64,000 nt of DNA. It comes from Prosthecobacter sp. (GTDB taxonomy: Bacteria; Verrucomicrobiota; Verrucomicrobiia; Verrucomicrobiales; Verrucomicrobiaceae). Shown one piece after another: positions 1 through 64,000 of the stretch. The position numbers and the translations under genes are program-made. The notes below the pieces were generated by a model that saw only the letters and a program-made list of their open reading frames with translations, did not search any database and was not told the origin of the DNA. Each line of letters opens with the position of its first letter. Position 1 is the first letter of the stretch. The stretch lies in NCBI GenBank assembly GCA_017853885.1, contig JAFMIR010000015.1, forward strand, positions 1-64,000, written 5' to 3'.

Positions 1-1
1 G

Positions 2-256
2 GCGGTGTCCTACCTTTTTTTGCTCAGCATTGCTATGCCGCTGAAATACATCTGGCAGATGCCAATGGCGGTGAAGATCGCCGGTTCGATTCACGGCGGG
101 TTGTTTGTGCTCTTTTGCCTCACGCTCTGGCTTGCCATGCAAAAGGCTGCCTGGCCGATTGGGCGCGCGGCGATGCTTTTTGCGGCTTCGTTTTTGCCGC
201 TTGTGCCGTTTTGGCTAGATCGTCGCGTAAAGTCTTGGGCGGAGGGCATGGCATGA
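2..256 (+). CDS. DUF3817-like small membrane protein (5' end may lie outside window)
   Basis: ORF at window edge; hydrophobic '[35 protein letters not shown]' resembles DUF3817. Confidence 0.65.
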
Positions 257-747
257 AAAAAGTAACGATCCACAGCGATGGCGGTTGCCACGGAAATCCT
301 GGACCCGGAGCTTGGGCGGCTGTGTTGCAGTATGGGAAGCATGTGCGCGAGATCACCGGCGGCGCCGCAGCCACGACGAACAACCGCATGGAGCTCATGG
401 CGGCCATCGAATCACTCAACATGCTCAAAGAGGCCTGTGACATCGATTTCCACACAGACTCCGAATATGTTCGCAACGGCATTACAGCGTGGCTGGCTGG
501 ATGGAAGCGCAACGGCTGGCGCACGGCGGCCAAAAAACCCGTCAAAAACGCCGATCTCTGGCAGCAGCTCGATGCTGCAAACGCGCGTCACAACGTTCGC
601 TGGCACTGGGTGAAAGGGCATGCGGGCAATGATCTCAACGAACGCTGCGACGAACTCGTCCAGCAAGCGATTGCCCGAGTGAAGGAAAACCATGGTCCTG
701 AGGGGCTTGCGGAAGCCTTGGAGTCGTTCAAGGCGGAGGAAAACTAA
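253..747 (+). CDS. rnhA: Ribonuclease HI
   Basis: [25 protein letters not shown]...[13 protein letters not shown]...DSEYV...[18 protein letters not shown]; start at 253 overlaps upstream stop. Confidence 0.95.
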
Positions 748-753
748 GGTAGA

Positions 754-1134
754 TTACTCTCGCCATTTAACCAGAGCGAGACAGATCCAGCTTAGCATGA
801 AACTCAACCCACCAAAGGGTGTAACAGCCCCGAGCCATTTCATTTGCGTGTAGGCCAATATGTAAAGTGATCCGCTAAAAAGAACGATGCCAGCGATGGT
901 GAAGCGCCATGCCCATGTGGCCGCTCTTCCCCCACGGCCAGCCAACAGAGCCAGCAACATGGCGAGTAAGGCATGCGCAAGGTGATAAAATGAGGCAGTC
1001 TTCCAGTGATCGATTTCATTCGTCTCCACCAGCCTATCATGCACCGATCCATGAGCACCCATGGAACCTAGGATGATGGCGAGCAGCCCAAGAATGGCGG
1101 ATAGACGAGCACGGCGGGTACTTGGGGCGGTCAT
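754..1134 (-). CDS. DUF423 family membrane protein
   Basis: GAHG...WKTASFYHLAHALLA...LFSGSLY...TPFGGLSFMLSW. Confidence 0.85.
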   Translation of the reverse strand: MTAPSTRRARLSAILGLLAIILGSMGAHGSVHDRLVETNEIDHWKTASFYHLAHALLAMLLALLAGRGGRAATWAWRFTIAGIVLFSGSLYILAYTQMKWLGAVTPFGGLSFMLSWICLALVKWRE

Positions 1135-1245
1135 GGCAGGGCAGGGAACGATGTCTCCAAAGTCTTTTTTGGTCTTTTCGAGGTAAAAATCACCCGCAAA
1201 ATGCCTTTGAGGGCCTAATTTCTCGCAACCCTGATCGTTTTATAT

Positions 1246-1809
1246 TTGCCCTTTACTCGCATGCCAGAACGCCCTGACCAGGATGAAGCCTCGATCTTGG
1301 TCCGGCGTGCCCTTGACCAACATGAAAGCAATCTCATCGCCTACGCAGCTAGCATCCTCGGTGGAGACATCGAGCGTGCACGCGATGTCGTTCAAGATTC
1401 GCTACTCAGGCTCTACCTTACCGATCCGAGCCGCGTGCGGGACAATCTCAAATCTTGGCTTTACACCGTCTGCCGGAACCGTGCCCTGGACATTCTCCGC
1501 AAAGACCATCGGCTTGATCTTGGCGAGGACGAGATCCTTGAATCTTCGCCCTCGCATGACCCTGATCCCGGCGAGGTGGCCATCCATCGGGAGCTATATG
1601 AGCATGTCTGGCGCTGCGTGGATCGCCTGCGGCCGAACCAGCGAGAGGTCATCCGCCTTAAGTTTCTCCACGACTGCTCCTACCAAGAAATCGCCTCTAT
1701 CACTGGGCTCGCCGTCGGAAATGTGGGCTTTATCATGCACCATGCCATCCGCAAACTGCGGGAGTTTCTCGCACAGGAAGCCTCCCCAGAGCCGCAGCCT
1801 CACCATTGA
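1246..1809 (+). CDS. ECF-type RNA polymerase sigma factor (sigma-70 family)
   Basis: ARDVVQDSLLRLY, LKSWLYTVCRNRALDILRK, LRPNQREVIRLKFLHDCSYQEIASITGLAVGNVGFIMHHAIRKLR. Confidence 0.92.
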   Translation: MPFTRMPERPDQDEASILVRRALDQHESNLIAYAASILGGDIERARDVVQDSLLRLYLTDPSRVRDNLKSWLYTVCRNRALDILRKDHRLDLGEDEILESSPSHDPDPGEVAIHRELYEHVWRCVDRLRPNQREVIRLKFLHDCSYQEIASITGLAVGNVGFIMHHAIRKLREFLAQEASPEPQPHH

Positions 1810-1824
1810 ACCTTCCATTCTGCT

Positions 1825-3222
1825 ATGAACTCGCAAAACAATCCAAACTTCACCGCCTACGCCCTCGGCGAGCTCGATCTCGCTCAGGCACGCGAAGTCC
1901 ATGCCACCCTGCGTGAGCAAGCTTCTGCGGTGCACGAGCTGGAACAAATCGAGGCTGTTACCGATGCTCTGCGTCACGGTGCCCCCATTCCGAACGCCCG
2001 CCTTACTCCAGTGCAGCGCCACGCTGTGCTGCATCCCTCACATCTGCCACGTTTTCTGCAGCCCATGATGCCGCGCTACGCGGCAGGTAAGAAACCTTCC
2101 GTTGGCTGGAAGATCGTTGGCCGTGTTTTGAAAGCCGCCGCCGTTATCGCGCTCACCGGTGCCGCATTCCTCCTCGGCTGGCAAATGCACCAGCCATCGC
2201 AAACGACACTCGCTACGATCATCACGCCGGCAACACCGGAGCCGCTACAACTTCAAACCACGTCCGTTGAGGTCGTCGAAGCTCCAAAAGCTCCCTCAAC
2301 GAAACCAGAGTTCGTTGCCGCCAAAGCACCTGAAACCAGTCCGAAGATCGAACAGACTCCAGTGGTTGTTCCTGAGGTGCCGAAACCCGCCTCACTGGTT
2401 CTCACCAAAATGGTCGACGTGCCAAAGGCTGACACACTATCGTCAAAGAATGCGCTTTCGCTCGGTTTCACCATGCCGCGCAGCTTGCCCGCCTTTGCAA
2501 GCACCTTGAAAGAATCCGGTAGCCGCTACTCCTTAAATCCCGCTTTGATTCGTCCTGCGCGGGCAAAAAGCACCGGTGAGGCCTTTGCCTCGCCCGCCAA
2601 GAGCCAAGCTGAAAACAATCATGTGAAGGCCTCTGAGCTCTTTATCCACTCATGGCAGGCGGAGATCGCTACCTGCCCTTGGAATGCTTCACATCGACTC
2701 CTGAGGCTCGTTCTGTTGCTTCCGGCGAATCAAGCCGCGGTCACCAGCTCCAGTGAGACATCCTTCCCCATGCAAGTCGCATTCGACCCGCTCGCGGTAA
2801 AACAATTCCGTTTCCTTGGTGAGCGTCACATCGCTGCGCCGCAACTGGATCAGGCTGGCACGCATGTGGTCTGGTATGAGTTTGAGCCCAACGGCAAATC
2901 TGAACTCAAGACACCGGCCACCCGTCAGATTGCCATCGTTACCGTTCCGAATACACGTTTCACGCAAAAAGCCGTAGGTCCCTTTGATGACTCGAAGCTC
3001 CAAGTTCTCGACCGTGGCTTTACGCTCGACAATGCTCGTGATGACTTTCTTTTCGAATCTGCTGTCGTTGCTTTCGGTATGCTGATGCGTGGCACGCCTC
3101 AGATTGGTAGCCTCGATCACGAACTTGTGCTCAGTCTTGCTACGCGTGCCAAGACCGAGTCTCCGGAACGCACCCGCTTCATTAAGCTCGTGCAGGATGT
3201 GCAAAGAGCCGCCGGCCTTTGA
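1825..3222 (+). CDS. Putative membrane anti-sigma-like protein with YfbK-type (DUF3520-like) flanks but no vWA domain
   Basis: N-terminal anti-sigma-like region, one TM (VIALTGAAFLLGWQM), 'ATCPWNASHRLLRLVLL' then 'VAFDPLAVKQFRFLGE' and a C-terminal YfbK-like tail. Confidence 0.65.
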   Translation: MNSQNNPNFTAYALGELDLAQAREVHATLREQASAVHELEQIEAVTDALRHGAPIPNARLTPVQRHAVLHPSHLPRFLQPMMPRYAAGKKPSVGWKIVGRVLKAAAVIALTGAAFLLGWQMHQPSQTTLATIITPATPEPLQLQTTSVEVVEAPKAPSTKPEFVAAKAPETSPKIEQTPVVVPEVPKPASLVLTKMVDVPKADTLSSKNALSLGFTMPRSLPAFASTLKESGSRYSLNPALIRPARAKSTGEAFASPAKSQAENNHVKASELFIHSWQAEIATCPWNASHRLLRLVLLLPANQAAVTSSSETSFPMQVAFDPLAVKQFRFLGERHIAAPQLDQAGTHVVWYEFEPNGKSELKTPATRQIAIVTVPNTRFTQKAVGPFDDSKLQVLDRGFTLDNARDDFLFESAVVAFGMLMRGTPQIGSLDHELVLSLATRAKTESPERTRFIKLVQDVQRAAGL

Positions 3223-3343
3223 TATATACTCCTTGGATGGCGGCACGTGACACAGGCCCGACGGATCAGGCAAAATGGCCATTGGCTTTTTTCGCGAAAA
3301 ATCCCGAAAGTCCGGCCCTAGTTCTGCACTTCTAGCAGGCAGC

Positions 3344-4339
3344 ATGTCCGAATCAGCTCTTCTCTCCGAACGCCAGGTCGTCGAAATCCTCGCTAGCGCA
3401 CGCCAGCGTCTCTTTGCCGAGGTTGGTAAGGTCATTGTCGGACAGCAGCATGTCATGGATGAGATGCTCATCGCCCTGTTGGCTGGCGGCCACTGCCTCA
3501 TCACTGGTGCCCCAGGCCTAGCGAAGACCCTTCTCATCAAGACCCTGGCTGATGTTTGCCATCTCAGCTTTCAGCGTATCCAGTTCACGCCAGATTTGAT
3601 GCCCTCAGACATCACCGGCACTGAAATCCTCGAAGACAGTGCGGAAGGTCGTAAGCTCGTCTTCAGCCGTGGTCCAGTATTCGCCAACATGATCCTCGCC
3701 GATGAAATCAACCGCACACCGCCGAAGACTCAGGCTGCGCTGCTGGAGGCAATGCAAGAGCATCAGGTCACTGTGAATGGTAAGACCTTGTTTTTGCCAG
3801 AGCCGTTCTTCGTGCTCGCCACGCAGAACCCCATCGAGCAGGAGGGAACCTATCCTCTGCCCGAGGCCCAGCTCGACCGTTTTATGCTCAACATCGTTAT
3901 CGACTACCTCAGTGAAGACGATGAAGTTTCGGTCGTTACCCGAACCACCAGCGGCAAAGCCGAGCTAGTGGGACGCCTTTTCACGGGTGAGCAACTCCTC
4001 GCCTTTCAGCAAGTCATTCGCAAAGTTCCAATCGCTGAAGACGTCGCCCGATACGCCGTGCGCCTCTCCGCTGCCTCACGCCCGGGTCGTGCAGGCGTCC
4101 CCGACTTCGTTAATCAATGGATCAGTTGGGGTGCTGGCACTCGCGCTAGCCAAAACCTTGTTCTTGGGGCCAAGACCCGCGCTCTCCTACACAACCGCAC
4201 GCATGTTATCTTGGATGATATCCGAGCCATGGCCCTGCCAGTCCTTCGCCACCGTATTCTCGTCAACTACAAGGCTGAAGCAGAAGGTGTGACAGTTGAG
4301 AAGGTGATAGGGAAGCTGTTGGAAGCAGTGGGGAGGTGA
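3344..4339 (+). CDS. MoxR family AAA ATPase
   Basis: GGHCLITGAPGLAKTLLIKTLAD, FTPDLMPSDITGTEI, GPVFANMILADEINRTPPKTQAALLEAMQEHQVT. Confidence 0.95.
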   Translation: MSESALLSERQVVEILASARQRLFAEVGKVIVGQQHVMDEMLIALLAGGHCLITGAPGLAKTLLIKTLADVCHLSFQRIQFTPDLMPSDITGTEILEDSAEGRKLVFSRGPVFANMILADEINRTPPKTQAALLEAMQEHQVTVNGKTLFLPEPFFVLATQNPIEQEGTYPLPEAQLDRFMLNIVIDYLSEDDEVSVVTRTTSGKAELVGRLFTGEQLLAFQQVIRKVPIAEDVARYAVRLSAASRPGRAGVPDFVNQWISWGAGTRASQNLVLGAKTRALLHNRTHVILDDIRAMALPVLRHRILVNYKAEAEGVTVEKVIGKLLEAVGR

Positions 4340-4354
4340 TCCCACCCCTAGTGG

Positions 4355-5623
4355 TCACCCTCTGATCTGTCCATTGCCAGCCACCAAGTACTTGTAGCTG
4401 CACAGTTCAGCCAAGCCCATCGGCCCACGTGCATGAAGCTTGTCTGTGGAGATGCCGATCTCAGCACCGAAGCCAAACTCGCCGCCGTCGTTGAATCGCG
4501 TGCTGGCGTTGTGGAGCACGACGGCGCTGTCCACCTCGTGCTGAAAGCGGGCGGCGGCGACGGCATCGCGGGTGATGATGCTGTCGGTGTGATGGCTGCC
4601 GTAGTGGTTGATGTGTGCGATGGCCTCGTCGAGGCCTGAAACGGTTTTTGCCGAGAGGATGAGATCAAGATACTCGGTGCTCCAATCCTCCTCCGTGGCC
4701 GCTTTCGCAGGCACGCCAAGATGCTTGAGAGCTTCTGGATCACCTCGCAGTTCTACCTTCGCCTCGGCAAGACGTTTGCCGATGATTGGGTAAAACGCTG
4801 CGGCAGCATCGCGATGCACGAGGACGGTCTCCAGCGCATTGCAAACGCCAGGTTTCTGGCACTTGGAGTTTGCGATGATCTTCGCCGCCATCTCGAAATC
4901 GGCATCGGCATGCACATACACGTGGCAGACGCCGTCGTAGTGCTTGATCACCGGCATGCGGGCGGTGGAGACGACCTTCTCGATGAGGCCTTTGCCACCG
5001 CGTGGGATGATGAGGTCGATAAATTGATCCATCTTCGCCATGTGCTCCACACTGCTGCGTTCGGTGAAGGGGATCAGCTGGATGCTGTCGGCAGGTAGTC
5101 CGGCGCGCTCGCCACCGGCTTGAAGGGCGGAGGCAAGGGCGCGGTTGCTGTCGATGGCTTCCGAACCGCCGCGGAGGATCGTTGCATTGCTCGTCTTGAA
5201 GCACAGCGAAGCCGCGTCCGTGGTCACATTCGGGCGCGACTCGAAGATGATGCCGATTACACCAATCGGCACTCGCACCTTGCGGATGTGCAGACCGTTC
5301 GGGCGCGTCCACTCGTTCAAAAGCTCGCCCACAGGATCGGGTAGTATGGCCACCTCACGCACGGCCTCGGCGATGGCTTTGAGGCGTTTGGGATCAAGCG
5401 TGAGACGGTCGATCATGGCCTTCGAGAGGCCGTTTTGCTCCGCACGTTTTAGATCGAGCGCATTTGCCGCCAGGATGCTGTCCTGCTGGGCAATGATCTC
5501 GTCCGCCATCGAATGCAGGATGGCGTTTTTCTGGTCGCTGGTGAGGTTCACAAGCACCCGCGAGGCTGCGCGTGCGCGGCGGCCCATGTCGAGAATGGCA
5601 GACTGGATTTCAGAGTCGGTCAT
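4355..5623 (-). CDS. proA: Glutamate-5-semialdehyde dehydrogenase
   Basis: LPDPVGELLNEWTRPNGLHIRKVRVPIGVIGIIFESRPNVTTDAASLCFKTSNATILRGGSEA; CQKPGVCNALETVLVH. Confidence 0.95.
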   Translation of the reverse strand: MTDSEIQSAILDMGRRARAASRVLVNLTSDQKNAILHSMADEIIAQQDSILAANALDLKRAEQNGLSKAMIDRLTLDPKRLKAIAEAVREVAILPDPVGELLNEWTRPNGLHIRKVRVPIGVIGIIFESRPNVTTDAASLCFKTSNATILRGGSEAIDSNRALASALQAGGERAGLPADSIQLIPFTERSSVEHMAKMDQFIDLIIPRGGKGLIEKVVSTARMPVIKHYDGVCHVYVHADADFEMAAKIIANSKCQKPGVCNALETVLVHRDAAAAFYPIIGKRLAEAKVELRGDPEALKHLGVPAKAATEEDWSTEYLDLILSAKTVSGLDEAIAHINHYGSHHTDSIITRDAVAAARFQHEVDSAVVLHNASTRFNDGGEFGFGAEIGISTDKLHARGPMGLAELCSYKYLVAGNGQIRG

Positions 5624-5669
5624 GGCGCTGGTTACGGGCGGGAAAGCAGCGCGTCAAGCCTCTGGCCAC

Positions 5670-7082
5670 CTACGGGGCCTTCTTCAATTCCGCCAGCATC
5701 TCGAGGAGCTGTGTGGTGAGGATCACGCTGGCATCCTCTTGAACCACATTGGTGCCGATCCAGGTCTCGTAGCCGCCGAGGCGGTGTTGCTCGGGTGTGG
5801 GGAGGTAGCCGTGGCGACCGTTGGCGAGGCCGATGACCATGGTCTGTGGCATAGGGCTGCGCTTTTTCAGATCGAGTCCGATCTCGACAAAAGTCTCGAA
5901 GGGGATGGCGCATACGGCGAGGTCGCCGATGCGGATGGCCTGAAGCTTCACGGTGATGCTTTCCTCCGATCGTTCGGCGGCGCTGATGACACTGCCGGCA
6001 TAGTTTTGCGCCAGACGCGGCAGCTTCTCGATCTCCACCTTATCCTTCACTGCGCGCACGGCCTTCGCAGCCTGCAATTCTTCCGCTGAAGGTCGGCGAT
6101 ACTTCAGCGTCACTTCCCGCTGCAGCATGCCGAGCGGTGCATCGGCGCGATGCTTCTCGATCTTCTTCATCGCGAACCACGTCGTGTCCGCGGCCTTCTG
6201 CGCGACGATGCGGATCTGCTCAAAGGGTTCGCGTGGAGGACGCGTGACGGTGAAGGGGATGTTGTTGATGTCGCCGGAAGTGCCGTTCGACATCATGGCA
6301 ACCATCTTGCCATTGCCACGCAATCGCGAGGGCATTAGCCGGGCGTATTCGCCGTAGTAATCAGCCGAAACCTCGCCTGCCGGTGCACCGCCGACGTAGT
6401 GCAGCGAGTAATTCGCGAATACCGCCATCTGCATGCGCCTGTCATCTTGTACGGAGATCACGGTGATATCCGGATCGGTGGGGCCGGCAGGATGATCCAG
6501 CACATCGGGATCGGTGCCAGGGTTCATTTTGACCTCATCCAACTTTCCAAAAGGATTCAGCGGCATCTTGCCTGGCTTTAGATGCCAGCGGCGGTTGAAG
6601 ACCTCTTCAGGCAGCGGGTGAGCTGCTGCCCCGATGCTAGCGGGCTTCAATGTGGCGTGAGCTTGCACAATGGATTCGGCCACACCATCGACAAAGAGCT
6701 TTCGGTAGGCTGCGGCGGCCTCGGTGCGTGTATTGAGACTAGAACCGCTGTGAGTATGCGTGGAACAGATGAGCATCTTTTCGGCCGGAATGCCCGTTTT
6801 GCCGGCAGCGATGCCTTTGATCTCGTCGAGCACCTCCGGACCTACGCCCAAGTTATCTACCACAACCATGGCGATCGTTGTTTGACCATCAGAAAGCACC
6901 AAAGATCGCGAGTGCAGGGGATCGTGGGCCTTTTCCGCCATGTTGGCACTGAAGCCGCCGGGCATGTTTATCGGGAAAAGTTGCGGTGTGATATCCACTG
7001 CGGACGCTCCGGCCTTCAACTTGGTGTTTTGAGACCAAGAGGAAGTGATCATCAGCAGGACGAATAGAAGAGGGTATTTCAT
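5670..7082 (-). CDS. Neutral/alkaline ceramidase-like secreted hydrolase
   Basis: Signal peptide; GASAVDITPQL, ICSTHTHSGSS, MSNGTSGDINN motifs. Confidence 0.7.
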   Translation of the reverse strand: MKYPLLFVLLMITSSWSQNTKLKAGASAVDITPQLFPINMPGGFSANMAEKAHDPLHSRSLVLSDGQTTIAMVVVDNLGVGPEVLDEIKGIAAGKTGIPAEKMLICSTHTHSGSSLNTRTEAAAAYRKLFVDGVAESIVQAHATLKPASIGAAAHPLPEEVFNRRWHLKPGKMPLNPFGKLDEVKMNPGTDPDVLDHPAGPTDPDITVISVQDDRRMQMAVFANYSLHYVGGAPAGEVSADYYGEYARLMPSRLRGNGKMVAMMSNGTSGDINNIPFTVTRPPREPFEQIRIVAQKAADTTWFAMKKIEKHRADAPLGMLQREVTLKYRRPSAEELQAAKAVRAVKDKVEIEKLPRLAQNYAGSVISAAERSEESITVKLQAIRIGDLAVCAIPFETFVEIGLDLKKRSPMPQTMVIGLANGRHGYLPTPEQHRLGGYETWIGTNVVQEDASVILTTQLLEMLAELKKAP

Positions 7083-7124
7083 GTAAACTTCCAAACGTGA
7101 GCCAGCGCATGATGTTGCGGATGC

Positions 7125-8096
7125 TCATTCACCCCAGCATAGGATGATCCCAGGAACTTTTTTGGCGAATTCACTGCCTTTTTGTTTGCCGAGAACGACC
7201 ATGGCAGTCGCAAGTGCATCGCTGGTCGTGGCATGAGTGGCAATGACGGAGCATGAGACACCCGTCGTCGTGCCGAGGCCGGACTTTGGTGAAATAATGT
7301 GGGCGTAACGTTTCCCTTCAATAGCAACGGTTTGATAAAGATCGCCAGATGTGGAAACCGCAGCATTTTTGAGGATGGCGGGTGTTCGAGCATTGGCGCA
7401 AGATCGCAATTGGATCTCCCACCCTTTTTGATTTGGAGGTGCATCACCGATCGCGATATCGCCACCGGCGATGACCAAGGCTCGGCTGATGTGATGCCGT
7501 TCACGCAGAAGTTTCAGCACAGCGTCTGCCGCGTAACCTTTGGCAATGCCGCCAAGGTCGAGCAGCATGCCAGGCTTGGTGAGTGTGATGGTGCCGGCTG
7601 GCGCATCGACTTGCACAGCTCGCCAGTCCATGGAGGCTTTGGCTGCGGCAAGACGGTCCGGTGGAGGTAATTGCCTGCGGCTTTTCATGCTACGCCACAA
7701 ACGGGTCAGGTGCCCGCAAGTGATGTCGAACGCACCTTCGGTGAGTTTTGAGATTTCGAGGGAGCGGCTAACGATCTCGACGAGTTCCGGACTGGCCTTG
7801 AAGGGTTTGTTGGCTGTCGAGAGGTTGAGGCGGTTTAGTTCCGAGTTGGGCTCGTAGTCAGAAAAAAGACTGGTTAGATGCGACACATAAGCAAAAGCAT
7901 CATCTGCAGCTTTTTCGGCTTTTTCGCGGGTTTCTGCGTGCAGGCTAAGGTGGAACTTCGTTGCCATTTGCACCGATTCGAAGTCGAATCGTGTCTCGAC
8001 AGCCAGAATGGACGAGAAACACGCAAGAGAGAGAAGGAGCAAGACCCCGTTTTGCCTCTTGTATCCCCTAGATCCTTGAGGGGCCATCATCAGCAC
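7125..8096 (-). CDS. apbE: FAD:protein FMN transferase (ApbE family)
   Basis: LNRLN, LLDLGGIAKGYAADAVLKLLRE, ALVIAGGDIAIGD, YAHIISPKSG. Confidence 0.9.
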   Translation of the reverse strand: MLMMAPQGSRGYKRQNGVLLLLSLACFSSILAVETRFDFESVQMATKFHLSLHAETREKAEKAADDAFAYVSHLTSLFSDYEPNSELNRLNLSTANKPFKASPELVEIVSRSLEISKLTEGAFDITCGHLTRLWRSMKSRRQLPPPDRLAAAKASMDWRAVQVDAPAGTITLTKPGMLLDLGGIAKGYAADAVLKLLRERHHISRALVIAGGDIAIGDAPPNQKGWEIQLRSCANARTPAILKNAAVSTSGDLYQTVAIEGKRYAHIISPKSGLGTTTGVSCSVIATHATTSDALATAMVVLGKQKGSEFAKKVPGIILCWGE

Positions 8097-9211
8097 TCGT
8101 AGGTTTTGAGCGAGGCCACCTCAAACTTGGGTCTTCCACACTCTTCGGCGATTTCATTCAGCGCTTCGACCTCGGCAGCGGTGAAGAGCAGACCTCCTGC
8201 CTTGGCGGTGTGAGCAGCGTTTTGCGCCTCGGGTTGCCCAGGAAGCATGCACCCTTCGTTTCCATGGCCCAGTATATCGTCGATCACGGCCTTCACGTTC
8301 TGCGCAAAGGTGCGGCCTTGCGCAAAACGGCCGCTGCTGATGGCATCGGGATGAATGACCTGAAAGTAGAAGCTGCTCGTGCGCTTCTCGCCGTTTGGAA
8401 AAGGCTTTGATTTCACATCGGGATGAGCGCCACCGCCGCGAAGAGTTGGCAGCGATCCGCCGATCATGCCTCCCATGATTTCAATGAGCAGCGAGAGGCC
8501 GTAGCCTTTGTGCGCGCCGAAGGGCAGTAACCACGCCGCCTCGTTTGCATCGGTGGTCGGCTTGCCGTTCTTGTCCACGGCGGCGCCTGCTGGCAGCGGC
8601 TTTCCTTCACGCTTGAGTTGCTGCACGCGACCCATGGCCACAGTAGATGTGGCCCAGTCGATCACGACGGGGAAGCCGCAGGCGTCCTGTGTGGGGATTC
8701 CCCATGAATGCGGATTGGTCCCGAGAACGGGGAATTTGCCACCAAAGGGAACGACCTCGCCGAGTGTGGAGGTGCAGTTTGTGTAGGCGATGTAACCTTT
8801 CTTCGCAGCATCCATGACATAGCCGCCACCCCAAAGATAGTGGAAGGCATTGTCCACGCTGACTTGGCCTACACCATATTGGTTTGCGAGTTCCATGCAG
8901 CGTTCCATGGCTCGGAAGGCCACGCTTTGCCCAAGCTTCAGTTTGCCGTCCCACACTTCACTGGCAGCGAATTTCTTTTCGATGACCTCGATCTCAGCGC
9001 CAGGTTTGCATCCACCGGTGGTGCTGCCGAAAAGGTGGTCGAGGTGGAGGGCCTTGATGGCATTGTGCGTGCGAATGCCATGCGCCGAGGCCATTTCGCA
9101 GAATCGCGCAGCGTCCTCAGCTTCATCGGTGGTGTAACCACGATGAATGTAGGCGGTGCGGACAAGGTCGTTATGAGTGGCGGTCGGGACGATGTGGTAA
9201 GGGGTGGGCAT
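8090..9211 (-). CDS. Malate/L-lactate dehydrogenase family (Ldh2-type) oxidoreductase
   Basis: VSVDNAFHYLWGGGYVMDAAKKGYIAYTNCT, GTNPHSWGIPT, LLPFGAHKGYGLSLLIEIMGG. Confidence 0.9.
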   Translation of the reverse strand: MPTPYHIVPTATHNDLVRTAYIHRGYTTDEAEDAARFCEMASAHGIRTHNAIKALHLDHLFGSTTGGCKPGAEIEVIEKKFAASEVWDGKLKLGQSVAFRAMERCMELANQYGVGQVSVDNAFHYLWGGGYVMDAAKKGYIAYTNCTSTLGEVVPFGGKFPVLGTNPHSWGIPTQDACGFPVVIDWATSTVAMGRVQQLKREGKPLPAGAAVDKNGKPTTDANEAAWLLPFGAHKGYGLSLLIEIMGGMIGGSLPTLRGGGAHPDVKSKPFPNGEKRTSSFYFQVIHPDAISSGRFAQGRTFAQNVKAVIDDILGHGNEGCMLPGQPEAQNAAHTAKAGGLLFTAAEVEALNEIAEECGRPKFEVASLKTYEC

Positions 9212-9274
9212 GGCGGGGTGAACTTGGTTTAAAGTTTAAAGTTTCAAGTTCAAGGAGGAGTTGGGGGTTGCTGG

Positions 9275-10516
9275 ATGGGCGGTCGGTCGCTAGCCTTGCA
9301 TTCCATGGAGGGATTTGTTTCGATTTTGGGTTTGGGAGCGTTCGTCGTGATGGCGTGGCTGCTATCGGAAAATCGTCGTCGCTTTCCTTGGCGCATCGTC
9401 GCGAGTGGGGTGGCTTTGCAGTTCGTATTGGGGTGGCTCATGCTGCGCACACAGGGTGGCGAAACATTTTTCGCATGGCTGGACAAAGCTTTTCGCAGGC
9501 TGCTGAGCTTTGCTGACGAAGGCATTCGGTTTGTCTTTGGCAATACGAACACCCCGGTGGTGGCCTTGATCATCACAGGCAGCATCATCTTGGTGTCTGC
9601 CTTGTCCTCGCTGTTGTATCATTTTGGTGTGCTGCAAGGGTTCGTGAAAGCCGCGGCGTGGATCATGCGTCGGGTGATGCGCACGAGTGGCAGTGAGACG
9701 CTTGCCGCTGCAGCCAACATCTTCATGGGGCAGACGGAGGCGCCGCTGCTGATCAAACCCTATCTTGTCGGCATGACACGCAGCGAGTTAATGTGCTTGA
9801 TGGTTGGCGGTATGGCCACCATCGCCGGCGGCGTGTTAGCAGCCTATGTGTCCTTTGGTGTCTCTGCCGGGCATCTGCTCACAGCCAGTGTGATGAGCGC
9901 ACCAGCGGCGTTGATGATGGCGAAGATTCTTTTGCCTGAGACACAGGTCAGCGAAACGGCCCATGGAGCCAATAAACCGGTTGAACGCGAGACTGTGAAT
10001 GCCATCGACGCTCTATGCCAAGGAGCTGGCGATGGAATGAAGCTGGCGATGAATGTGCTCGCAATGCTCGTGGCCTTTGTCGGTGTGGTGGCGCTGTCGA
10101 ATTACCTGTTATCGCTCGGTCTGCGAGTGTTGGGGCAAAGCGTTCCGCAGCCACTGAACGTGCTCTTAGGCTGGCTCAATGCGCCCTGTGCCTGGCTGAT
10201 GGGAGTTCCGTGGAATGAATGTGGGAAAGCGGGGGCGCTGCTCGGCGAGCGCATCGTTTTAAATGAGTTTATTGCCTATCTGCATCTCGCGGAACAGGCT
10301 AAGGCGGCAGCCCTTACGCCTCGCACGGCGGAGGTCCTGACCTACGCGCTCTGTGGCTTCGCGAATTTCGCGAGTATCGCCATCCAGATCGGTGGTATAG
10401 GCGCGCTCGTGCCGGAACGGCGCCAAGAACTCGCCAAGCTCGGATTCAAAGCCATGCTGGGCGGTTTGTTGGCATGCTACAGCACCGCTTGCGTGGCAGG
10501 AATGCTGATGCGGTGA
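9275..10516 (+). CDS. Concentrative nucleoside transporter (NupC/CNT family)
   Basis: NIFMGQTEAPLLIKPYL, MTRSELMCLMVGGMATIAGGVLAAY; alternative start at 9305. Confidence 0.92.
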   Translation: MGGRSLALHSMEGFVSILGLGAFVVMAWLLSENRRRFPWRIVASGVALQFVLGWLMLRTQGGETFFAWLDKAFRRLLSFADEGIRFVFGNTNTPVVALIITGSIILVSALSSLLYHFGVLQGFVKAAAWIMRRVMRTSGSETLAAAANIFMGQTEAPLLIKPYLVGMTRSELMCLMVGGMATIAGGVLAAYVSFGVSAGHLLTASVMSAPAALMMAKILLPETQVSETAHGANKPVERETVNAIDALCQGAGDGMKLAMNVLAMLVAFVGVVALSNYLLSLGLRVLGQSVPQPLNVLLGWLNAPCAWLMGVPWNECGKAGALLGERIVLNEFIAYLHLAEQAKAAALTPRTAEVLTYALCGFANFASIAIQIGGIGALVPERRQELAKLGFKAMLGGLLACYSTACVAGMLMR

Positions 10517-10525
10517 TAGGCATCT

Positions 10526-11320
10526 TTAATGATACTCCGTGAGAGCCCGAGGCATGAAGATTTGAAGGTTCTCGATGCGGGTTGAATCAAGCGGATGGGT
10601 GCGCAGAAAGCCAGGAAGGCTGCTGCCACTCTGCTGTTTGGCAAAATTTTCCCATAGTGCGATGCTCTCACGCGGATCATATCCGCCACGTGCCATGTAG
10701 AGGGCGCCCAGACGATCGGCCTCCAACTCTTGGCTGCGGCTGAATTTCAGCATGCCAAGACCGAGTGCTGCGGAGGCCGCACTTGTGGTGGCCACACGCG
10801 AGCTACTACTCTGGCGGTCACGAACCGCTGTGTCGAGAAGGGCGACTCCGACCGCGCCTAGCACCGCTGTGCTCAAGCGCTCACCGCTGTGGCCGGCAAC
10901 GACATGAGCCAGTTCATGGCCAATCACTGCTGCGAGCTGTGCGTCATTTTTAGCCACTCGGAAGATGCCAGTGTGTACACCCACCTTTCCGCCTGGCAGC
11001 GCGAAAGCGTTGGGAGTGCTGTCCTCAAAAAGAACAAATTCCCAGTTTGCGCCGGGCATGGGCACGATGCGTTTCATTCTTTCCGCCACACGGTTTACCG
11101 CAGCAGTTTGGGAACTGTTGTTGGAGCGCCTCTTTTGCGTTTTGATTTTTTCAAACTCCGTCAGCCCCATTTGGCTGAGGTGGGTATTGGGAATAAAATT
11201 GAAGGAAGGCCTTTCTGAATCTGGCACTGTTGTGCAGGCAAAAAGAATGCTGCAGATGGCGAAAAGCACAGGAACAACAAGAGATGAGGCAGGACGATTG
11301 GGCATGTTGTGAATATGCAT
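10526..11320 (-). CDS. M48 family metallopeptidase, lipoprotein-like
   Basis: VIGHELAHVVAGHSGER (HExxH); FSRSQELEADRLGALYMARGGYDP. Confidence 0.92.
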   Translation of the reverse strand: MHIHNMPNRPASSLVVPVLFAICSILFACTTVPDSERPSFNFIPNTHLSQMGLTEFEKIKTQKRRSNNSSQTAAVNRVAERMKRIVPMPGANWEFVLFEDSTPNAFALPGGKVGVHTGIFRVAKNDAQLAAVIGHELAHVVAGHSGERLSTAVLGAVGVALLDTAVRDRQSSSSRVATTSAASAALGLGMLKFSRSQELEADRLGALYMARGGYDPRESIALWENFAKQQSGSSLPGFLRTHPLDSTRIENLQIFMPRALTEYH

Positions 11321-11359
11321 GGCAGTTCAAACCGACAAGAATTTTCCATCTGCGTTAAG

Positions 11360-11947
11360 TTACAGTAAAATCAATCCATGTGTTCTTGCCATGATCTCGC
11401 GAGCCAGACGAAGTAGAGCTTCATTCATGGCGTTAATGTGGTTTTTGGAATCGGATGAGTGCTGAGGCAACGGCACAAGGATGTGAAAAGCGTTTTCAGC
11501 ATACTCTTCGCCGGATACGTGTTGCAATTTCCACACGCCGGACAGCACCATTTCGCCTGCTCCATTGTTTTCGAATTGAGAGATTCGCAGTTCCAGTAGG
11601 TGGGTATAGTCCAGTGTAGTGAATCGCTGCACGGGCTGAATGTTGATGGATCCAGTCAAGCGACTCAGATTCACCGCGATCACACGTGAGATGCCGTCGT
11701 TGATCGATTCGGCCCACAAGTCGATTTCACTCACCATAAGGCCATTCTCAGATCGGCTGACGAGTTGTTCGGTATCAAGATAGGCTGGCAGCGCGGCACG
11801 ATGGACTGCAATTGCAGGTGCGTTGGCTTTCATAGGCCGATCTGGCGCTATGGGGCTCAACAAGTGATGCACGGCTCTGTCCCTCACCGGCATCAGTTGA
11901 GTGCAACCTGAAGCTAGGAGCAGCCACAGTAGGGACCGGTATTTCAT
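11360..11947 (-). CDS. ABC-type transport auxiliary lipoprotein (PqiC/YmbA-like)
   Basis: Lipobox LLLASGC; ABC_trans_aux-like length and position after mlaD. Confidence 0.7.
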   Translation of the reverse strand: MKYRSLLWLLLASGCTQLMPVRDRAVHHLLSPIAPDRPMKANAPAIAVHRAALPAYLDTEQLVSRSENGLMVSEIDLWAESINDGISRVIAVNLSRLTGSINIQPVQRFTTLDYTHLLELRISQFENNGAGEMVLSGVWKLQHVSGEEYAENAFHILVPLPQHSSDSKNHINAMNEALLRLAREIMARTHGLILL

Positions 11948-12954
11948 GGTCTACTCTCCTTGCCGAAAAGTAGGGAGTTCGGATGGCGCTTGACGTCGTT
12001 GGCTAGATCTTTGATGGCTCGGGCTGCGTGTTCGGCTTCTTCAAGCAAGAGTTGCAGTCGCATCAAAACGGGGGCGCGTGGGTTTGTTGTTTCCGAAAGA
12101 CCAGCTGAGGCCGTTTCGAGCTGTGTGAAAGCTGCAGAGGCTTTCTCCATGGCTTTTTCGAGATCAGTCAGCACAGGGTCGATGCCTTTGTTTGCCTTCT
12201 CTGTGAAAATCTTGAGATTAGCTAAGGTGTTATTGAGGTTGTCGATGGCTTTGCCGAGCTTTCCGCTGCCAGTGAGCGTTCGTATATCCTCTGTGATAAC
12301 GGTGAGATTTTCGCTGATCTCTTTCGTGTTTAGCGCGTCGATCTGTGTCTTAGCGCCGGTGAGTGTCGATCTCAGGTCGGTCATGAGGCCGGTGAAATCG
12401 ACGGCGCTCAGCTTCTTTAGTCCATCACTGATGCTAAGCATGAGCTCGTCAAGTTCTGTGCCCACTGTTGGAACGACAGGGTAAGGCGGCTTTTCCGGTG
12501 GCTCGAACAGCAGGCCTAGATCATTCGGCACAATATCGAACTCGATGTTCATCTGGCCGGTGACAAAACTCATCTGTTTCATGCGGGCACGGAGACCGCT
12601 GGCCACGGCGGCCTGAACACCGGTCTCCGTGGTAAAGTCAATTCCACCGCCGTTATTGGCGCCAGCTGCGGCGAGCTGGCGTGAGGATAGCTCGACGAGT
12701 ATAGGGATGATTTTTCGGTTTTCTTTCGGATCCACCAGCACGCTGATTGAGCTCACACGACCAATGCGCACCCCACCAAAGCGCACTTCGGAACCCACCA
12801 GCAGCCCGTCGGCACTCTTGTCGAAGTAGAGCATGATATGAGCGGTTTTTTCGAAAAACTTCCCGGCTCCCAGTAGCACGAGGGCGGCTCCGGCGAGCAT
12901 CAGGCCACCGAGCGTAAATAGACCAATGAGAGTGGGGCTGGCTTTTTTACTCAT
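11944..12954 (-). CDS. MlaD family (MCE domain) lipid transport protein
   Basis: TM then MLYFDKSADGLLVGSEVRFGGVRIGRVSSI, long helical tail. Confidence 0.9.
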   Translation of the reverse strand: MSKKASPTLIGLFTLGGLMLAGAALVLLGAGKFFEKTAHIMLYFDKSADGLLVGSEVRFGGVRIGRVSSISVLVDPKENRKIIPILVELSSRQLAAAGANNGGGIDFTTETGVQAAVASGLRARMKQMSFVTGQMNIEFDIVPNDLGLLFEPPEKPPYPVVPTVGTELDELMLSISDGLKKLSAVDFTGLMTDLRSTLTGAKTQIDALNTKEISENLTVITEDIRTLTGSGKLGKAIDNLNNTLANLKIFTEKANKGIDPVLTDLEKAMEKASAAFTQLETASAGLSETTNPRAPVLMRLQLLLEEAEHAARAIKDLANDVKRHPNSLLFGKESRP

Positions 12955-13712
12955 GAGGCAGGAATCGGAGTGAGGCCACGATTGAGAAAAAGACGCACAG
13001 CGGGGTTCTCGGAGTGGTCGCGTAAGTGTTTGGGATTGCCGAGTGCACCTTGCGTATGCGTGACAGGATCAAGAAACAGCGCCGTATCCGCAACGCCGAA
13101 GATGCTGGCGAGCTCGTGGGTGACGATGATGATGGTGCAGCCCTGGCTGTCGCGCAGGTGCAGGATAAGATCATCGAGCCGCTTGGCGCTGAGTGGATCT
13201 AGCCCACCGCTGGGTTCGTCGAGAAAAAGGATGTCGGGATCGAGCGCCATCGCGCGGGCAATGCCGGCACGTTTTTTCATGCCTCCGCTCAACTGTGCAG
13301 GATAGTAGTCTTCGTAGCCAGCGAGCCCCACGAGTGAAAGCTTGTAGGCCACCAGATCGCGCACAGTCTTAGGTGACTGCTGGCCCGCTTCCTCGATCAA
13401 CATCGAGATGTTTTCACCCAGTGTAAGCGAAGACCACAAAGCACCCCACTGATACATGACGCCGAAACGCCGGATAAAGCGGGCACGTTCTTCGATAGTC
13501 GTCGCTGTGAAATTGTTGCTATCGTAAAAAATGCACCCCTCACTGGGCTCCATAAGACCCACGAGGTGCCGTAGCAGTGTGCTTTTGCCGCAACCACTTC
13601 CGCCCATGATGACAAAAATCTCCCTCTCGTTCACTTCAAAATCCAAGTCACGCATGATTACCACAGGACCGTAGGCCATGGTGAGCTTGTGGACGCTAAT
13701 CTTGGCTGGCAT
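12951..13712 (-). CDS. ABC transporter ATP-binding protein, MlaF-like
   Basis: Walker A GGSGCGKSTLLRHL, LSGGMKKRAGIARAMALDPDILFLDEPSGGLDP; start reassigned to MPAKISVHKL. Confidence 0.93.
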   Translation of the reverse strand: MPAKISVHKLTMAYGPVVIMRDLDFEVNEREIFVIMGGSGCGKSTLLRHLVGLMEPSEGCIFYDSNNFTATTIEERARFIRRFGVMYQWGALWSSLTLGENISMLIEEAGQQSPKTVRDLVAYKLSLVGLAGYEDYYPAQLSGGMKKRAGIARAMALDPDILFLDEPSGGLDPLSAKRLDDLILHLRDSQGCTIIIVTHELASIFGVADTALFLDPVTHTQGALGNPKHLRDHSENPAVRLFLNRGLTPIPAS

Positions 13713-13714
13713 GA

Positions 13715-14854
13715 TCAGATATTGAGAAGGGTGAAAATGGCGGCGAAAGCGGAGTCGAGAACCACCACCCAAGTGATGGCAGCCACGATGGCATGCGTGG
13801 TGGCCTGACCCACTGCAGCGGATGACCGGCCGGCCCGCATGCCCTGCATGCACCCGCTCACCGCGATGGCTGCGCCGAAGAAGACGCTTTTGATGACACC
13901 TAGTGAGGCGTTGGTTAGATTGACGGAGAGAAGCGTTTCGTTCCAAAACAGCACGGTGGGGATGCCAACCATCGAACCCACCATCATGCCACCGAGAATG
14001 CCGACAACGTTTGAGTAAATGGTTAGCATCGGCATCATGATCACCAGTGCCAGCAATCGAGGCAACACGAGGTAGTCAAACGGATTGAAACCAGAGGTCC
14101 GTAAGGCGTCAATTTCCTCATTCGCATTCATGCTGCCGATGTGTGCGGCAAAAGCAGCGCCGGTTCGACCACTCATGATGATAGCTGTCATCACTACGCC
14201 CATCTCGCGAACCATCGCGATGGCAACAAGATCGGCCACAAGTAGGTTTGCGCCGAAATTCGTGAGTTGAGCATTGCCAACAAACGCTAGGATCATGCCA
14301 ATGAGGAAGCTGATGAGTGTCACGATGGGTAGCGCTTCGATGCCGCACTCTTGCACGCTGAGCCATAAGTCCTGCTTGCGAAAGCGCGCGCGGCCGCAAA
14401 TCAAGCGTCCCATAGACATGGAGCATTGCCCCACGAACTCGATAACATCCAGTGTGCTTTTCCAAGCCTTCAGCGAGAGCTTACCCAGCCTCGCCGCCCG
14501 GGAGACTGGCTTGGTGATTTGAGCACCGATTTCTTCCGGCACAGCCAAGGCCAGTTTGAGCAGGCCACAAAGATTCAGAGGTAGCCCCTCAAATGATGGT
14601 GTTGTGCCTGATGGAAGTGGATGTGCACGCAGATGCGCCAGAAGAAAAGCAGGTAGCATCGAGTCAAAAGCCCCAAGTTTTTGCACATCATAACGATCTG
14701 CCGACCGGCCAGATGAATTGCCGATGGTTGTAACATCAGGGCCCCCACGGTGCCAATCACCTGACAACTCGAGAAGGACTGATTGGTCCTCTAGTCGCCA
14801 GCTTGCGCAAGGTGGCGAGTTATTTTTGGCTCCGTCATGAATGGTGTTGGGCAT
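13715..14854 (-). CDS. MlaE-type permease with N-terminal STAS/MlaB-like extension
   Basis: IVTLISFLIGMILAFVGNAQLTNFGANLLVADLVAIAMVREMGVVMTAIIMSGRTGAAFAAHIGSM; N-terminal ~120 aa STAS-like. Confidence 0.9.
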   Translation of the reverse strand: MPNTIHDGAKNNSPPCASWRLEDQSVLLELSGDWHRGGPDVTTIGNSSGRSADRYDVQKLGAFDSMLPAFLLAHLRAHPLPSGTTPSFEGLPLNLCGLLKLALAVPEEIGAQITKPVSRAARLGKLSLKAWKSTLDVIEFVGQCSMSMGRLICGRARFRKQDLWLSVQECGIEALPIVTLISFLIGMILAFVGNAQLTNFGANLLVADLVAIAMVREMGVVMTAIIMSGRTGAAFAAHIGSMNANEEIDALRTSGFNPFDYLVLPRLLALVIMMPMLTIYSNVVGILGGMMVGSMVGIPTVLFWNETLLSVNLTNASLGVIKSVFFGAAIAVSGCMQGMRAGRSSAAVGQATTHAIVAAITWVVVLDSAFAAIFTLLNI

Positions 14855-15303
14855 GCGTTCAGTTGTGTCAAAATGCTTGTGTGGTGTTATCAGAGCATGA
14901 CTGAGAAATGACGAGGCTGTTCTGCGACGTCCTCAATTTCAACGATTTGGGCAACTCAATTCAAAGTTAGTGTCATTCGTCTTGTGTTAAGTTAACGATT
15001 TGCTTGTGCCATCGATGATGTAATCGAAGGAATTATTTCCGATTGGTGCAAAGATCAGTGAATACAACATTCTATGTTGTTGAGACGGAATGAGCTAAGC
15101 ATGCTGGTTTGGTTTGATTTGCCCAGCTATTGACTTCGTTGCCACGAATGTTCTAAGGTCTCGATGAAATCGCTGGGTGGGATTTGGCATCTTGAGAAGA
15201 ATCGCAAAGACCTCTGTGGCTCGCTGTTTCTTCTTTGAAGTCGAGCGAAAGCCGAGTTTTGCATTCATCAGGCTTCTTGTAACCGAACTAGCAGCCTATT
15301 TGC

Positions 15304-16026
15304 TCATCGCTGATTGTGCTTCAGCATGCTGGATTTGCGTGTGCTTCGACAGACCAACCATGCATCCCAAAGCCAACAATACATCAAAGCGAAGCCAATT
15401 CGTTGCCATAGGCCACGGTGAAAGTTCCATTGATCTCCCATCAAGAAGAAAACAGACATCAGGACTGCAACGGCTAGGCTACGATGACTGAATAGACGTC
15501 GTCTGTCTTTCATCCAATACGCTGCCGCTATTGAGCAGACACTGGCAATGCCAAAGGTTACGACAAGGCGTATCGCGTGATAATGGACATCTGAATATGC
15601 GTCGGCCATACCGTGCTCGTATTCGCTCTGCGATGTTTGTGAGGTGAACCACCATGCTGGTGTCCACCATTCATGGATGGGTGCTGGTTGTTGCACACGG
15701 CGTACTGGTGCATAGGCCACGAAGAAGTGTGCCATGGCTGTGGCAGCCAGCAGCAGGCTTCCAGTGCACGTCAGCAGGTTTGGATTGCTTGCCTGCAGGA
15801 AGGCTGCTGCCAGCCAGAAAAGTGAGATTGCTAGGCTGAAAGTTGCCGCAGTTAGCCATGGCCAACGCGGTGCTTGCTTCATGTATTCGGTGATATAGCT
15901 CTCCGTGAGGCTTAGCCCGCTTTCTTTCGCGCCACTATGGCCGTAAATTGCCGCAGCTAATGTGATGATAAGGCAGATGACCATACCTGTGTCGATCAGC
16001 CGCGATGCAAATGAATGTTGATTCAT
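15304..16026 (-). CDS. Hypothetical polytopic membrane protein
   Basis: Several hydrophobic helices; same strand as and immediately downstream of the ACP/PDH genes. Confidence 0.6.
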   Translation of the reverse strand: MNQHSFASRLIDTGMVICLIITLAAAIYGHSGAKESGLSLTESYITEYMKQAPRWPWLTAATFSLAISLFWLAAAFLQASNPNLLTCTGSLLLAATAMAHFFVAYAPVRRVQQPAPIHEWWTPAWWFTSQTSQSEYEHGMADAYSDVHYHAIRLVVTFGIASVCSIAAAYWMKDRRRLFSHRSLAVAVLMSVFFLMGDQWNFHRGLWQRIGFALMYCWLWDAWLVCRSTRKSSMLKHNQR

Positions 16027-16034
16027 GTCGATCG

Positions 16035-16283
16035 TCAGGACGCAGACTTGGCAACAAGATAGCGAAGCATCTCATCAAGGGTTCTTAGTTTGCCGTAATC
16101 GGCCTCCGGAATCTGGACACCGAGCTTTTCGTTTAGTGCGATGAGGAAACTGAGAAAGTCGAACGAATCGATGTCGAGTGTCTCACGGATGTTTTGATTG
16201 CCATGCAAGGCTGCGGGATTGGCCTCCGGCGCGATTTGGTGTAAGCCTTCGAGAAGCATGGCTTTGAGTTCGTTTTCACTCAT
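16035..16283 (-). CDS. Acyl carrier protein-like protein
   Basis: NIRETLDIDSFDFLSFLIALNEKLGVQIPEADYGKLRTLDEMLRYL; 'DSF' phosphopantetheine-type site. Confidence 0.85.
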   Translation of the reverse strand: MSENELKAMLLEGLHQIAPEANPAALHGNQNIRETLDIDSFDFLSFLIALNEKLGVQIPEADYGKLRTLDEMLRYLVAKSAS

Positions 16284-17524
16284 GGCGCGTCTTGAGTTTG
16301 CAGGTGGTGTTTGAGTGCTTCGAGAAATTGTGCGCCGACATGTCCGTCGGTCGCACGGTGGTCGGCGGCAAGAGTGGCATTCATCACTGGATGTGCGCCA
16401 AGCATGCCGTCTTGGGCCCACGGTTGCTCCATGATTTTACCCAAACCGATAATCGCAACCTGCGGTGGGTAAATGACGCCCCAAACACTCTCAACGCCGA
16501 GATCGCCAAGGCTGGTGATGGTGATCGTGGCATCGGTCATCTCTGAGCTCCGCAAGCGACCTTTTCGAGCTCGCGGTATAAGATCGCGCAGGTCAGCCAT
16601 GAGTTCATCGCAGGATTTTTTATCGACGTTGTGAATGGCAGGGGCTATCAGACCTCCTCCCTTCATGGAGATCGCAAATCCGAGATGAATCTCCTCCGAG
16701 ACGCGATGTTGACCATCGATCCAAAAGCCGTTGAGCTCCGGCACGTCGCGTAGAGCGCTCGTAATAGCCTTTAAAATGGGCACAATCGGCAAAAGGCGTT
16801 CCTTGATGCTCCGCTTAGCATTCTCGGCCTGCAACCATTTCATTTTGGCACTCATGTCGATGCGCGTTTGCAGGTAGTAATGAGGGATTTCGCGTTTGGA
16901 CTTCGCCATTGCGGAGGCGATCGCCCGTCGCATTGAATCACCGGGTTTGGCCTGTGTAGTGGATCTTTCGATGTCGACCGATTCAATCGCGCCACCTGGG
17001 CCGGAGCCTTGAACGTGTCTGAGATCCACACGAAGCTCTGCGGCACGTCGGCGTGCGAGAGGTGAGATGCGTCCACGCGATGGTTGAGCTGCCATCTTGG
17101 TTTGCGCGGCGTTTTCGACATCTTCGCGATCGATCAAGCCTCCTGGTCCTGTGCCGTGGCCAGCAAGCAGTTTCAAATCTACACTAAGCTCTTCGGCGAT
17201 TTTTTTTGCCAGAGGTGTAACACGAACATGCGGAGCCTCAGTGGCAACCTCTGGCACGGAAACCGGTTTCGCAACCGCTGCTGAGTTTTCACTGCCTTGA
17301 ATCACTGCCAGCAATGCTCCGACGGGGATCTTGGCACCCGGCTCGATGACAAGACGTTCGATCACACCTGATTGGAAGCACTCGACATCAATGATGCCTT
17401 TGTCAGTGTCTACCTCGGCAATGATGTCGCCGCGCTTCACAACATCGCCGGGTTGGACGTGCCATTTCACGAGTGTGGCAGACTCCATGTCCGCGCCAAG
17501 GCTAGGCATCACGAAATCAGCCAT
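16280..17524 (-). CDS. 2-oxo acid dehydrogenase E2 (dihydrolipoamide acyltransferase), lipoyl domain plus two PSBD-like segments
   Basis: [53 protein letters not shown] and [32 protein letters not shown]. Confidence 0.93.
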
Positions 17525-18518
17525 GGGAATAAACAAGGTTTTGCACAGCGGCGATGATGGTTTCCACCTGGGGCAACGCCGCCTGCTCTAGGTGTTTCGC
17601 ATATGGAATGGGAACCTCGGCGGCGCAGAGTCGCGCCACTGGACGGTCGAGCTCGTAAAAAGCCTGCTCCTGAATACGCGCGGCAATTTCGGCGGAGATG
17701 CCACCGCTGCGCCAGCCTTCATCTACGATGAGTGTGCGATGCGTTTTTGTCACGCTGCGTAGAATGGTGGCGTCATCAAGTGGACGCAGCACACGCAAAT
17801 CCACCACTTCAACACTTATTCCTTGTTCTGCCAGATTTGCAGCGGCTTCGAGCGATTTGTGCAAACTCGCACCATAGGTCAGAATGGAAGCGTCTTTGCC
17901 CTCGCAGCGTACTTGGGCGCTGCAAATGTCCGCTGGCCCGGCGTTGGCAGGCAACTCGCCCTCCATGATGTAAAGCGTCTGGTTTTCGAAAATGAGCACC
18001 GGGTCCGGATCGGCCAAGGCGGTGGCCAGCATGCCATAACCGTCTTCCAATGTGGCCGGAGTGACCACCTTGATGCCGGGAATGTGCGCATACCAGCCTT
18101 CTAAGCTATGCGAGTGCTGTGCGGCAAGCTGTTTGCCGCCACCGGTGGCAAGGCGGATCACCAACGGCACATTGAACTGGCCGCCAGACATGTGAAGCAG
18201 CGTCGCCGCCGTGTTCATGATTTGGTCCAGTGCCAGCAGACTGAAGTTGCACGTCATGATCTCGACAATCGGGCGCATGCCACCCAATGCCGCGCCGATG
18301 CCTGCGCCAACAAACGTGGATTCTGCCAGAGGTGTGTCGCGTATGCGTTCTTTGCCAAACTCAGCCAACAAGCCACGACTTACGGCAAAACATCCACCGT
18401 AGTGGCCGACGTCCTCGCCCATCAAAAAAACGCGCGAATCGTTTTGCAGTGCACTGCGGATTCCCTCACGCACTGCATCGCGAAAAGTCATCTTCCTAGA
18501 AGCTTCGATCGCGCTCAT
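17517..18518 (-). CDS. Pyruvate/2-oxo acid dehydrogenase E1 beta subunit
   Basis: [52 protein letters not shown]. Confidence 0.94.
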
Positions 18519-19495
18519 GATTCTTTTCCCTCCGAGTAAACAAAGCGTGTGAGATCGTCCACCGGCTCCCACGTGCCGACCTCGGCGAAGGCGACCGATT
18601 CATCGACCTCCTTCGTTATCTCAGCCTCTACGGCAATCAAATCTGCCTCGGTGAGGATGCTGATGGTCTTCATCGAATCGAAGAACAGCGTGATCGGATC
18701 GCGCTTCTTCCATTGCACGACTTCCTCCTTGGTTCGGTACAGCTCCGCGTCGAACATCGAGTGTGCACGAAATCGGTAGGTGCGACATTCGAGCAGGAAG
18801 GGCTGGCCCCTACGTGCCGTTTCCAATGCGTTCTGTGCCGCTTCGCGCACGGCAAGCACATCCATCCCATCCACAACAGCATTGGTGACACCATATGCAT
18901 CTCCCTTGCTGGCGATGTCCATTTTCGATTCCGTGAAACGTAACGCAGTTCCCATGGCATAAAGATTGTTTTCGCAGACAAACAGAACCGGAAGTTGCCA
19001 CAGCGCGGAGAGGTTTAGCGATTCGTGGAACTCTCCTTCAGCCACCGCGCCTTCACCAAAGAAGCAGACGGTGACGGCTTGGCGATTCTGCATCTTGTCG
19101 GCTAGCGCGAGGCCGACGGCCAGCGGAAGGCCGCCGCCAACAATCGCATTGCCGCCGTAGAAACGCGTCTTCGCATCGAACAGATGCATCGAGCCGCCGC
19201 GACCGCGCGCGCAACCTTCCTGCTTACCAAACATCTCAGCCATGATCAAACCAGCACTTACGCCGCGCGCCAGTGCCTGCCCGTGCTCACGATAGGTTGC
19301 CACTATCGCGTCCTCTAACCGCATCTGTTCGATGATGCCTGTGGCCACCGCCTCCTCGCCGATGTAGAGATGCATGAAGCCGCGGATTTTTTGCGTGCTG
19401 TACATTTCGATGCATTTTTCTTCAAAACGCCGAATGCGCACCATCTGCCACAACAAGCGGCGCGCTAAGTCGTGATCTGGCATTAGGAGGCTCAT
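18515..19495 (-). CDS. Pyruvate/2-oxo acid dehydrogenase E1 alpha subunit (TPP-dependent)
   Basis: [79 protein letters not shown]. Confidence 0.95.
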
Positions 19496-19496
19496 G

Positions 19497-21248
19497 TCAG
19501 TCGTTCTCCAGTGTAGACAAATCACCCTCTGGCAGGCCTAATTCGCGTGTTTTGAGCAGGCGACGCATGATTTTGCCGCTACGTGTTTTCGGTAGGCTTT
19601 CGATAAAAGCGATCTCCTTCGGCGCAACAGCCGGGCCAAGGCGTTTTCGAGCGAAACCGATCAATTCGAGCCTCAGTTCATCGGTCGCAGGATGTCCGAG
19701 TTTGAGCACGACAAAAGCCTTCACCATCTCACCAATCAGTGGGTCCGGTTTGCCGATCACACCCACCTCGGCGACAGCTGCGTGCTCCATCAGCGCGCTT
19801 TCGACTTCGAAAGGCCCGACCATGTGTCCGGAGGTCTTGATAATGTCATCCGCGCGGCCGACGAACCAGAAGTAGCCATCTGCATCACGCTTTGCCAGAT
19901 CGCCGCTCAAATACCAGCCATCTACGAAAGACTTCGCATATCGAGCCTCGTCGTGCAGGTAGGCACGGAACATGGAGGGCCAGCCCGGTTTTAGCGCCAG
20001 TTCGCCTTCCACATCCGGCTGCGTGATTTCTTCTATGCCATGTTCACCACGCTTCACGATGGCTGCCTCAATGCCAGGCAGCGGTTTGCCCATGGAGCCG
20101 GGGCGGATATCGATTGCCGCGTAATTGGCGATCATGATGCCGCCGGTTTCGGTTTGCCACCAGTTGTCATGAATCGGCAAGCCGAGCACACGCTGGCCCC
20201 ATACAACTGCTTCGGGGTTCAAAGGCTCACCGACGCTGTGAATGAGGCGCAACGCACTCAAATCATGCTGAACACGTGGATTACCTGGGATGCGCATGAG
20301 TCGGCGAATGGCGGTGGGTGCGGTGTACCAGACTGTAACTTTTTGTTCATCTAGAATGCGATACCAGCGCTCCGCGTCGAAGTCGGCTTCATCGACAACA
20401 TTCGTGACACCGTTGAGGAGTGGAGCAAAAATGCCATAGGATGTGCCAGTGACCCAGCCTGGGTCGGCGGTGCACCAAAAGATATCTTCCGGATGGAGGT
20501 CGAGCACATAACGCCCCGTGGCGAAATGCGTCAGAGCCGCCTGATGCACATGCACCGCGCCTTTGGGCATGCCGGTGGTGCCACTGGTGAAATGCAGCAG
20601 CGCCATATCCTCTGGACATGTTTGCGGAATGGTATGCTTATCGCTTGAGGCTGTCATCAGCCTTGGCAGCGAAAGCGCACACGCATCGAGATCGTCCGTC
20701 ACATCCGCAATCAGGATGTATTGCAGTGAAGGTAGCTGCTCGCGCAGCGCCGCGACTTTCTTTTCATATAAAGCCTGCGAGGTCACGAGCACCTTCGCAT
20801 CGCCGCGGCTCAGCCGCTGCCAAACCGGCTCGGGTCCGAACTGTGAAAAAAGCGGGCAGAAAACGCTCACATTTTTTAGTGTGCCAAGCGCTGTGAAATA
20901 CAGCTCCGGCACGCGGTTCATTAGTGCGAAAACGCGTTCACCCTTCTTCACGCCTAGGCTCCGCAGCACATTCGCAAAGCGGGCTGATCCGCGCGCCATG
21001 TCTGTGTAGGTCAGATCGCGCACACTGTCATCTTTGCCCAAACAGCGTAACGCCAGATGATTCGCCAGCGCACCAGATGCGTGCCGGTCAACTGCTTCAT
21101 ATGCCAGATTCAGCCCATCTTCAGGAAGTCCCTGCAAAGATGCCTGCACTGCTTTCCATGAGTGCTTGGCGCATGTTTGCTCATAATCCACGAGATGCGG
21201 CACAATGCGCTGCGCCTGTAAGTCTTTGCGGATGGTATCAAAAGACAT
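19497..21248 (-). CDS. acsA: Acetate-CoA ligase (AMP-forming)
   Basis: [94 protein letters not shown]. Confidence 0.93.
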
Positions 21249-21544
21249 GGCATGAACAGAGGTGGTCGGTGAACGGCCTCATTGTTTGCGAATAAAAGTT
21301 TGGGGCGTATCAAAAAGTCTAGGCGCTTCTTGCGCGGCCCCGTTCCAATGTTGCGATCTCGTGGCTTTTCTTTGTGGGCCATTTGATGGGGGTGCTTTTG
21401 TCAATCCAGAGATGATTCTGAGCGCATGCCTCGGATGATATCTGAATGTGCGGCGGAAGGGTGAGGATCAATCGCACAAGCTTCCAACGCTTAGTTTTTT
21501 TAACATGGCGTGACAAGTGTCAGGTGATCAGGTTATGTTTCCTT

Positions 21545-24202
21545 ATGTCTGCTTCACTCTGTTCCTGGCACATGCAGTGCGCAGCCGATGTGCTTCTTGC
21601 ATGGAAAAGCGACTCTCAAAGCGGCCTTACCCATATCGAGATAGTAGAACGCCTCTCAAGGCACGGGCGAAACGTATTGCCAGTAGAAGTGCGCAAGCCC
21701 CTTTGGCGCTTGTTTGTGGCGCAGTTAGTCAGTCCGCTGATCTATCTCTTGTTTATCGCGGCTGTCATCGCTTTTGCGATGGGACACGCAAGTGATGCTG
21801 CAGTGATTGGGGTTGTGGTTTGTGTGAATGCGGTGATTGGGGCCATTCAGCAAGGTAGGGCTCAGCATTCGATGGAAGCGCTACGGAGGTTGTCTTCGCT
21901 TAAAGCGCGTGTCGTTCGTGACAACCAAGAAAACCTGATTGAAGCAAGCGAACTGGTTCCGGGTGATATTCTTTTGCTTGCTGCGGGTGATCAGGTCGGC
22001 GCGGATGCGCGCTTGATCACGGCTGTTGCTTTGGAGACCACGGAAGCAGCGCTAACGGGGGAATCCTGGCCCATCCTGAAACACGCGGATGTTTTATCCG
22101 AGGATGTGGTGCTTGGAGAACGCAAGAACATGATCTATTCCGGCACGCATATCACCGCTGGACGTGGACGAGCGGTTGTGGTCGCAACAGGTCTTCAAAC
22201 AGAGGTGGGCAAGATTGCTCGTCTGACGGTCGCGACGCAAGAACCGAAGACACCGCTCGAGACACGTCTTTCGCAATTTGGGCAAAGCTTGGTAGCTATA
22301 AGCATCGCTATGTTTGCTGTTGTGCTCGTCTTTGGACTCATGCGAGGCATTGCATTCGTTCAAATTTTCATGGTTGCCATTAGCCAGATGGTTTCAATGG
22401 TTCCAGAGGGATTGCCCGTGGCAATGACGATTGCGCTCGCTGTCGGCATGCAGCGTATGGCACACCAAGGAGCCATCGTGCGTCGTCTGGCTGCGGTCGA
22501 AACGCTGGGATCGACGAGCATCATTTGCAGTGACAAAACAGGCACACTCACCAAAAACGAGATGACCGTCACCACGATCATTTTGCCAGACGGAAGGTGG
22601 ATCGAGGTCAGTGGAGCGGGTTACTCACCTGAAGGATGTTTAACCCATCAAGGGCAGCTAATCGACGATCCTGCGCTTCGACGACTTTTAGAAGCCTGTG
22701 TGCTTTGCAATGATGCTCAGCTAGTCCCTCCTGATGTGGCTGACCCACGCTGGCGTGCGCTCGGTGATCCCACTGAGGCTGCGTTGCTCACCGTCGCCCT
22801 CAAGGCATGTGTCGAGTTTGAAGCGCTTCGCAAAATCCACCCTCGCAGCGCAGAATGGCCTTTTGATGCCATGACGAAAATGATGGCCACGCAGCATGGC
22901 TCAAAGGTCTTCGTCAAAGGTGCGCCGGAGTGCGTGATGTCTATGTGTGATGCTCAGCCCTTCGAATGGGTCAACAAGATGGCCTCTCGGGCACTTCGTG
23001 TCCTTGCCGTTGCTGAATTGGATAACGTCCACATTGACAGAGCGGCGGGTTTTGAGACTTGGCGTGGTCATATGCGATTTCTGGGCCTTTTGGGGCAAAT
23101 AGACCCCCCGCGCGATGAAGCAAAATCTGCTGTGAAAGAGTGCCTCAAGGCTGGCATTCGCCCGGTGATGGTTACGGGGGACCACAAGGCTACTGGACTC
23201 GCCATTGCCTCGGCGTTAGGGATCGCCAAGCCCGGGGACATGGCGGTGGATGGTGGGGAACTCGAGTGGATGCCAGAACAGGACCTACGTGCCAACCTTG
23301 ATCGCATCTCTGTCTTCGCGCGCGTGCATCCCGCCCAGAAGCTGCGTATTGTTCAGGCATTTCAGAGTCAAAAACACGTTGTTGCGATGACTGGTGATGG
23401 TGTAAATGACGCCCCGGCTCTTGCTGCTGCTGATGTCGGTGTGGCCATGGGCATGACCGGAACTGAGGTTGCAAAAAGTGCGGCAAAGATGGTCATTTCA
23501 GATGACAATTTTGCCACCATCATCAAAGCCGTCGAAGAAGGACGTCTTGTGTATCAGAATTTGAAAAAGGTCGTCCTTTTTCTTTTCGCCACGAGCCTTG
23601 ATGAAGTGGCGGTGCTGCTTTCGGCCTTGTTGGGCGGCTATCCGCTGCCGCTCGCCGCAGTGCAGATTCTCTGGATCAACATGGTCACCGAGGGTGCCGT
23701 GACCGTAAATCTCATCATGGAGGGCCTAGAAGGGGACGAAATGCGTCGCAAACCCACTCCCATCGATGAGCCGCTCATCACAAAGGCTATGTGGAAGAGA
23801 ATGCTCCTCATGGTCACCACCAGCGTGGTCGTCATTTTCGGGTTCTTCGTCTGGCGGTTGGGCAGTGGTGTCGATTTCAAGCTAGTGCAGACGGAGACTT
23901 TTACGCTGATGGCCATCAGCCAGTGGTTCAATGTGTTGAACTGCCGCAGTGCCATTCAATCGAGCCTCAGCTTTGATGTTTTGAGGAATCCTTGGCTCAT
24001 CGGCGGCCTTGTGCTTGGCAATGTGATGCATGGGCTCGTCATCTACACCGATACATTGAATCACATTTTTCATACGGTGCCGATTCCGCTCGCAGACTTT
24101 TTTCTTCTCGGATTCATCGGCAGCAGCGTGCTTTGGGTGGAGGAGATACGAAAAGGGATGGTACGTTGGCGGATGAATAGGTCTCTGATAGGGACCGGAT
24201 GA
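21545..24202 (+). CDS. Cation-transporting P-type ATPase (P2-type, Ca2+-like)
   Basis: ICSDKTGTLTKNEM; ALTGESWP; MTGDGVNDAPALAAADVGVAMG; start reassigned to 21545. Confidence 0.95.
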   Translation: MSASLCSWHMQCAADVLLAWKSDSQSGLTHIEIVERLSRHGRNVLPVEVRKPLWRLFVAQLVSPLIYLLFIAAVIAFAMGHASDAAVIGVVVCVNAVIGAIQQGRAQHSMEALRRLSSLKARVVRDNQENLIEASELVPGDILLLAAGDQVGADARLITAVALETTEAALTGESWPILKHADVLSEDVVLGERKNMIYSGTHITAGRGRAVVVATGLQTEVGKIARLTVATQEPKTPLETRLSQFGQSLVAISIAMFAVVLVFGLMRGIAFVQIFMVAISQMVSMVPEGLPVAMTIALAVGMQRMAHQGAIVRRLAAVETLGSTSIICSDKTGTLTKNEMTVTTIILPDGRWIEVSGAGYSPEGCLTHQGQLIDDPALRRLLEACVLCNDAQLVPPDVADPRWRALGDPTEAALLTVALKACVEFEALRKIHPRSAEWPFDAMTKMMATQHGSKVFVKGAPECVMSMCDAQPFEWVNKMASRALRVLAVAELDNVHIDRAAGFETWRGHMRFLGLLGQIDPPRDEAKSAVKECLKAGIRPVMVTGDHKATGLAIASALGIAKPGDMAVDGGELEWMPEQDLRANLDRISVFARVHPAQKLRIVQAFQSQKHVVAMTGDGVNDAPALAAADVGVAMGMTGTEVAKSAAKMVISDDNFATIIKAVEEGRLVYQNLKKVVLFLFATSLDEVAVLLSALLGGYPLPLAAVQILWINMVTEGAVTVNLIMEGLEGDEMRRKPTPIDEPLITKAMWKRMLLMVTTSVVVIFGFFVWRLGSGVDFKLVQTETFTLMAISQWFNVLNCRSAIQSSLSFDVLRNPWLIGGLVLGNVMHGLVIYTDTLNHIFHTVPIPLADFFLLGFIGSSVLWVEEIRKGMVRWRMNRSLIGTG

Positions 24203-24255
24203 CACTTTCGCGCATGCCACTTGAAAACAGTCGAATTCCCTGCCAAGCACACTTC

Positions 24256-24624
24256 ATGTCCGCCACGCCTGTCAGCTACAAGATCGGCAATGAAAAGCTC
24301 ATCAAGATCCTCCCGAATGCCTCTAACCGACTGCTCGGCCTGCTGAAAAAGCAGGGGCGGGCGGAGCATGGTGCCCTGCGCATTGCCGTGGTCGGGGGTG
24401 GGTGTTCCGGTCTGCAATATAAAATGGACCTCGTCGATGGCCCGGCGAACCGCGATATCATGGTGACCAGTGCTGAGGTGCGCGTGGTGATTGATCCGAA
24501 GAGTGCCCTCTTTGTCTCCGGCTCCGAGCTCGACTACAGCGACGATCTTCAGCAGGGCGGCTTCAAAGTGAAGAACCCTAACGCCGTTGTTACCTGCTCC
24601 TGCGGCGAGAGCTTTTCCGCATAA
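24256..24624 (+). CDS. HesB/IscA family iron-sulfur cluster assembly protein
   Basis: LRIAVVGGGCSGLQYKMDL ... NPNAVVTCSCGESFSA (C, CxC). Confidence 0.93.
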   Translation: MSATPVSYKIGNEKLIKILPNASNRLLGLLKKQGRAEHGALRIAVVGGGCSGLQYKMDLVDGPANRDIMVTSAEVRVVIDPKSALFVSGSELDYSDDLQQGGFKVKNPNAVVTCSCGESFSA

Positions 24625-24630
24625 ATTGCC

Positions 24631-25161
24631 ATGACGGACTGTTTTGAGCTACTGGGACTTCCTCGACGGGCCTTACTTGATGAGAGCGAACTCCAAGCGG
24701 CATGGCATCAAAAGAGTCGTGAAGTTCATCCGGACCAGCCGGGCGGCAGTGCCACGCTGGCGGCTGAGATCAACACGGCTTATGAAACGCTCCTCGCCCC
24801 TGAAAAGCGTCTGAGGCATCTCTTGGAACTGCATGCAGTTCCCTGGCGTACGATTCCAATTTCTGCGGAGATCATGACGCTGTTTTCGCAAATCGGTCCC
24901 CAGCTTCAAAACGCGGTTGTTCTCACGAAAAAAAAGCAAGCGGCCTCCTCGGCTATCGCGAAGGCTTTGCTCGCTCCGGAGGAACTGAAGCTTCGTGAGG
25001 TTTTGGAAGACCTCACGGCTCAAATCGAGGCACGTCGAGCTAAGGTGCTCGCATCGCTGGCCGATGCCAGTCTCGATCAGATTCAGGTCGTGCAGGCCAC
25101 GCTGGCCTACTTGGCGAAGTGGCAGGGCCAGATCCGCGAGTCCTTGCTGGCCTTGATGTAA
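24631..25161 (+). CDS. hscB: Fe-S cluster co-chaperone HscB-like
   Basis: J-domain 'FELLGLPRRALLDESELQAAWHQKSREVHPDQPGG' and helical C-terminal domain. Confidence 0.88.
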   Translation: MTDCFELLGLPRRALLDESELQAAWHQKSREVHPDQPGGSATLAAEINTAYETLLAPEKRLRHLLELHAVPWRTIPISAEIMTLFSQIGPQLQNAVVLTKKKQAASSAIAKALLAPEELKLREVLEDLTAQIEARRAKVLASLADASLDQIQVVQATLAYLAKWQGQIRESLLALM

Positions 25162-25180
25162 TCACGAGTATTCTTTTGTC

Positions 25181-25636
25181 ATGTCACGTTCCCTCACCCA
25201 TCTGAACCGCCGTGGCGAAGCCTCCATGGTGGATGTTTCCTCCAAACCCGCTGTGCGACGAGAGGCTGTAGCCGTGGGCCGGATCGTGATGCAGGCGGAC
25301 ACCGTGAAACGGATTCGCGAAAACAGCTTCAAAAAGGGCGATGTGCTTTGCGTAGCCCGCATCGCTGCCATTCAAGCTGCCAAGCAGACCCAGCACCTGA
25401 TCCCGCTCTGCCACCAGATCCCGTTGGCGAAGGTGAAGATCGATTTTGAACTCCAAGCCAAAGCCGTCGCCATCACCGCCACCGCTATCACCACCGCGCC
25501 GACGGGCGTCGAGATGGAAGCTCTCACCGCCGTCAGCCTCGCTACTTTGACGATTTATGACATGTGCAAGGCCGTGGACAAAAAGATGCGCATCGAAGGC
25601 ATCAAGCTGCTCAAGAAGACCAAAGCGGAGGCGTGA
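25181..25636 (+). CDS. moaC: Cyclic pyranopterin monophosphate synthase
   Basis: MVDVSSKPAVRREAVAVGRI; AKQTQHLIPLCHQIPL; GVEMEALTAVSLATLTIYDMCKAVDKKMRIEGIKLLKKT. Confidence 0.95.
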   Translation: MSRSLTHLNRRGEASMVDVSSKPAVRREAVAVGRIVMQADTVKRIRENSFKKGDVLCVARIAAIQAAKQTQHLIPLCHQIPLAKVKIDFELQAKAVAITATAITTAPTGVEMEALTAVSLATLTIYDMCKAVDKKMRIEGIKLLKKTKAEA

Positions 25637-25776
25637 ATCTGAACGGCTTCTCGAATAATCTCTCGGATTCCCTCCGATATGCCGGCCCCATAAGCGGCGT
25701 GATTGATTCGTCAGCCATTTTTTCAGGAGTTGGAGCCATCTCCATTGTTCTAGGCGGCTTGTTAAAAACAGTCTAA
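25633..25776 (+). CDS. Possible 47-aa hydrophobic peptide translationally coupled to moaC (GTG start)
   Basis: GTGA overlap with moaC stop; VNLNGFSNNLSDSLRYAGPISGVIDSSAIFSGVGAISIVLGGLLKTV. Confidence 0.25.
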   Translation: MNLNGFSNNLSDSLRYAGPISGVIDSSAIFSGVGAISIVLGGLLKTV

Positions 25777-26789
25777 TTCGCCGCTTTCACCGCGTCCCAG
25801 ACCTTGGAGTATTTCGCGAGGTCGGGGCCGAGGTCTTGAATGACTTCGCATTTGCTGGCGATGGACTCGGGTAGGCTGATGGCCGGGTTTTCGAGGAAAT
25901 CGGCACTGAGCTTGGCTTTGGCGGGCTTGTTCGGGCAGTAGTAGCCCATCCATTCCATGTTCTCGGCAGCGATGTCGGGATCGAGCAGGAAATTGATCAT
26001 GGCATGGGCCAGCTCGGTTTGTTTGGCGGTCTTGGGGATGACCATTTCATCGCAGCCGATGGTGACGCCTTCGCGTGGGATGAGGATCTCGACCTTGGAG
26101 TTCTCCATTTGGACTTGGAAGAGGTCGCCACTGTAGCCGTGGACGAGGTGGAATTCGGCGGAGTCTATGCCGGCCTTGTAGCCTTCGTTGTCAAAACGGG
26201 CGATGTGCTTCTTCCATCGGATGAGCACCTGCTGCGCAGCGGCGAGTTGGCTGTCGTCCCGCGTGTTGAGGCTGTAACCGAGCGATTTGAGGGCGGCGCC
26301 GATGCTTTCACGCATGTCATCGAGCAGGGTGATGCGGCCGGCGAGGGCGGCGCGGTCGAGTATGGCATAGCTGGGCTCAGCGTCCTTGATCTTGTCTTTG
26401 CGGATGGCGAGGGCGGCGTAGGCCAAGGTGTAGGGCACACTGTGCTCCATCTTCGTATCGATGACCTTCGTGAGGACGGCGGGATCGATGTTGGTGAGGT
26501 TGGGTAGTTGGGCGTGATCGAGATTCAGCAGGAGGCCCTCGGTGTGCATCACCTGGATCATGTAGGCGGTGGGAAACACAAGGTCGTAGCCAGTGGCCCC
26601 TGCCTTGAGCTTCGCGTACATGCTTTCGTTCGAATCGAAGGTATCAATCACCACCTGGCAGCCATGCTGCTTTTCGAACTTTTTGACGACGTCCGGGCTG
26701 ATGTAGTCCGCCCAAGTATAGACATGCAGCGTTTCCGCGGAGATCGCTGTTGCAATGAGGAGGCTGAGCAGGCCGACGAGCCGTTTCAT
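25773..26789 (-). CDS. Polyamine ABC transporter substrate-binding protein (PotD-like)
   Basis: Signal peptide; LHVYTWADYISPDVVKKFEKQHGCQVVIDTFDSNESMYAKLKAG. Confidence 0.92.
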   Translation of the reverse strand: MKRLVGLLSLLIATAISAETLHVYTWADYISPDVVKKFEKQHGCQVVIDTFDSNESMYAKLKAGATGYDLVFPTAYMIQVMHTEGLLLNLDHAQLPNLTNIDPAVLTKVIDTKMEHSVPYTLAYAALAIRKDKIKDAEPSYAILDRAALAGRITLLDDMRESIGAALKSLGYSLNTRDDSQLAAAQQVLIRWKKHIARFDNEGYKAGIDSAEFHLVHGYSGDLFQVQMENSKVEILIPREGVTIGCDEMVIPKTAKQTELAHAMINFLLDPDIAAENMEWMGYYCPNKPAKAKLSADFLENPAISLPESIASKCEVIQDLGPDLAKYSKVWDAVKAAN

Positions 26790-27382
26790 GCGGCGGAGGT
26801 GCGAAGCATGGGGATCGTTTCCTGACGGCGGAAGGAGGCCTCGGTATTGTAAGCGGCCAGCAGCAGGCAGGAGAAGGCGAGGTCACTGAGGAGGGAATTC
26901 CGCAGGAACCAGATGGTGGGCGGCAGGCCGGGCAGCCCAGTGGTCATGGCCTGCACCCAGCCAGCGAGGGTCTTGGTGTAACCGGGATCAACGAACCAAG
27001 ACAGCGTGTTGGTGATGAGGTAAAAAGCGATGGAGCAGGCGAGCGTGCCCATGAGGCTGCCGAGCAGGCCGAGTTTGCCGCGGGAGCGGCTGGCGAACCC
27101 TGCGGCGATGGCAAAGGCACCGTAAACGCCGATGGCCTCCCATTGCATGACACCGCGTATGCCGGTGGCGGCGAGGTCGATGACCACGAGCAGCAGCGGC
27201 AATATGAGGAAGGAGACGCGCTTGGAGAAGACGAGGGTGCCAGTGAAGGCCAGTGCCATCCATGGCGCGAAGTTTTCCAAAGCGGGCACCTGCACGCCTT
27301 GGCCGAGCTTGAGGTAGCGGAACGTCGCTGCGGCGGTGATCAAGATGAGCGGCAAAAGGAGCGAGAAGCGGTTTTGGGGCAT
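26786..27382 (-). CDS. DUF6580-like integral membrane protein
   Basis: APWMALAFTGTLVFSKR...; GLLGSLMGTLACSIAFYLITNTLSWF. Confidence 0.65.
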   Translation of the reverse strand: MPQNRFSLLLPLILITAAATFRYLKLGQGVQVPALENFAPWMALAFTGTLVFSKRVSFLILPLLLVVIDLAATGIRGVMQWEAIGVYGAFAIAAGFASRSRGKLGLLGSLMGTLACSIAFYLITNTLSWFVDPGYTKTLAGWVQAMTTGLPGLPPTIWFLRNSLLSDLAFSCLLLAAYNTEASFRRQETIPMLRTSAA

Positions 27383-27686
27383 GAGATGCATGTTAGATTC
27401 AAAGTGGGAGCTTCCAAGCGCCAAATTGAGCGGTGTAAAGCAGGCTCAGAAGGTCGCTTCGTCAATTGAAGCCCGTTTGATGAAATCCGCTCAGTGTAGG
27501 AGCATATTTTTACCGAATCGATTTGGAATAGGTCCCAAGAGGAGACTCGTGAAACTGCGTGCAGGGTAGGGGGGATGGCGGTGGGTGCCCATGCTCGGGT
27601 GCAATGGAAAGAAGTTTTGTGAGGACTGTAGGTGCTGCGCCTTGCAATGGCAGGGCAGGTGATCATCTTAAAGGCTACTCTATCCC

Positions 27687-28958
27687 GTGGGCAAAACATC
27701 TCCCAAAATCGTGATCATTGGCGCCGGTCTCTCAGGCTTGGCCTGCGCCCGCGTTTTGGTGAAGTCTGGCATTCCCTTCACATTGATTGAGGCTTCGAAC
27801 GGCGTTGGAGGTCGCATTCGCACGGACGTGGTGGATGGGTTCCGGCTGGATCGAGGCTTTCAGGTTTTTCTTCCCGCCTATCCGGAGGCACGCCGAGTGC
27901 TCGACTATGAGGCTCTCAACCTTCGACCTATTTACCGCGGGGCGCAGGTGTTTGTGAAGGACCGTTTTCACCGTGTGGCTGATCCGCTTGGGCATCCGCT
28001 CGACGCTTTGGTGGCCTTGCGAGATGAGACAGTGGTGGCCATGCGTGACAAGTGGTTTACGTTGCTCCTGCGCAAGGAGGCGTTTGGCTTGAAGCAGCCG
28101 CCGCGTGACCTTCCAGAGATGGAAGCAGAGGATTATCTGCGTGCTTTCGGCTTCTCAGAGAAGATGATCGACCGCTTCTTTCGCCCGTTTTTCGGAGGCA
28201 TTTTTCTAGAGAAGGACCTGCGCACCTCTGCTCGGATGCTGCTCTTTCTCTTCTCGATGTTTGATCGCGGCGGCAGTGCTCTGCCTGCCCAAGGCATGCA
28301 AGCCATCCCAGATCAGCTCGCAGAGGCTCTGCCGCCGGGAGCTCTGCATCTAAACACGCCCGTGGCGCATGTGCGGCGTGGCGAAGTGGCCCTAGAAAGT
28401 GGTGAGCTTTTGCAGGCAGATCACATCGTGCTGGCGGTGAGCGAGGAGTCTGCTTTTCGATTGCTGCCTCCAGGCGCAATCAACATGCCCAAGCCAGCAC
28501 GTTCCACGACCTGCCTATACTTTGCTGCAGATGAGGCTGACATGCCTGTAAAACAACCGATCCTTCATCTCGATGGCGATGGACGTGGCCCGGTGAATTC
28601 TGCGGTCGTGCTCAGCCGTATAGCGCCGCAATATGCCCCCCCCGGTCGGCACCTTGTATCAGCTTCCATTGTGGGCATGCCCTCGAGTCATGAATTGGAG
28701 AAGGTGGTGCGTGAGCAGATGACCCGCTGGTATGGGCCATGCGTGCAGCGCTGGGCGCATCTCCGCACGGTGCAGGTGCGGCATGCACAACCAGAAGGTC
28801 GTCAACTGCGGCTGGAAGCGGGCCCGCTTGATCCCATCATGGAGGAGGGCCTGTACCGTTGCGGCGACTGGTGTGAGGACGTTTCAATCAATGGTGCCCT
28901 TTTAAGTGGGCGCCGAGCGGGTGAGACGCTCTTGAGGGCAATGGGTGAGGCTATTTGA
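27687..28958 (+). CDS. FAD-dependent oxidoreductase (amine oxidase/phytoene desaturase-like)
   Basis: [40 protein letters not shown]-terminal [27 protein letters not shown] start. Confidence 0.88.
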
Positions 28959-29934
28959 AAAGCTTCGTCCCTGCCTTGTAGTGAGCTGAGTGCTCGGCCA
29001 TTCGCATCTCGACGCGTTCGCGGATGCTGCGTTCGCCTATGCCGTCGTGCTTGGTAGCCACGAGGGCCTTCAGCAAGTCGATAAGAGACTTCACATCGTC
29101 CATCATGACGAATTCAGGGGCGATTTGGCGCTGTAGGCCTATGTTGTGATAATTGCCCAGCGGCACGGAGATGCCGACGCTGCGGATACCAGCGGCCTGC
29201 ACGGCAGTGGCCTCGCAGGCACCGGCATCGAGCAGACAGCGCTGTACGCGGATAGCCTGTTCCTTTGCGGTGGTGGTCAGGACAGCCACAGCCTCGCTGT
29301 CGAATACGGAAACTCGGTCACCGACGCGCACCATGGGGCCGCCCCCCATAACGGCTCCGTTCACGGGCCGGCTGGTTTCAATCGAGACAAAGACGCTGTC
29401 TTTGCCGAAAGGCCAGTTTTGTGCCAGATGCCATGCCCCCAGCCAACCCACTTCTTCGGCGCGGGTGAAGGCAGCATGAACCGTGGTCTTGATGTCGAGT
29501 CTAGCAAGCTCAAGAAGTGTCATCACGATGATAGCACAGCCGATGAGATCATCACAGGCAGGAGCTTCGACACGGCTGTTGGTGATTTTGACCGGGAAAT
29601 TCCAGGTGGCGATATCACCGTTCGACTTGCGGAGGCCTCGCTTGATAGCGGCGTCCATTTCAGGCGTGAAACTTCCGCCAAGGAACTGCCATCCATCATC
29701 GCCCTGGACGAAAGCCGGATGGTCCATATGGGCACCAAAGACCCAAGTGGGCTTGCTCCGCGTGCTGCCATTTTTGTAGCTGGCCAGCAAGTTGCCAAAT
29801 TTGTCCCGTTTGAGTTTTACATGAGGAACATCGCTCAAAATGCTCTCGATCTCCGCCCGGACATGATACTCATGAAAGGATGCCGTGGGCTGCTTGAGAA
29901 GTCGCTTGAGGATGCTAGGTAGACTGAGGGCCAT
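28951..29934 (-). CDS. M20/M42-type aminopeptidase
   Basis: [35 protein letters not shown]; start reassigned to [10 protein letters not shown]. Confidence 0.8.
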
Positions 29935-29975
29935 GAGGCTTACCGTACCGTACTTTTCCCAAACGCCAACATCTC

Positions 29976-30959
29976 GTGAAGAAGCTCCGCTATTTCCTCG
30001 AAACCGCTTTGCTGGAGACGGTCGCTTGGATTTTGCCCAAGGTGCCACGCTCGCTACTCATGGCTCTTTCACGCGGTGCTGGCACATTGGCGTTTTACTT
30101 GGACCGGAGAGGGCGCCAGACGGCGCTCGAGAATTTGCGCTGCGCTTTGGGGGATCGTTATGATGATGCCGGGCGCCGCCGTATCGCCAAAGGATCGTAC
30201 CAGACCTTTGCACGCACCTTTCTGGACCTTTTTTGGTCTGCGAAGCTCACCAAGGAAACCTGGCAGCCTTTTTTTGATATCCATATCCCCCAACCACAGA
30301 TCGAAGAGCGAGTTCGAGAAACGGGTGGTGTATGGGTGACGCCACATTTCGGCAACTTTGAGCTGATCAGCATGGTGTGGGGTTACCGGGGTTTTCCGTT
30401 CACAGTGGTGGCTCAGGACTTCAAAAACGAGGCTTTGACGCGGTTGTTCCGGCGTCTTCGGGAGCATTCCGGCCACACCATCATCCCGCAGGAAAACGCG
30501 ATGCTGAAGCTCGTCAAAACGCTCAAGCGGAAGGGACACGCAGGCCTGCTTACCGATCTGAACATCGTGCCGGGCAAAGCGGCTGCGGCCATTCGATGCT
30601 TTGGCTTGTGGACTTGCGTGCCGACACTGCACGTCGAACTGGCCAAGCGCCTTGGTCTTTCGATCATCACGGGCGTGTGCCGCCCCCTGCCGAACGGTAG
30701 GTATGAGGCGCGCCTTTTCGAGGTCATTGAACCACGGCCGGAGGATGACACGCGTGAAATTGCCCAGCGAGTGTGGGATGACTTCGAATCCGTGATTCGC
30801 GAGCATCCGGAGGGCTGGTTGTGGATGTACAAGCACTGGCGTTATACACCACACCCGAAAGGTGCTGGGCGTGATCCAGATTACCCGTTTTACTCGAATC
30901 CTAGCCCCTCTTTTCGTGAAATGTTACCGGAAAGGCTCCGTGCTCCGATTCCTAGGTGA
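29976..30959 (+). CDS. Lysophospholipid/lipid A acyltransferase family protein (LpxL/HtrB-like)
   Basis: VWVTPHFGNFELISMVWGYRG; LTDLN; EGWLWMYKHWRYTP; GTG start. Confidence 0.85.
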   Translation: MKKLRYFLETALLETVAWILPKVPRSLLMALSRGAGTLAFYLDRRGRQTALENLRCALGDRYDDAGRRRIAKGSYQTFARTFLDLFWSAKLTKETWQPFFDIHIPQPQIEERVRETGGVWVTPHFGNFELISMVWGYRGFPFTVVAQDFKNEALTRLFRRLREHSGHTIIPQENAMLKLVKTLKRKGHAGLLTDLNIVPGKAAAAIRCFGLWTCVPTLHVELAKRLGLSIITGVCRPLPNGRYEARLFEVIEPRPEDDTREIAQRVWDDFESVIREHPEGWLWMYKHWRYTPHPKGAGRDPDYPFYSNPSPSFREMLPERLRAPIPR

Positions 30960-30961
30960 AC

Positions 30962-30992
30962 AAAAAAAGGCCAGCCGAAGTGCGGCTGGCCT
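30962..30992 (-). terminator. Rho-independent terminator of acpP
   Basis: 9-bp perfect stem GGCCAGCCG-aagtg-CGGCTGGCC (30969-30991) with a T7 tract on the minus strand just past the acpP stop. Confidence 0.88.
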
Positions 30993-31015
30993 CAATGAAA
31001 AACTCGAGATGAGAC

Positions 31016-31255
31016 TCACTCGGCGTGATCTTCAACATATCGAACGACGTCACCAACGGACTGAAGCTTCTCAGCCTCCTCGTCAGGAACGTCGATGCCG
31101 AATTCTTCCTCAAACGCCATGACGAGCTCGACGGTGTCGAGAGAGTCGGCACCGAGGTCTTCGATGAACTTGGCTTCTGGAGTGACCTGTTCAGGGTTCA
31201 CGCCGAGCTGCTCAACGATGATGTCTTTGACCTTGTCTTGGATGTTTTCTGCCAT
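31016..31255 (-). CDS. acpP: Acyl carrier protein
   Basis: [67 protein letters not shown]. Confidence 0.97.
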
Positions 31256-31330
31256 GTGTGTGGGGGGTGGTAAGTGCGGCGGAGCTTTAGAGGTTGGTTA
31301 TGCTTTGGCAAGAGAAAAAATTACGGGTTT

Positions 31331-32011
31331 TCACGGGCTCGTTCCCGCTTTGTCGCGAGGAGTTTCGGTGGGAGCCTCATGTGTAGTTTGTGCTTCTAGA
31401 TCAGAGATCTTTTCAATCAATTCACCATCGAAGCAGCTGAGGATGCGTTCCAGCACCTTGCCGGCTCCGTCATACATTAAGTCGTCGATCACAGCCTTCT
31501 TGCTGCGACCTGAGTTGTCGTTTTTAAACCATACGTAAGCCAAACCCTGTCTGTCCCACTTGCGTTTGTCCACGCGGAAAATGTCTGCAAACAACACCTT
31601 TAAACCCTTAGGCGTTACGAAATGATCCAACTCGCCCCGTAGAACGGTGTCTTTGCGTCGCAGCACAATGAATCCCACCGTTAGCGCCGCGGCCAAGCAG
31701 CTGTATCCAAAATAGAACTGTTCGGCAATCTCTTGCTCGGTATAGGGTTTGGGGTCTTCAGGCCAGCCATTTGCGGCAGCATAGGTCACCCATTTGGGTG
31801 GTTCGCTGTCCGCGCCTGTAGGCAGCTCTTTGGCCTTTTGCTCAGCAATCCACTGGTTAAGTGTGCCTTTTTTCCTTGCTTCATCAAATGTGGCCAAAAA
31901 TTCTCCATGGAACCACTCTTTCTTCTTCGCCATCTCAACTTGCTTTGGATAACCGATGCTGCCGTCGTAAAGGAAATATGCGCCAAAAAAAGCAAAAATG
32001 GAGGCCATCAT
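31331..32011 (-). CDS. Hypothetical membrane protein
   Basis: MASIFAFFGAYFLYDGSIGYPKQ... with second TM FGYSCLAAALTVGFIVL. Confidence 0.65.
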   Translation of the reverse strand: MMASIFAFFGAYFLYDGSIGYPKQVEMAKKKEWFHGEFLATFDEARKKGTLNQWIAEQKAKELPTGADSEPPKWVTYAAANGWPEDPKPYTEQEIAEQFYFGYSCLAAALTVGFIVLRRKDTVLRGELDHFVTPKGLKVLFADIFRVDKRKWDRQGLAYVWFKNDNSGRSKKAVIDDLMYDGAGKVLERILSCFDGELIEKISDLEAQTTHEAPTETPRDKAGTSP

Positions 32012-32232
32012 TGCCCGTCGTTTGAAGTACCACGGAGTGATGCGGCAGACGATGGGGGCGTGTAGTTTGGCGGGGGCTGGTGCCATGCACATACACCATT
32101 GCGCCTTGCTACAACGTCACGCAACCGACGTTTTGTGTGGAGAAATTTGGCGTGGAATTGCAACCGGTGCGGACTTTTCAGCGCCTTTTTCCACGCTATG
32201 GACAATGCACCCGTAACCCAACTCAAAAAACC

Positions 32233-32928
32233 ATGATCCACTTCGATCCTCTTTATCTCATCATTATGCTCGGCACCACGGCGCTGGCCATGTGGGCTTC
32301 GTGGCGCGTCAAGGCTGCCTACAACACTTACTCGCAGGTGCCTGCTATGTCCGGCGTAAGTGGAGCGCAGATCGCCCAGCGGATTTTGGATCTTAACAAC
32401 ATCTCAGATGTTGAGGTCGTTTCCACCCAAGGTTTGTTGAGTGATCATTACGACCCGCAAAACAAGCGCTTGGTCCTTTGCGAAGAAAACTTTTACGGTA
32501 CCAATGTGGCTGCCCTCGGAGTGGCCGCACATGAGGCCGGGCATGCCATTCAGCATCAGCAGCTCTATGCTCCGCTGCAGTGGCGGATGGCTGCCGTTGG
32601 CATCACGACTATCGCGGGGAATCTCATACCCTTCATCGGAATGTTCCTTTTTTACTTCATGCCCAAAGTGGCCATTCCGGCGCTGGCACTATGCTTTGGC
32701 ATCGTGATGATCTTCCAGCTCATCACGCTGCCGGTGGAGTTTGATGCCACGGCTCGTGCGAAGCGCATCTTGGCCCACACCGGCGCCGTGGCTCCTGGCC
32801 AGGAAACCGCCGCGATGAGCAAAGTGCTTGATGCGGCCGCTCTGACCTATGTCGCTGCTTTTATCAGCGCCCTCGCCACCTTCCTTTACTACATTTTGCA
32901 GATGATGGGTTCGCGTCGCGAGGAGTGA
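32233..32928 (+). CDS. Zinc metallopeptidase, YugP-like membrane protease
   Basis: VAAHEAGHAIQHQQLYAPLQWR (HExxH); VEFDATARAKRIL; start reassigned to 32233. Confidence 0.93.
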   Translation: MIHFDPLYLIIMLGTTALAMWASWRVKAAYNTYSQVPAMSGVSGAQIAQRILDLNNISDVEVVSTQGLLSDHYDPQNKRLVLCEENFYGTNVAALGVAAHEAGHAIQHQQLYAPLQWRMAAVGITTIAGNLIPFIGMFLFYFMPKVAIPALALCFGIVMIFQLITLPVEFDATARAKRILAHTGAVAPGQETAAMSKVLDAAALTYVAAFISALATFLYYILQMMGSRREE

Positions 32929-32974
32929 GTTTCTGGCCGTTGCATGTGCGGGGTATTTCCGCCATGCTCAGCTT

Positions 32975-34285
32975 ATGAAACGCCTTCCAGCTTGTTGGAT
33001 TCTCTACACTAGCCTCGCAGTCGCCACGTTTGCTCACGCCGAAAATTGGCCGCAATGGCGTGGGCCAAGGCTGGATGGCAGCTCGCTCGACGCCGGATTT
33101 CCGTCGACAGCCGAAGGCACGAAATTGTGGCAGGTCGAGCTGCCGGGCAGTGGTCACGCTTCTCCCATCGTTTGGGAAGACAAGATTTTCACCGTCACGG
33201 CATTGCCAGACACCGAGGAGCGTGTGCTTTTGTGCCTCGACCGAGCCACTGGAAAACTCTTGTGGAAGTCGAGCGTGCTGAAAGCGCCTGTCGAGGGCAT
33301 TCACAAGCTCAACTCACTCGCCTCCAGCACGCCAGCTACAGATGGCGAACGGATTTTCACCGCCTTTCTCGACAACACGCCCACCGATGCCACCCGGAAG
33401 GCAAATGCAGGCCGCGTTATTCCGAAGGGGGAGGTGCCAAAAGGCACTGTGGTGGTTTCGGCGCATGATTTCAGCGGTAAACAGGTGTGGCAGGTGCGTC
33501 CTGGGCTGTTTTCCAGCAAGCACGGCTTCTGCTCCAGCCCCGTCGTTTTCGAGGACAAGGTTATTGTGAACTGCGATCATGACGGCGATGGCTACATCGT
33601 GGCCTTGGATCGCAAGGATGGTCGTGAGCTTTGGCGTATCGACCGACCGAACAAGACTCGCAGCTATTGCGTGCCGCTTATTCGAGAAATTGGTGGTCGC
33701 ACGCAGATGGTACTCAGCGGCACAATGTGCGTAGCCAGTTATGATCCGCGTACGGGAAAGCTGCTTTGGATCATCGACGGGCCGACGGAGCAGTTCGTCG
33801 CCTCGCTCGTTTTCAGTGAGCAAACGGGCTTGCTTTATATGACTGGTGGCTTTCCCGAGCATCATTTGCTCGCGATCAAGCCGGATGGCAGTGGCAACGT
33901 CACTGACACGCATATCGCCTGGCGCACGAACAAGGGTGTGGCCTATGTCCCATCCCCCATCGTTGAGGGCGGGCATTTTCTCATCGTGTCCGATTCGGGT
34001 GTGGCACACTGCTTTGACGCGAAAAGCGGCGAAATCGAGTGGGAGGAGCGCCTACGCGAGCATCATGCGAGCCTCGTAAGCGCCGAGGGCCGGGTGTATT
34101 TCGTGAATGACTTCGGCGTGCTGCGCACGGTGAAGCCGGGTAAGACCTTCGAACTCGTCGCGGAGAGCGAATTGAAGGAAAAAGTTTTTGCCTCACCGGC
34201 GATGAGCGAGGGGCAGATCTTTATTCGCACTGACAAATCACTCTTCTGCCTCGGTAAACGCAGCGGCAAGACGGCGTTGCGATAA
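32975..34285 (+). CDS. Secreted PQQ-like beta-propeller repeat protein
   Basis: WPQWRGPRLDGSS; repeated LDRATGKLLWKS, LDRKDGRELWRI, YDPRTGKLLWII blades. Confidence 0.9.
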   Translation: MKRLPACWILYTSLAVATFAHAENWPQWRGPRLDGSSLDAGFPSTAEGTKLWQVELPGSGHASPIVWEDKIFTVTALPDTEERVLLCLDRATGKLLWKSSVLKAPVEGIHKLNSLASSTPATDGERIFTAFLDNTPTDATRKANAGRVIPKGEVPKGTVVVSAHDFSGKQVWQVRPGLFSSKHGFCSSPVVFEDKVIVNCDHDGDGYIVALDRKDGRELWRIDRPNKTRSYCVPLIREIGGRTQMVLSGTMCVASYDPRTGKLLWIIDGPTEQFVASLVFSEQTGLLYMTGGFPEHHLLAIKPDGSGNVTDTHIAWRTNKGVAYVPSPIVEGGHFLIVSDSGVAHCFDAKSGEIEWEERLREHHASLVSAEGRVYFVNDFGVLRTVKPGKTFELVAESELKEKVFASPAMSEGQIFIRTDKSLFCLGKRSGKTALR

Positions 34286-34288
34286 CCT

Positions 34289-35542
34289 TTATTGAAGTCT
34301 CACCTCGCTCAGATACTCCTGCACAGCCCGCAGCGTCTCGCTGGCGAGATCCGCTCGTGCTTTGGCAAAGGGCGGGCGGAACCACGGGAAGGATCCAATG
34401 AGGTCCGGAGTGACGAGCACCTGGCCGTTGGTGGCGCTTCCAGCACCAATGCCAATAGTGATGGCGTTTACTGAGGCGGTGATTTGTGCGGCTACCTCTG
34501 CCACGATGCTTTCGAGCACCATCGCGCAGGCTCCGGCTTGATCGAGCGCCTTTGCATCGGCGAGCAGGGTGGTAATTTGATCGGCTGTCTTGCCTTTTTT
34601 CTTGTAGCCCCCCTCTTCTTTGACGCTTTGTGGCAGCATGCCGATGTGGCCAACGAAGGGAATGCCTGCGGCGATGATGGCTTTGATCTCAGGCAGATGT
34701 GCCGCACCACCTTCAAGTTTTACCGCGGCGACACCACAGTCCATCAGACGATGAGCATTGGTGAGTGCCTCCTCCGGTGTGCGATAGCTGGCAAAGGGCA
34801 GGTCGGCAATCACAGGAGCGCGCTTGACGCCACGACATACGGCAGCGGTGTGCATGACCATCATGTCCATGGTAACCCCCGTCGTATCAGGCAAGCCATG
34901 CACCACCATGCCAAGTGAATCGCCTACAAGGATCAGATCGACGCCCGCCTCATCAAGCAGGCGGGCTGTAGGATAGTCGTAGGCGGTAAGGACGGCAACT
35001 TTTGGACCGATGCGTTTTCGTTCACGCAGCGCGGCTAAATGAGGGAGGGGTGTTGGAAAAGCTTTCACGGTGTTGGGATCATCCTCCAATGCGGCGAGTA
35101 GTTCCGCGATCGTCTTGGCTTGATTGGGAAGTTGCAGACTAGAATTCAAATCGGCCATCGGCTGGAGTACAAAGCGGCGCTGGTGCAGCCTTGGGTGAGG
35201 CACCGTGAGTGTTTCGTCTTCGATGGTGAGAGGTCCAGCATGGAGAATATCCAGATCAATGGTTCGCGGCGAGTTTCTTTCGTGCAGCGTTGGTCGGCCG
35301 AGTTGCGACTCGATGGATTTGAGCTTCGCATGGAGATCGTGTGGCTGGATATCCGCCTCCAATTCGATGGCGGTATTTAAAAAAGCCTGAGTGCCAGGAG
35401 CGCAATCGACAGGCAGGGTTTCATAAATGCATGCGGCACGAATGACTGCCCCCGGCACGCTTTCGTGGATCAGTTTAAGAGCGCGGCGAAGATTGTCCGT
35501 GCGGTCACCTAGATTCGAGCCAAGGGCAATGCCATAAATCAT
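34289..35542 (-). CDS. folK-panB: Fusion: FolK (HPPK) N-terminal + PanB (ketopantoate hydroxymethyltransferase) C-terminal
   Basis: N: YGIALGSNLGDRTDNLRRAL...RNSPRTIDLDILHAGPL...VPHPRLHQRRFVLQPM; C: VAVLTAYDYPTARLLDEAGVDLILVGDSLGMVVHGLPDTTGVTMDMMVMHTAAVCRG; one uninterrupted frame. Confidence 0.93.
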   Translation of the reverse strand: MIYGIALGSNLGDRTDNLRRALKLIHESVPGAVIRAACIYETLPVDCAPGTQAFLNTAIELEADIQPHDLHAKLKSIESQLGRPTLHERNSPRTIDLDILHAGPLTIEDETLTVPHPRLHQRRFVLQPMADLNSSLQLPNQAKTIAELLAALEDDPNTVKAFPTPLPHLAALRERKRIGPKVAVLTAYDYPTARLLDEAGVDLILVGDSLGMVVHGLPDTTGVTMDMMVMHTAAVCRGVKRAPVIADLPFASYRTPEEALTNAHRLMDCGVAAVKLEGGAAHLPEIKAIIAAGIPFVGHIGMLPQSVKEEGGYKKKGKTADQITTLLADAKALDQAGACAMVLESIVAEVAAQITASVNAITIGIGAGSATNGQVLVTPDLIGSFPWFRPPFAKARADLASETLRAVQEYLSEVRLQ

Positions 35543-35566
35543 GTGAGGGAAGGCAAGTGGAAGGCT

Positions 35567-36364
35567 TCACAGGAAGGGAAGTGCCCAGCCCAGCATGTCG
35601 CAGGCGACTCCCCACCAGCAGTGCACCACCTCGCCAAGACCGAGAGCGGGTGAGGGCGATGCGGCAAGAAGCATGAACATGAGGACTCCTGTATTGAAAA
35701 GAAAAATCAGCATCATCGAAAAGAACTCGCCGTTTTTTGTCAGATCGCCCTGCTCGAGCCGGATGGTCTTTGCTGTGTAGGTGGCATGAAACCACCAAGT
35801 CAGGCCCACGAGGTAGTAAAACACCAAGGATGGTACGATTTGCAGTCGCCAGAGGCTTATCGGCTCATGCATCTCGGTGAATAATCCCAGAACACCAAAA
35901 CCCAAAAGAACGATGGTGGTGTAAAATGGCAGCAGATAAGGAGCGAGCGTGATCCAAGTGTTCGACTTATTGGTCTCCACATAACCGCCTGTTGCGCTGG
36001 CCTTCCAATCAAAAATCTCCCCGCCGAAAAGCCGTGCGGTAACAAGATGACTCATCTCGTGACCGAACACATATACTGTGACAGGACGAACTCCGAGTTG
36101 CCACATGGCTAGCCAGCTTGCCCCGCCGATGCCGAACCAGATGAACTCTCGGCTGCGCCAGAATTCCATGCCCTTGCAGGCTCGCCAAAGCATGACGAGA
36201 AGCGTGGCTGCAGTCACGAGAGCCAGCGGAAACAACAAAAAGGCTGCGATGAATTGTTTGGAGATAAAACGCCAGCGTTCTGCTTGGGCGTCCGCACGGT
36301 TGGTGATGCCGAGCGGCCGGTTGGTGGATTCTAGCTGGCGGCGGCGAATATTCTTTTTCGACAT
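35567..36364 (-). CDS. Membrane protein with HExxH-like motif (M50-type candidate)
   Basis: VFGHEMSHLVTARLFGGE plus multiple TMs. Confidence 0.6.
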   Translation of the reverse strand: MSKKNIRRRQLESTNRPLGITNRADAQAERWRFISKQFIAAFLLFPLALVTAATLLVMLWRACKGMEFWRSREFIWFGIGGASWLAMWQLGVRPVTVYVFGHEMSHLVTARLFGGEIFDWKASATGGYVETNKSNTWITLAPYLLPFYTTIVLLGFGVLGLFTEMHEPISLWRLQIVPSLVFYYLVGLTWWFHATYTAKTIRLEQGDLTKNGEFFSMMLIFLFNTGVLMFMLLAASPSPALGLGEVVHCWWGVACDMLGWALPFL

Positions 36365-36393
36365 CTACTGATATTTAACAAATATTAAACATG

Positions 36394-36412
36394 TTCACAA
36401 TTTTTTTGTGAA
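36394..36412. repeat. Inverted repeat TTCACAA-ttttt-TTGTGAA upstream of the 35567-36364 gene
   Basis: Direct reading; 7-bp perfect arms. Confidence 0.7.
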
Positions 36413-37137
36413 TATGTGAATAATGTTGTCTAGGCTTGCCTACACGCCGCTGGTTTCAAAGAATGATTTTGACCCGGCTTGTTTGGCGGACCTTGGAGGT
36501 ATTCGATTGTCGCAGCGAATGATCCATCGACTCCGGCTGGTGTGGTCGTCTGATTTGCGACAGGCTCTGTGGGTTGTGCATGCGAAAAAAGCTCATTGGG
36601 CCCGACCACGAACTGCATGGCCATGTTTAGGTCGCTTTAATCGAAAAGTATGATGAAAAGCGCCGCGTTGTCCTGATACGATTTTCCATCGATGAACGCA
36701 CCCCACTGCATGCGACCTTTGCGCGTCCCAGTGGATGCCTAAATAAGCCTTGATCTGATCGACATGAATGACAAAGCCAAAGCGGCTACCGCTTCTCTGA
36801 AGGCTGCCATTGCCTTTTTTCCTGAGGAATCCGACGTGTGCAACATGCACGGCAATACGAAAAAAATCGCTAAGCTGTGGTGGGGCAGAAGTTGTTTTTC
36901 AATTGCATGGGTACATGCATTTCGATGCCAAATAGCCAGAGGATTGGCACGTGTGGCTCACCTCCGGTTTCGCTGAAGAAAAGAACCCATAGCTGTTTTA
37001 ATAGTAGGCATCCGGGTTCCTCGCAGCCAGTCTGCAAGAGCCTTCATGATGGGTCGCCGCCTTGACAGCCATGCCATTCTCATGCCCTAATCCGGCCCGT
37101 TTTCTCCTGCCAGCCTATATACTACGCACGTCTGAAC

Positions 37138-39741
37138 ATGCCCAAAACCCTGATTATTGCCGAGAAGCCCAGCGTCGCTGCCGATCTCTCCCGTGCGTTG
37201 GCCAAAGCCCCCGGCATGAAGCCCTTCACCAAGGAAAAGGACTGGTATGAGAACGAGACGCACGTCATTTCCTCGGCTGTGGGCCACTTGCTGGAGCTGG
37301 GGATGCCAATGGTGAACGGCAAAAAGATCGGTTGGGGCTTCTCCAGCCTGCCCATTCTGCCAGAAAAATTCGAGCTGAACCCCATTGAGCAGAGCGAGGA
37401 TCGTTACAGGGTTTTGTCGCGCCTGATGAAGCGCAAGGATGTGGAGTCCCTTATCAATGCCTGCGACGCCGGACGTGAGGGAGAACTCATTTTTCGCTAC
37501 ATCGTCGAGGCCACGGGCTGCAAGAAACCGGTCCAGCGTCTGTGGATGCAGTCGATGACCCAGGGGGCCATTTTAGATGCATTCAAAAAGCTGCGCAGTG
37601 ACGAGGAGATGCAGCCGCTGTCCGATGCCGCCAAATGCCGTAGTGAGAGCGACTGGCTCATCGGCATCAACAGCACCCGCGCCCTCACGGCGCTCAATTC
37701 ACGTCACGGTGGTTTCCGTCTCACCCCGGTAGGTCGTGTGCAGACGCCGACACTTTCCATTTTGGCCAAACGTGAGCGTGAGATCGGCGCCTTCGTGCCG
37801 CGCACGTATTGGGAGGCCATTGCGCTCTTTGAGGTGCCTGGAGGTCGCTACCAAGGACGCTGGATCGACGAATCATTCAAGAAAGACGAAAACGACGAGC
37901 ACAAAAAACAGGAGCGCATCTGGGACGAAAAGACAGCGCAAGCCATCGCCGACCGCTGCAACGGCAAACCGGGCAAAATCGAGCAAACGACCAAACCGGC
38001 ACGTCAAGCTGCCCCGTTGCTTTACGATCTCACAAGCCTCCAGCGCGAGGCGAGCAACCGTTTCGGATTTTCCGCCCGTCGTACATTGCAAATCGCACAA
38101 GCGCTGTATGAAAAATACAAGGTGCTGACTTATCCGCGAACGGATTCGCGTCATCTGCCAGAGGATTACATTGGCACGGTAAAAGACACGCTGCAGACCT
38201 TTGCCAGCCATGATAGCCGCAAGCAGGATGCGCTGCCGCACGAGCTTGGCACACACGCCGCAATGGCGCTCAATAACTCATGGGTGCGGCCGAACAAGCG
38301 CATCTTCGACAACTCGAAAGTCAGTGACCACTTTGCCATCATTCCAACCGGTCAGATTCCGCCGAAGGAGCTACCGGAGGCCGAGCAGAAGCTCTTTGAC
38401 ATGGTGGCGCGTCGCTTTGTGGCTGTGTTTTTCCCGGCTGCGGAATTCGAAGTCACGACTCGCATCACGCGCGTGGGAGGCGATGCCTTCAAGAGTGATG
38501 GCAAGGTGCTCAAATCCCCCGGGTGGCTTGCTGTTTATGGTAAAAAGGCCGCCGAAGAAGCGGCCGAGGGAGACGAAAACGCCGCTAAGCTGCTCGTGGC
38601 TGCGAATGATGGTGATGTGGCCAGCACGCTCAATGTTGAGGTGAGCGAACTGCAAACCAAGCCGCCGCCCCGCTACACGGAGGCTACGTTGCTTTCCACG
38701 ATGGAAGGCGCAGGCAAACTGGTGGAGGACGAAGAATTGGCCGATGCGATGAGCGAGCGCGGTTTGGGTACGCCGGCCACCCGTGCGGCGATCATTGAAG
38801 GACTCATCATGGACCGCTACATTGAGCGGGTGCAGCGTGACATGCATGTGACGCAGAAAGGCCTTGCACTGACCGAGCAGATTTCGGACATCGGCATTGA
38901 AGTGCTTTCCTCTCCCGAAATGACCGGACAGTGGGAGTATAAGCTGCGCCAGATGGAGCATCGAGAACTCGACCGCGAACGCTTCATGAAGGAGATTCGC
39001 TTTTTGACGAATCAAATCGTCGAAAAGACCCAGGCGGCGTCCAAGGCTGCCAAAGAGAAGGTTTATCCAGATTTTCAAGTCACCTGCGGCGTTTGTGGCA
39101 ACCCGGAAGGTTACAAGCAAACAGAAGAGTTTTACGGATGCAAAAATCCGAAGTGTAAAGTGCGCGTTTACAAGACCGTTGCTTCACGTCAGCTCAGCGA
39201 TGAAGAAATTCGGATGCTGATCGAGAAACGTTTCGTTGGTCCGCTGGAAGGCTTCCGCAGCAAGAAGGGCAAGGAATTCAACGCAGCGCTTTCCATCAAG
39301 GACGACATGAAGGTTGCCTTTGTCTTCGAGGGCAACGATCCCGACGCTTTCAACTGGGACGAATGTGCCGTCATTGCGAAATGCCCCGTCTGCGCTCTCA
39401 AAAAGCGCGAGAGCTTCGTTTACGACACGCCAGACGGTTACCAGTGCAAAGTCGCCGCGCTCGAAAGTGGCAAGTGCAACGCCCGCCTCCCCAAGGTGCT
39501 GTGTAAAAAGGATATTACGCCCGAAAACGCGCGTGAATTCTTCGAAGCTGGCAAGACTTCGCTGATTGTGAACATGATCAGCAAGCGTGGTCGTCCCTTC
39601 AGCGCCTTCCTTGCCTGCAAGCCGGGCGACAAACGTCTGCTCAGCTGGGAATTTCCGCCGCGCGAGCCAAAGCCCAAAGCCGCGAAAAAACCAGCTGGAG
39701 TTCGCGGTCGTCAATCAGCCAAGTTAGCCGAAGAAGGATGA
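37138..39741 (+). CDS. topB: DNA topoisomerase III (type IA) with C-terminal Zn-ribbon/repeat region
   Basis: MPKTLIIAEKPSVAADLSRAL; DAGREGELIFRYI; TPVGRVQTPTLSIL; LTYPRTDSRHLP; CGVCGNPEGYKQTEEFYGCKNPKCK. Confidence 0.95.
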   Translation: MPKTLIIAEKPSVAADLSRALAKAPGMKPFTKEKDWYENETHVISSAVGHLLELGMPMVNGKKIGWGFSSLPILPEKFELNPIEQSEDRYRVLSRLMKRKDVESLINACDAGREGELIFRYIVEATGCKKPVQRLWMQSMTQGAILDAFKKLRSDEEMQPLSDAAKCRSESDWLIGINSTRALTALNSRHGGFRLTPVGRVQTPTLSILAKREREIGAFVPRTYWEAIALFEVPGGRYQGRWIDESFKKDENDEHKKQERIWDEKTAQAIADRCNGKPGKIEQTTKPARQAAPLLYDLTSLQREASNRFGFSARRTLQIAQALYEKYKVLTYPRTDSRHLPEDYIGTVKDTLQTFASHDSRKQDALPHELGTHAAMALNNSWVRPNKRIFDNSKVSDHFAIIPTGQIPPKELPEAEQKLFDMVARRFVAVFFPAAEFEVTTRITRVGGDAFKSDGKVLKSPGWLAVYGKKAAEEAAEGDENAAKLLVAANDGDVASTLNVEVSELQTKPPPRYTEATLLSTMEGAGKLVEDEELADAMSERGLGTPATRAAIIEGLIMDRYIERVQRDMHVTQKGLALTEQISDIGIEVLSSPEMTGQWEYKLRQMEHRELDRERFMKEIRFLTNQIVEKTQAASKAAKEKVYPDFQVTCGVCGNPEGYKQTEEFYGCKNPKCKVRVYKTVASRQLSDEEIRMLIEKRFVGPLEGFRSKKGKEFNAALSIKDDMKVAFVFEGNDPDAFNWDECAVIAKCPVCALKKRESFVYDTPDGYQCKVAALESGKCNARLPKVLCKKDITPENAREFFEAGKTSLIVNMISKRGRPFSAFLACKPGDKRLLSWEFPPREPKPKAAKKPAGVRGRQSAKLAEEG

Positions 39742-39812
39742 GCGGATAGGTGTCACCGCCTGCAACCTTCGGTGTCGACGAACGTTCACCTTGATGATCA
39801 AATCGGCTACGC

Positions 39813-41735
39813 ATGCATTGGATCACCACTTTTCGCGCCAAGCTCATCCTCACCCTCTTTCCGGTGGTGGTTGCGGTCACAGTGATGGCGTTGCTGATGG
39901 CTGAGCGAAAGTTCAGCGCCAACTACCGTCGGCTGTTTGACGAGCAGTTTGAGGAGCATGTCGCTGAGCTTACCTCGGCGCGAAACAAGCGCTTCGAGGC
40001 GCTCTCCACCATCCTGCAAAACATGGCTGCCCAGCCCAAGGTGGTGGAGGCGATCCAGAAGAAGGACTTCAAAGAACTCTCGCAGTTGCTGCGGCCTCAG
40101 CTGGAGACGCTGGCTGAAGAACGCTTGCTGGCTGAGTTTCCCGGATTGAGGGAAAACGAGTCCAATCGAGGCCCTTTGGGCAGGTTTCCCGCCTCGAATG
40201 ATCGCTCGAGAGGCTTCAAAGGCCGCGATGGGCGCTTTCCCCCAGGCCAGAAGCCGTATGTGGACTTCATCGATGCCAAAGGGAACTTCGTGGGAGCGCC
40301 GCAGCAGCGCACCGCGGCTGGTCTTGGTCTGGCGCGGGAAGCCGAGGACCATGGCGATGTGAGGCGAAAGGGGGGCAAAATGCCTTGGCTAGGCGACCGC
40401 AAATTCGAGCAGGTTCTTACCGAGCAGGAGGTCGGTTACTTCCGGGTCGAGCAGGAGAATCGCAACGATGGCCGGCCGACCGAGCAGGTGCGCGAGGTAT
40501 TCATCACGCCGCTGCGCGATTCCAAGGATCAAAAGTTTGTCGGAGCCTTTGTATTTGGCCTCCCGCTGACATCCTTGACCGAACGGGTGCTTTACGAGCA
40601 GACGAAGCGTAGCGATCATGGTGAGATCATGAGTGGCATCTGGGTGGAGGACCAACTCGTCTCCAGCACGATCCCGCATGAAAAACGCGAGGAGGTCACC
40701 ACGCTCATGCAACAAGCCTTCAAACATGGCGAGAGGACCCATCGTGAACTCACGGTAACGATGGATGGTGTTCGCCACCAGCTTCTATATCGCGTACTAA
40801 ACCCCGGTTCGCCATTCCCGCTTGCTGCGCAACTCAATCTCTACTCGCTTGCGGCTCTCGATGCGGAGATCAACGAGCTCCGTTGGAGTGTGGGTGGGTT
40901 GGCCCTTGTGGCGCTTGGCATGGGTTTGGTGGTTCTGCTGCTTGTCTCACGCACGCTGTCCGGCCCTGTGAGCGAGTTAGCAGAAGCTACAAGGCAAATC
41001 GAACAGGGGAATTTTGCTGTGCGTGTGCCTGTGTGCCGTCGGGATGAGCTCGGGATGCTGGCCGCCTCCTTCAATCAGATGGCAGCGGGCCTAGCGCTTC
41101 AGGAAAAATATCGCAGTGTGCTCAATGCTGTGGCAGATCGTGCCGTGGCTCAGCAACTCATTGAGCAGTCCGGAACGCTCGGAGGGGAATTGCGGCAGGT
41201 GAGTATGCTTTTCTGTGACATTCGCGGCTTCACGGCGATCACAGAGGGTATGCGGCCAGCAGATGTGATTGAAATGCTGAACGAGCATATGACTGCGCTT
41301 ACAGATATAGCTTATGAACATGGTGGCATTGTGGATAAATTCGTGGGAGATCTCATTATGGTGCTGTTTGGAGCTCCACGCAGCACAGGGTCGGATGGGC
41401 TTCGCGCCGTTCAATGTGCTCAGGCCATGCTCCAGCGTCGCGGTGAACTGAATCAAACGTCGAAACACTCACTCGAAATGGGCATTGGTATTGCCACAGG
41501 TGCCGTCGTTGCAGGGTGCATGGGCAGTGATCAGCGTCTAAGCTACACTGTCATCGGTCATCGTGTGAACCTTGCTTCACGTCTATGCAGCATTGCCCAG
41601 CCAAGTGAGATTGTAATGGATGAGGAAACCTATTCAGAGGCCCGTGCCATCGTGAAGGCAGATCCGATGCCGCCAATGCAGCTCAAGGGTATCTCTGAGC
41701 CTGTTCATCCTTGGCGGGTGTCCCTGTGCTCTTGA
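39813..41735 (+). CDS. Membrane adenylate/guanylate cyclase with sensor region and HAMP domain
   Basis: Two TMs, HAMP LSGPVSELAEATRQIEQGNFAVRVPV, cyclase MLFCDIRGFTAITEGM...KFVGDLIMVLFGAP...GIGIATGAVVAGCMGSDQRLSYTVIGHRVNLASRL. Confidence 0.95.
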   Translation: MHWITTFRAKLILTLFPVVVAVTVMALLMAERKFSANYRRLFDEQFEEHVAELTSARNKRFEALSTILQNMAAQPKVVEAIQKKDFKELSQLLRPQLETLAEERLLAEFPGLRENESNRGPLGRFPASNDRSRGFKGRDGRFPPGQKPYVDFIDAKGNFVGAPQQRTAAGLGLAREAEDHGDVRRKGGKMPWLGDRKFEQVLTEQEVGYFRVEQENRNDGRPTEQVREVFITPLRDSKDQKFVGAFVFGLPLTSLTERVLYEQTKRSDHGEIMSGIWVEDQLVSSTIPHEKREEVTTLMQQAFKHGERTHRELTVTMDGVRHQLLYRVLNPGSPFPLAAQLNLYSLAALDAEINELRWSVGGLALVALGMGLVVLLLVSRTLSGPVSELAEATRQIEQGNFAVRVPVCRRDELGMLAASFNQMAAGLALQEKYRSVLNAVADRAVAQQLIEQSGTLGGELRQVSMLFCDIRGFTAITEGMRPADVIEMLNEHMTALTDIAYEHGGIVDKFVGDLIMVLFGAPRSTGSDGLRAVQCAQAMLQRRGELNQTSKHSLEMGIGIATGAVVAGCMGSDQRLSYTVIGHRVNLASRLCSIAQPSEIVMDEETYSEARAIVKADPMPPMQLKGISEPVHPWRVSLCS

Positions 41736-41789
41736 TCTAGGCCCGAGAAATGCTTGGCCTTGATGACATTCTGCGCTGAAATGCAGTCG

Positions 41790-43661
41790 ATGAGCGAGCC
41801 AGCCAGTTCTGTGTGTGTTTTCGCGCCGGTGGCGCGGAAAGTGCAGCGGCGTGTGGTGTTGCGGAGATGGTTGTCTTGGCTTCAAAACACCGTTTGGCCG
41901 GTGAGCATTCTGTTCATGCTGATGGTTCTCTGGGCGCTCCGTGGCAGCATGAGTGTTGTGGCCGCATTATGGGGGGCTTGGGGGCTTTGGAAAATCAGTG
42001 GACTGGTCTTCTCATGGCTGAGTAGGCCAGGTGCATTCAATGCACTGGCTCTATGGGATTGCGCTGCCGGTCGACGGGAGGCTTTTGCAAGTGCGTGGTG
42101 GTTTGAGGATTGCCAAGAGTCTTCTGAAGCGGCGCAGAGGCATCTGGAGGCTCAGAAGGCCATCTTGAAACCTGCCATGAGCAGGTTGCCCAATGATCTG
42201 CCGGTCCGCCCTCCTCGTTGCTTGATGGTGCCGCTCTTGCTGGTGATTCTAGGTACCTGCATTGGCGCCATGCGGATGCCTAACCAAGACATGTTGAGGC
42301 TCGATGATGCGATGGCAGTGAAAGCCACCGAGGCCGCAAAAGAACTGGCCAAGCTCGATCTGGAGAAAAAAAAGTTCAGGGGTCTCAAGGTAGAGGAGCA
42401 GAAGCAGATCGAAGATTTGAAGGCGAAGCTCGACCAGACTGCTACTGAGCTAGCGAATGCTGTTGGCAAGGATGCAAAGCAGATGCTTGCCGAGCTTGAG
42501 CGCCGCGCCCGCGAAGCGGAAAAGCTCGCCGATGATTTGGCGAAGGGCAAAGATGATTGGGCAAGTGTCAAGCTCATTGAGGAACTCCGCAAGCATGCAG
42601 ACACGGCCGACCTTGGTGATGCCGTGGCTGCAAAGAATGCACCAGCCGCAGCCAAAGCCGCTGAGAAGCTCAGTGAGGATCTTAAAAGTCCGCAGATGCC
42701 GAAGGACGCCCAGCAGCGCTTGAACAACACGCTCAAGGAAGTGCAGAATAAGGCGGAAGCCGACGATCGAAAACGTGTGGTCGGCCAGCATGTGATCGGC
42801 GCGGGTGATCAGCTGCAGAAAGGTGATCTCAGGGGTGCTGCATCCGAATTCGAAAAACTGGCCGATAAGATGCGGGATGCCGCTTTGCGCGAAGAAGCTC
42901 AAAAAAAGCTTCAGCAGCTCGCCGAACAGCTTCGTGAGGCAGGCAGTCGCATCACCGGAGAGAATCAAACCGGTGCGATGCAGCAACTCGGGCAAAACAA
43001 TCCGCAAAGCGGCCAAAGCGGATCGAGTCAGTCAACCGTCCCACAGGCGGGGCAACAGCAGGGCGGACAGAAGCTCCAGCAGCAGCAAAGGATCGTCCCA
43101 CCGGGCATCGGCCAGCAGCCACAAAACCAGATGCAGCAGCCACAAGGCGGGCAAGGCCAAGGGCAGCAGCAAATGATGATGGCGCAACCTGGACAGCAGG
43201 GGCAGCCCGGTCCTCAGGGGCAGTCTGGGCCTCCGATGTTGATCGCACCCGTGCCGGGCAAGAATCCTGCAGATCGCTCAAAAGATCCAATGATCGTCAT
43301 GCCCGGCAAGGCGCCCGATGATCCCAACCAGCCAAGTTTCACGACATCAGCGCCATCTAACGCTAACAAGCCAGGCGTGGGCAAGGCAGACCTGAACAAC
43401 ACTCCCACCGCAAAGCAGGACTCGGTGAAGAGTGACATGGTGCAAGCCCAGCAGAACGCTGAAGGCCAATCCACGCTGCGCAGTGTGGAAGGCGGTGCCC
43501 GCCGGGAGCAATCCACTCGCTCCGCCGCAGAGATCGCACTGGAAGCTCTTCAGGTTGAGGAGGCTGCGCTGGATGAGGCCGCGCTTCCGCCCGCGCGCCG
43601 TGAACAGGTTCGCCGTTATTTTAACGAGCTTCGCAAACGCTTCGAGCCGTCGCAGAAGTGA
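41790..43661 (+). CDS. Membrane-anchored coiled-coil protein with Q/P/G-rich C-terminal region
   Basis: TM segments near N-term; long charged helix; QQQ/QGQ-rich stretch about residues 400-500. Confidence 0.75.
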   Translation: MSEPASSVCVFAPVARKVQRRVVLRRWLSWLQNTVWPVSILFMLMVLWALRGSMSVVAALWGAWGLWKISGLVFSWLSRPGAFNALALWDCAAGRREAFASAWWFEDCQESSEAAQRHLEAQKAILKPAMSRLPNDLPVRPPRCLMVPLLLVILGTCIGAMRMPNQDMLRLDDAMAVKATEAAKELAKLDLEKKKFRGLKVEEQKQIEDLKAKLDQTATELANAVGKDAKQMLAELERRAREAEKLADDLAKGKDDWASVKLIEELRKHADTADLGDAVAAKNAPAAAKAAEKLSEDLKSPQMPKDAQQRLNNTLKEVQNKAEADDRKRVVGQHVIGAGDQLQKGDLRGAASEFEKLADKMRDAALREEAQKKLQQLAEQLREAGSRITGENQTGAMQQLGQNNPQSGQSGSSQSTVPQAGQQQGGQKLQQQQRIVPPGIGQQPQNQMQQPQGGQGQGQQQMMMAQPGQQGQPGPQGQSGPPMLIAPVPGKNPADRSKDPMIVMPGKAPDDPNQPSFTTSAPSNANKPGVGKADLNNTPTAKQDSVKSDMVQAQQNAEGQSTLRSVEGGARREQSTRSAAEIALEALQVEEAALDEAALPPARREQVRRYFNELRKRFEPSQK

Positions 43662-43667
43662 CGGGCC

Positions 43668-45185
43668 TCACGGCTGAAGCTTGTAGCAGACTGCTTCGCG
43701 ATCATTGCGCAGCAGAAGCCAGCGTCCGGCCAGTGTCGGAGGATTCCACGTTTTCGAATGCAATGCGTTGATGCGGCTCAGCTCGATGAGTTTTTCCGGC
43801 GAGAGCTTCACCAGCAACACGTGACCTTTTTCAGCCTGCACGAGCAGCAAGTCCTCACCCACGCGGATTTGCTGCCCGTAGCCATAACGACCTTCACGCC
43901 ATGCCCGTTCGCCATTGTCGAGCTTCACACAGCAAAGCGTGCCTTCATCGAGCGCATAGGCGTATCCTGAGCTGATGCTCGCGCTGCTGAATTTCGTCCG
44001 CGGATTGCTTTCTGCCCAGATGACCTTCGGCTGCGGCGTATCGCGGACTTCGAGCAAATGGCTTTTGACGCCATAGCTGGAGGTGATGAGCAGTCGATTC
44101 GTGCCTGCGGCCACGGGTTGGCCCACTTTAGGGAAACTGCCTGGCCATTCAAAAGTCCATCGAATGCTCCCATCCGCTGGATCATGCCCGCTGACACTGC
44201 CGCGGTTCACGGTGACGATCTGCTCTTGTCCGGCGAGGTTCATGCAAATCGGCGAGGCATAGCTGCCGCCATCGCTTCCGGCCTTCCATGCAAGCTTTCC
44301 GGTGCTGCGATCATAAGCCATCAGCGAGGCACCATTCTCTCCCCCGGAGCACACGACATGCTGCTCAGTGAGCAGTGGTGAGGCACTCTTACCCCATTCG
44401 AGATTCCTTGAGGCTCCGCCGTCCTTCAGCACTTCCGCACGCCACTTCAACTGGCCGGTAGCGAGGTCGAGGCAGTTCAGGATGCCAGTGCCGCCTAGCG
44501 TGAAGACCGTGCCGGACGCGATGTCAATCGTTGGCGTTGCCCGTGGGCCATCGCCACCGAGCATCTCGGAAAAGATCGCCTTGTCCGTGTGTGACCAGAG
44601 CAGATTGCCATCCCGAATGTCGTAGCAGGTCACGCATTCGAGATCTTCACGCTGCTCTTGGGTGATCGCCCGATGCCCTGCGATCGCAAAGCCCGACCAA
44701 CCGGCGCCCACCGCGATTCTCCATAACTCACGCGGTGGTTTCGCGATCCAGTCGGTGGCAAATTCAGCGGCAGGGAGGATGCCATCACCTTCCTCGCCCA
44801 GAAAGCGCGGCATGTCTTTCAGGCCTGCGGGTAGTGTTACAACCTCTCTACTGACGGATGCCTGCTTTTCCAAGAGTTTGGGCACGCTTGGCATGTCTTT
44901 GGGTTGCCAGCGAAACGAGAGCTGCGGCCACGCGGAGCCATCGGCAGAGCCTTCGTAGCGAATCGCGAAGCGGAAGAGGAACGCGATGAGGATCATCACG
45001 AGGACGACAGCTCCGAGGCGACGCACACGATGTCCCCGGGCCTTCCAAGCCCACCAGAGCCCATTCATCACGAACCACAAAAGCCCCAGCAGCACCACCG
45101 CGAGGGAGCGCATGACATTGTCTGTGATCCATAGCCAACCCAGCAAACTGCTGACGAGGAGTGTGGAGATGAGATGAAAACGCAT
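43668..45185 (-). CDS. PQQ-like beta-propeller repeat membrane protein
   Basis: N-terminal TMs; CYDIRDGNLLWSH, LDLATGQLKWRA, YDRSTGKLAWKA, HDPADGSIRWTF blades. Confidence 0.88.
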   Translation of the reverse strand: MRFHLISTLLVSSLLGWLWITDNVMRSLAVVLLGLLWFVMNGLWWAWKARGHRVRRLGAVVLVMILIAFLFRFAIRYEGSADGSAWPQLSFRWQPKDMPSVPKLLEKQASVSREVVTLPAGLKDMPRFLGEEGDGILPAAEFATDWIAKPPRELWRIAVGAGWSGFAIAGHRAITQEQREDLECVTCYDIRDGNLLWSHTDKAIFSEMLGGDGPRATPTIDIASGTVFTLGGTGILNCLDLATGQLKWRAEVLKDGGASRNLEWGKSASPLLTEQHVVCSGGENGASLMAYDRSTGKLAWKAGSDGGSYASPICMNLAGQEQIVTVNRGSVSGHDPADGSIRWTFEWPGSFPKVGQPVAAGTNRLLITSSYGVKSHLLEVRDTPQPKVIWAESNPRTKFSSASISSGYAYALDEGTLCCVKLDNGERAWREGRYGYGQQIRVGEDLLLVQAEKGHVLLVKLSPEKLIELSRINALHSKTWNPPTLAGRWLLLRNDREAVCYKLQP

Positions 45186-45234
45186 GAGAGATCATGCGCT
45201 AGAGCGTGCGGTCGTCACTTCAATTCTTCGCCAC

Positions 45235-45825
45235 TCAACCACGAGAACGCTCAAGCAGGATCATCATCAAAAACGACATCACCAACGCCGCCTGCTCGTT
45301 TTCATCCGCTGGCGTGAGCAAGTCGATGGTGAAGCGACGCTCGACCAGCGATGCCTGTTTTGTCAAACGCATGACAGGAGTGCCGTCTGGGCGTGTAGCG
45401 AGATATTTCGGGTGGATCATGTATCCGGTGAAAAAGCTCACGATAGGAATTCCCCCCAGAAGCGCATCGGCGATCTTCGCCATCGGATTCTCCTCGTGGA
45501 TGGTGAAAGATGGTGCGCCGCCCGCAGGCGGAAAGACCTCATAATGTGCTCGCCAGATGGATTTCATGCCTCGGCGACCCACCGAGCCAAACGTGCTGCC
45601 GGACGGGCTTTTGAAGGTGTATTTGGCTGACCAGTCGATGATGCGGTCTGCCTCGATGGTGGCCAGCAATTCACTGCGTGAAGAATCTTTGAAGAGCTCG
45701 ATCTTCTCGCGCAGTCGAAAAAGTTTTTGTTTCACATAGCACACTGCGCCGCCGGCGGCATCGTTGACGAAAATCTGTGGGCTGAGGGCGAAAAACTTGA
45801 AGGTGAGGGTGAGCGGGAAGTTCAT
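45235..45825 (-). CDS. LURP-one-related/scramblase-like family protein
   Basis: FFALSPQIFVNDAAGGAVCYVKQKLFRLREKIELFKD... characteristic of the family. Confidence 0.65.
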   Translation of the reverse strand: MNFPLTLTFKFFALSPQIFVNDAAGGAVCYVKQKLFRLREKIELFKDSSRSELLATIEADRIIDWSAKYTFKSPSGSTFGSVGRRGMKSIWRAHYEVFPPAGGAPSFTIHEENPMAKIADALLGGIPIVSFFTGYMIHPKYLATRPDGTPVMRLTKQASLVERRFTIDLLTPADENEQAALVMSFLMMILLERSRG

Positions 45826-45926
45826 GCGAGAGGCAGTATAGCCAATAATATGCTCTTTTGAGGCAGTTTGTGAAGGGCAGGCTTGCGTCTCGCAGCAGTT
45901 TCCGGTTTGATCCCTGCTCAGCTATC

Positions 45927-47324
45927 ATGAAAATCTCCTTTTGCGGTGCCGCGGGCACTACCACGGGTTCAAAGCACCTCCTCGAAGTGAATGGTCAGCG
46001 CATTCTGCTCGATTGCGGCCTCTATCAAGGGCGTCGGAAGGACACCATCGAGCGGAACAAGAACTTTCCGTTTGATCCGAAGACCATCGACCTCGTCGTG
46101 CTCTCGCATGCGCACATCGATCACTGCGGGGCGCTGCCGCATTTGTGCAAGCTGGGCTTTACTGGCAATATTTATGCCACACCGGCCACGCGTGACCTGT
46201 GCAGCATCATGTTGCCGGATGCGGCCCACATTCATGTGAATGACATCATGTGGTTGAACAAGCACCGGCAGGACAATGAGCCCGAGCTTGAGCCCAGCTA
46301 CACCGTGGTTGACGCGGAAAAGTGCATGCGGCAGTTCGTCACAGCCTCCTACCATCGCCCGCTGACCATCGCTGAAGGTGTGACGCTGACCTTCATAGAT
46401 GCCGGCCATGTGCTCGGTTCCGCCCAAGTCGTTCTCGATATCGACGACCGGGCCACGAAGCGGAAATCACGGCTGCTTTTCTCTGGTGACATCGGACGTC
46501 CCGGCAATGAGCTCCTCAATTCTGCCGAGCCCTGCGAAAACGTGGACCATGTGATCATGGAGAGCACCTATGGCGGCCGCCGCCATGAGATGGCCACCGT
46601 GGCGGATGAGCACCTTGCCGCGATCATCCGCCGCACGGCGCAGCAGAAGGGCAAGCTGATCATCCCTGCGTTTGCTGTCGAGCGCACTCAGCAGTTGCTA
46701 TGTGCCATCGACCGCATGCGCCATCACAACACCGTGGCGGAGATCCCCACCTATGTGGACAGCCCGCTTGCGGTGCGCGCTACGGAGATCTTCCGCCTGC
46801 ATATCGATGACCTGCGTCCGGAGATCCGCGATGCCGTTTTCATGCGCAATGACCCATTTGGCTTCGAGGGCCTGCAGCTCATCCGCACCGTTGATGATTC
46901 GAAAAAGCTCAACCGCCTCAAAGGTGCGGCCATCATCATCTCCGCCTCCGGCATGGCGGAGAGCGGGCGTATCCTGCACCATCTGCGCAACAACGTCAGC
47001 AACCCCAAGAACATCATCCTCTTCGTTGGTTACTGCGCTGAAAATACCCTCGGCTGGAGGCTTCGTGAAGGGCACGAGAGCGTGCACATCCTCGGAGAGG
47101 AGTTTGAGGTGAAGGCGGAAATTGAGACACTGGACTCCTTCTCCGGTCACGCGGACCATGACGAGCTCATCGAGTGGTTTGGCAAAGTCACCGGACCGAA
47201 GAAACGCGTCTTCCTCGTTCACGGCGAGCCTGAGCGTTCATCGCTCTTGCAAGCGGACCTTGAGACAAAGCATCCTGAATCCAATTTTGCCGTCGCAACG
47301 TTCAAACAGGCTGTCGAACTTTAA
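45927..47324 (+). CDS. MBL-fold beta-CASP ribonuclease/exonuclease-like protein
   Basis: SHAHIDHCGALPHL; PAFAVERTQQLL; SASGMAESGRILHHLRNN; FSGHADHDELIEW. Confidence 0.94.
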   Translation: MKISFCGAAGTTTGSKHLLEVNGQRILLDCGLYQGRRKDTIERNKNFPFDPKTIDLVVLSHAHIDHCGALPHLCKLGFTGNIYATPATRDLCSIMLPDAAHIHVNDIMWLNKHRQDNEPELEPSYTVVDAEKCMRQFVTASYHRPLTIAEGVTLTFIDAGHVLGSAQVVLDIDDRATKRKSRLLFSGDIGRPGNELLNSAEPCENVDHVIMESTYGGRRHEMATVADEHLAAIIRRTAQQKGKLIIPAFAVERTQQLLCAIDRMRHHNTVAEIPTYVDSPLAVRATEIFRLHIDDLRPEIRDAVFMRNDPFGFEGLQLIRTVDDSKKLNRLKGAAIIISASGMAESGRILHHLRNNVSNPKNIILFVGYCAENTLGWRLREGHESVHILGEEFEVKAEIETLDSFSGHADHDELIEWFGKVTGPKKRVFLVHGEPERSSLLQADLETKHPESNFAVATFKQAVEL

Positions 47325-47337
47325 CTTTATCTCTCCC

Positions 47338-47856
47338 ATGAAAACCCTCCTCGCTCTATTTGCCATGACTCTCGTCTCTCTCGCCGCTGATTCCGCACAC
47401 GACATCACGCTCAAAGACATTGACGGCAAGGATCTGGCCTTGAAGACCTTTGCTGGCAAAGCCGTGCTGGTGGTAAATGTAGCCTCGCAGTGCGGTTACA
47501 CTCCGCAGTATACCGGATTGCAGGAGCTGCATGAGAAGATGGCGGCGAAGGGGCTCGTAGTGCTCGGCGTGCCCTGCAATGATTTCGGCGGCCAGGAGCC
47601 GGATGATGAGAAGGCCATCAAGGTCTTCTGCACCGAGAACTACAAGGTCAGCTTTCCGATGACTTCGAAGGTGAGCATCAAAGGAGATGGCAAACATCCG
47701 CTGTTTACCCTACTCACGCAAAACGGCGGTGATGTTGGCTGGAACTTCGAAAAATTTCTCATCGGTAAAAACGGCAAAGTTCTCAAACGCTTCGGGTCTG
47801 ATGTGGAGCCTGCATCACCCCAGCTGCTTCAGGCAATCGAAGAGGCGCTGAAGTAG
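47338..47856 (+). CDS. Glutathione peroxidase (Cys type)
   Basis: VNVASQCGYTPQYTGLQELHEKM; GVPCNDFGGQEP; active site codon TGC. Confidence 0.93.
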   Translation: MKTLLALFAMTLVSLAADSAHDITLKDIDGKDLALKTFAGKAVLVVNVASQCGYTPQYTGLQELHEKMAAKGLVVLGVPCNDFGGQEPDDEKAIKVFCTENYKVSFPMTSKVSIKGDGKHPLFTLLTQNGGDVGWNFEKFLIGKNGKVLKRFGSDVEPASPQLLQAIEEALK

Positions 47857-47868
47857 TCGTATCCTTGC

Positions 47869-48642
47869 TCAAGGAAGCTCAAATAAAAACGGGAGCCCTT
47901 GCTGCTTCAGCATCTGACGCTCCTTGGCCATATATTGTTCTGCAAGCTTCGTGAATTGGCCGTTTTGGCGCATGCGAGCGAGCGTTTCGTTGACGATTGT
48001 TTTTTGGGTATCATCACCTTGCCGCAATCCGATTGCCCAAGATTCCTCTCGCAGAGGAGTTAGCAAGGCGCGGGTCTTGTCCGGATGCTTGGCCTGGAAA
48101 TTCATGATCGAAAGCTGGTCATATATCCATGCGTCCACATTGCCATTGACGACCTCCATCACGCACGCGGTATCGAGATCAAGGGCCTTGATTTCGGCTT
48201 TGGGTAAGTTTTGGCGTGCCCAGCTCTCACCTGTGGTGCCAAGGCGCACAACGAGCTTCCGGCCAGGCGTTTGTAAATCGGCTGCTGATTGCACTGGAGC
48301 TTCTTTTGCTGCCAAAATGGCGAGCCCGGTCTTCACGTATGGATCGGAAAAGTCGATCGACTTGCGCCTCTCCTCACTAGCTGTCATGGAGGAGATGACG
48401 AGGTCGATTGAGCCCGTGCGCAGCGCGGTGATGAGGCCATCAAAGTTGATATTTCGAAATTCAACCGGCTTTCCTGTTGTCTGACCAATCTCTTTTCCGA
48501 TCGCGACACTGACGCCGCTCAACTGCCCTTTTTCATCGACGAACTCAAATGGTGGATAAGTGGCATCCATGCCAATGACGATCGCATCCTGCTTCGAACA
48601 ACAAGCGATCAGGAGCACGGTGAGGAGGAGAAAGAAGCGCAT
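47869..48642 (-). CDS. Amino-acid ABC transporter substrate-binding protein
   Basis: IVIGMDATYPPFEFVDEKGQLSGVSVAIGKEIGQ; RRKSIDFSDPYVKTGLAIL. Confidence 0.92.
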   Translation of the reverse strand: MRFFLLLTVLLIACCSKQDAIVIGMDATYPPFEFVDEKGQLSGVSVAIGKEIGQTTGKPVEFRNINFDGLITALRTGSIDLVISSMTASEERRKSIDFSDPYVKTGLAILAAKEAPVQSAADLQTPGRKLVVRLGTTGESWARQNLPKAEIKALDLDTACVMEVVNGNVDAWIYDQLSIMNFQAKHPDKTRALLTPLREESWAIGLRQGDDTQKTIVNETLARMRQNGQFTKLAEQYMAKERQMLKQQGLPFLFELP

Positions 48643-48687
48643 GGTGAAAGAGCAGAGTGGTGAAACCCAACCTCGCTAGGGTGCTGA

Positions 48688-49644
48688 TCAGGGATTGACG
48701 ACGTTCACAGGCTTGCCCGCGAGGAAGGCTTTTACATTGGCGGCACACGCTTCGATGAGGCGCTTGCGTGCTTCGCGGCTAGCCCAAGCCACGTGCGGTG
48801 TGACGAGGCAGTTTTTGGCGCCGAGCAAAGGATTGCCCTCCTTGGGCGGCTCCATGCTCAAAACATCTACGCCCGCTCCAGCGATTTTTTCAGCCTCCAA
48901 AGCTGCCGCGAGAGCGTGATCGTCAATCAAAGGACCGCGCCCTGTGTTGATGAGCAGAGCAGATTTTTTCATGAGCCCAAGCGTGCGTTCGTTGACCAAG
49001 TGCTTGGTAGCATCCGTGAGCGGGCAATGCAAAGAGATGACATCGGCCTCGCGGAAGATGGTGTCCGCTTCCGCAGCCTCAATGCCAGCTGGGGGGGCAC
49101 CGGACCAGTTTCGCTTGGAGGCGAGCACCTTCATGCCGAAGGCCTGACCGATGCGTGCCACCGCGGCACCGATCTCACCATAGCCGATGATGCCCAGCGT
49201 GCGTCCGGCCAGTTCGATGATCGGTTTGTCCCAATAGCAAAAGTCTGGGCAGTGCTGCCAGCCGCCCGCTGCGACGCTTTGGGCTGAAGCACCCACATGG
49301 TTCGTGAGCTCCAAAATGAGTGCAAAGACATGCTGAGCCACGGCAGGCGTTCCGTAGCCCGGCACGTTGGTGACAATCACACCACGTTCCTTAGCGGCGG
49401 CAATGTCCACCACATTGAAGCCGGTGGCAATGACACCGATGTATTTCAGATCGGGCAGACGCTCTATGATTTGCCTCGTCATGGGCGCTTTATTGGTAAT
49501 GACCACGGACGCTCCTGCGCATCGGGTCACTGTTTCCGTTGGCGAGCTTCGCGGGTGGATTTCACAAGGGGCGATTTCTTCAAAGGGGGCCCAACTGACA
49601 TCGCCTGGATTGGCGGTGTGGGCATCAAGCATGACAATTTTCAT
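48688..49644 (-). CDS. D-2-hydroxyacid dehydrogenase (glycerate dehydrogenase-like)
   Basis: GRTLGIIGYGEIGAAVARIGQAFGMKVLASKR; SALLINTGRGPLIDDHAL; CLVTPHVAWASREARKRL. Confidence 0.93.
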   Translation of the reverse strand: MKIVMLDAHTANPGDVSWAPFEEIAPCEIHPRSSPTETVTRCAGASVVITNKAPMTRQIIERLPDLKYIGVIATGFNVVDIAAAKERGVIVTNVPGYGTPAVAQHVFALILELTNHVGASAQSVAAGGWQHCPDFCYWDKPIIELAGRTLGIIGYGEIGAAVARIGQAFGMKVLASKRNWSGAPPAGIEAAEADTIFREADVISLHCPLTDATKHLVNERTLGLMKKSALLINTGRGPLIDDHALAAALEAEKIAGAGVDVLSMEPPKEGNPLLGAKNCLVTPHVAWASREARKRLIEACAANVKAFLAGKPVNVVNP

Positions 49645-49781
49645 CGGGAAAGGCTGTCAGACTCGCTGCAGTCTGGCATGTCGCAAAGGATTCTTCATGC
49701 CAGAGAGCAGTGTCAGCTGAAAAAAGAGCTTCCGTGGTTTCGCAAGCTGACGCTTAATGGAGCGTTAGCTTCCCACGAGCC

Positions 49782-51446
49782 ATGTCCAAAAACCTCAGCG
49801 CCCTCTCTTTTCGTAAAGGCATCGAAAAAAACGTCTTCGAACGCATGGTCGAAGCCGCCGAAAAGCGCGGCACAGCCGAAACGCACGAACTCGTTCACCA
49901 GATGGGCCAAGATCATCTGTTCGGCGATGCCATCACGCTCGGTGCTGTCAGCTTCTACGACTTCCTGAAAAAAGAGAACGAAGGCAAACAAGTCTTCGTC
50001 TGCAACGGCAGTGCCTGCCTGTGTGCCGGAACGCAGGACAAACTGCATCACACGCTCGAAACGCACTTCAAGAAGGACGAGATTGGTCACATCTGCTGCC
50101 TCGGCCGCTGCCATGAGGGCGGTGCGTTACAGTTTGGAGGTCAAAACTACTCAGGACAGTCAGAGGCCGCTTTGGCCGAACTTTTTAAAACTGGCCGAGG
50201 TGATAGCGAAGATCGTTATGCTGTTGTTTCGCATTTGCAGCCGGCGATTCTGACTGCTGAGTTCAAAGGCATCGAGGATTATTATGCGCCCTTCAAAAAA
50301 CTCATCACAGAAGGCAATCGCGATGCCCTAGCGACCGAATTGAAGGACAGTGGTCTGCGCGGGCGCGGTGGTGCCGGTTTCCCACTTGCCATCAAGTGGA
50401 CAGGCTGCCGAGCGGCTGAAGGGAAAGTGAAATATGTCGTCTGTAACGCCGACGAGGGAGATCCGGGCGCCTACATCGACAAATACCTTATGGAGAAGCA
50501 GCCGCACAGTGTGCTGCTCGGCATGATGGTAGCCGGTTGGTATGCGGGAGCTGAAACAGGGGTGCTCTACATCCGAGCCGAGTATCCCGATAGTGTCACC
50601 ACCGTGAACCAAGCGATTGCCGACCTGCATGCGGCCGGTTTGCTCGGCCAGAACATCCTCGGCACCGGCTTCAATTTCGCGCTGAAGACCATCAAAGGCG
50701 CCGGAGCTTATATTTGTGGTGAGGAGACCGCGCTGCTGGCCAGCATTGAGGGCTTGCGGCCCGAGGTGCGCACGCGTCCGCCATTCCCAGTGAACGAGGG
50801 GCTTTATCGCAAGCCCACTATCGTGAACAATGTCGAAACTTTCGCCAACCTTCGTGCCATTCTAGTGCTCGGCGGCAAGGGCTACGCGCAGATTGGCACG
50901 CCACAGTCCACGGGCCCCAAGCTTCTTTCGCTCGACAGTCATTTCGTGAAGCCTGGCATCTACGAAGTCGCCATGGGCACCCCCCTGCAAGCCGTCATCG
51001 AGCTCGCTGGTGGCTTCAAAACCCAAGTCAAGGCGATTCAAATAGGCGGACCGCTCGGTGGCATTGTGCCGATAAGCTGTGTGGGGCAGCTCACCGTCGA
51101 TTTCGAGAGTTTCAAGAAAGCGGGCTTTCTCCTCGGCCACGCGGGTGTCGTCAGCATCCCAGAGTCGATGCCGATGATCGAATACATCCAGCACCTCTTC
51201 CAATTCACCGCCGATGAAAGCTGCGGCAAGTGTTTTCCCTGCCGTCTCGGCAGCACCCGCGGCAAGGAGCTCATCGCTAAAGCTCGCGGTGACACCACCT
51301 TCAAGATCGACCGCGAACTCCTCACGGATCTCTTGGACACCATGGAACAGACTTCGCTTTGCGCATTAGGCGGCGGCGTTCCGTTGCCGATCAAGAATGC
51401 CATCCAGTATTTCGAGGCGGAACTGAAGCCCTATTTTCAGAGCTGA
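49782..51446 (+). CDS. NuoE-NuoF-type fusion / HoxF-FdsB-like NADH-binding flavoprotein
   Basis: N-term CNGSACLCAG...CCLGRCHEG; C-term DSGLRGRGGAGFPLAIKW, VCNADEGDPGAYIDK, GAGAYICGEETALLASIEG, SCGKCFPCRLGSTRG. Confidence 0.93.
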   Translation: MSKNLSALSFRKGIEKNVFERMVEAAEKRGTAETHELVHQMGQDHLFGDAITLGAVSFYDFLKKENEGKQVFVCNGSACLCAGTQDKLHHTLETHFKKDEIGHICCLGRCHEGGALQFGGQNYSGQSEAALAELFKTGRGDSEDRYAVVSHLQPAILTAEFKGIEDYYAPFKKLITEGNRDALATELKDSGLRGRGGAGFPLAIKWTGCRAAEGKVKYVVCNADEGDPGAYIDKYLMEKQPHSVLLGMMVAGWYAGAETGVLYIRAEYPDSVTTVNQAIADLHAAGLLGQNILGTGFNFALKTIKGAGAYICGEETALLASIEGLRPEVRTRPPFPVNEGLYRKPTIVNNVETFANLRAILVLGGKGYAQIGTPQSTGPKLLSLDSHFVKPGIYEVAMGTPLQAVIELAGGFKTQVKAIQIGGPLGGIVPISCVGQLTVDFESFKKAGFLLGHAGVVSIPESMPMIEYIQHLFQFTADESCGKCFPCRLGSTRGKELIAKARGDTTFKIDRELLTDLLDTMEQTSLCALGGGVPLPIKNAIQYFEAELKPYFQS

Positions 51447-51453
51447 TGTGCAT

Positions 51454-51921
51454 CTATTGCCTATAAATCAGCACCACATGAGTGGCGGGGCTGGTTTGAT
51501 AGAAGTCGTTGCCCAGCCCAAGCGTTTGAATTTGGGAGCGTTCGACTCCGAGTTCGATCAGGCGCTGGCGTAGCCCCAAGGTGCGGCGTTCACTGAGCGT
51601 CCGAGCATGATCCTCTGGCAGATCGGGTGGTGTGTAGCCAGCGATGAGGTAGCGATTGCTCTCATTCTTTTTCCACTCTGTGGCTAACTTCACCAATTCA
51701 CGATCATGCTCATCGCTGAGATGGATTTGACTGCCTGTAAACTCAAAGGCAGGCGAGGCGAGATGTAACGAGCTGTTCAGCGGGGAACGAAACCCTTCAC
51801 GCGAACCCAGCGCATACACGATGGAGGCATCCTCACTGCAGCTTGAGGACATGTAGGGAAATGGCGAGCATCCGCAGACCAGTAAAATAATGGGGTGGAG
51901 ATGGGTGAGGGATATTCTCAT
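51454..51921 (-). CDS. OmpA/Pal-like lipoprotein
   Basis: Lipobox-like LLVCGC; ESNRYLIAGYTPP..HARTLSERRTLGLRQRLIELGVERSQIQTLGLGND. Confidence 0.75.
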   Translation of the reverse strand: MRISLTHLHPIILLVCGCSPFPYMSSSCSEDASIVYALGSREGFRSPLNSSLHLASPAFEFTGSQIHLSDEHDRELVKLATEWKKNESNRYLIAGYTPPDLPEDHARTLSERRTLGLRQRLIELGVERSQIQTLGLGNDFYQTSPATHVVLIYRQ

Positions 51922-51937
51922 CGGGTTCGGCGGCGAT

Positions 51938-53176
51938 TCAGCGCATCCACCGGGGTTCGGTGATGCGGCCAAAGTTTTTCAAAACCGAGCGGCGGGATCC
52001 GGTGGTGATTTCATGGACAAACAGCTCACCATGTTGGGTGTAGCAGAGGTAGCGCCCATTTGGGCTCCAACTGGGGTGCATCGCGCCTCCGCGCTGAATG
52101 ATGCGAGAGGTGCCATTGGGATAAGTTTTGATCGCGACGATCCACTGATTGCCAATGCGCGCAGTGAAGGCCACTTGACGGCCGTCGGGTGACCACTCGG
52201 GATCCGTGGAGTGGCTGTAGCCAGTGCGCCATCGGGAAAAGTGTGCAGGTTGACCTTCCTTGTCAGGCATCTTGACGATATACAGCGAGCTGCCTTGGCC
52301 ATCGTCATTCGAAAAAGCGATATGCCTTCCATCGGGGTGCCATGAGGGGCTGCCCGGAGCTCCGAAGGAATCGCTGATGCATGCGGCGGTGTTGGCATTC
52401 AGATCGCTAACAAAAATCTCTGGGTTGCCAATGAAGCTCATGACGAGAGCCAGGCGTGAGCCATCTGGAGAAAAAGCTGGACCGGCGCTGCTGCCGGGCG
52501 TGTCACTGATCTCGCGTTCCCAGCCGGAGTGAATGTCCATCAGATGCACAGTCGGGAAACCGCTTCGGTAACTGGTAAAAGCAACCATGGAAGCATCGGG
52601 TGAGATCGTGGGAGCTACAGCTGCTAAGCGATCATGGGTGAGCTGTTGTACCTCTTTTCCATCCGAATTGCACACATACACTTGCTTGCGCCCCGATTTG
52701 TCGCTGACGAAAACCATTCGGCTGGTAGCGAGGCCAGGTTTGCCAGTGATGGTGTAAATGATGTCGTCTGTGAGAGCTTTGATGTTTTCATCGAGACCAG
52801 GTGCCGCATAGCTGCGCTCGAAAAGTTGCCTGCCTTTTTGATCAAGCAGACGGCCGCTGACACGTCCACCGATTGAGGAACCCTCCAATGTGAAGTCCAC
52901 TGCCTCATCGTGCGTGGCGACAAAAAACTCACGTGAGTTCAATAGTTCCTCCTGCAGCACGGCGCGGGCGCTTGCTCCAGTGCCTCCGGAAAACACTGCA
53001 AGGCGGAGCCGAGGCATAGAAGTCTTGCTCGCTGCGCTTTCGCCTGAAGAGAGGTGTCGGATGAGGGGGATCTTTCGCCACCAAGCGATTTCCTTGACTG
53101 GTTCCGCGCCCCTTGAAACCGTCGCATAAGCGGCGGTAAAGCCAAGGAGGACGAAAAACATCGCGCGGCAGGTCAT
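51938..53176 (-). CDS. TolB-like WD40/PD40 beta-propeller protein
   Basis: MVFVSDKSGRKQVYVCNSDGKEVQQLTHDRLAAVAPTISPDASMVAFTSYRSG; repeated PSWSPDG-type motifs. Confidence 0.92.
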   Translation of the reverse strand: MTCRAMFFVLLGFTAAYATVSRGAEPVKEIAWWRKIPLIRHLSSGESAASKTSMPRLRLAVFSGGTGASARAVLQEELLNSREFFVATHDEAVDFTLEGSSIGGRVSGRLLDQKGRQLFERSYAAPGLDENIKALTDDIIYTITGKPGLATSRMVFVSDKSGRKQVYVCNSDGKEVQQLTHDRLAAVAPTISPDASMVAFTSYRSGFPTVHLMDIHSGWEREISDTPGSSAGPAFSPDGSRLALVMSFIGNPEIFVSDLNANTAACISDSFGAPGSPSWHPDGRHIAFSNDDGQGSSLYIVKMPDKEGQPAHFSRWRTGYSHSTDPEWSPDGRQVAFTARIGNQWIVAIKTYPNGTSRIIQRGGAMHPSWSPNGRYLCYTQHGELFVHEITTGSRRSVLKNFGRITEPRWMR

Positions 53177-53626
53177 GATGGAATGAGAAAGGTCAGTCCG
53201 ATATCCTAGCTGGCTTTCGAGAATTGCGAGGGCAGACTCGTCAGGATGATCAGACCTTTGCTAGGGTGTCTAAGATTGGGGTGGCGCTTGATGGTCATCA
53301 GACTTGACGGATCGTTTTGTTTGAGCAGCGACGCATGTTGGTTCAAGGCTTGATGAAAGCCAATCGACGTTTACCCCAGACATTTTTGCAGTTGTTGAGC
53401 CTTGTGTTGAGAGGAGGTGTACGTTCGGCTGGGTCTAGCAAAACAAGCCGCTGCATGAGGTGTTCAAGCGTCAGAGTTATCTCTGAATGCCACTGACTTT
53501 TTGTTGCCAATGTGCTGTGTAACGCATTTAGACCGCATGAACATTGGCCTGCTGGATGCCTCCATGTGAGGGGAATCCTTCTCTCTTCATCTTTCCGATC
53601 CGGAGCGAATGCAGTCGAATCACACC

Positions 53627-54724
53627 TCAATACTTGAGGGCAAAGACGAGTCCGTTTGTGATGAGCATGGCTCCGTAGGCGATGGGAAATACAATCTTGC
53701 AACGGTGATCCAGAGCGTCCGCGGCAGCGATCCGGTTTTCGCGATTCAATTCGCCCACGATGAGGTTCACGACAATACTGGCGCACATGACGATGAAGCT
53801 GATGCTCACAAAAACGTTGACGGGTGTGAGGTAAGAAATGTGAGGCATGATATCGCCTAGCACCATCTGGTAAGCTACTGCCGTGAGCAGTCCGACGAAT
53901 GAAACACTCATTCGGTCACCCACCGAGGAGCGATCCATCCAGAAAACCGACCAGGATAGAACAACAACCAGAAAAAGGGGCAAGACGACCAAGCGCACGA
54001 TAAAAGCGGATTGACGCTTGACGTCCAACTCGAAAACAAATGCTGAAGTGGATTCGTTTTTGCGCGGTGAGGTTGGCAGAATTTTGTCTGACATGACCCG
54101 CATCCCGAGAACAGTCCACTGGGGAATGCGAACTTCTTCATCGCTGAGTGACGGCACATCGAGAGGGACCATCTTGAGCTCCGATTCGGAGTAGCCGGGA
54201 ATGCCAAAATAAATCCGCAGTTTTTGTGTATCGAAGGGATACTGGCGAAGTTTGAGTTCGGATTTGGCGGTAGCGTTAACCGGTGTGACCAAGATAGCAG
54301 TTCCATCGGGAAGGACGCGAAGGAGAGGTTCACCTTTTTCAAAGGCACCGACGGAATTGAGCAGCGAAACCTCAGGATACCACGATGTCGCGAGTTCGTT
54401 GAATTGGAAGTTTCCTTGGTAAAACTTTTCTGACACACCCTCGGTGGCGGGGTCAAAGGCTTGCCTTTCGTCTTTCCACTGGACGGTGAGAATACCGCTA
54501 AACTCAAATGTTTCGGTGGTTTCCTCGATCTGCACGACGTCGAACAATTGAAAGCCGATGCGGATCTCAATAGGTCTTTGACTCGTCGGCGGTGAGAGCA
54601 GAACAGTTTGGTTCGGAGTCTGTTTCGCGTCGGAGCGGACGATAGCCAAGACGAGTGCGGTGATGATGATCAGAAAAGGGCGCACGGTTCGTGTTTTTTC
54701 GACTGTGTGACTGATGGATGGCAT
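53627..54724 (-). CDS. Pentameric ligand-gated ion channel homologue (prokaryotic Cys-loop superfamily)
   Basis: Signal peptide; EIRIGFQLFDVVQIEETTETFEFSGILTVQWKDERQ; LRQYPFDTQKLRIYFG; TMs LVVLPLFLVVVLSWSVFWM / RMSVSFVGLLTAVAYQMVLGDIMPHISYLTPVNVFVSISFIVMCASIVVNLIV / C-terminal TM4. Confidence 0.87.
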   Translation of the reverse strand: MPSISHTVEKTRTVRPFLIIITALVLAIVRSDAKQTPNQTVLLSPPTSQRPIEIRIGFQLFDVVQIEETTETFEFSGILTVQWKDERQAFDPATEGVSEKFYQGNFQFNELATSWYPEVSLLNSVGAFEKGEPLLRVLPDGTAILVTPVNATAKSELKLRQYPFDTQKLRIYFGIPGYSESELKMVPLDVPSLSDEEVRIPQWTVLGMRVMSDKILPTSPRKNESTSAFVFELDVKRQSAFIVRLVVLPLFLVVVLSWSVFWMDRSSVGDRMSVSFVGLLTAVAYQMVLGDIMPHISYLTPVNVFVSISFIVMCASIVVNLIVGELNRENRIAAADALDHRCKIVFPIAYGAMLITNGLVFALKY

Positions 54725-55105
54725 GGATTGGTCAGAGGGCAGTGGCCCGCTTTATGGACAGCCATGAACGTGTCATTTTAATCCCATCCGACGGAAATTT
54801 GTCAATCAATCAAGCCGGGCTCCAGTGCCGCATCCCAAGACGCTTGCCATTTGCCTCCATGCGCCGGGAGTTCTTCGCCCTTCATCTTCCCAATCCGGAG
54901 CGATGGGAGGTCAGCCAAACGATGATCGAGGCGGAGATCAAGAAGGCTCGGAAGGCGAAGGCGGAGCACTCGAGGGAGAGGCGGAAGGAGAAGAGGGTGA
55001 TTGGGTTTCAGCCGAGTTGATCGGAGGAGACAGGCTTCGATTGGACTCAGCGTTCCTGGGTTGGCAGCCTGCATGTTCCGTGTATTGCTGGCTCGCCACT
55101 TCTTG

Positions 55106-55672
55106 ATGAGCATTCCTATCCAAGCCCTGCGTGACGGGGACGGCCCTGCTTGGTCGTCGGCCTATCCGTGGCTGTGGGAGTCTGGCATGGCCATAGCTCG
55201 GTTGCGGCTGGCCGGGGAGCGTTTTGAGCTGGACCGGGAGGACCTAGTGAGCACCGCGCTGCAACAGTTGATCCGTGGTCTGGTGGAAAAAAAGGAAGGC
55301 AGCTTCAATCAAATCGTCACCTGGGACGATTGTCTCGGCATGATGCGCCACATTGTTCGTTCCCGTGTTTTTGATTTCCTGCGTTCCCGCCAGCGTTCGC
55401 GGGAGGATGCTATGGAAGAGCTGCCGGAGCCTGCGCCAGATTTTAAGGTGGAGGAACGCTTCCGCTTGGATGAACTGCTGCCCGAGGTGGACCGTCTCCA
55501 GCCTGATCCGCCCGTGCCGCAGGTGTTTCGGGATCGCTTCATTGAAGGCTGGAGCACGGATGAGATCGCCGCTCGCCGGGGCATCAACCGCAACACCTTG
55601 CTTACCTATTTTGCGAAGGGCCTGCGCACCCTGCGCGAGCGTCTCACGCGTCTGGAAGGAGGCTTAGCATGA
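55106..55672 (+). CDS. RNA polymerase sigma factor-like (ECF) protein
   Basis: LDREDLVSTALQQLIRGL; MMRHIVRSRVFDFLRSRQRSRED; FRDRFIEGWSTDEIAARRGINRNTLLTYFAKGLRTLRERL; start reassigned to MSIPIQALRD. Confidence 0.85.
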   Translation: MSIPIQALRDGDGPAWSSAYPWLWESGMAIARLRLAGERFELDREDLVSTALQQLIRGLVEKKEGSFNQIVTWDDCLGMMRHIVRSRVFDFLRSRQRSREDAMEELPEPAPDFKVEERFRLDELLPEVDRLQPDPPVPQVFRDRFIEGWSTDEIAARRGINRNTLLTYFAKGLRTLRERLTRLEGGLA

Positions 55673-56253
55673 AGGACGAACACGACATTTTGCGCGAACA
55701 TGCCGATCTGCTCCGCGCCTTGGAGGAGCGCCCGCTTTCAGGCACGCTTCAGGTGCCGGAGCGCGTGCTCTTTGATTTGGAGGAGACACGGCAAAAGGCA
55801 CTTCAGGCCTGCAAAAGACCGCCAAAGGCCTCATTTATCCATCGCCATTCGGGCTTCCTGCGTCTCGCCGCCGTGCTTGCGCTACTTGCCGCCTTCACCT
55901 GGTTGGTCCTGCCTCATGCGCCCGCCACAGCGCGAGTGGTTATCACCTCGCCGGGAGATGAAACTACAGAGACAACACCTCACATTGCCTGGAACAGCAA
56001 GGACAAGCCAGGACAGAAATACGACGTGTGGATTTTGCCGGGAGGTGCAGACCATCTGACCGCTCCGGCTTTGTTTGTTGCGAAAAGCGTCACCTCGCCG
56101 CTGCGTTTTGAAGACATGCAGCACGTTCCTGGAGTCGGTTCAGTTGCCTTGCAGCCTGGGACGGATTATCAAGTGCTGGTCTGCTTGGCCGATGCCGGCC
56201 GCATGGCCGGCGTTCCGGTTCCATTCCGTGTCAAAGCTTTATTGCCACCATGA
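55669..56253 (+). CDS. Single-TM protein, putative anti-sigma factor/transmembrane regulator
   Basis: ATGA overlap with sigma gene; N-terminal charged ~65 aa, one TM (LRLAAVLALLAAFTWLVL), extracytoplasmic domain. Confidence 0.65.
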   Translation: MKDEHDILREHADLLRALEERPLSGTLQVPERVLFDLEETRQKALQACKRPPKASFIHRHSGFLRLAAVLALLAAFTWLVLPHAPATARVVITSPGDETTETTPHIAWNSKDKPGQKYDVWILPGGADHLTAPALFVAKSVTSPLRFEDMQHVPGVGSVALQPGTDYQVLVCLADAGRMAGVPVPFRVKALLPP

Positions 56254-57821
56254 TCCCGCGACTACTTTATCTTTGTTGCCTTGTCGGATTCCCTCTGCTG
56301 CTTTCTGCCGCGGAGCGTGCCGCTTTGGTCATCGGGGTGAATCGCTATAGCGCGTTCCCGGCGGACAAACAGCTAAGCAGCCCGGTCAATGATGCGCAGG
56401 ATGTGGCGCAAAGACTCGCTGCCATGGGTTTTGTCGTGCGGGCTCCTGTGCTGGATGGTACACGTCAAGCCATCATGGATGCGAAGCGTCATTTTATAGA
56501 TGAGGCTCGTGGAGCACAGGTCGCTGTTTTCTATTTTTCGGGACATGGTTTTCAGGTGGGTGATGAAAACTATCTTATTCCTTCGGACATGCCCGCGATC
56601 AGTAGCTTCACCGTGCTCAGAGAGAATGCTGTCCAGCTTCGTGACAGTGTGATGGCCGGGCTGGAAGAGGCTGGTGCAGGCACCAAGGTTGTCATTCTCG
56701 ACTGTTGCCGAGACAATCCCTTTGCCGGCCAGATTGCTGCTGCGCTGGGCACTAAGTCCCTGCGCACCAAAGGTGGGGGTGGGGAGATCAGCGGTTATGG
56801 CCCAGGGTTTTTCCTTGCTTTTGCCTCTAGCCCCGGTGCCACTGCACTGGATGGAAACGGGGCACGCAACAGCCCCTTTACTGCTGCGTTGATCCGCCAC
56901 TTGGACGAGGAGCCCGGTGCCAACCTGCGGGATCTTTTCGACGGGGTGAAGTCCACTATCAGCGAAGTTCATGGGCAGGAGCAGGTTCCCTGGGTCAATG
57001 ACAGCCTCAACAGGCAACATGTGAAAGTGCTCGCCAAGCTCATCCCCTCCAACAACACACCAGCACCGCCTGCCATGAGCGAGACGGAAATCGAAAAACG
57101 GGCGCGAGAACTGGCTGCCAAGATGGCGGCTGAGGCATCACAGCCTGCGGCAGACACAGGCGGGCTCTTTACCAACAGCTTGGGCATGAAGTTCGTCTCT
57201 GTACCCGGCACGCAGGTGAGGATGTGCATTCATGAAACACGAAATGCGGACTATGCGGCGTATGCGGCAGCGCAGAGTGGAGTGGATGACGCGTGGCGAG
57301 ATCACGCGGCAGGCAGCAAGGACCAGCATCCCGTGGTGAATGTGAGCCACGAAGATGCTGAGGCGTTCTGCCGCTGGTTGAGCGCGAAGGAAGGAAAGAA
57401 CTACCGGCTGCCCACAGATGCGGAATGGAGTGCGGCGGTGGGGCTCGCGTCTGAAACAGGCCGTACACCGCGGGAGAAGGATGAGAGCGGTCAAGACGCT
57501 TTCCCATGGGGCCGACATTGGCCACCTCGGCCATCGGACGGGAACTACCAAATCAGCGGGGTGAACGATGGCCATGCCGGCACAGCGCCGGTGATGAGTT
57601 TTCCGCCAAACGGGCTAGGCCTCCACGATCTCGGAGGCAATGGCATGGAGTGGTGTCAAGATTGGACGGATGATAGCCGGGTGTTTCGTGTGCAGCGCGG
57701 TGGTTCGTGGCGTGATGATTCCCGTGTCTCTGTGCGTGCCTCTACCCGTAGTTATGGCCGCCCTGTGGAAAGAATGGATTTCCAAAGCTTCCGCATTGTC
57801 TTTGTTAGCGCAGGAAATTAG
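56250..57821 (+). CDS. Caspase (peptidase C14)-like + FGE/SUMF1-like fusion, secreted (copy 1)
   Basis: AALVIGVNRYSAF; VAVFYFSGHGFQVGDENYLIP; VVILDCCRDNPFAG; C-term NSLGMKFVSVPG...RLPTDAEWSAAVG...LGLHDLGGNGMEWCQDW...VQRGGSW. Confidence 0.93.
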   Translation: MIPRLLYLCCLVGFPLLLSAAERAALVIGVNRYSAFPADKQLSSPVNDAQDVAQRLAAMGFVVRAPVLDGTRQAIMDAKRHFIDEARGAQVAVFYFSGHGFQVGDENYLIPSDMPAISSFTVLRENAVQLRDSVMAGLEEAGAGTKVVILDCCRDNPFAGQIAAALGTKSLRTKGGGGEISGYGPGFFLAFASSPGATALDGNGARNSPFTAALIRHLDEEPGANLRDLFDGVKSTISEVHGQEQVPWVNDSLNRQHVKVLAKLIPSNNTPAPPAMSETEIEKRARELAAKMAAEASQPAADTGGLFTNSLGMKFVSVPGTQVRMCIHETRNADYAAYAAAQSGVDDAWRDHAAGSKDQHPVVNVSHEDAEAFCRWLSAKEGKNYRLPTDAEWSAAVGLASETGRTPREKDESGQDAFPWGRHWPPRPSDGNYQISGVNDGHAGTAPVMSFPPNGLGLHDLGGNGMEWCQDWTDDSRVFRVQRGGSWRDDSRVSVRASTRSYGRPVERMDFQSFRIVFVSAGN

Positions 57822-57859
57822 TCGGAGTCTGTTTTCTCAAATCCGATTTAGCTTCTCAA

Positions 57860-59548
57860 ATGAAACCCATCCCCCTTCTTCTCACCCTCTTGCTGCTGGC
57901 CTTGACGGCCTTGAATGCCGCGCCGCGGGTGGCGCTGGTGATTGGCAACAACGCCTACCGGGACCTTTCGCCCAGCATGCAGCTCACCAGCCCGGTCAAT
58001 GACGCGCAGGACGTGGCGGCGGCGCTGCAGCGGCTGGGCTACACGGTGGTGGGCGGAGCGGCGATCACGGATGCCACGCGGGAGCAGCTCACGGCGGCCA
58101 CGGAGCAGTTTGCCACGGCGGCACGTGGGGCGGAGGCGGCGGTGTTTTACTTCTCGGGGCATGGCATCCAGGTGGGAGAGGATAACTACCTGCTGCCCAG
58201 CGACACGCCAAAGCTGACCGGGCTATCGATGCTGAAGAACCGTGCCGTGCTGCTGCGTGACAGCGTGATGGTGGCGCTGGAGGAGGCTGGAGCGGCCAGC
58301 AAGGTGATCATCCTGGACTGTTGCCGTGACAATCCGTTCTCCGCGCAGCTTGAAACGGCGCTCTCGCAGGTGGGCAAGAGCGTGAAGACGAAGTCGGTGG
58401 GAGAGATCAGCGGGTATGGTCCCGGCTTCTACCTGGCCTTTGCCACCAGTCCTGGCAGCACGGCGGCGGATGGGAATGGTGCGCGCAACAGCCCCTTCAC
58501 GGCGGCGATGCTCAAGGCGCTGCCGGGCGGCGCGGGCAAGGACATTGATTTCTTCTTCCGGGATGTGAAGGCGCTGTTGCCGGATGACCAGGTGAGCTGG
58601 ACGAACCACAGCATCAAAGGCAGCTTCGCGCTGGTGCCTGGAGCCGCCGCTCCCTCGGTGCCGATGACGCCTGTGCCTGTCGCGCCGCCTGCGGCAGTGG
58701 TCGATCCGCTGGCGGGAGTGAGCAAGGAGAAGCCGCATCAGAACAGCTTGGGCATGGCCTTTGTGCCAGCGGGCACACCGGGAGTGCTGTTCAGCGTGTG
58801 GGAGACGCGGGTGAAGGACTTTGAGGCCTTTGTGGAGGACAGCGGTCACGATGCGATCAGCGAGAATGCGTATGGTCTACCCGCCTTCACGCTGGAGTCA
58901 GGCGCAGAGTGGAAGCAGGCGGGTGGTTCGTGGCGTGATCCGCGTTTTCCGGCGAAGCAGAGCGGAGAGCACCCGGTGGTGTGCGTGAGTTATTTGGACG
59001 CGGAGGCGTTTTGCGCATGGTTGACGAAGAAGGAGCGTGCGAGCGGGAAGATCCCTGCCACGGCCAGTTACCGGTTGCCTACGGATGCGGAGTGGAGTCG
59101 TGCCTGCGGCGGGAGCGAGTATCCGTGGGGGGAGACGTATCCGCCAAAGAGCGCGGATGGGAATTACGCGGGCGCGGAGGCAATGGTGGGAGCCCTGTCC
59201 GGAAGGAGCGGCGAACTGTCGAAGGCGGGTTTCCGCGATGGAGCAGCGCGGACATCGGCGGTTGGGATGTTCAAGGAGAACCGCTTCGGTCTTTATGACA
59301 TGGGCGGGAACGTGTTTGAGTGGTGCAGTACCTGGTATGAAGCCAGCATGAACGAGGCGGACGTGCTCAAGGAATTTCCAGGGCTCAAAAACGACGAGGG
59401 CGGTCAAACCTACCGGGTGCTGCGCGGTGCTTCGTGGGACGGCGTTACGGAGTCGGATCTGCGTTCATCGTTTCGGGGCTTCGGGGACCCGCGCTATCGC
59501 GATGTCGGCAGCGGGTTTCGTTGTGTGCTGGTGGTGGCTGGCGGCTAG
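57860..59548 (+). CDS. Caspase-like + FGE/SUMF1-like fusion, secreted (copy 2)
   Basis: VALVIGNNAYRDL; AVFYFSGHGIQVGEDNYLLPSD; VIILDCCRDNPFSAQ; NSLGMAFVPAG...YRLPTDAEWSRACGG...GLYDMGGNVFEWCSTWY...LRGASW. Confidence 0.93.
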   Translation: MKPIPLLLTLLLLALTALNAAPRVALVIGNNAYRDLSPSMQLTSPVNDAQDVAAALQRLGYTVVGGAAITDATREQLTAATEQFATAARGAEAAVFYFSGHGIQVGEDNYLLPSDTPKLTGLSMLKNRAVLLRDSVMVALEEAGAASKVIILDCCRDNPFSAQLETALSQVGKSVKTKSVGEISGYGPGFYLAFATSPGSTAADGNGARNSPFTAAMLKALPGGAGKDIDFFFRDVKALLPDDQVSWTNHSIKGSFALVPGAAAPSVPMTPVPVAPPAAVVDPLAGVSKEKPHQNSLGMAFVPAGTPGVLFSVWETRVKDFEAFVEDSGHDAISENAYGLPAFTLESGAEWKQAGGSWRDPRFPAKQSGEHPVVCVSYLDAEAFCAWLTKKERASGKIPATASYRLPTDAEWSRACGGSEYPWGETYPPKSADGNYAGAEAMVGALSGRSGELSKAGFRDGAARTSAVGMFKENRFGLYDMGGNVFEWCSTWYEASMNEADVLKEFPGLKNDEGGQTYRVLRGASWDGVTESDLRSSFRGFGDPRYRDVGSGFRCVLVVAGG

Positions 59549-59853
59549 GCTCTTACCTTCTGCTCTTTTTACCTTCTGGATTCTGGATCAGGCCGCGTAG
59601 CGGCAGGAAAAAATTTTAATGAACTCGATTTTTGAATTTTGCAGGGAACGCCATCTGGAAAGCCAGCGGGCCACCTGTGGAAGGAGCTGTCCGGCAGGCC
59701 AGTGCCGCGCATGACGTGGCTCCAAGGAGGCTGTGGTCCTTCACGTGAAAAAAATTCACGATCCCACAATCAAACTCCCGTCTCTGGCGATGGCACCTGT
59801 GAATGCGGCAATCACGCCGCATGCAAACCAAACCATCCACACCTACCGAAGCC

Positions 59854-60093
59854 ATGAAAACCATCGCCATCCTTGCCATCGCCCTGATCACCGCCTGTGC
59901 CGCTCCGTCCGCCAAGGCCGATTACTACCGCCCCTACATCACCCACACCTGCGTGGTGCACAGCCGCACGGAATGCCGCTGGGCCACCGACTACTGCGGC
60001 CGCCGCTTCAGCTACGAGGTGAGGGTGGTCACCTACCGCAGCTATTACAGCAACGGCCAGAGCACCACGTTCACCAAAACCTACCGTGCCTGA
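59854..60093 (+). CDS. Small secreted protein with Tyr/Cys-rich mature region
   Basis: MKTIAILAIALITACAAPSAKADYYRPYITHTCVVHSRTECRWATDYCGRRF... Confidence 0.55.
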   Translation: MKTIAILAIALITACAAPSAKADYYRPYITHTCVVHSRTECRWATDYCGRRFSYEVRVVTYRSYYSNGQSTTFTKTYRA

Positions 60094-60202
60094 AAACGAC
60101 GCGCGTCTGCGGGCAGGCCCGGAAGCTGCTGCACCGAAGGTCGGGGATGGCAGACCGGGCTTGCCAGTCGCGTGCTTTTTGTTCATTCTCCCTGCTGTGC
60201 CC

Positions 60203-60748
60203 ATGAAGTCATCTATCCTCCTGCTCTTTCTCATCGCTGGCAGCCTGCTAGCGGCTGATCCTGCCGTGGTGCCTGCCGCTGATCTGGCCAAGAAATGGAA
60301 GCGCACCAAATCGCTGACCGCGCCGGTGGAAAAGCTGCGCAAGGGGCTGAGCGTGGAGGTGGACGGACGTGCCACCGCTGCGCTGGAGGTGAAGGTGGAC
60401 GCGGACACGGCGTGCAGCTTTCAAAACATCCAGTTCAAGCTGGACAGTGCCGTGCTGGATGGGGCTGCCACCTTTGCGCAGCTGACAGAGATTGCCACGG
60501 CGATGAAGGCGGCCGGGACGGAGCATTTTGTCATCGAGGGCCACACCTGTGATCGCGGGGAGGACGGGCATAACCTGAGCCTCTCCCAGCAGCGGGCGCT
60601 GGCGGTGCGGGAGGCACTGGCCGGTCTCGGCGTGCCCGCGCAGAGGCTGGTGGTGCTGGGCTTCGGCGAGAGCGAACCCGCCGTGGCCAACATCGACGAG
60701 GCAGCCCGGCAGGTGAACCGCCGGGTGCAGATCTTCAGGAAGCTGTGA
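60203..60748 (+). CDS. OmpA-family periplasmic/envelope protein
   Basis: Signal peptide; IQFKLDSAVLDGAATFAQLTEIATAM...FVIEGHTCDRGEDGHNLSLSQQRALAVREALAGLGVPAQRLVVLGFGESEP...NRRVQI. Confidence 0.88.
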   Translation: MKSSILLLFLIAGSLLAADPAVVPAADLAKKWKRTKSLTAPVEKLRKGLSVEVDGRATAALEVKVDADTACSFQNIQFKLDSAVLDGAATFAQLTEIATAMKAAGTEHFVIEGHTCDRGEDGHNLSLSQQRALAVREALAGLGVPAQRLVVLGFGESEPAVANIDEAARQVNRRVQIFRKL

Positions 60749-60774
60749 AACGCCATTCGGCCCTTAAACGACAG

Positions 60775-61212
60775 ATGCGAACATTCCTGTGCGCCACTTG
60801 GCTTGCTTTCACTGTCTGCCTAATAGCGTCTTGTGTCGGTGGGCATCGGTATCTATTGCCGGGTCATGCACCCAGTAAGATGGATGGGACACTGCCTCCT
60901 TTGGTGATGCAGCAAGGGGAAACCCGGCCGATCATCTGCGAGTGGGGCAAACCGATGAAGTGGGGCTTCAGCCCAGGACTGGCCTGTGCGGACGAAACCG
61001 TGGCACGCGTGGAATACGAAGACGGCCGGTCAACGTCCGGCACGGTCTCTCTCCGCGCCTTGAAGCCAGGCATCACGAGTGCTTGGTATGTGAATGGCTT
61101 TGCGCCCTCATCGAGTAATCATAAGCTAGAAGCGCATGACATTCGCACCACTTTTGAGGTTCGAGTCCTGCCACCACGACGTTGCGCGGAAATGCTTCTT
61201 CCGCATCCCTGA
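60775..61212 (+). CDS. Putative lipoprotein
   Basis: Signal with lipobox LIASC (MRTFLCATWLAFTVCLIASCVGG); alternative GTG start at 60745 overlapping upstream stop. Confidence 0.6.
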   Translation: MRTFLCATWLAFTVCLIASCVGGHRYLLPGHAPSKMDGTLPPLVMQQGETRPIICEWGKPMKWGFSPGLACADETVARVEYEDGRSTSGTVSLRALKPGITSAWYVNGFAPSSSNHKLEAHDIRTTFEVRVLPPRRCAEMLLPHP

Positions 61213-61213
61213 T

Positions 61214-62800
61214 ATGAAACATCTTTTCCTAGCTCTGTTCATGGCGGCTGGTGGCATGGCTGCCTTTGGGCAGGATACTCCGCCGCGCACGGCGCTGGTG
61301 ATGGGGGTAGGGGATTATGGTGGGGCGAAGTTCAAAGGCGGCACCATTCCAAACCTGCCCGGCATCACCACGGCCGACCTTCCCGGCATGGAGACCAAGC
61401 TGAAGTCCCTCGGATTCAGCGTGACGGTGGTGACCAATCCCACGCTAAGCGAGGCCAAGACGGCCGTGGATGCCTTCTCCGCCAGGATTAAGGCAAACCC
61501 GGGCGTGTCACTCTTCTACTTCAGCGGCCACGGTGGAGAGTATGAGGGCAAGAACTATCTGATCCCACGCGGAGCAAACATCGGCAGCAAGGCGGATCTC
61601 AGCGACGAGGCGCTGAGCGCGCAGCGGGTGCTCAATGGCATGGAGGAGAGTGGAGCGCAGGTGAACCTGGTGTTTCTGGACTGCTGCCGGGAGGATTTGG
61701 GGAAAGGCGTGGGCGGAGCTGAAATGGCACCGCTCAAGGCGAAGGGCAGTTTCATCGGTTTTGCCACGCGCAGCGGCGACTTTGCCGATCCGGGTGAGGA
61801 AGGCAGTCCCTACACGCGCTTTCTGCTCAAGCATCTGGACAAGCCGGGAGTGAGCGTGGCGGACATGTATTCGATGGTGATCGGCGAGGTAAAGGACTTC
61901 AGCAAGCGGGTGCTGGGAGAGGAGCGGCGTCCCGGGTTCTACTCGGAACTGGACGCGCCGTTTTACTTGGTGCCAACTGTGGGCGCTAAGTCTGTGCCTA
62001 TGGCCCAACCTTCGCCGACCTCGAGATCGCCGGCATCAGGAACGATCGTGAACAGCATCGGCATGAAGTTTGTTCCACTGCCAAGCACTGCTGTCCTGAT
62101 TTGCAGCACCGAAACGCGGGTGCGTGATTATAAACAGTTTATGAACGACACCCAGCACGACATGAGCGCCTCCGCGCAAACTCTGGCGCAAGATGGCTGG
62201 CAACGGCGCGCAGGACAGGACTGGCTGCGGCCAGGTTTCAACCAAACGGATGACCATCCGGTCACTTGTGTGAGCTGGGAGGACGCACAGGCATTCTGTA
62301 AGTGGCTCAGTCGCAAAGAGGGACGCACCTACCGCCTGCCCACTGACCATGAATGGAGCTTGGCGGTGGGTATTGGCGACCGTGAAGCCTCTTCGGAAGC
62401 ACCCTCGGCTAAAGACGAGAAAATCATCGCCTACCCTTGGAATGCTGATTTCCCTCCGAGCATCAAGGATGGCAACTATCGCGGCACCGAGAGCCGTCTC
62501 GGCCACGAGCCGAGCAATTGGACGACACTTGTTGACTTCAATGATGGTTTCCCCCGCACTTCGCCCGTTGGGAGCTTCAAGCCGGGTGTCCACGGTCTCT
62601 ACGACCTCGGTGGCAACGTCTGGGAGTGGTGCGCGGATTGGCATGATCCCGCAGAACCCATCTGCCGCGTCTTGCGAGGCGGCTCCTGGGTCAGTAGTCA
62701 AGCTACCAGCTTACTCTCTTCCATGCGCTTGATTGGAGGTGCGCCAGACACACGCCGTAGTGATATTGGCTTCCGTTGCGCGCTGGAGCCAGCCCCGTGA
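61214..62800 (+). CDS. Caspase-like + FGE/SUMF1-like fusion, secreted (copy 3)
   Basis: TALVMGVGDYGG; VSLFYFSGHGGEYEGKNYLIPRG; LVFLDCCREDLGKG; NSIGMKFVPLPS...YRLPTDHEWSLAVG...GLYDLGGNVWEWCADWH...LRGGSW. Confidence 0.92.
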   Translation: MKHLFLALFMAAGGMAAFGQDTPPRTALVMGVGDYGGAKFKGGTIPNLPGITTADLPGMETKLKSLGFSVTVVTNPTLSEAKTAVDAFSARIKANPGVSLFYFSGHGGEYEGKNYLIPRGANIGSKADLSDEALSAQRVLNGMEESGAQVNLVFLDCCREDLGKGVGGAEMAPLKAKGSFIGFATRSGDFADPGEEGSPYTRFLLKHLDKPGVSVADMYSMVIGEVKDFSKRVLGEERRPGFYSELDAPFYLVPTVGAKSVPMAQPSPTSRSPASGTIVNSIGMKFVPLPSTAVLICSTETRVRDYKQFMNDTQHDMSASAQTLAQDGWQRRAGQDWLRPGFNQTDDHPVTCVSWEDAQAFCKWLSRKEGRTYRLPTDHEWSLAVGIGDREASSEAPSAKDEKIIAYPWNADFPPSIKDGNYRGTESRLGHEPSNWTTLVDFNDGFPRTSPVGSFKPGVHGLYDLGGNVWEWCADWHDPAEPICRVLRGGSWVSSQATSLLSSMRLIGGAPDTRRSDIGFRCALEPAP

Positions 62801-62819
62801 GCTAACCCTCGCCGTTTTT

Positions 62820-64000
62820 ATGAACCTACAATCCGCTCCGTCCATCGCCAAGCTGGCTGCCTGCCTTGGGTTTTTCTTTTGGAATGCAAGCGCCCTCTCA
62901 CAGGATCGCACTTACGCCGGTAAAGTTGGCCGACTGGAAGCGATTTTCACCCTTCGCTGGCAGGATGGAGATCTTGTAACGGGTTCCTACTTCTGCCCGT
63001 CGGGGAAAAGCATCAGCTACGAACTGCGGGGCGAAAACAAAATCAATGGCCGCTTAAACTTAGATGAGTTCACCCATGGCCAACTCACTGCCAAAATCGT
63101 CCTGCAAAAAATCGACAAGATGGGGAAGATCAGTTGGCAGGGCACCATGCACAATGTCGACGGCCGCAAGCTGCCGGTCTCGTTTACCCGCACAAGCTCG
63201 GTTCCGGCTCCAAAAACGTCTGCGGTCTCCACCAGCAGTCGTGAATACCTCGCCATCTGGGATCGCACACGGGTCACATGCATGCTGGATTGGAGTCGAG
63301 ATGGCACGGTGCGCGGAACGATGCGTGATCCTTCCACTGGCGAAGCCATGGAAATCCAAGGTAGCAATCCACAGGAAGGCCTCCTCCGTCTGAATTGGCA
63401 ACGCGGAGGTCAGTTCGAAAGTGCGGAACTCAATAAATCTCTGACTTCCAAAGGCATCGTTTGGCAAGGCTGGCTCTCCAGTGGCAAGCCATTCATCCTC
63501 ACGCGACTTCGCAGTGGTGGTGCTCCAGCAAATGCATCTGAAACCTATGAGCAAGTTCGCATCACCGTGGCGCCACAAACCATGTGGCCTACCCCACTAT
63601 TCCAAGGCAAAGAGATTAGCAGTAGCGCTTTCAGGGCAGAACTAGGCAAGAGAGATGCGGAACAAACTGAAAGGCATCCGCTCAAAGCCGTCATTGAGTC
63701 CGTGTCAAAATCCGACGGCACGCTGCAGCTCTCGCTGCGCACCTTGGAGTTTGATAATGATTACGAAAAAAAGCACTACATTCCCTCTTTGGAGCAGTTC
63801 ACATTCAGTGTGCCAACCTTGGCTGAACCTCAATCTTTCCAGCCCGGCGACGAGTGTTTCGCAAGCGTGGACAAGACGGGCCAAATTTTGGGGCTTCGCC
63901 TTGGTTCTGCCAGCATCACTCACTGGCGCAAGCGAGCCAATGGCTTTATTGAGGTGCTAACAGGTCATGATCGCGGTTTGGACCGTGGCCCGGCGGTGCC
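62820..64000 (+). CDS. Hypothetical secreted protein, 3' end beyond window
   Basis: Read by hand: MNLQSAPSIAKLAACLGFFFWNASALSQDRTYAGKVGRLEAIFTLRWQDGDLVTGSYFCPSGK..., no stop to 64000; absent from supplied ORF track. Confidence 0.7.
   Translation, partial: MNLQSAPSIAKLAACLGFFFWNASALSQDRTYAGKVGRLEAIFTLRWQDGDLVTGSYFCPSGKSISYELRGENKINGRLNLDEFTHGQLTAKIVLQKIDKMGKISWQGTMHNVDGRKLPVSFTRTSSVPAPKTSAVSTSSREYLAIWDRTRVTCMLDWSRDGTVRGTMRDPSTGEAMEIQGSNPQEGLLRLNWQRGGQFESAELNKSLTSKGIVWQGWLSSGKPFILTRLRSGGAPANASETYEQVRITVAPQTMWPTPLFQGKEISSSAFRAELGKRDAEQTERHPLKAVIESVSKSDGTLQLSLRTLEFDNDYEKKHYIPSLEQFTFSVPTLAEPQSFQPGDECFASVDKTGQILGLRLGSASITHWRKRANGFIEVLTGHDRGLDRGPAV

Follow-up and report, generated by a model that had tools for sequence, protein, structure and literature searches.

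An ECF sigma factor and a probable membrane anti-sigma factor as a candidate switch for secreted caspases in Prosthecobacter

We describe a gene cluster of Prosthecobacter sp. that encodes an ECF sigma factor (SIG), a single-pass membrane regulator (REG) and an array of secreted caspases (CAS1 to CAS4). Comparison across related genomes makes it likely that SIG and REG form a switch with the caspases mainly as its output, expressed from promoters of the form CAATC-N16-CGAT. The sequence analyzed, here called the window, comprises the first 64,000 nucleotides of contig JAFMIR010000015.1; the cluster starts near its end and continues beyond it (Table 1).

The gene cluster and its distribution

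The first gene had been read from the sequence as a sigma factor, and this assignment holds and can be narrowed to the ECF type. SIG scores 24.4 bits against the Pfam model Sigma70_ECF (PF07638, cut-off 21.1) and 40.2 bits against TIGR02937, slightly below the cut-off of 42.9. A profile of the SIG family matches the solved ECF sigma factors SigL, SigE and SigW in the PDB, the best at 9e-13. As in group 4 sigma factors, only regions 2 and 4 are present, and these are homologous to known ECF sigmas. In G025 the ORF of the sigma factor appears frameshifted.

Re-reading of the ORFs confirmed that the genes overlap as ATGA at the junctions of SIG with REG (55669-55672) and of REG with CAS1 (56250-56253). 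The 4 nt overlap of REG and CAS1 has counterparts in three genomes of the same genus (G075, G052 and G177) and in one of another family (G206), where 2-3 nt separate the REG stop codon from the start of the caspase gene. Since the spacing stays between -4 and +3 nt in all of these genomes, the overlap is more than chance. The sequence-only reading had proposed a single SIG-REG-caspase operon and a synteny survey to check it; with close junctions in five genomes of two families, the operon is borne out and the sigma-TM-caspase arrangement is conserved. The operon is larger than the triad first recognized, and same-strand genes run from CAS2 to a DUF4384 gene outside the window. In the host genome (4.27 Mb, 94% complete) all four caspases that were found sit in this cluster. 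The caspase halves of CAS3 and CAS4 are 94% identical in DNA (blastn), while their tails are divergent.

Among the genomes compared, mostly metagenome assemblies, REG is rare: 8 of the 68 family genomes carry it, as do 10 of the 289 genomes sampled from the order; the named relatives that carry it are Prosthecobacter-like Verrucomicrobiaceae. Caspases are also found close to SIG-REG in G008, G137, G028, G047 and G162. Of 15 sampled lineages, 6 have a caspase cluster no more than 12 kb away from the sigma gene, where 0.39 would be expected (P about 7e-7). The genomes of the genus that lack REG (n=43) have 0-5 caspases each. SIG-REG pairs without adjacent caspases exist as well, in G174 and G025 and in a sister subfamily (G116, G090, G136, G128, G156, G011 and G185).

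Such a patchy distribution, together with tandem duplication, tail swapping and the Amidase_3 tails of some caspases, could point to an accessory defense or lysis island in which gene traffic has brought sigma factor and caspases together without any regulatory coupling, and a generic caspase match in PADLOC might be taken in the same sense. However, traffic alone would lead us to expect neither such tight junctions (-4 to +3 nt) in more than one family nor the shared promoter-like element described below, and a defense system is not recognized by PADLOC, which yields a generic caspase match and ZorB-like OmpA matches. We therefore regard this explanation as very improbable.

Table 1. Features of the SIG-REG-caspase cluster. 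Coordinates refer to the window; contig positions are given for features that extend or lie beyond it.
Feature	Coordinates	Strand	Evidence or remark
Candidate sigma70-like promoter of the SIG operon, TTGGCA (55061-55066)-N16-TATTGC (55083-55088)	55061..55088	+	conservation
SIG, ECF sigma factor, 188 aa	55106..55672	+	Pfam PF07638, TIGR02937, profile against PDB
Internal CAATC-N16-CGAT in SIG, candidate promoter for REG-CAS1	55306..55330	+	codon constraint
REG, single-TM regulator, probable anti-sigma factor, 194 aa	55669..56253	+	
REG transmembrane helix, residues 62-80	55852..55908	+	hydropathy, AF2
REG extracytoplasmic fibronectin-III/Ig-like domain, residues 90-188	55936..56232	+	AF2, Foldseek, alignment
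CAS1, signal peptide, caspase (C14) and FGE-like domain	56250..57821	+	Pfam
CAS1 catalytic His99 in YFSGHG	56544..56546	+	invariant in caspase alignment
CAS1 catalytic Cys153, second C of LDCCRDN	56706..56708	+	invariant in caspase alignment
CAS2, secreted caspase-FGE paralogue	57860..59548	+	Pfam
Promoter-like element CAATC-N16-CGAT, 5' of the small secreted protein/OmpA/CAS3 unit	59767..59791	+	
Small secreted Cys-containing protein	59854..60093	+	ORF; recurrent in candidate regulon
OmpA-domain protein	60203..60748	+	PF00691 2e-16; recurs in related clusters
Lipoprotein-like protein	60745..61212	+	ORF; no Pfam match
CAS3, secreted caspase-FGE paralogue	61214..62800	+	Pfam
Secreted protein between CAS3 and CAS4	62820..64000, on to contig 64247	+	no Pfam match
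CAS4, fourth caspase-FGE	contig 64328-65961, beyond window	same strand	
DUF4384 protein	contig 66036-68390, beyond window	same strand	after CAS4

REG as a probable anti-sigma factor

REG from the window matches no family among the Pfam or NCBIfam models, and a search by sequence found no solved homologue. The AlphaFold model (pLDDT 82) has two helices at residues 5-20 and 31-49, followed by the transmembrane helix and a beta-sandwich. The basic KRPPKASFIHRHSGFLR precedes the transmembrane helix and hence the N-terminus is placed inside the cell. The topology suspected from the sequence, with a cytoplasmic N-terminus, one transmembrane helix and an extracytoplasmic domain, is in agreement with both hydropathy and the model.

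The ectodomain is modeled with a pLDDT of about 90 or more. In a Foldseek search it matches FN3 monobodies and, at rank 10, the sensor domain of the anti-sigma factor RsgI4 (E 4e-3 to 1e-2). In the alignment this FN3-like domain is the most conserved part of REG (motif YDVWILP), and on the cytoplasmic side the element most conserved across families is a helix around VPxxVLxxLExxR. REG relatives with a longer N-terminus match NCBIfam anti-sigma models including NF052375, the best at 1e-6 and below the curated cut-offs, and these matches span the cytoplasmic and transmembrane region. A class I anti-sigma domain (ASDI) consists of four helices (PMC7406223), whereas only two cytoplasmic helices are predicted for REG of the window. 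REG shares with class I membrane anti-sigma factors a gene that adjoins the sigma gene, a single transmembrane helix and the inward N-terminus. The overlap with SIG, the one transmembrane helix with its basic N-terminal side and the anti-sigma model matches of the relatives therefore argue that REG is probably an anti-sigma factor, with a shortened putative sigma-binding part. The organization resembles the RseA/DegS control in that a membrane-spanning regulator with a putative cytoplasmic sigma-binding part is encoded directly after the sigma factor. It differs from it in the FN3-like putative sensor, in the shortened anti-sigma region and in having caspases where that system has a PDZ serine protease.

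A promoter-like element in genomes with SIG and REG

Classical ECF promoters of the GAAC..CGT/GTC type were sought, and two scattered matches were all that appeared. A de novo dyad search in 25 upstream regions of four genomes yielded CAATC-N16-CGAT in 7 of them, where shuffled sequences gave a maximum of 3-4. The element stands before the unit of the small secreted protein and the OmpA-domain protein, before the DUF4384 gene in five genomes, and before caspases in G008 and G025; in G025 it is also followed by ORFs similar to the small secreted Cys protein. The spacing is exactly 16 nt at all 11 training sites. With a matrix made without the sites of this genome, the match at 59755 on the forward strand is the best of the window and scores 37.2, against shuffled maxima of 6.6-9.4.

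A profile of these 11 sites, trained on five of the genomes in which the element is found and giving only rough E-values, was searched against 48 genomes of the genus. Matches with E<0.05 occur only in the five that have SIG-REG and in none of the 43 without; the presence is partly due to the training by construction, the absence is not. In 28 genomes outside the training set such matches are confined to G025, G137 and G174, which are the remaining family genomes with REG. Outside training, three of three family genomes with REG thus have the element against none of 14 without (P 0.0015; P 3e-5 against all 57), although the matches in G174 are marginal (E 0.025 and 0.031) and read CAATG. The element is missing at those core caspases of G008 and G052 that lie outside the clusters, and the divergent sigma-REG pairs of the families f3 and f4 do not share it. 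None of the G025 caspases preceded by the element shares a contig with the sigma gene, and therefore the element is not simply carried along by linkage.

The simplest reading is that CAATC-N16-CGAT is a promoter-like element that SIG would recognize. Alternatively, it could be the operator of another co-inherited regulator, in which case SIG would have a different regulon and would only travel with the caspase cluster. Such a reading would fit with the region 5' of the sigma operon, which itself lacks the element, and the assignment of the element to SIG is indeed indirect. On the other hand, the clusters yielded no recognizable second DNA-binding protein, ECF promoters typically have such a bipartite spacing, the element occurs in all eight family genomes with SIG-REG and in none of the 57 without, and the G025 caspases that carry it are unlinked to the sigma gene. 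We consider a separate regulator improbable, slightly more so than the caspase-driven schemes discussed below, and continue with recognition by SIG.

An autoregulatory CAATC-N16-CGAT was looked for 5' of SIG and is absent there; in three genomes (G000, G075 and G052) TTGGCA-N16-TGTAAT/TATTGC is kept 5' of the sigma gene instead. Elsewhere in the loci exact TTGGCA occurs at background level. Within the sigma gene, an internal CAATC-N16-CGAT is found in six genomes (G000, G075, G052, G177, G008 and G137). The alignment of these has 52 columns with an invariant amino acid, 9 of which use a single codon in all six genomes, and the element codons TTC AAT CAA ... GAT are all four among those 9 (P 4.7e-4). 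In these genes CAA is the less used glutamine codon (18 CAA, 46 CAG), and AAT does not outnumber AAC. The PWM score of the internal site alone is 8.3, inside the shuffled range of 6.6-9.4. Judged by this codon-level constraint, the internal element may drive REG and the caspase. A similar layout has been established by experiment for sigH-rshA of C. glutamicum, where housekeeping promoters lie 5' of the sigma gene and a sigma-dependent promoter inside it drives the anti-sigma gene (PMC3489674). The predictions made here, a housekeeping-type promoter before SIG and a candidate internal promoter before REG, follow the same plan, while RshA and its regulon are unrelated to REG.

Secreted caspases and the direction of the circuit

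CAS1 has a signal-peptide-like N-terminus and matches Peptidase_C14 (PF00656, 4e-30) and FGE-sulfatase (PF03781, 2e-31). The caspase half, the only part with a good structure model, is nearest to the MALT1 paracaspase both by sequence and by fold (Foldseek 3e-16) and has the caspase fold with the His-Cys dyad of C14 peptidases. An intact dyad had been noted from the motifs alone, and both residues prove to be invariant; the catalytic cysteine is assigned to the second C of LDCCRDN (C153), since relatives have DACR. The second half has the FGE/sulfatase-modifying fold. In formylglycine-generating enzymes the catalytic cysteine pair is located after the RGGS segment. CAS1 has no cysteine after RGGSW, and the domain is thus probably a binding domain rather than an active FGE enzyme. 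The FGE domain has a CLec fold and could have been the target of a diversity-generating retroelement; this was rejected, as no reverse transcriptase (PF00078) is found in the 94%-complete genome. Cluster caspases of relatives have other tails, namely PG_binding_1, Amidase_3, Amidase_3 plus PG_binding_1, or, in a single caspase of G075, PDZ. In the more distant cluster of G047, a serpin and a D-Ala-D-Ala carboxypeptidase are encoded as well. By their domain content, the caspase tails point to the cell wall.

The sequence-only reading had suggested the direction from caspase to anti-sigma to sigma factor: a secreted caspase would act as site-1 protease on the REG ectodomain and release SIG, so that the caspases would be input or positive feedback. 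Caspase and REG ectodomain would share a compartment, in five genomes their genes show translational coupling or come close to it, the caspase fold is MALT1-like, and the PDZ domain in G075 recalls DegS. Caspase-like cleavage of a sigma inhibitor also has a precedent in type III-E CRISPR (PMC10028731). However, the REG-coupled caspases are not orthologous. Those of G000 and G177 form one clade, those of G075 and G052 another, and that of G206 stands apart, and their tails differ as well (FGE, PG_binding_1 and Amidase_3), whereas conservation of the REG ectodomain is strong; this argues against a dedicated anti-sigma protease. Only about 9 residues separate the transmembrane helix from the folded FN3 domain, and neither a linker nor a cleavage or basic site is conserved. 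Furthermore, SIG-REG pairs exist without adjacent caspases, among them that of G174, in whose genome (86% complete) no caspase was found, and the element places the caspases downstream of SIG. The proposed direction is hence not supported and caspase input seems unlikely.

Equally doubtful is a closed periplasmic circuit in which the ECF sigma factor would direct expression of the secreted, MALT1-like caspases, of which one would cut the FN3 ectodomain of REG and lock the sigma factor on. If true, it would amount to an all-or-none program of envelope remodeling or self-lysis, with the amidase- and peptidoglycan-binding caspases as executioners. Cleavage of REG by a caspase as feedback would be a possible, hypothetical addition to the circuit.

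The caspases rather look like output of SIG, because the element before caspase, OmpA and DUF4384 genes co-occurs with the SIG-REG pair. In the resting cell, the cytoplasmic REG helices would keep SIG bound. On perception of an envelope signal by the FN3-like ectodomain, SIG would be released and would then direct RNA polymerase to the CAATC-N16-CGAT promoters of secreted effectors. These effectors would include caspases with FGE-like, peptidoglycan-binding, amidase or PDZ tails, OmpA-domain proteins, the small secreted Cys proteins and DUF4384 proteins. SIG itself would be supplied from its housekeeping-type promoter, and the internal element would increase expression of REG and CAS1 in a feedback loop. 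The caspases would act in the envelope, as the output of the switch.

Operons of sigma factors and caspase-family proteins are themselves already known since 2012, when sigma-70/metacaspase operons were listed for Myxococcus xanthus and others along with FGE fusions and OmpA neighbors (Asplund-Samuelsson et al. 2012, PMC3501461). The cluster described here likewise combines a sigma gene and caspase-family genes in one operon. The passages of that study consulted here describe no anti-sigma factor, promoter or regulon for those operons, and Verrucomicrobia do not occur in its text; compared with it, the present cluster adds the transmembrane regulator in between, several caspase genes in tandem and a candidate promoter for the sigma factor. 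In the type III-E CRISPR system Csx29/Csx30/CASP-sigma, a caspase-like protease, a sigma inhibitor and an ECF sigma factor are likewise encoded together, and the protease is activated by RNA and relieves inhibition by cleaving a soluble inhibitor (PMC10028731). In the present cluster, by contrast, both the caspase and the ectodomain of REG lie outside the cytoplasm, and the evidence puts the caspases downstream; with signal peptides on the caspases and one transmembrane helix in REG, the cluster does not fit the type III-E Craspase/CASP-sigma systems, whose RNA-guided caspase-like protease (Cas7-11/Csx29) works in the cytoplasm on Csx30. ECF54 sigma factors with CHAT or subtilase neighbors also lie near caspase-like protease genes, but are described without an anti-sigma factor (PMC8999054). 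Our literature search found nothing on caspases with ECF sigma factors in Verrucomicrobia, or on DUF4384 proteins with both. As far as this literature shows, three features are new, namely the candidate membrane anti-sigma factor whose ectodomain is FN3-like, the tandem array of caspases with swapped tails, and the candidate regulon element that would put the caspases under ECF control.

Comparative evidence thus links a sigma/anti-sigma pair, a promoter element and envelope-directed caspases, some of which in relatives are fused to a cell-wall amidase. This bears on the questions of what switches bacterial caspases on and which purpose they serve, and it makes the control of these caspases directly testable.

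Genes of the proposed regulon and around the sigma operon

A DUF4384 protein of 784-789 aa, with a weakly cytochrome-c-like N-terminus, occurs repeatedly in the regulon, and in each of the three instances located below the gene is preceded by the promoter-like element (CAATC-N16-CGAT). The secreted caspase-FGE paralogues CAS3 and CAS4 are 94% identical in their caspase-domain halves, while the FGE tails are divergent, a pattern that on sequence comparison points to an exchange of tails together with either gene conversion or a duplication of recent date. The divergently oriented neighbour of the sigma operon encodes a pentameric ligand-gated ion channel homologue.

Features discussed in this section, with their locations
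Feature	Location	Strand	Match
Ion channel homologue	window 53627-54724	-	Pfam Neur_chan_LBD 1e-17, Neur_chan_memb 8e-11
CAS3	window 61214-62800		
CAS4	contig C4 64328-65961 (L052)		
DUF4384 protein	L052 3037-5391	+	
DUF4384 protein	L053 8161-10527	+	
DUF4384 protein	L054 3328-5697	-	
REG frame, G174	L056 3222-3659 / 2685-3218	-	
Sister sigma/TM-regulator pairs, G116, G090, G136, G128	L063, L064, L065, L148		
Serpin, G047	L062 11224-12756	+	3e-69
D-Ala-D-Ala carboxypeptidase, G047	L062 2741-4078	-	
Caspase-Amidase_3 fusion, G052	L054 12572-14692	-	
Caspase-Amidase_3 fusion, G137	L058 10621-12672	-	

Variation of the regulator in relatives

In the relative G174 an in-frame TGA directly past the TM helix of the probable anti-sigma factor REG separates the FN3 domain, and no caspases were found in this 86%-complete genome. 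In G116, G090, G136 and G128, members of a sister sigma/TM-regulator subfamily adjoin a conserved secreted protein of 680-690 aa, not caspases.

Neighbours and fusion partners of the caspases

The caspase/OmpA/sigma cluster of G047 contains a serpin and a D-Ala-D-Ala carboxypeptidase; the serpin is a protease inhibitor and adjoins proteases that may be its targets. Two further relatives join a caspase with an N-acetylmuramoyl-L-alanine amidase in one protein, possibly a cell-wall hydrolase gated by a protease.
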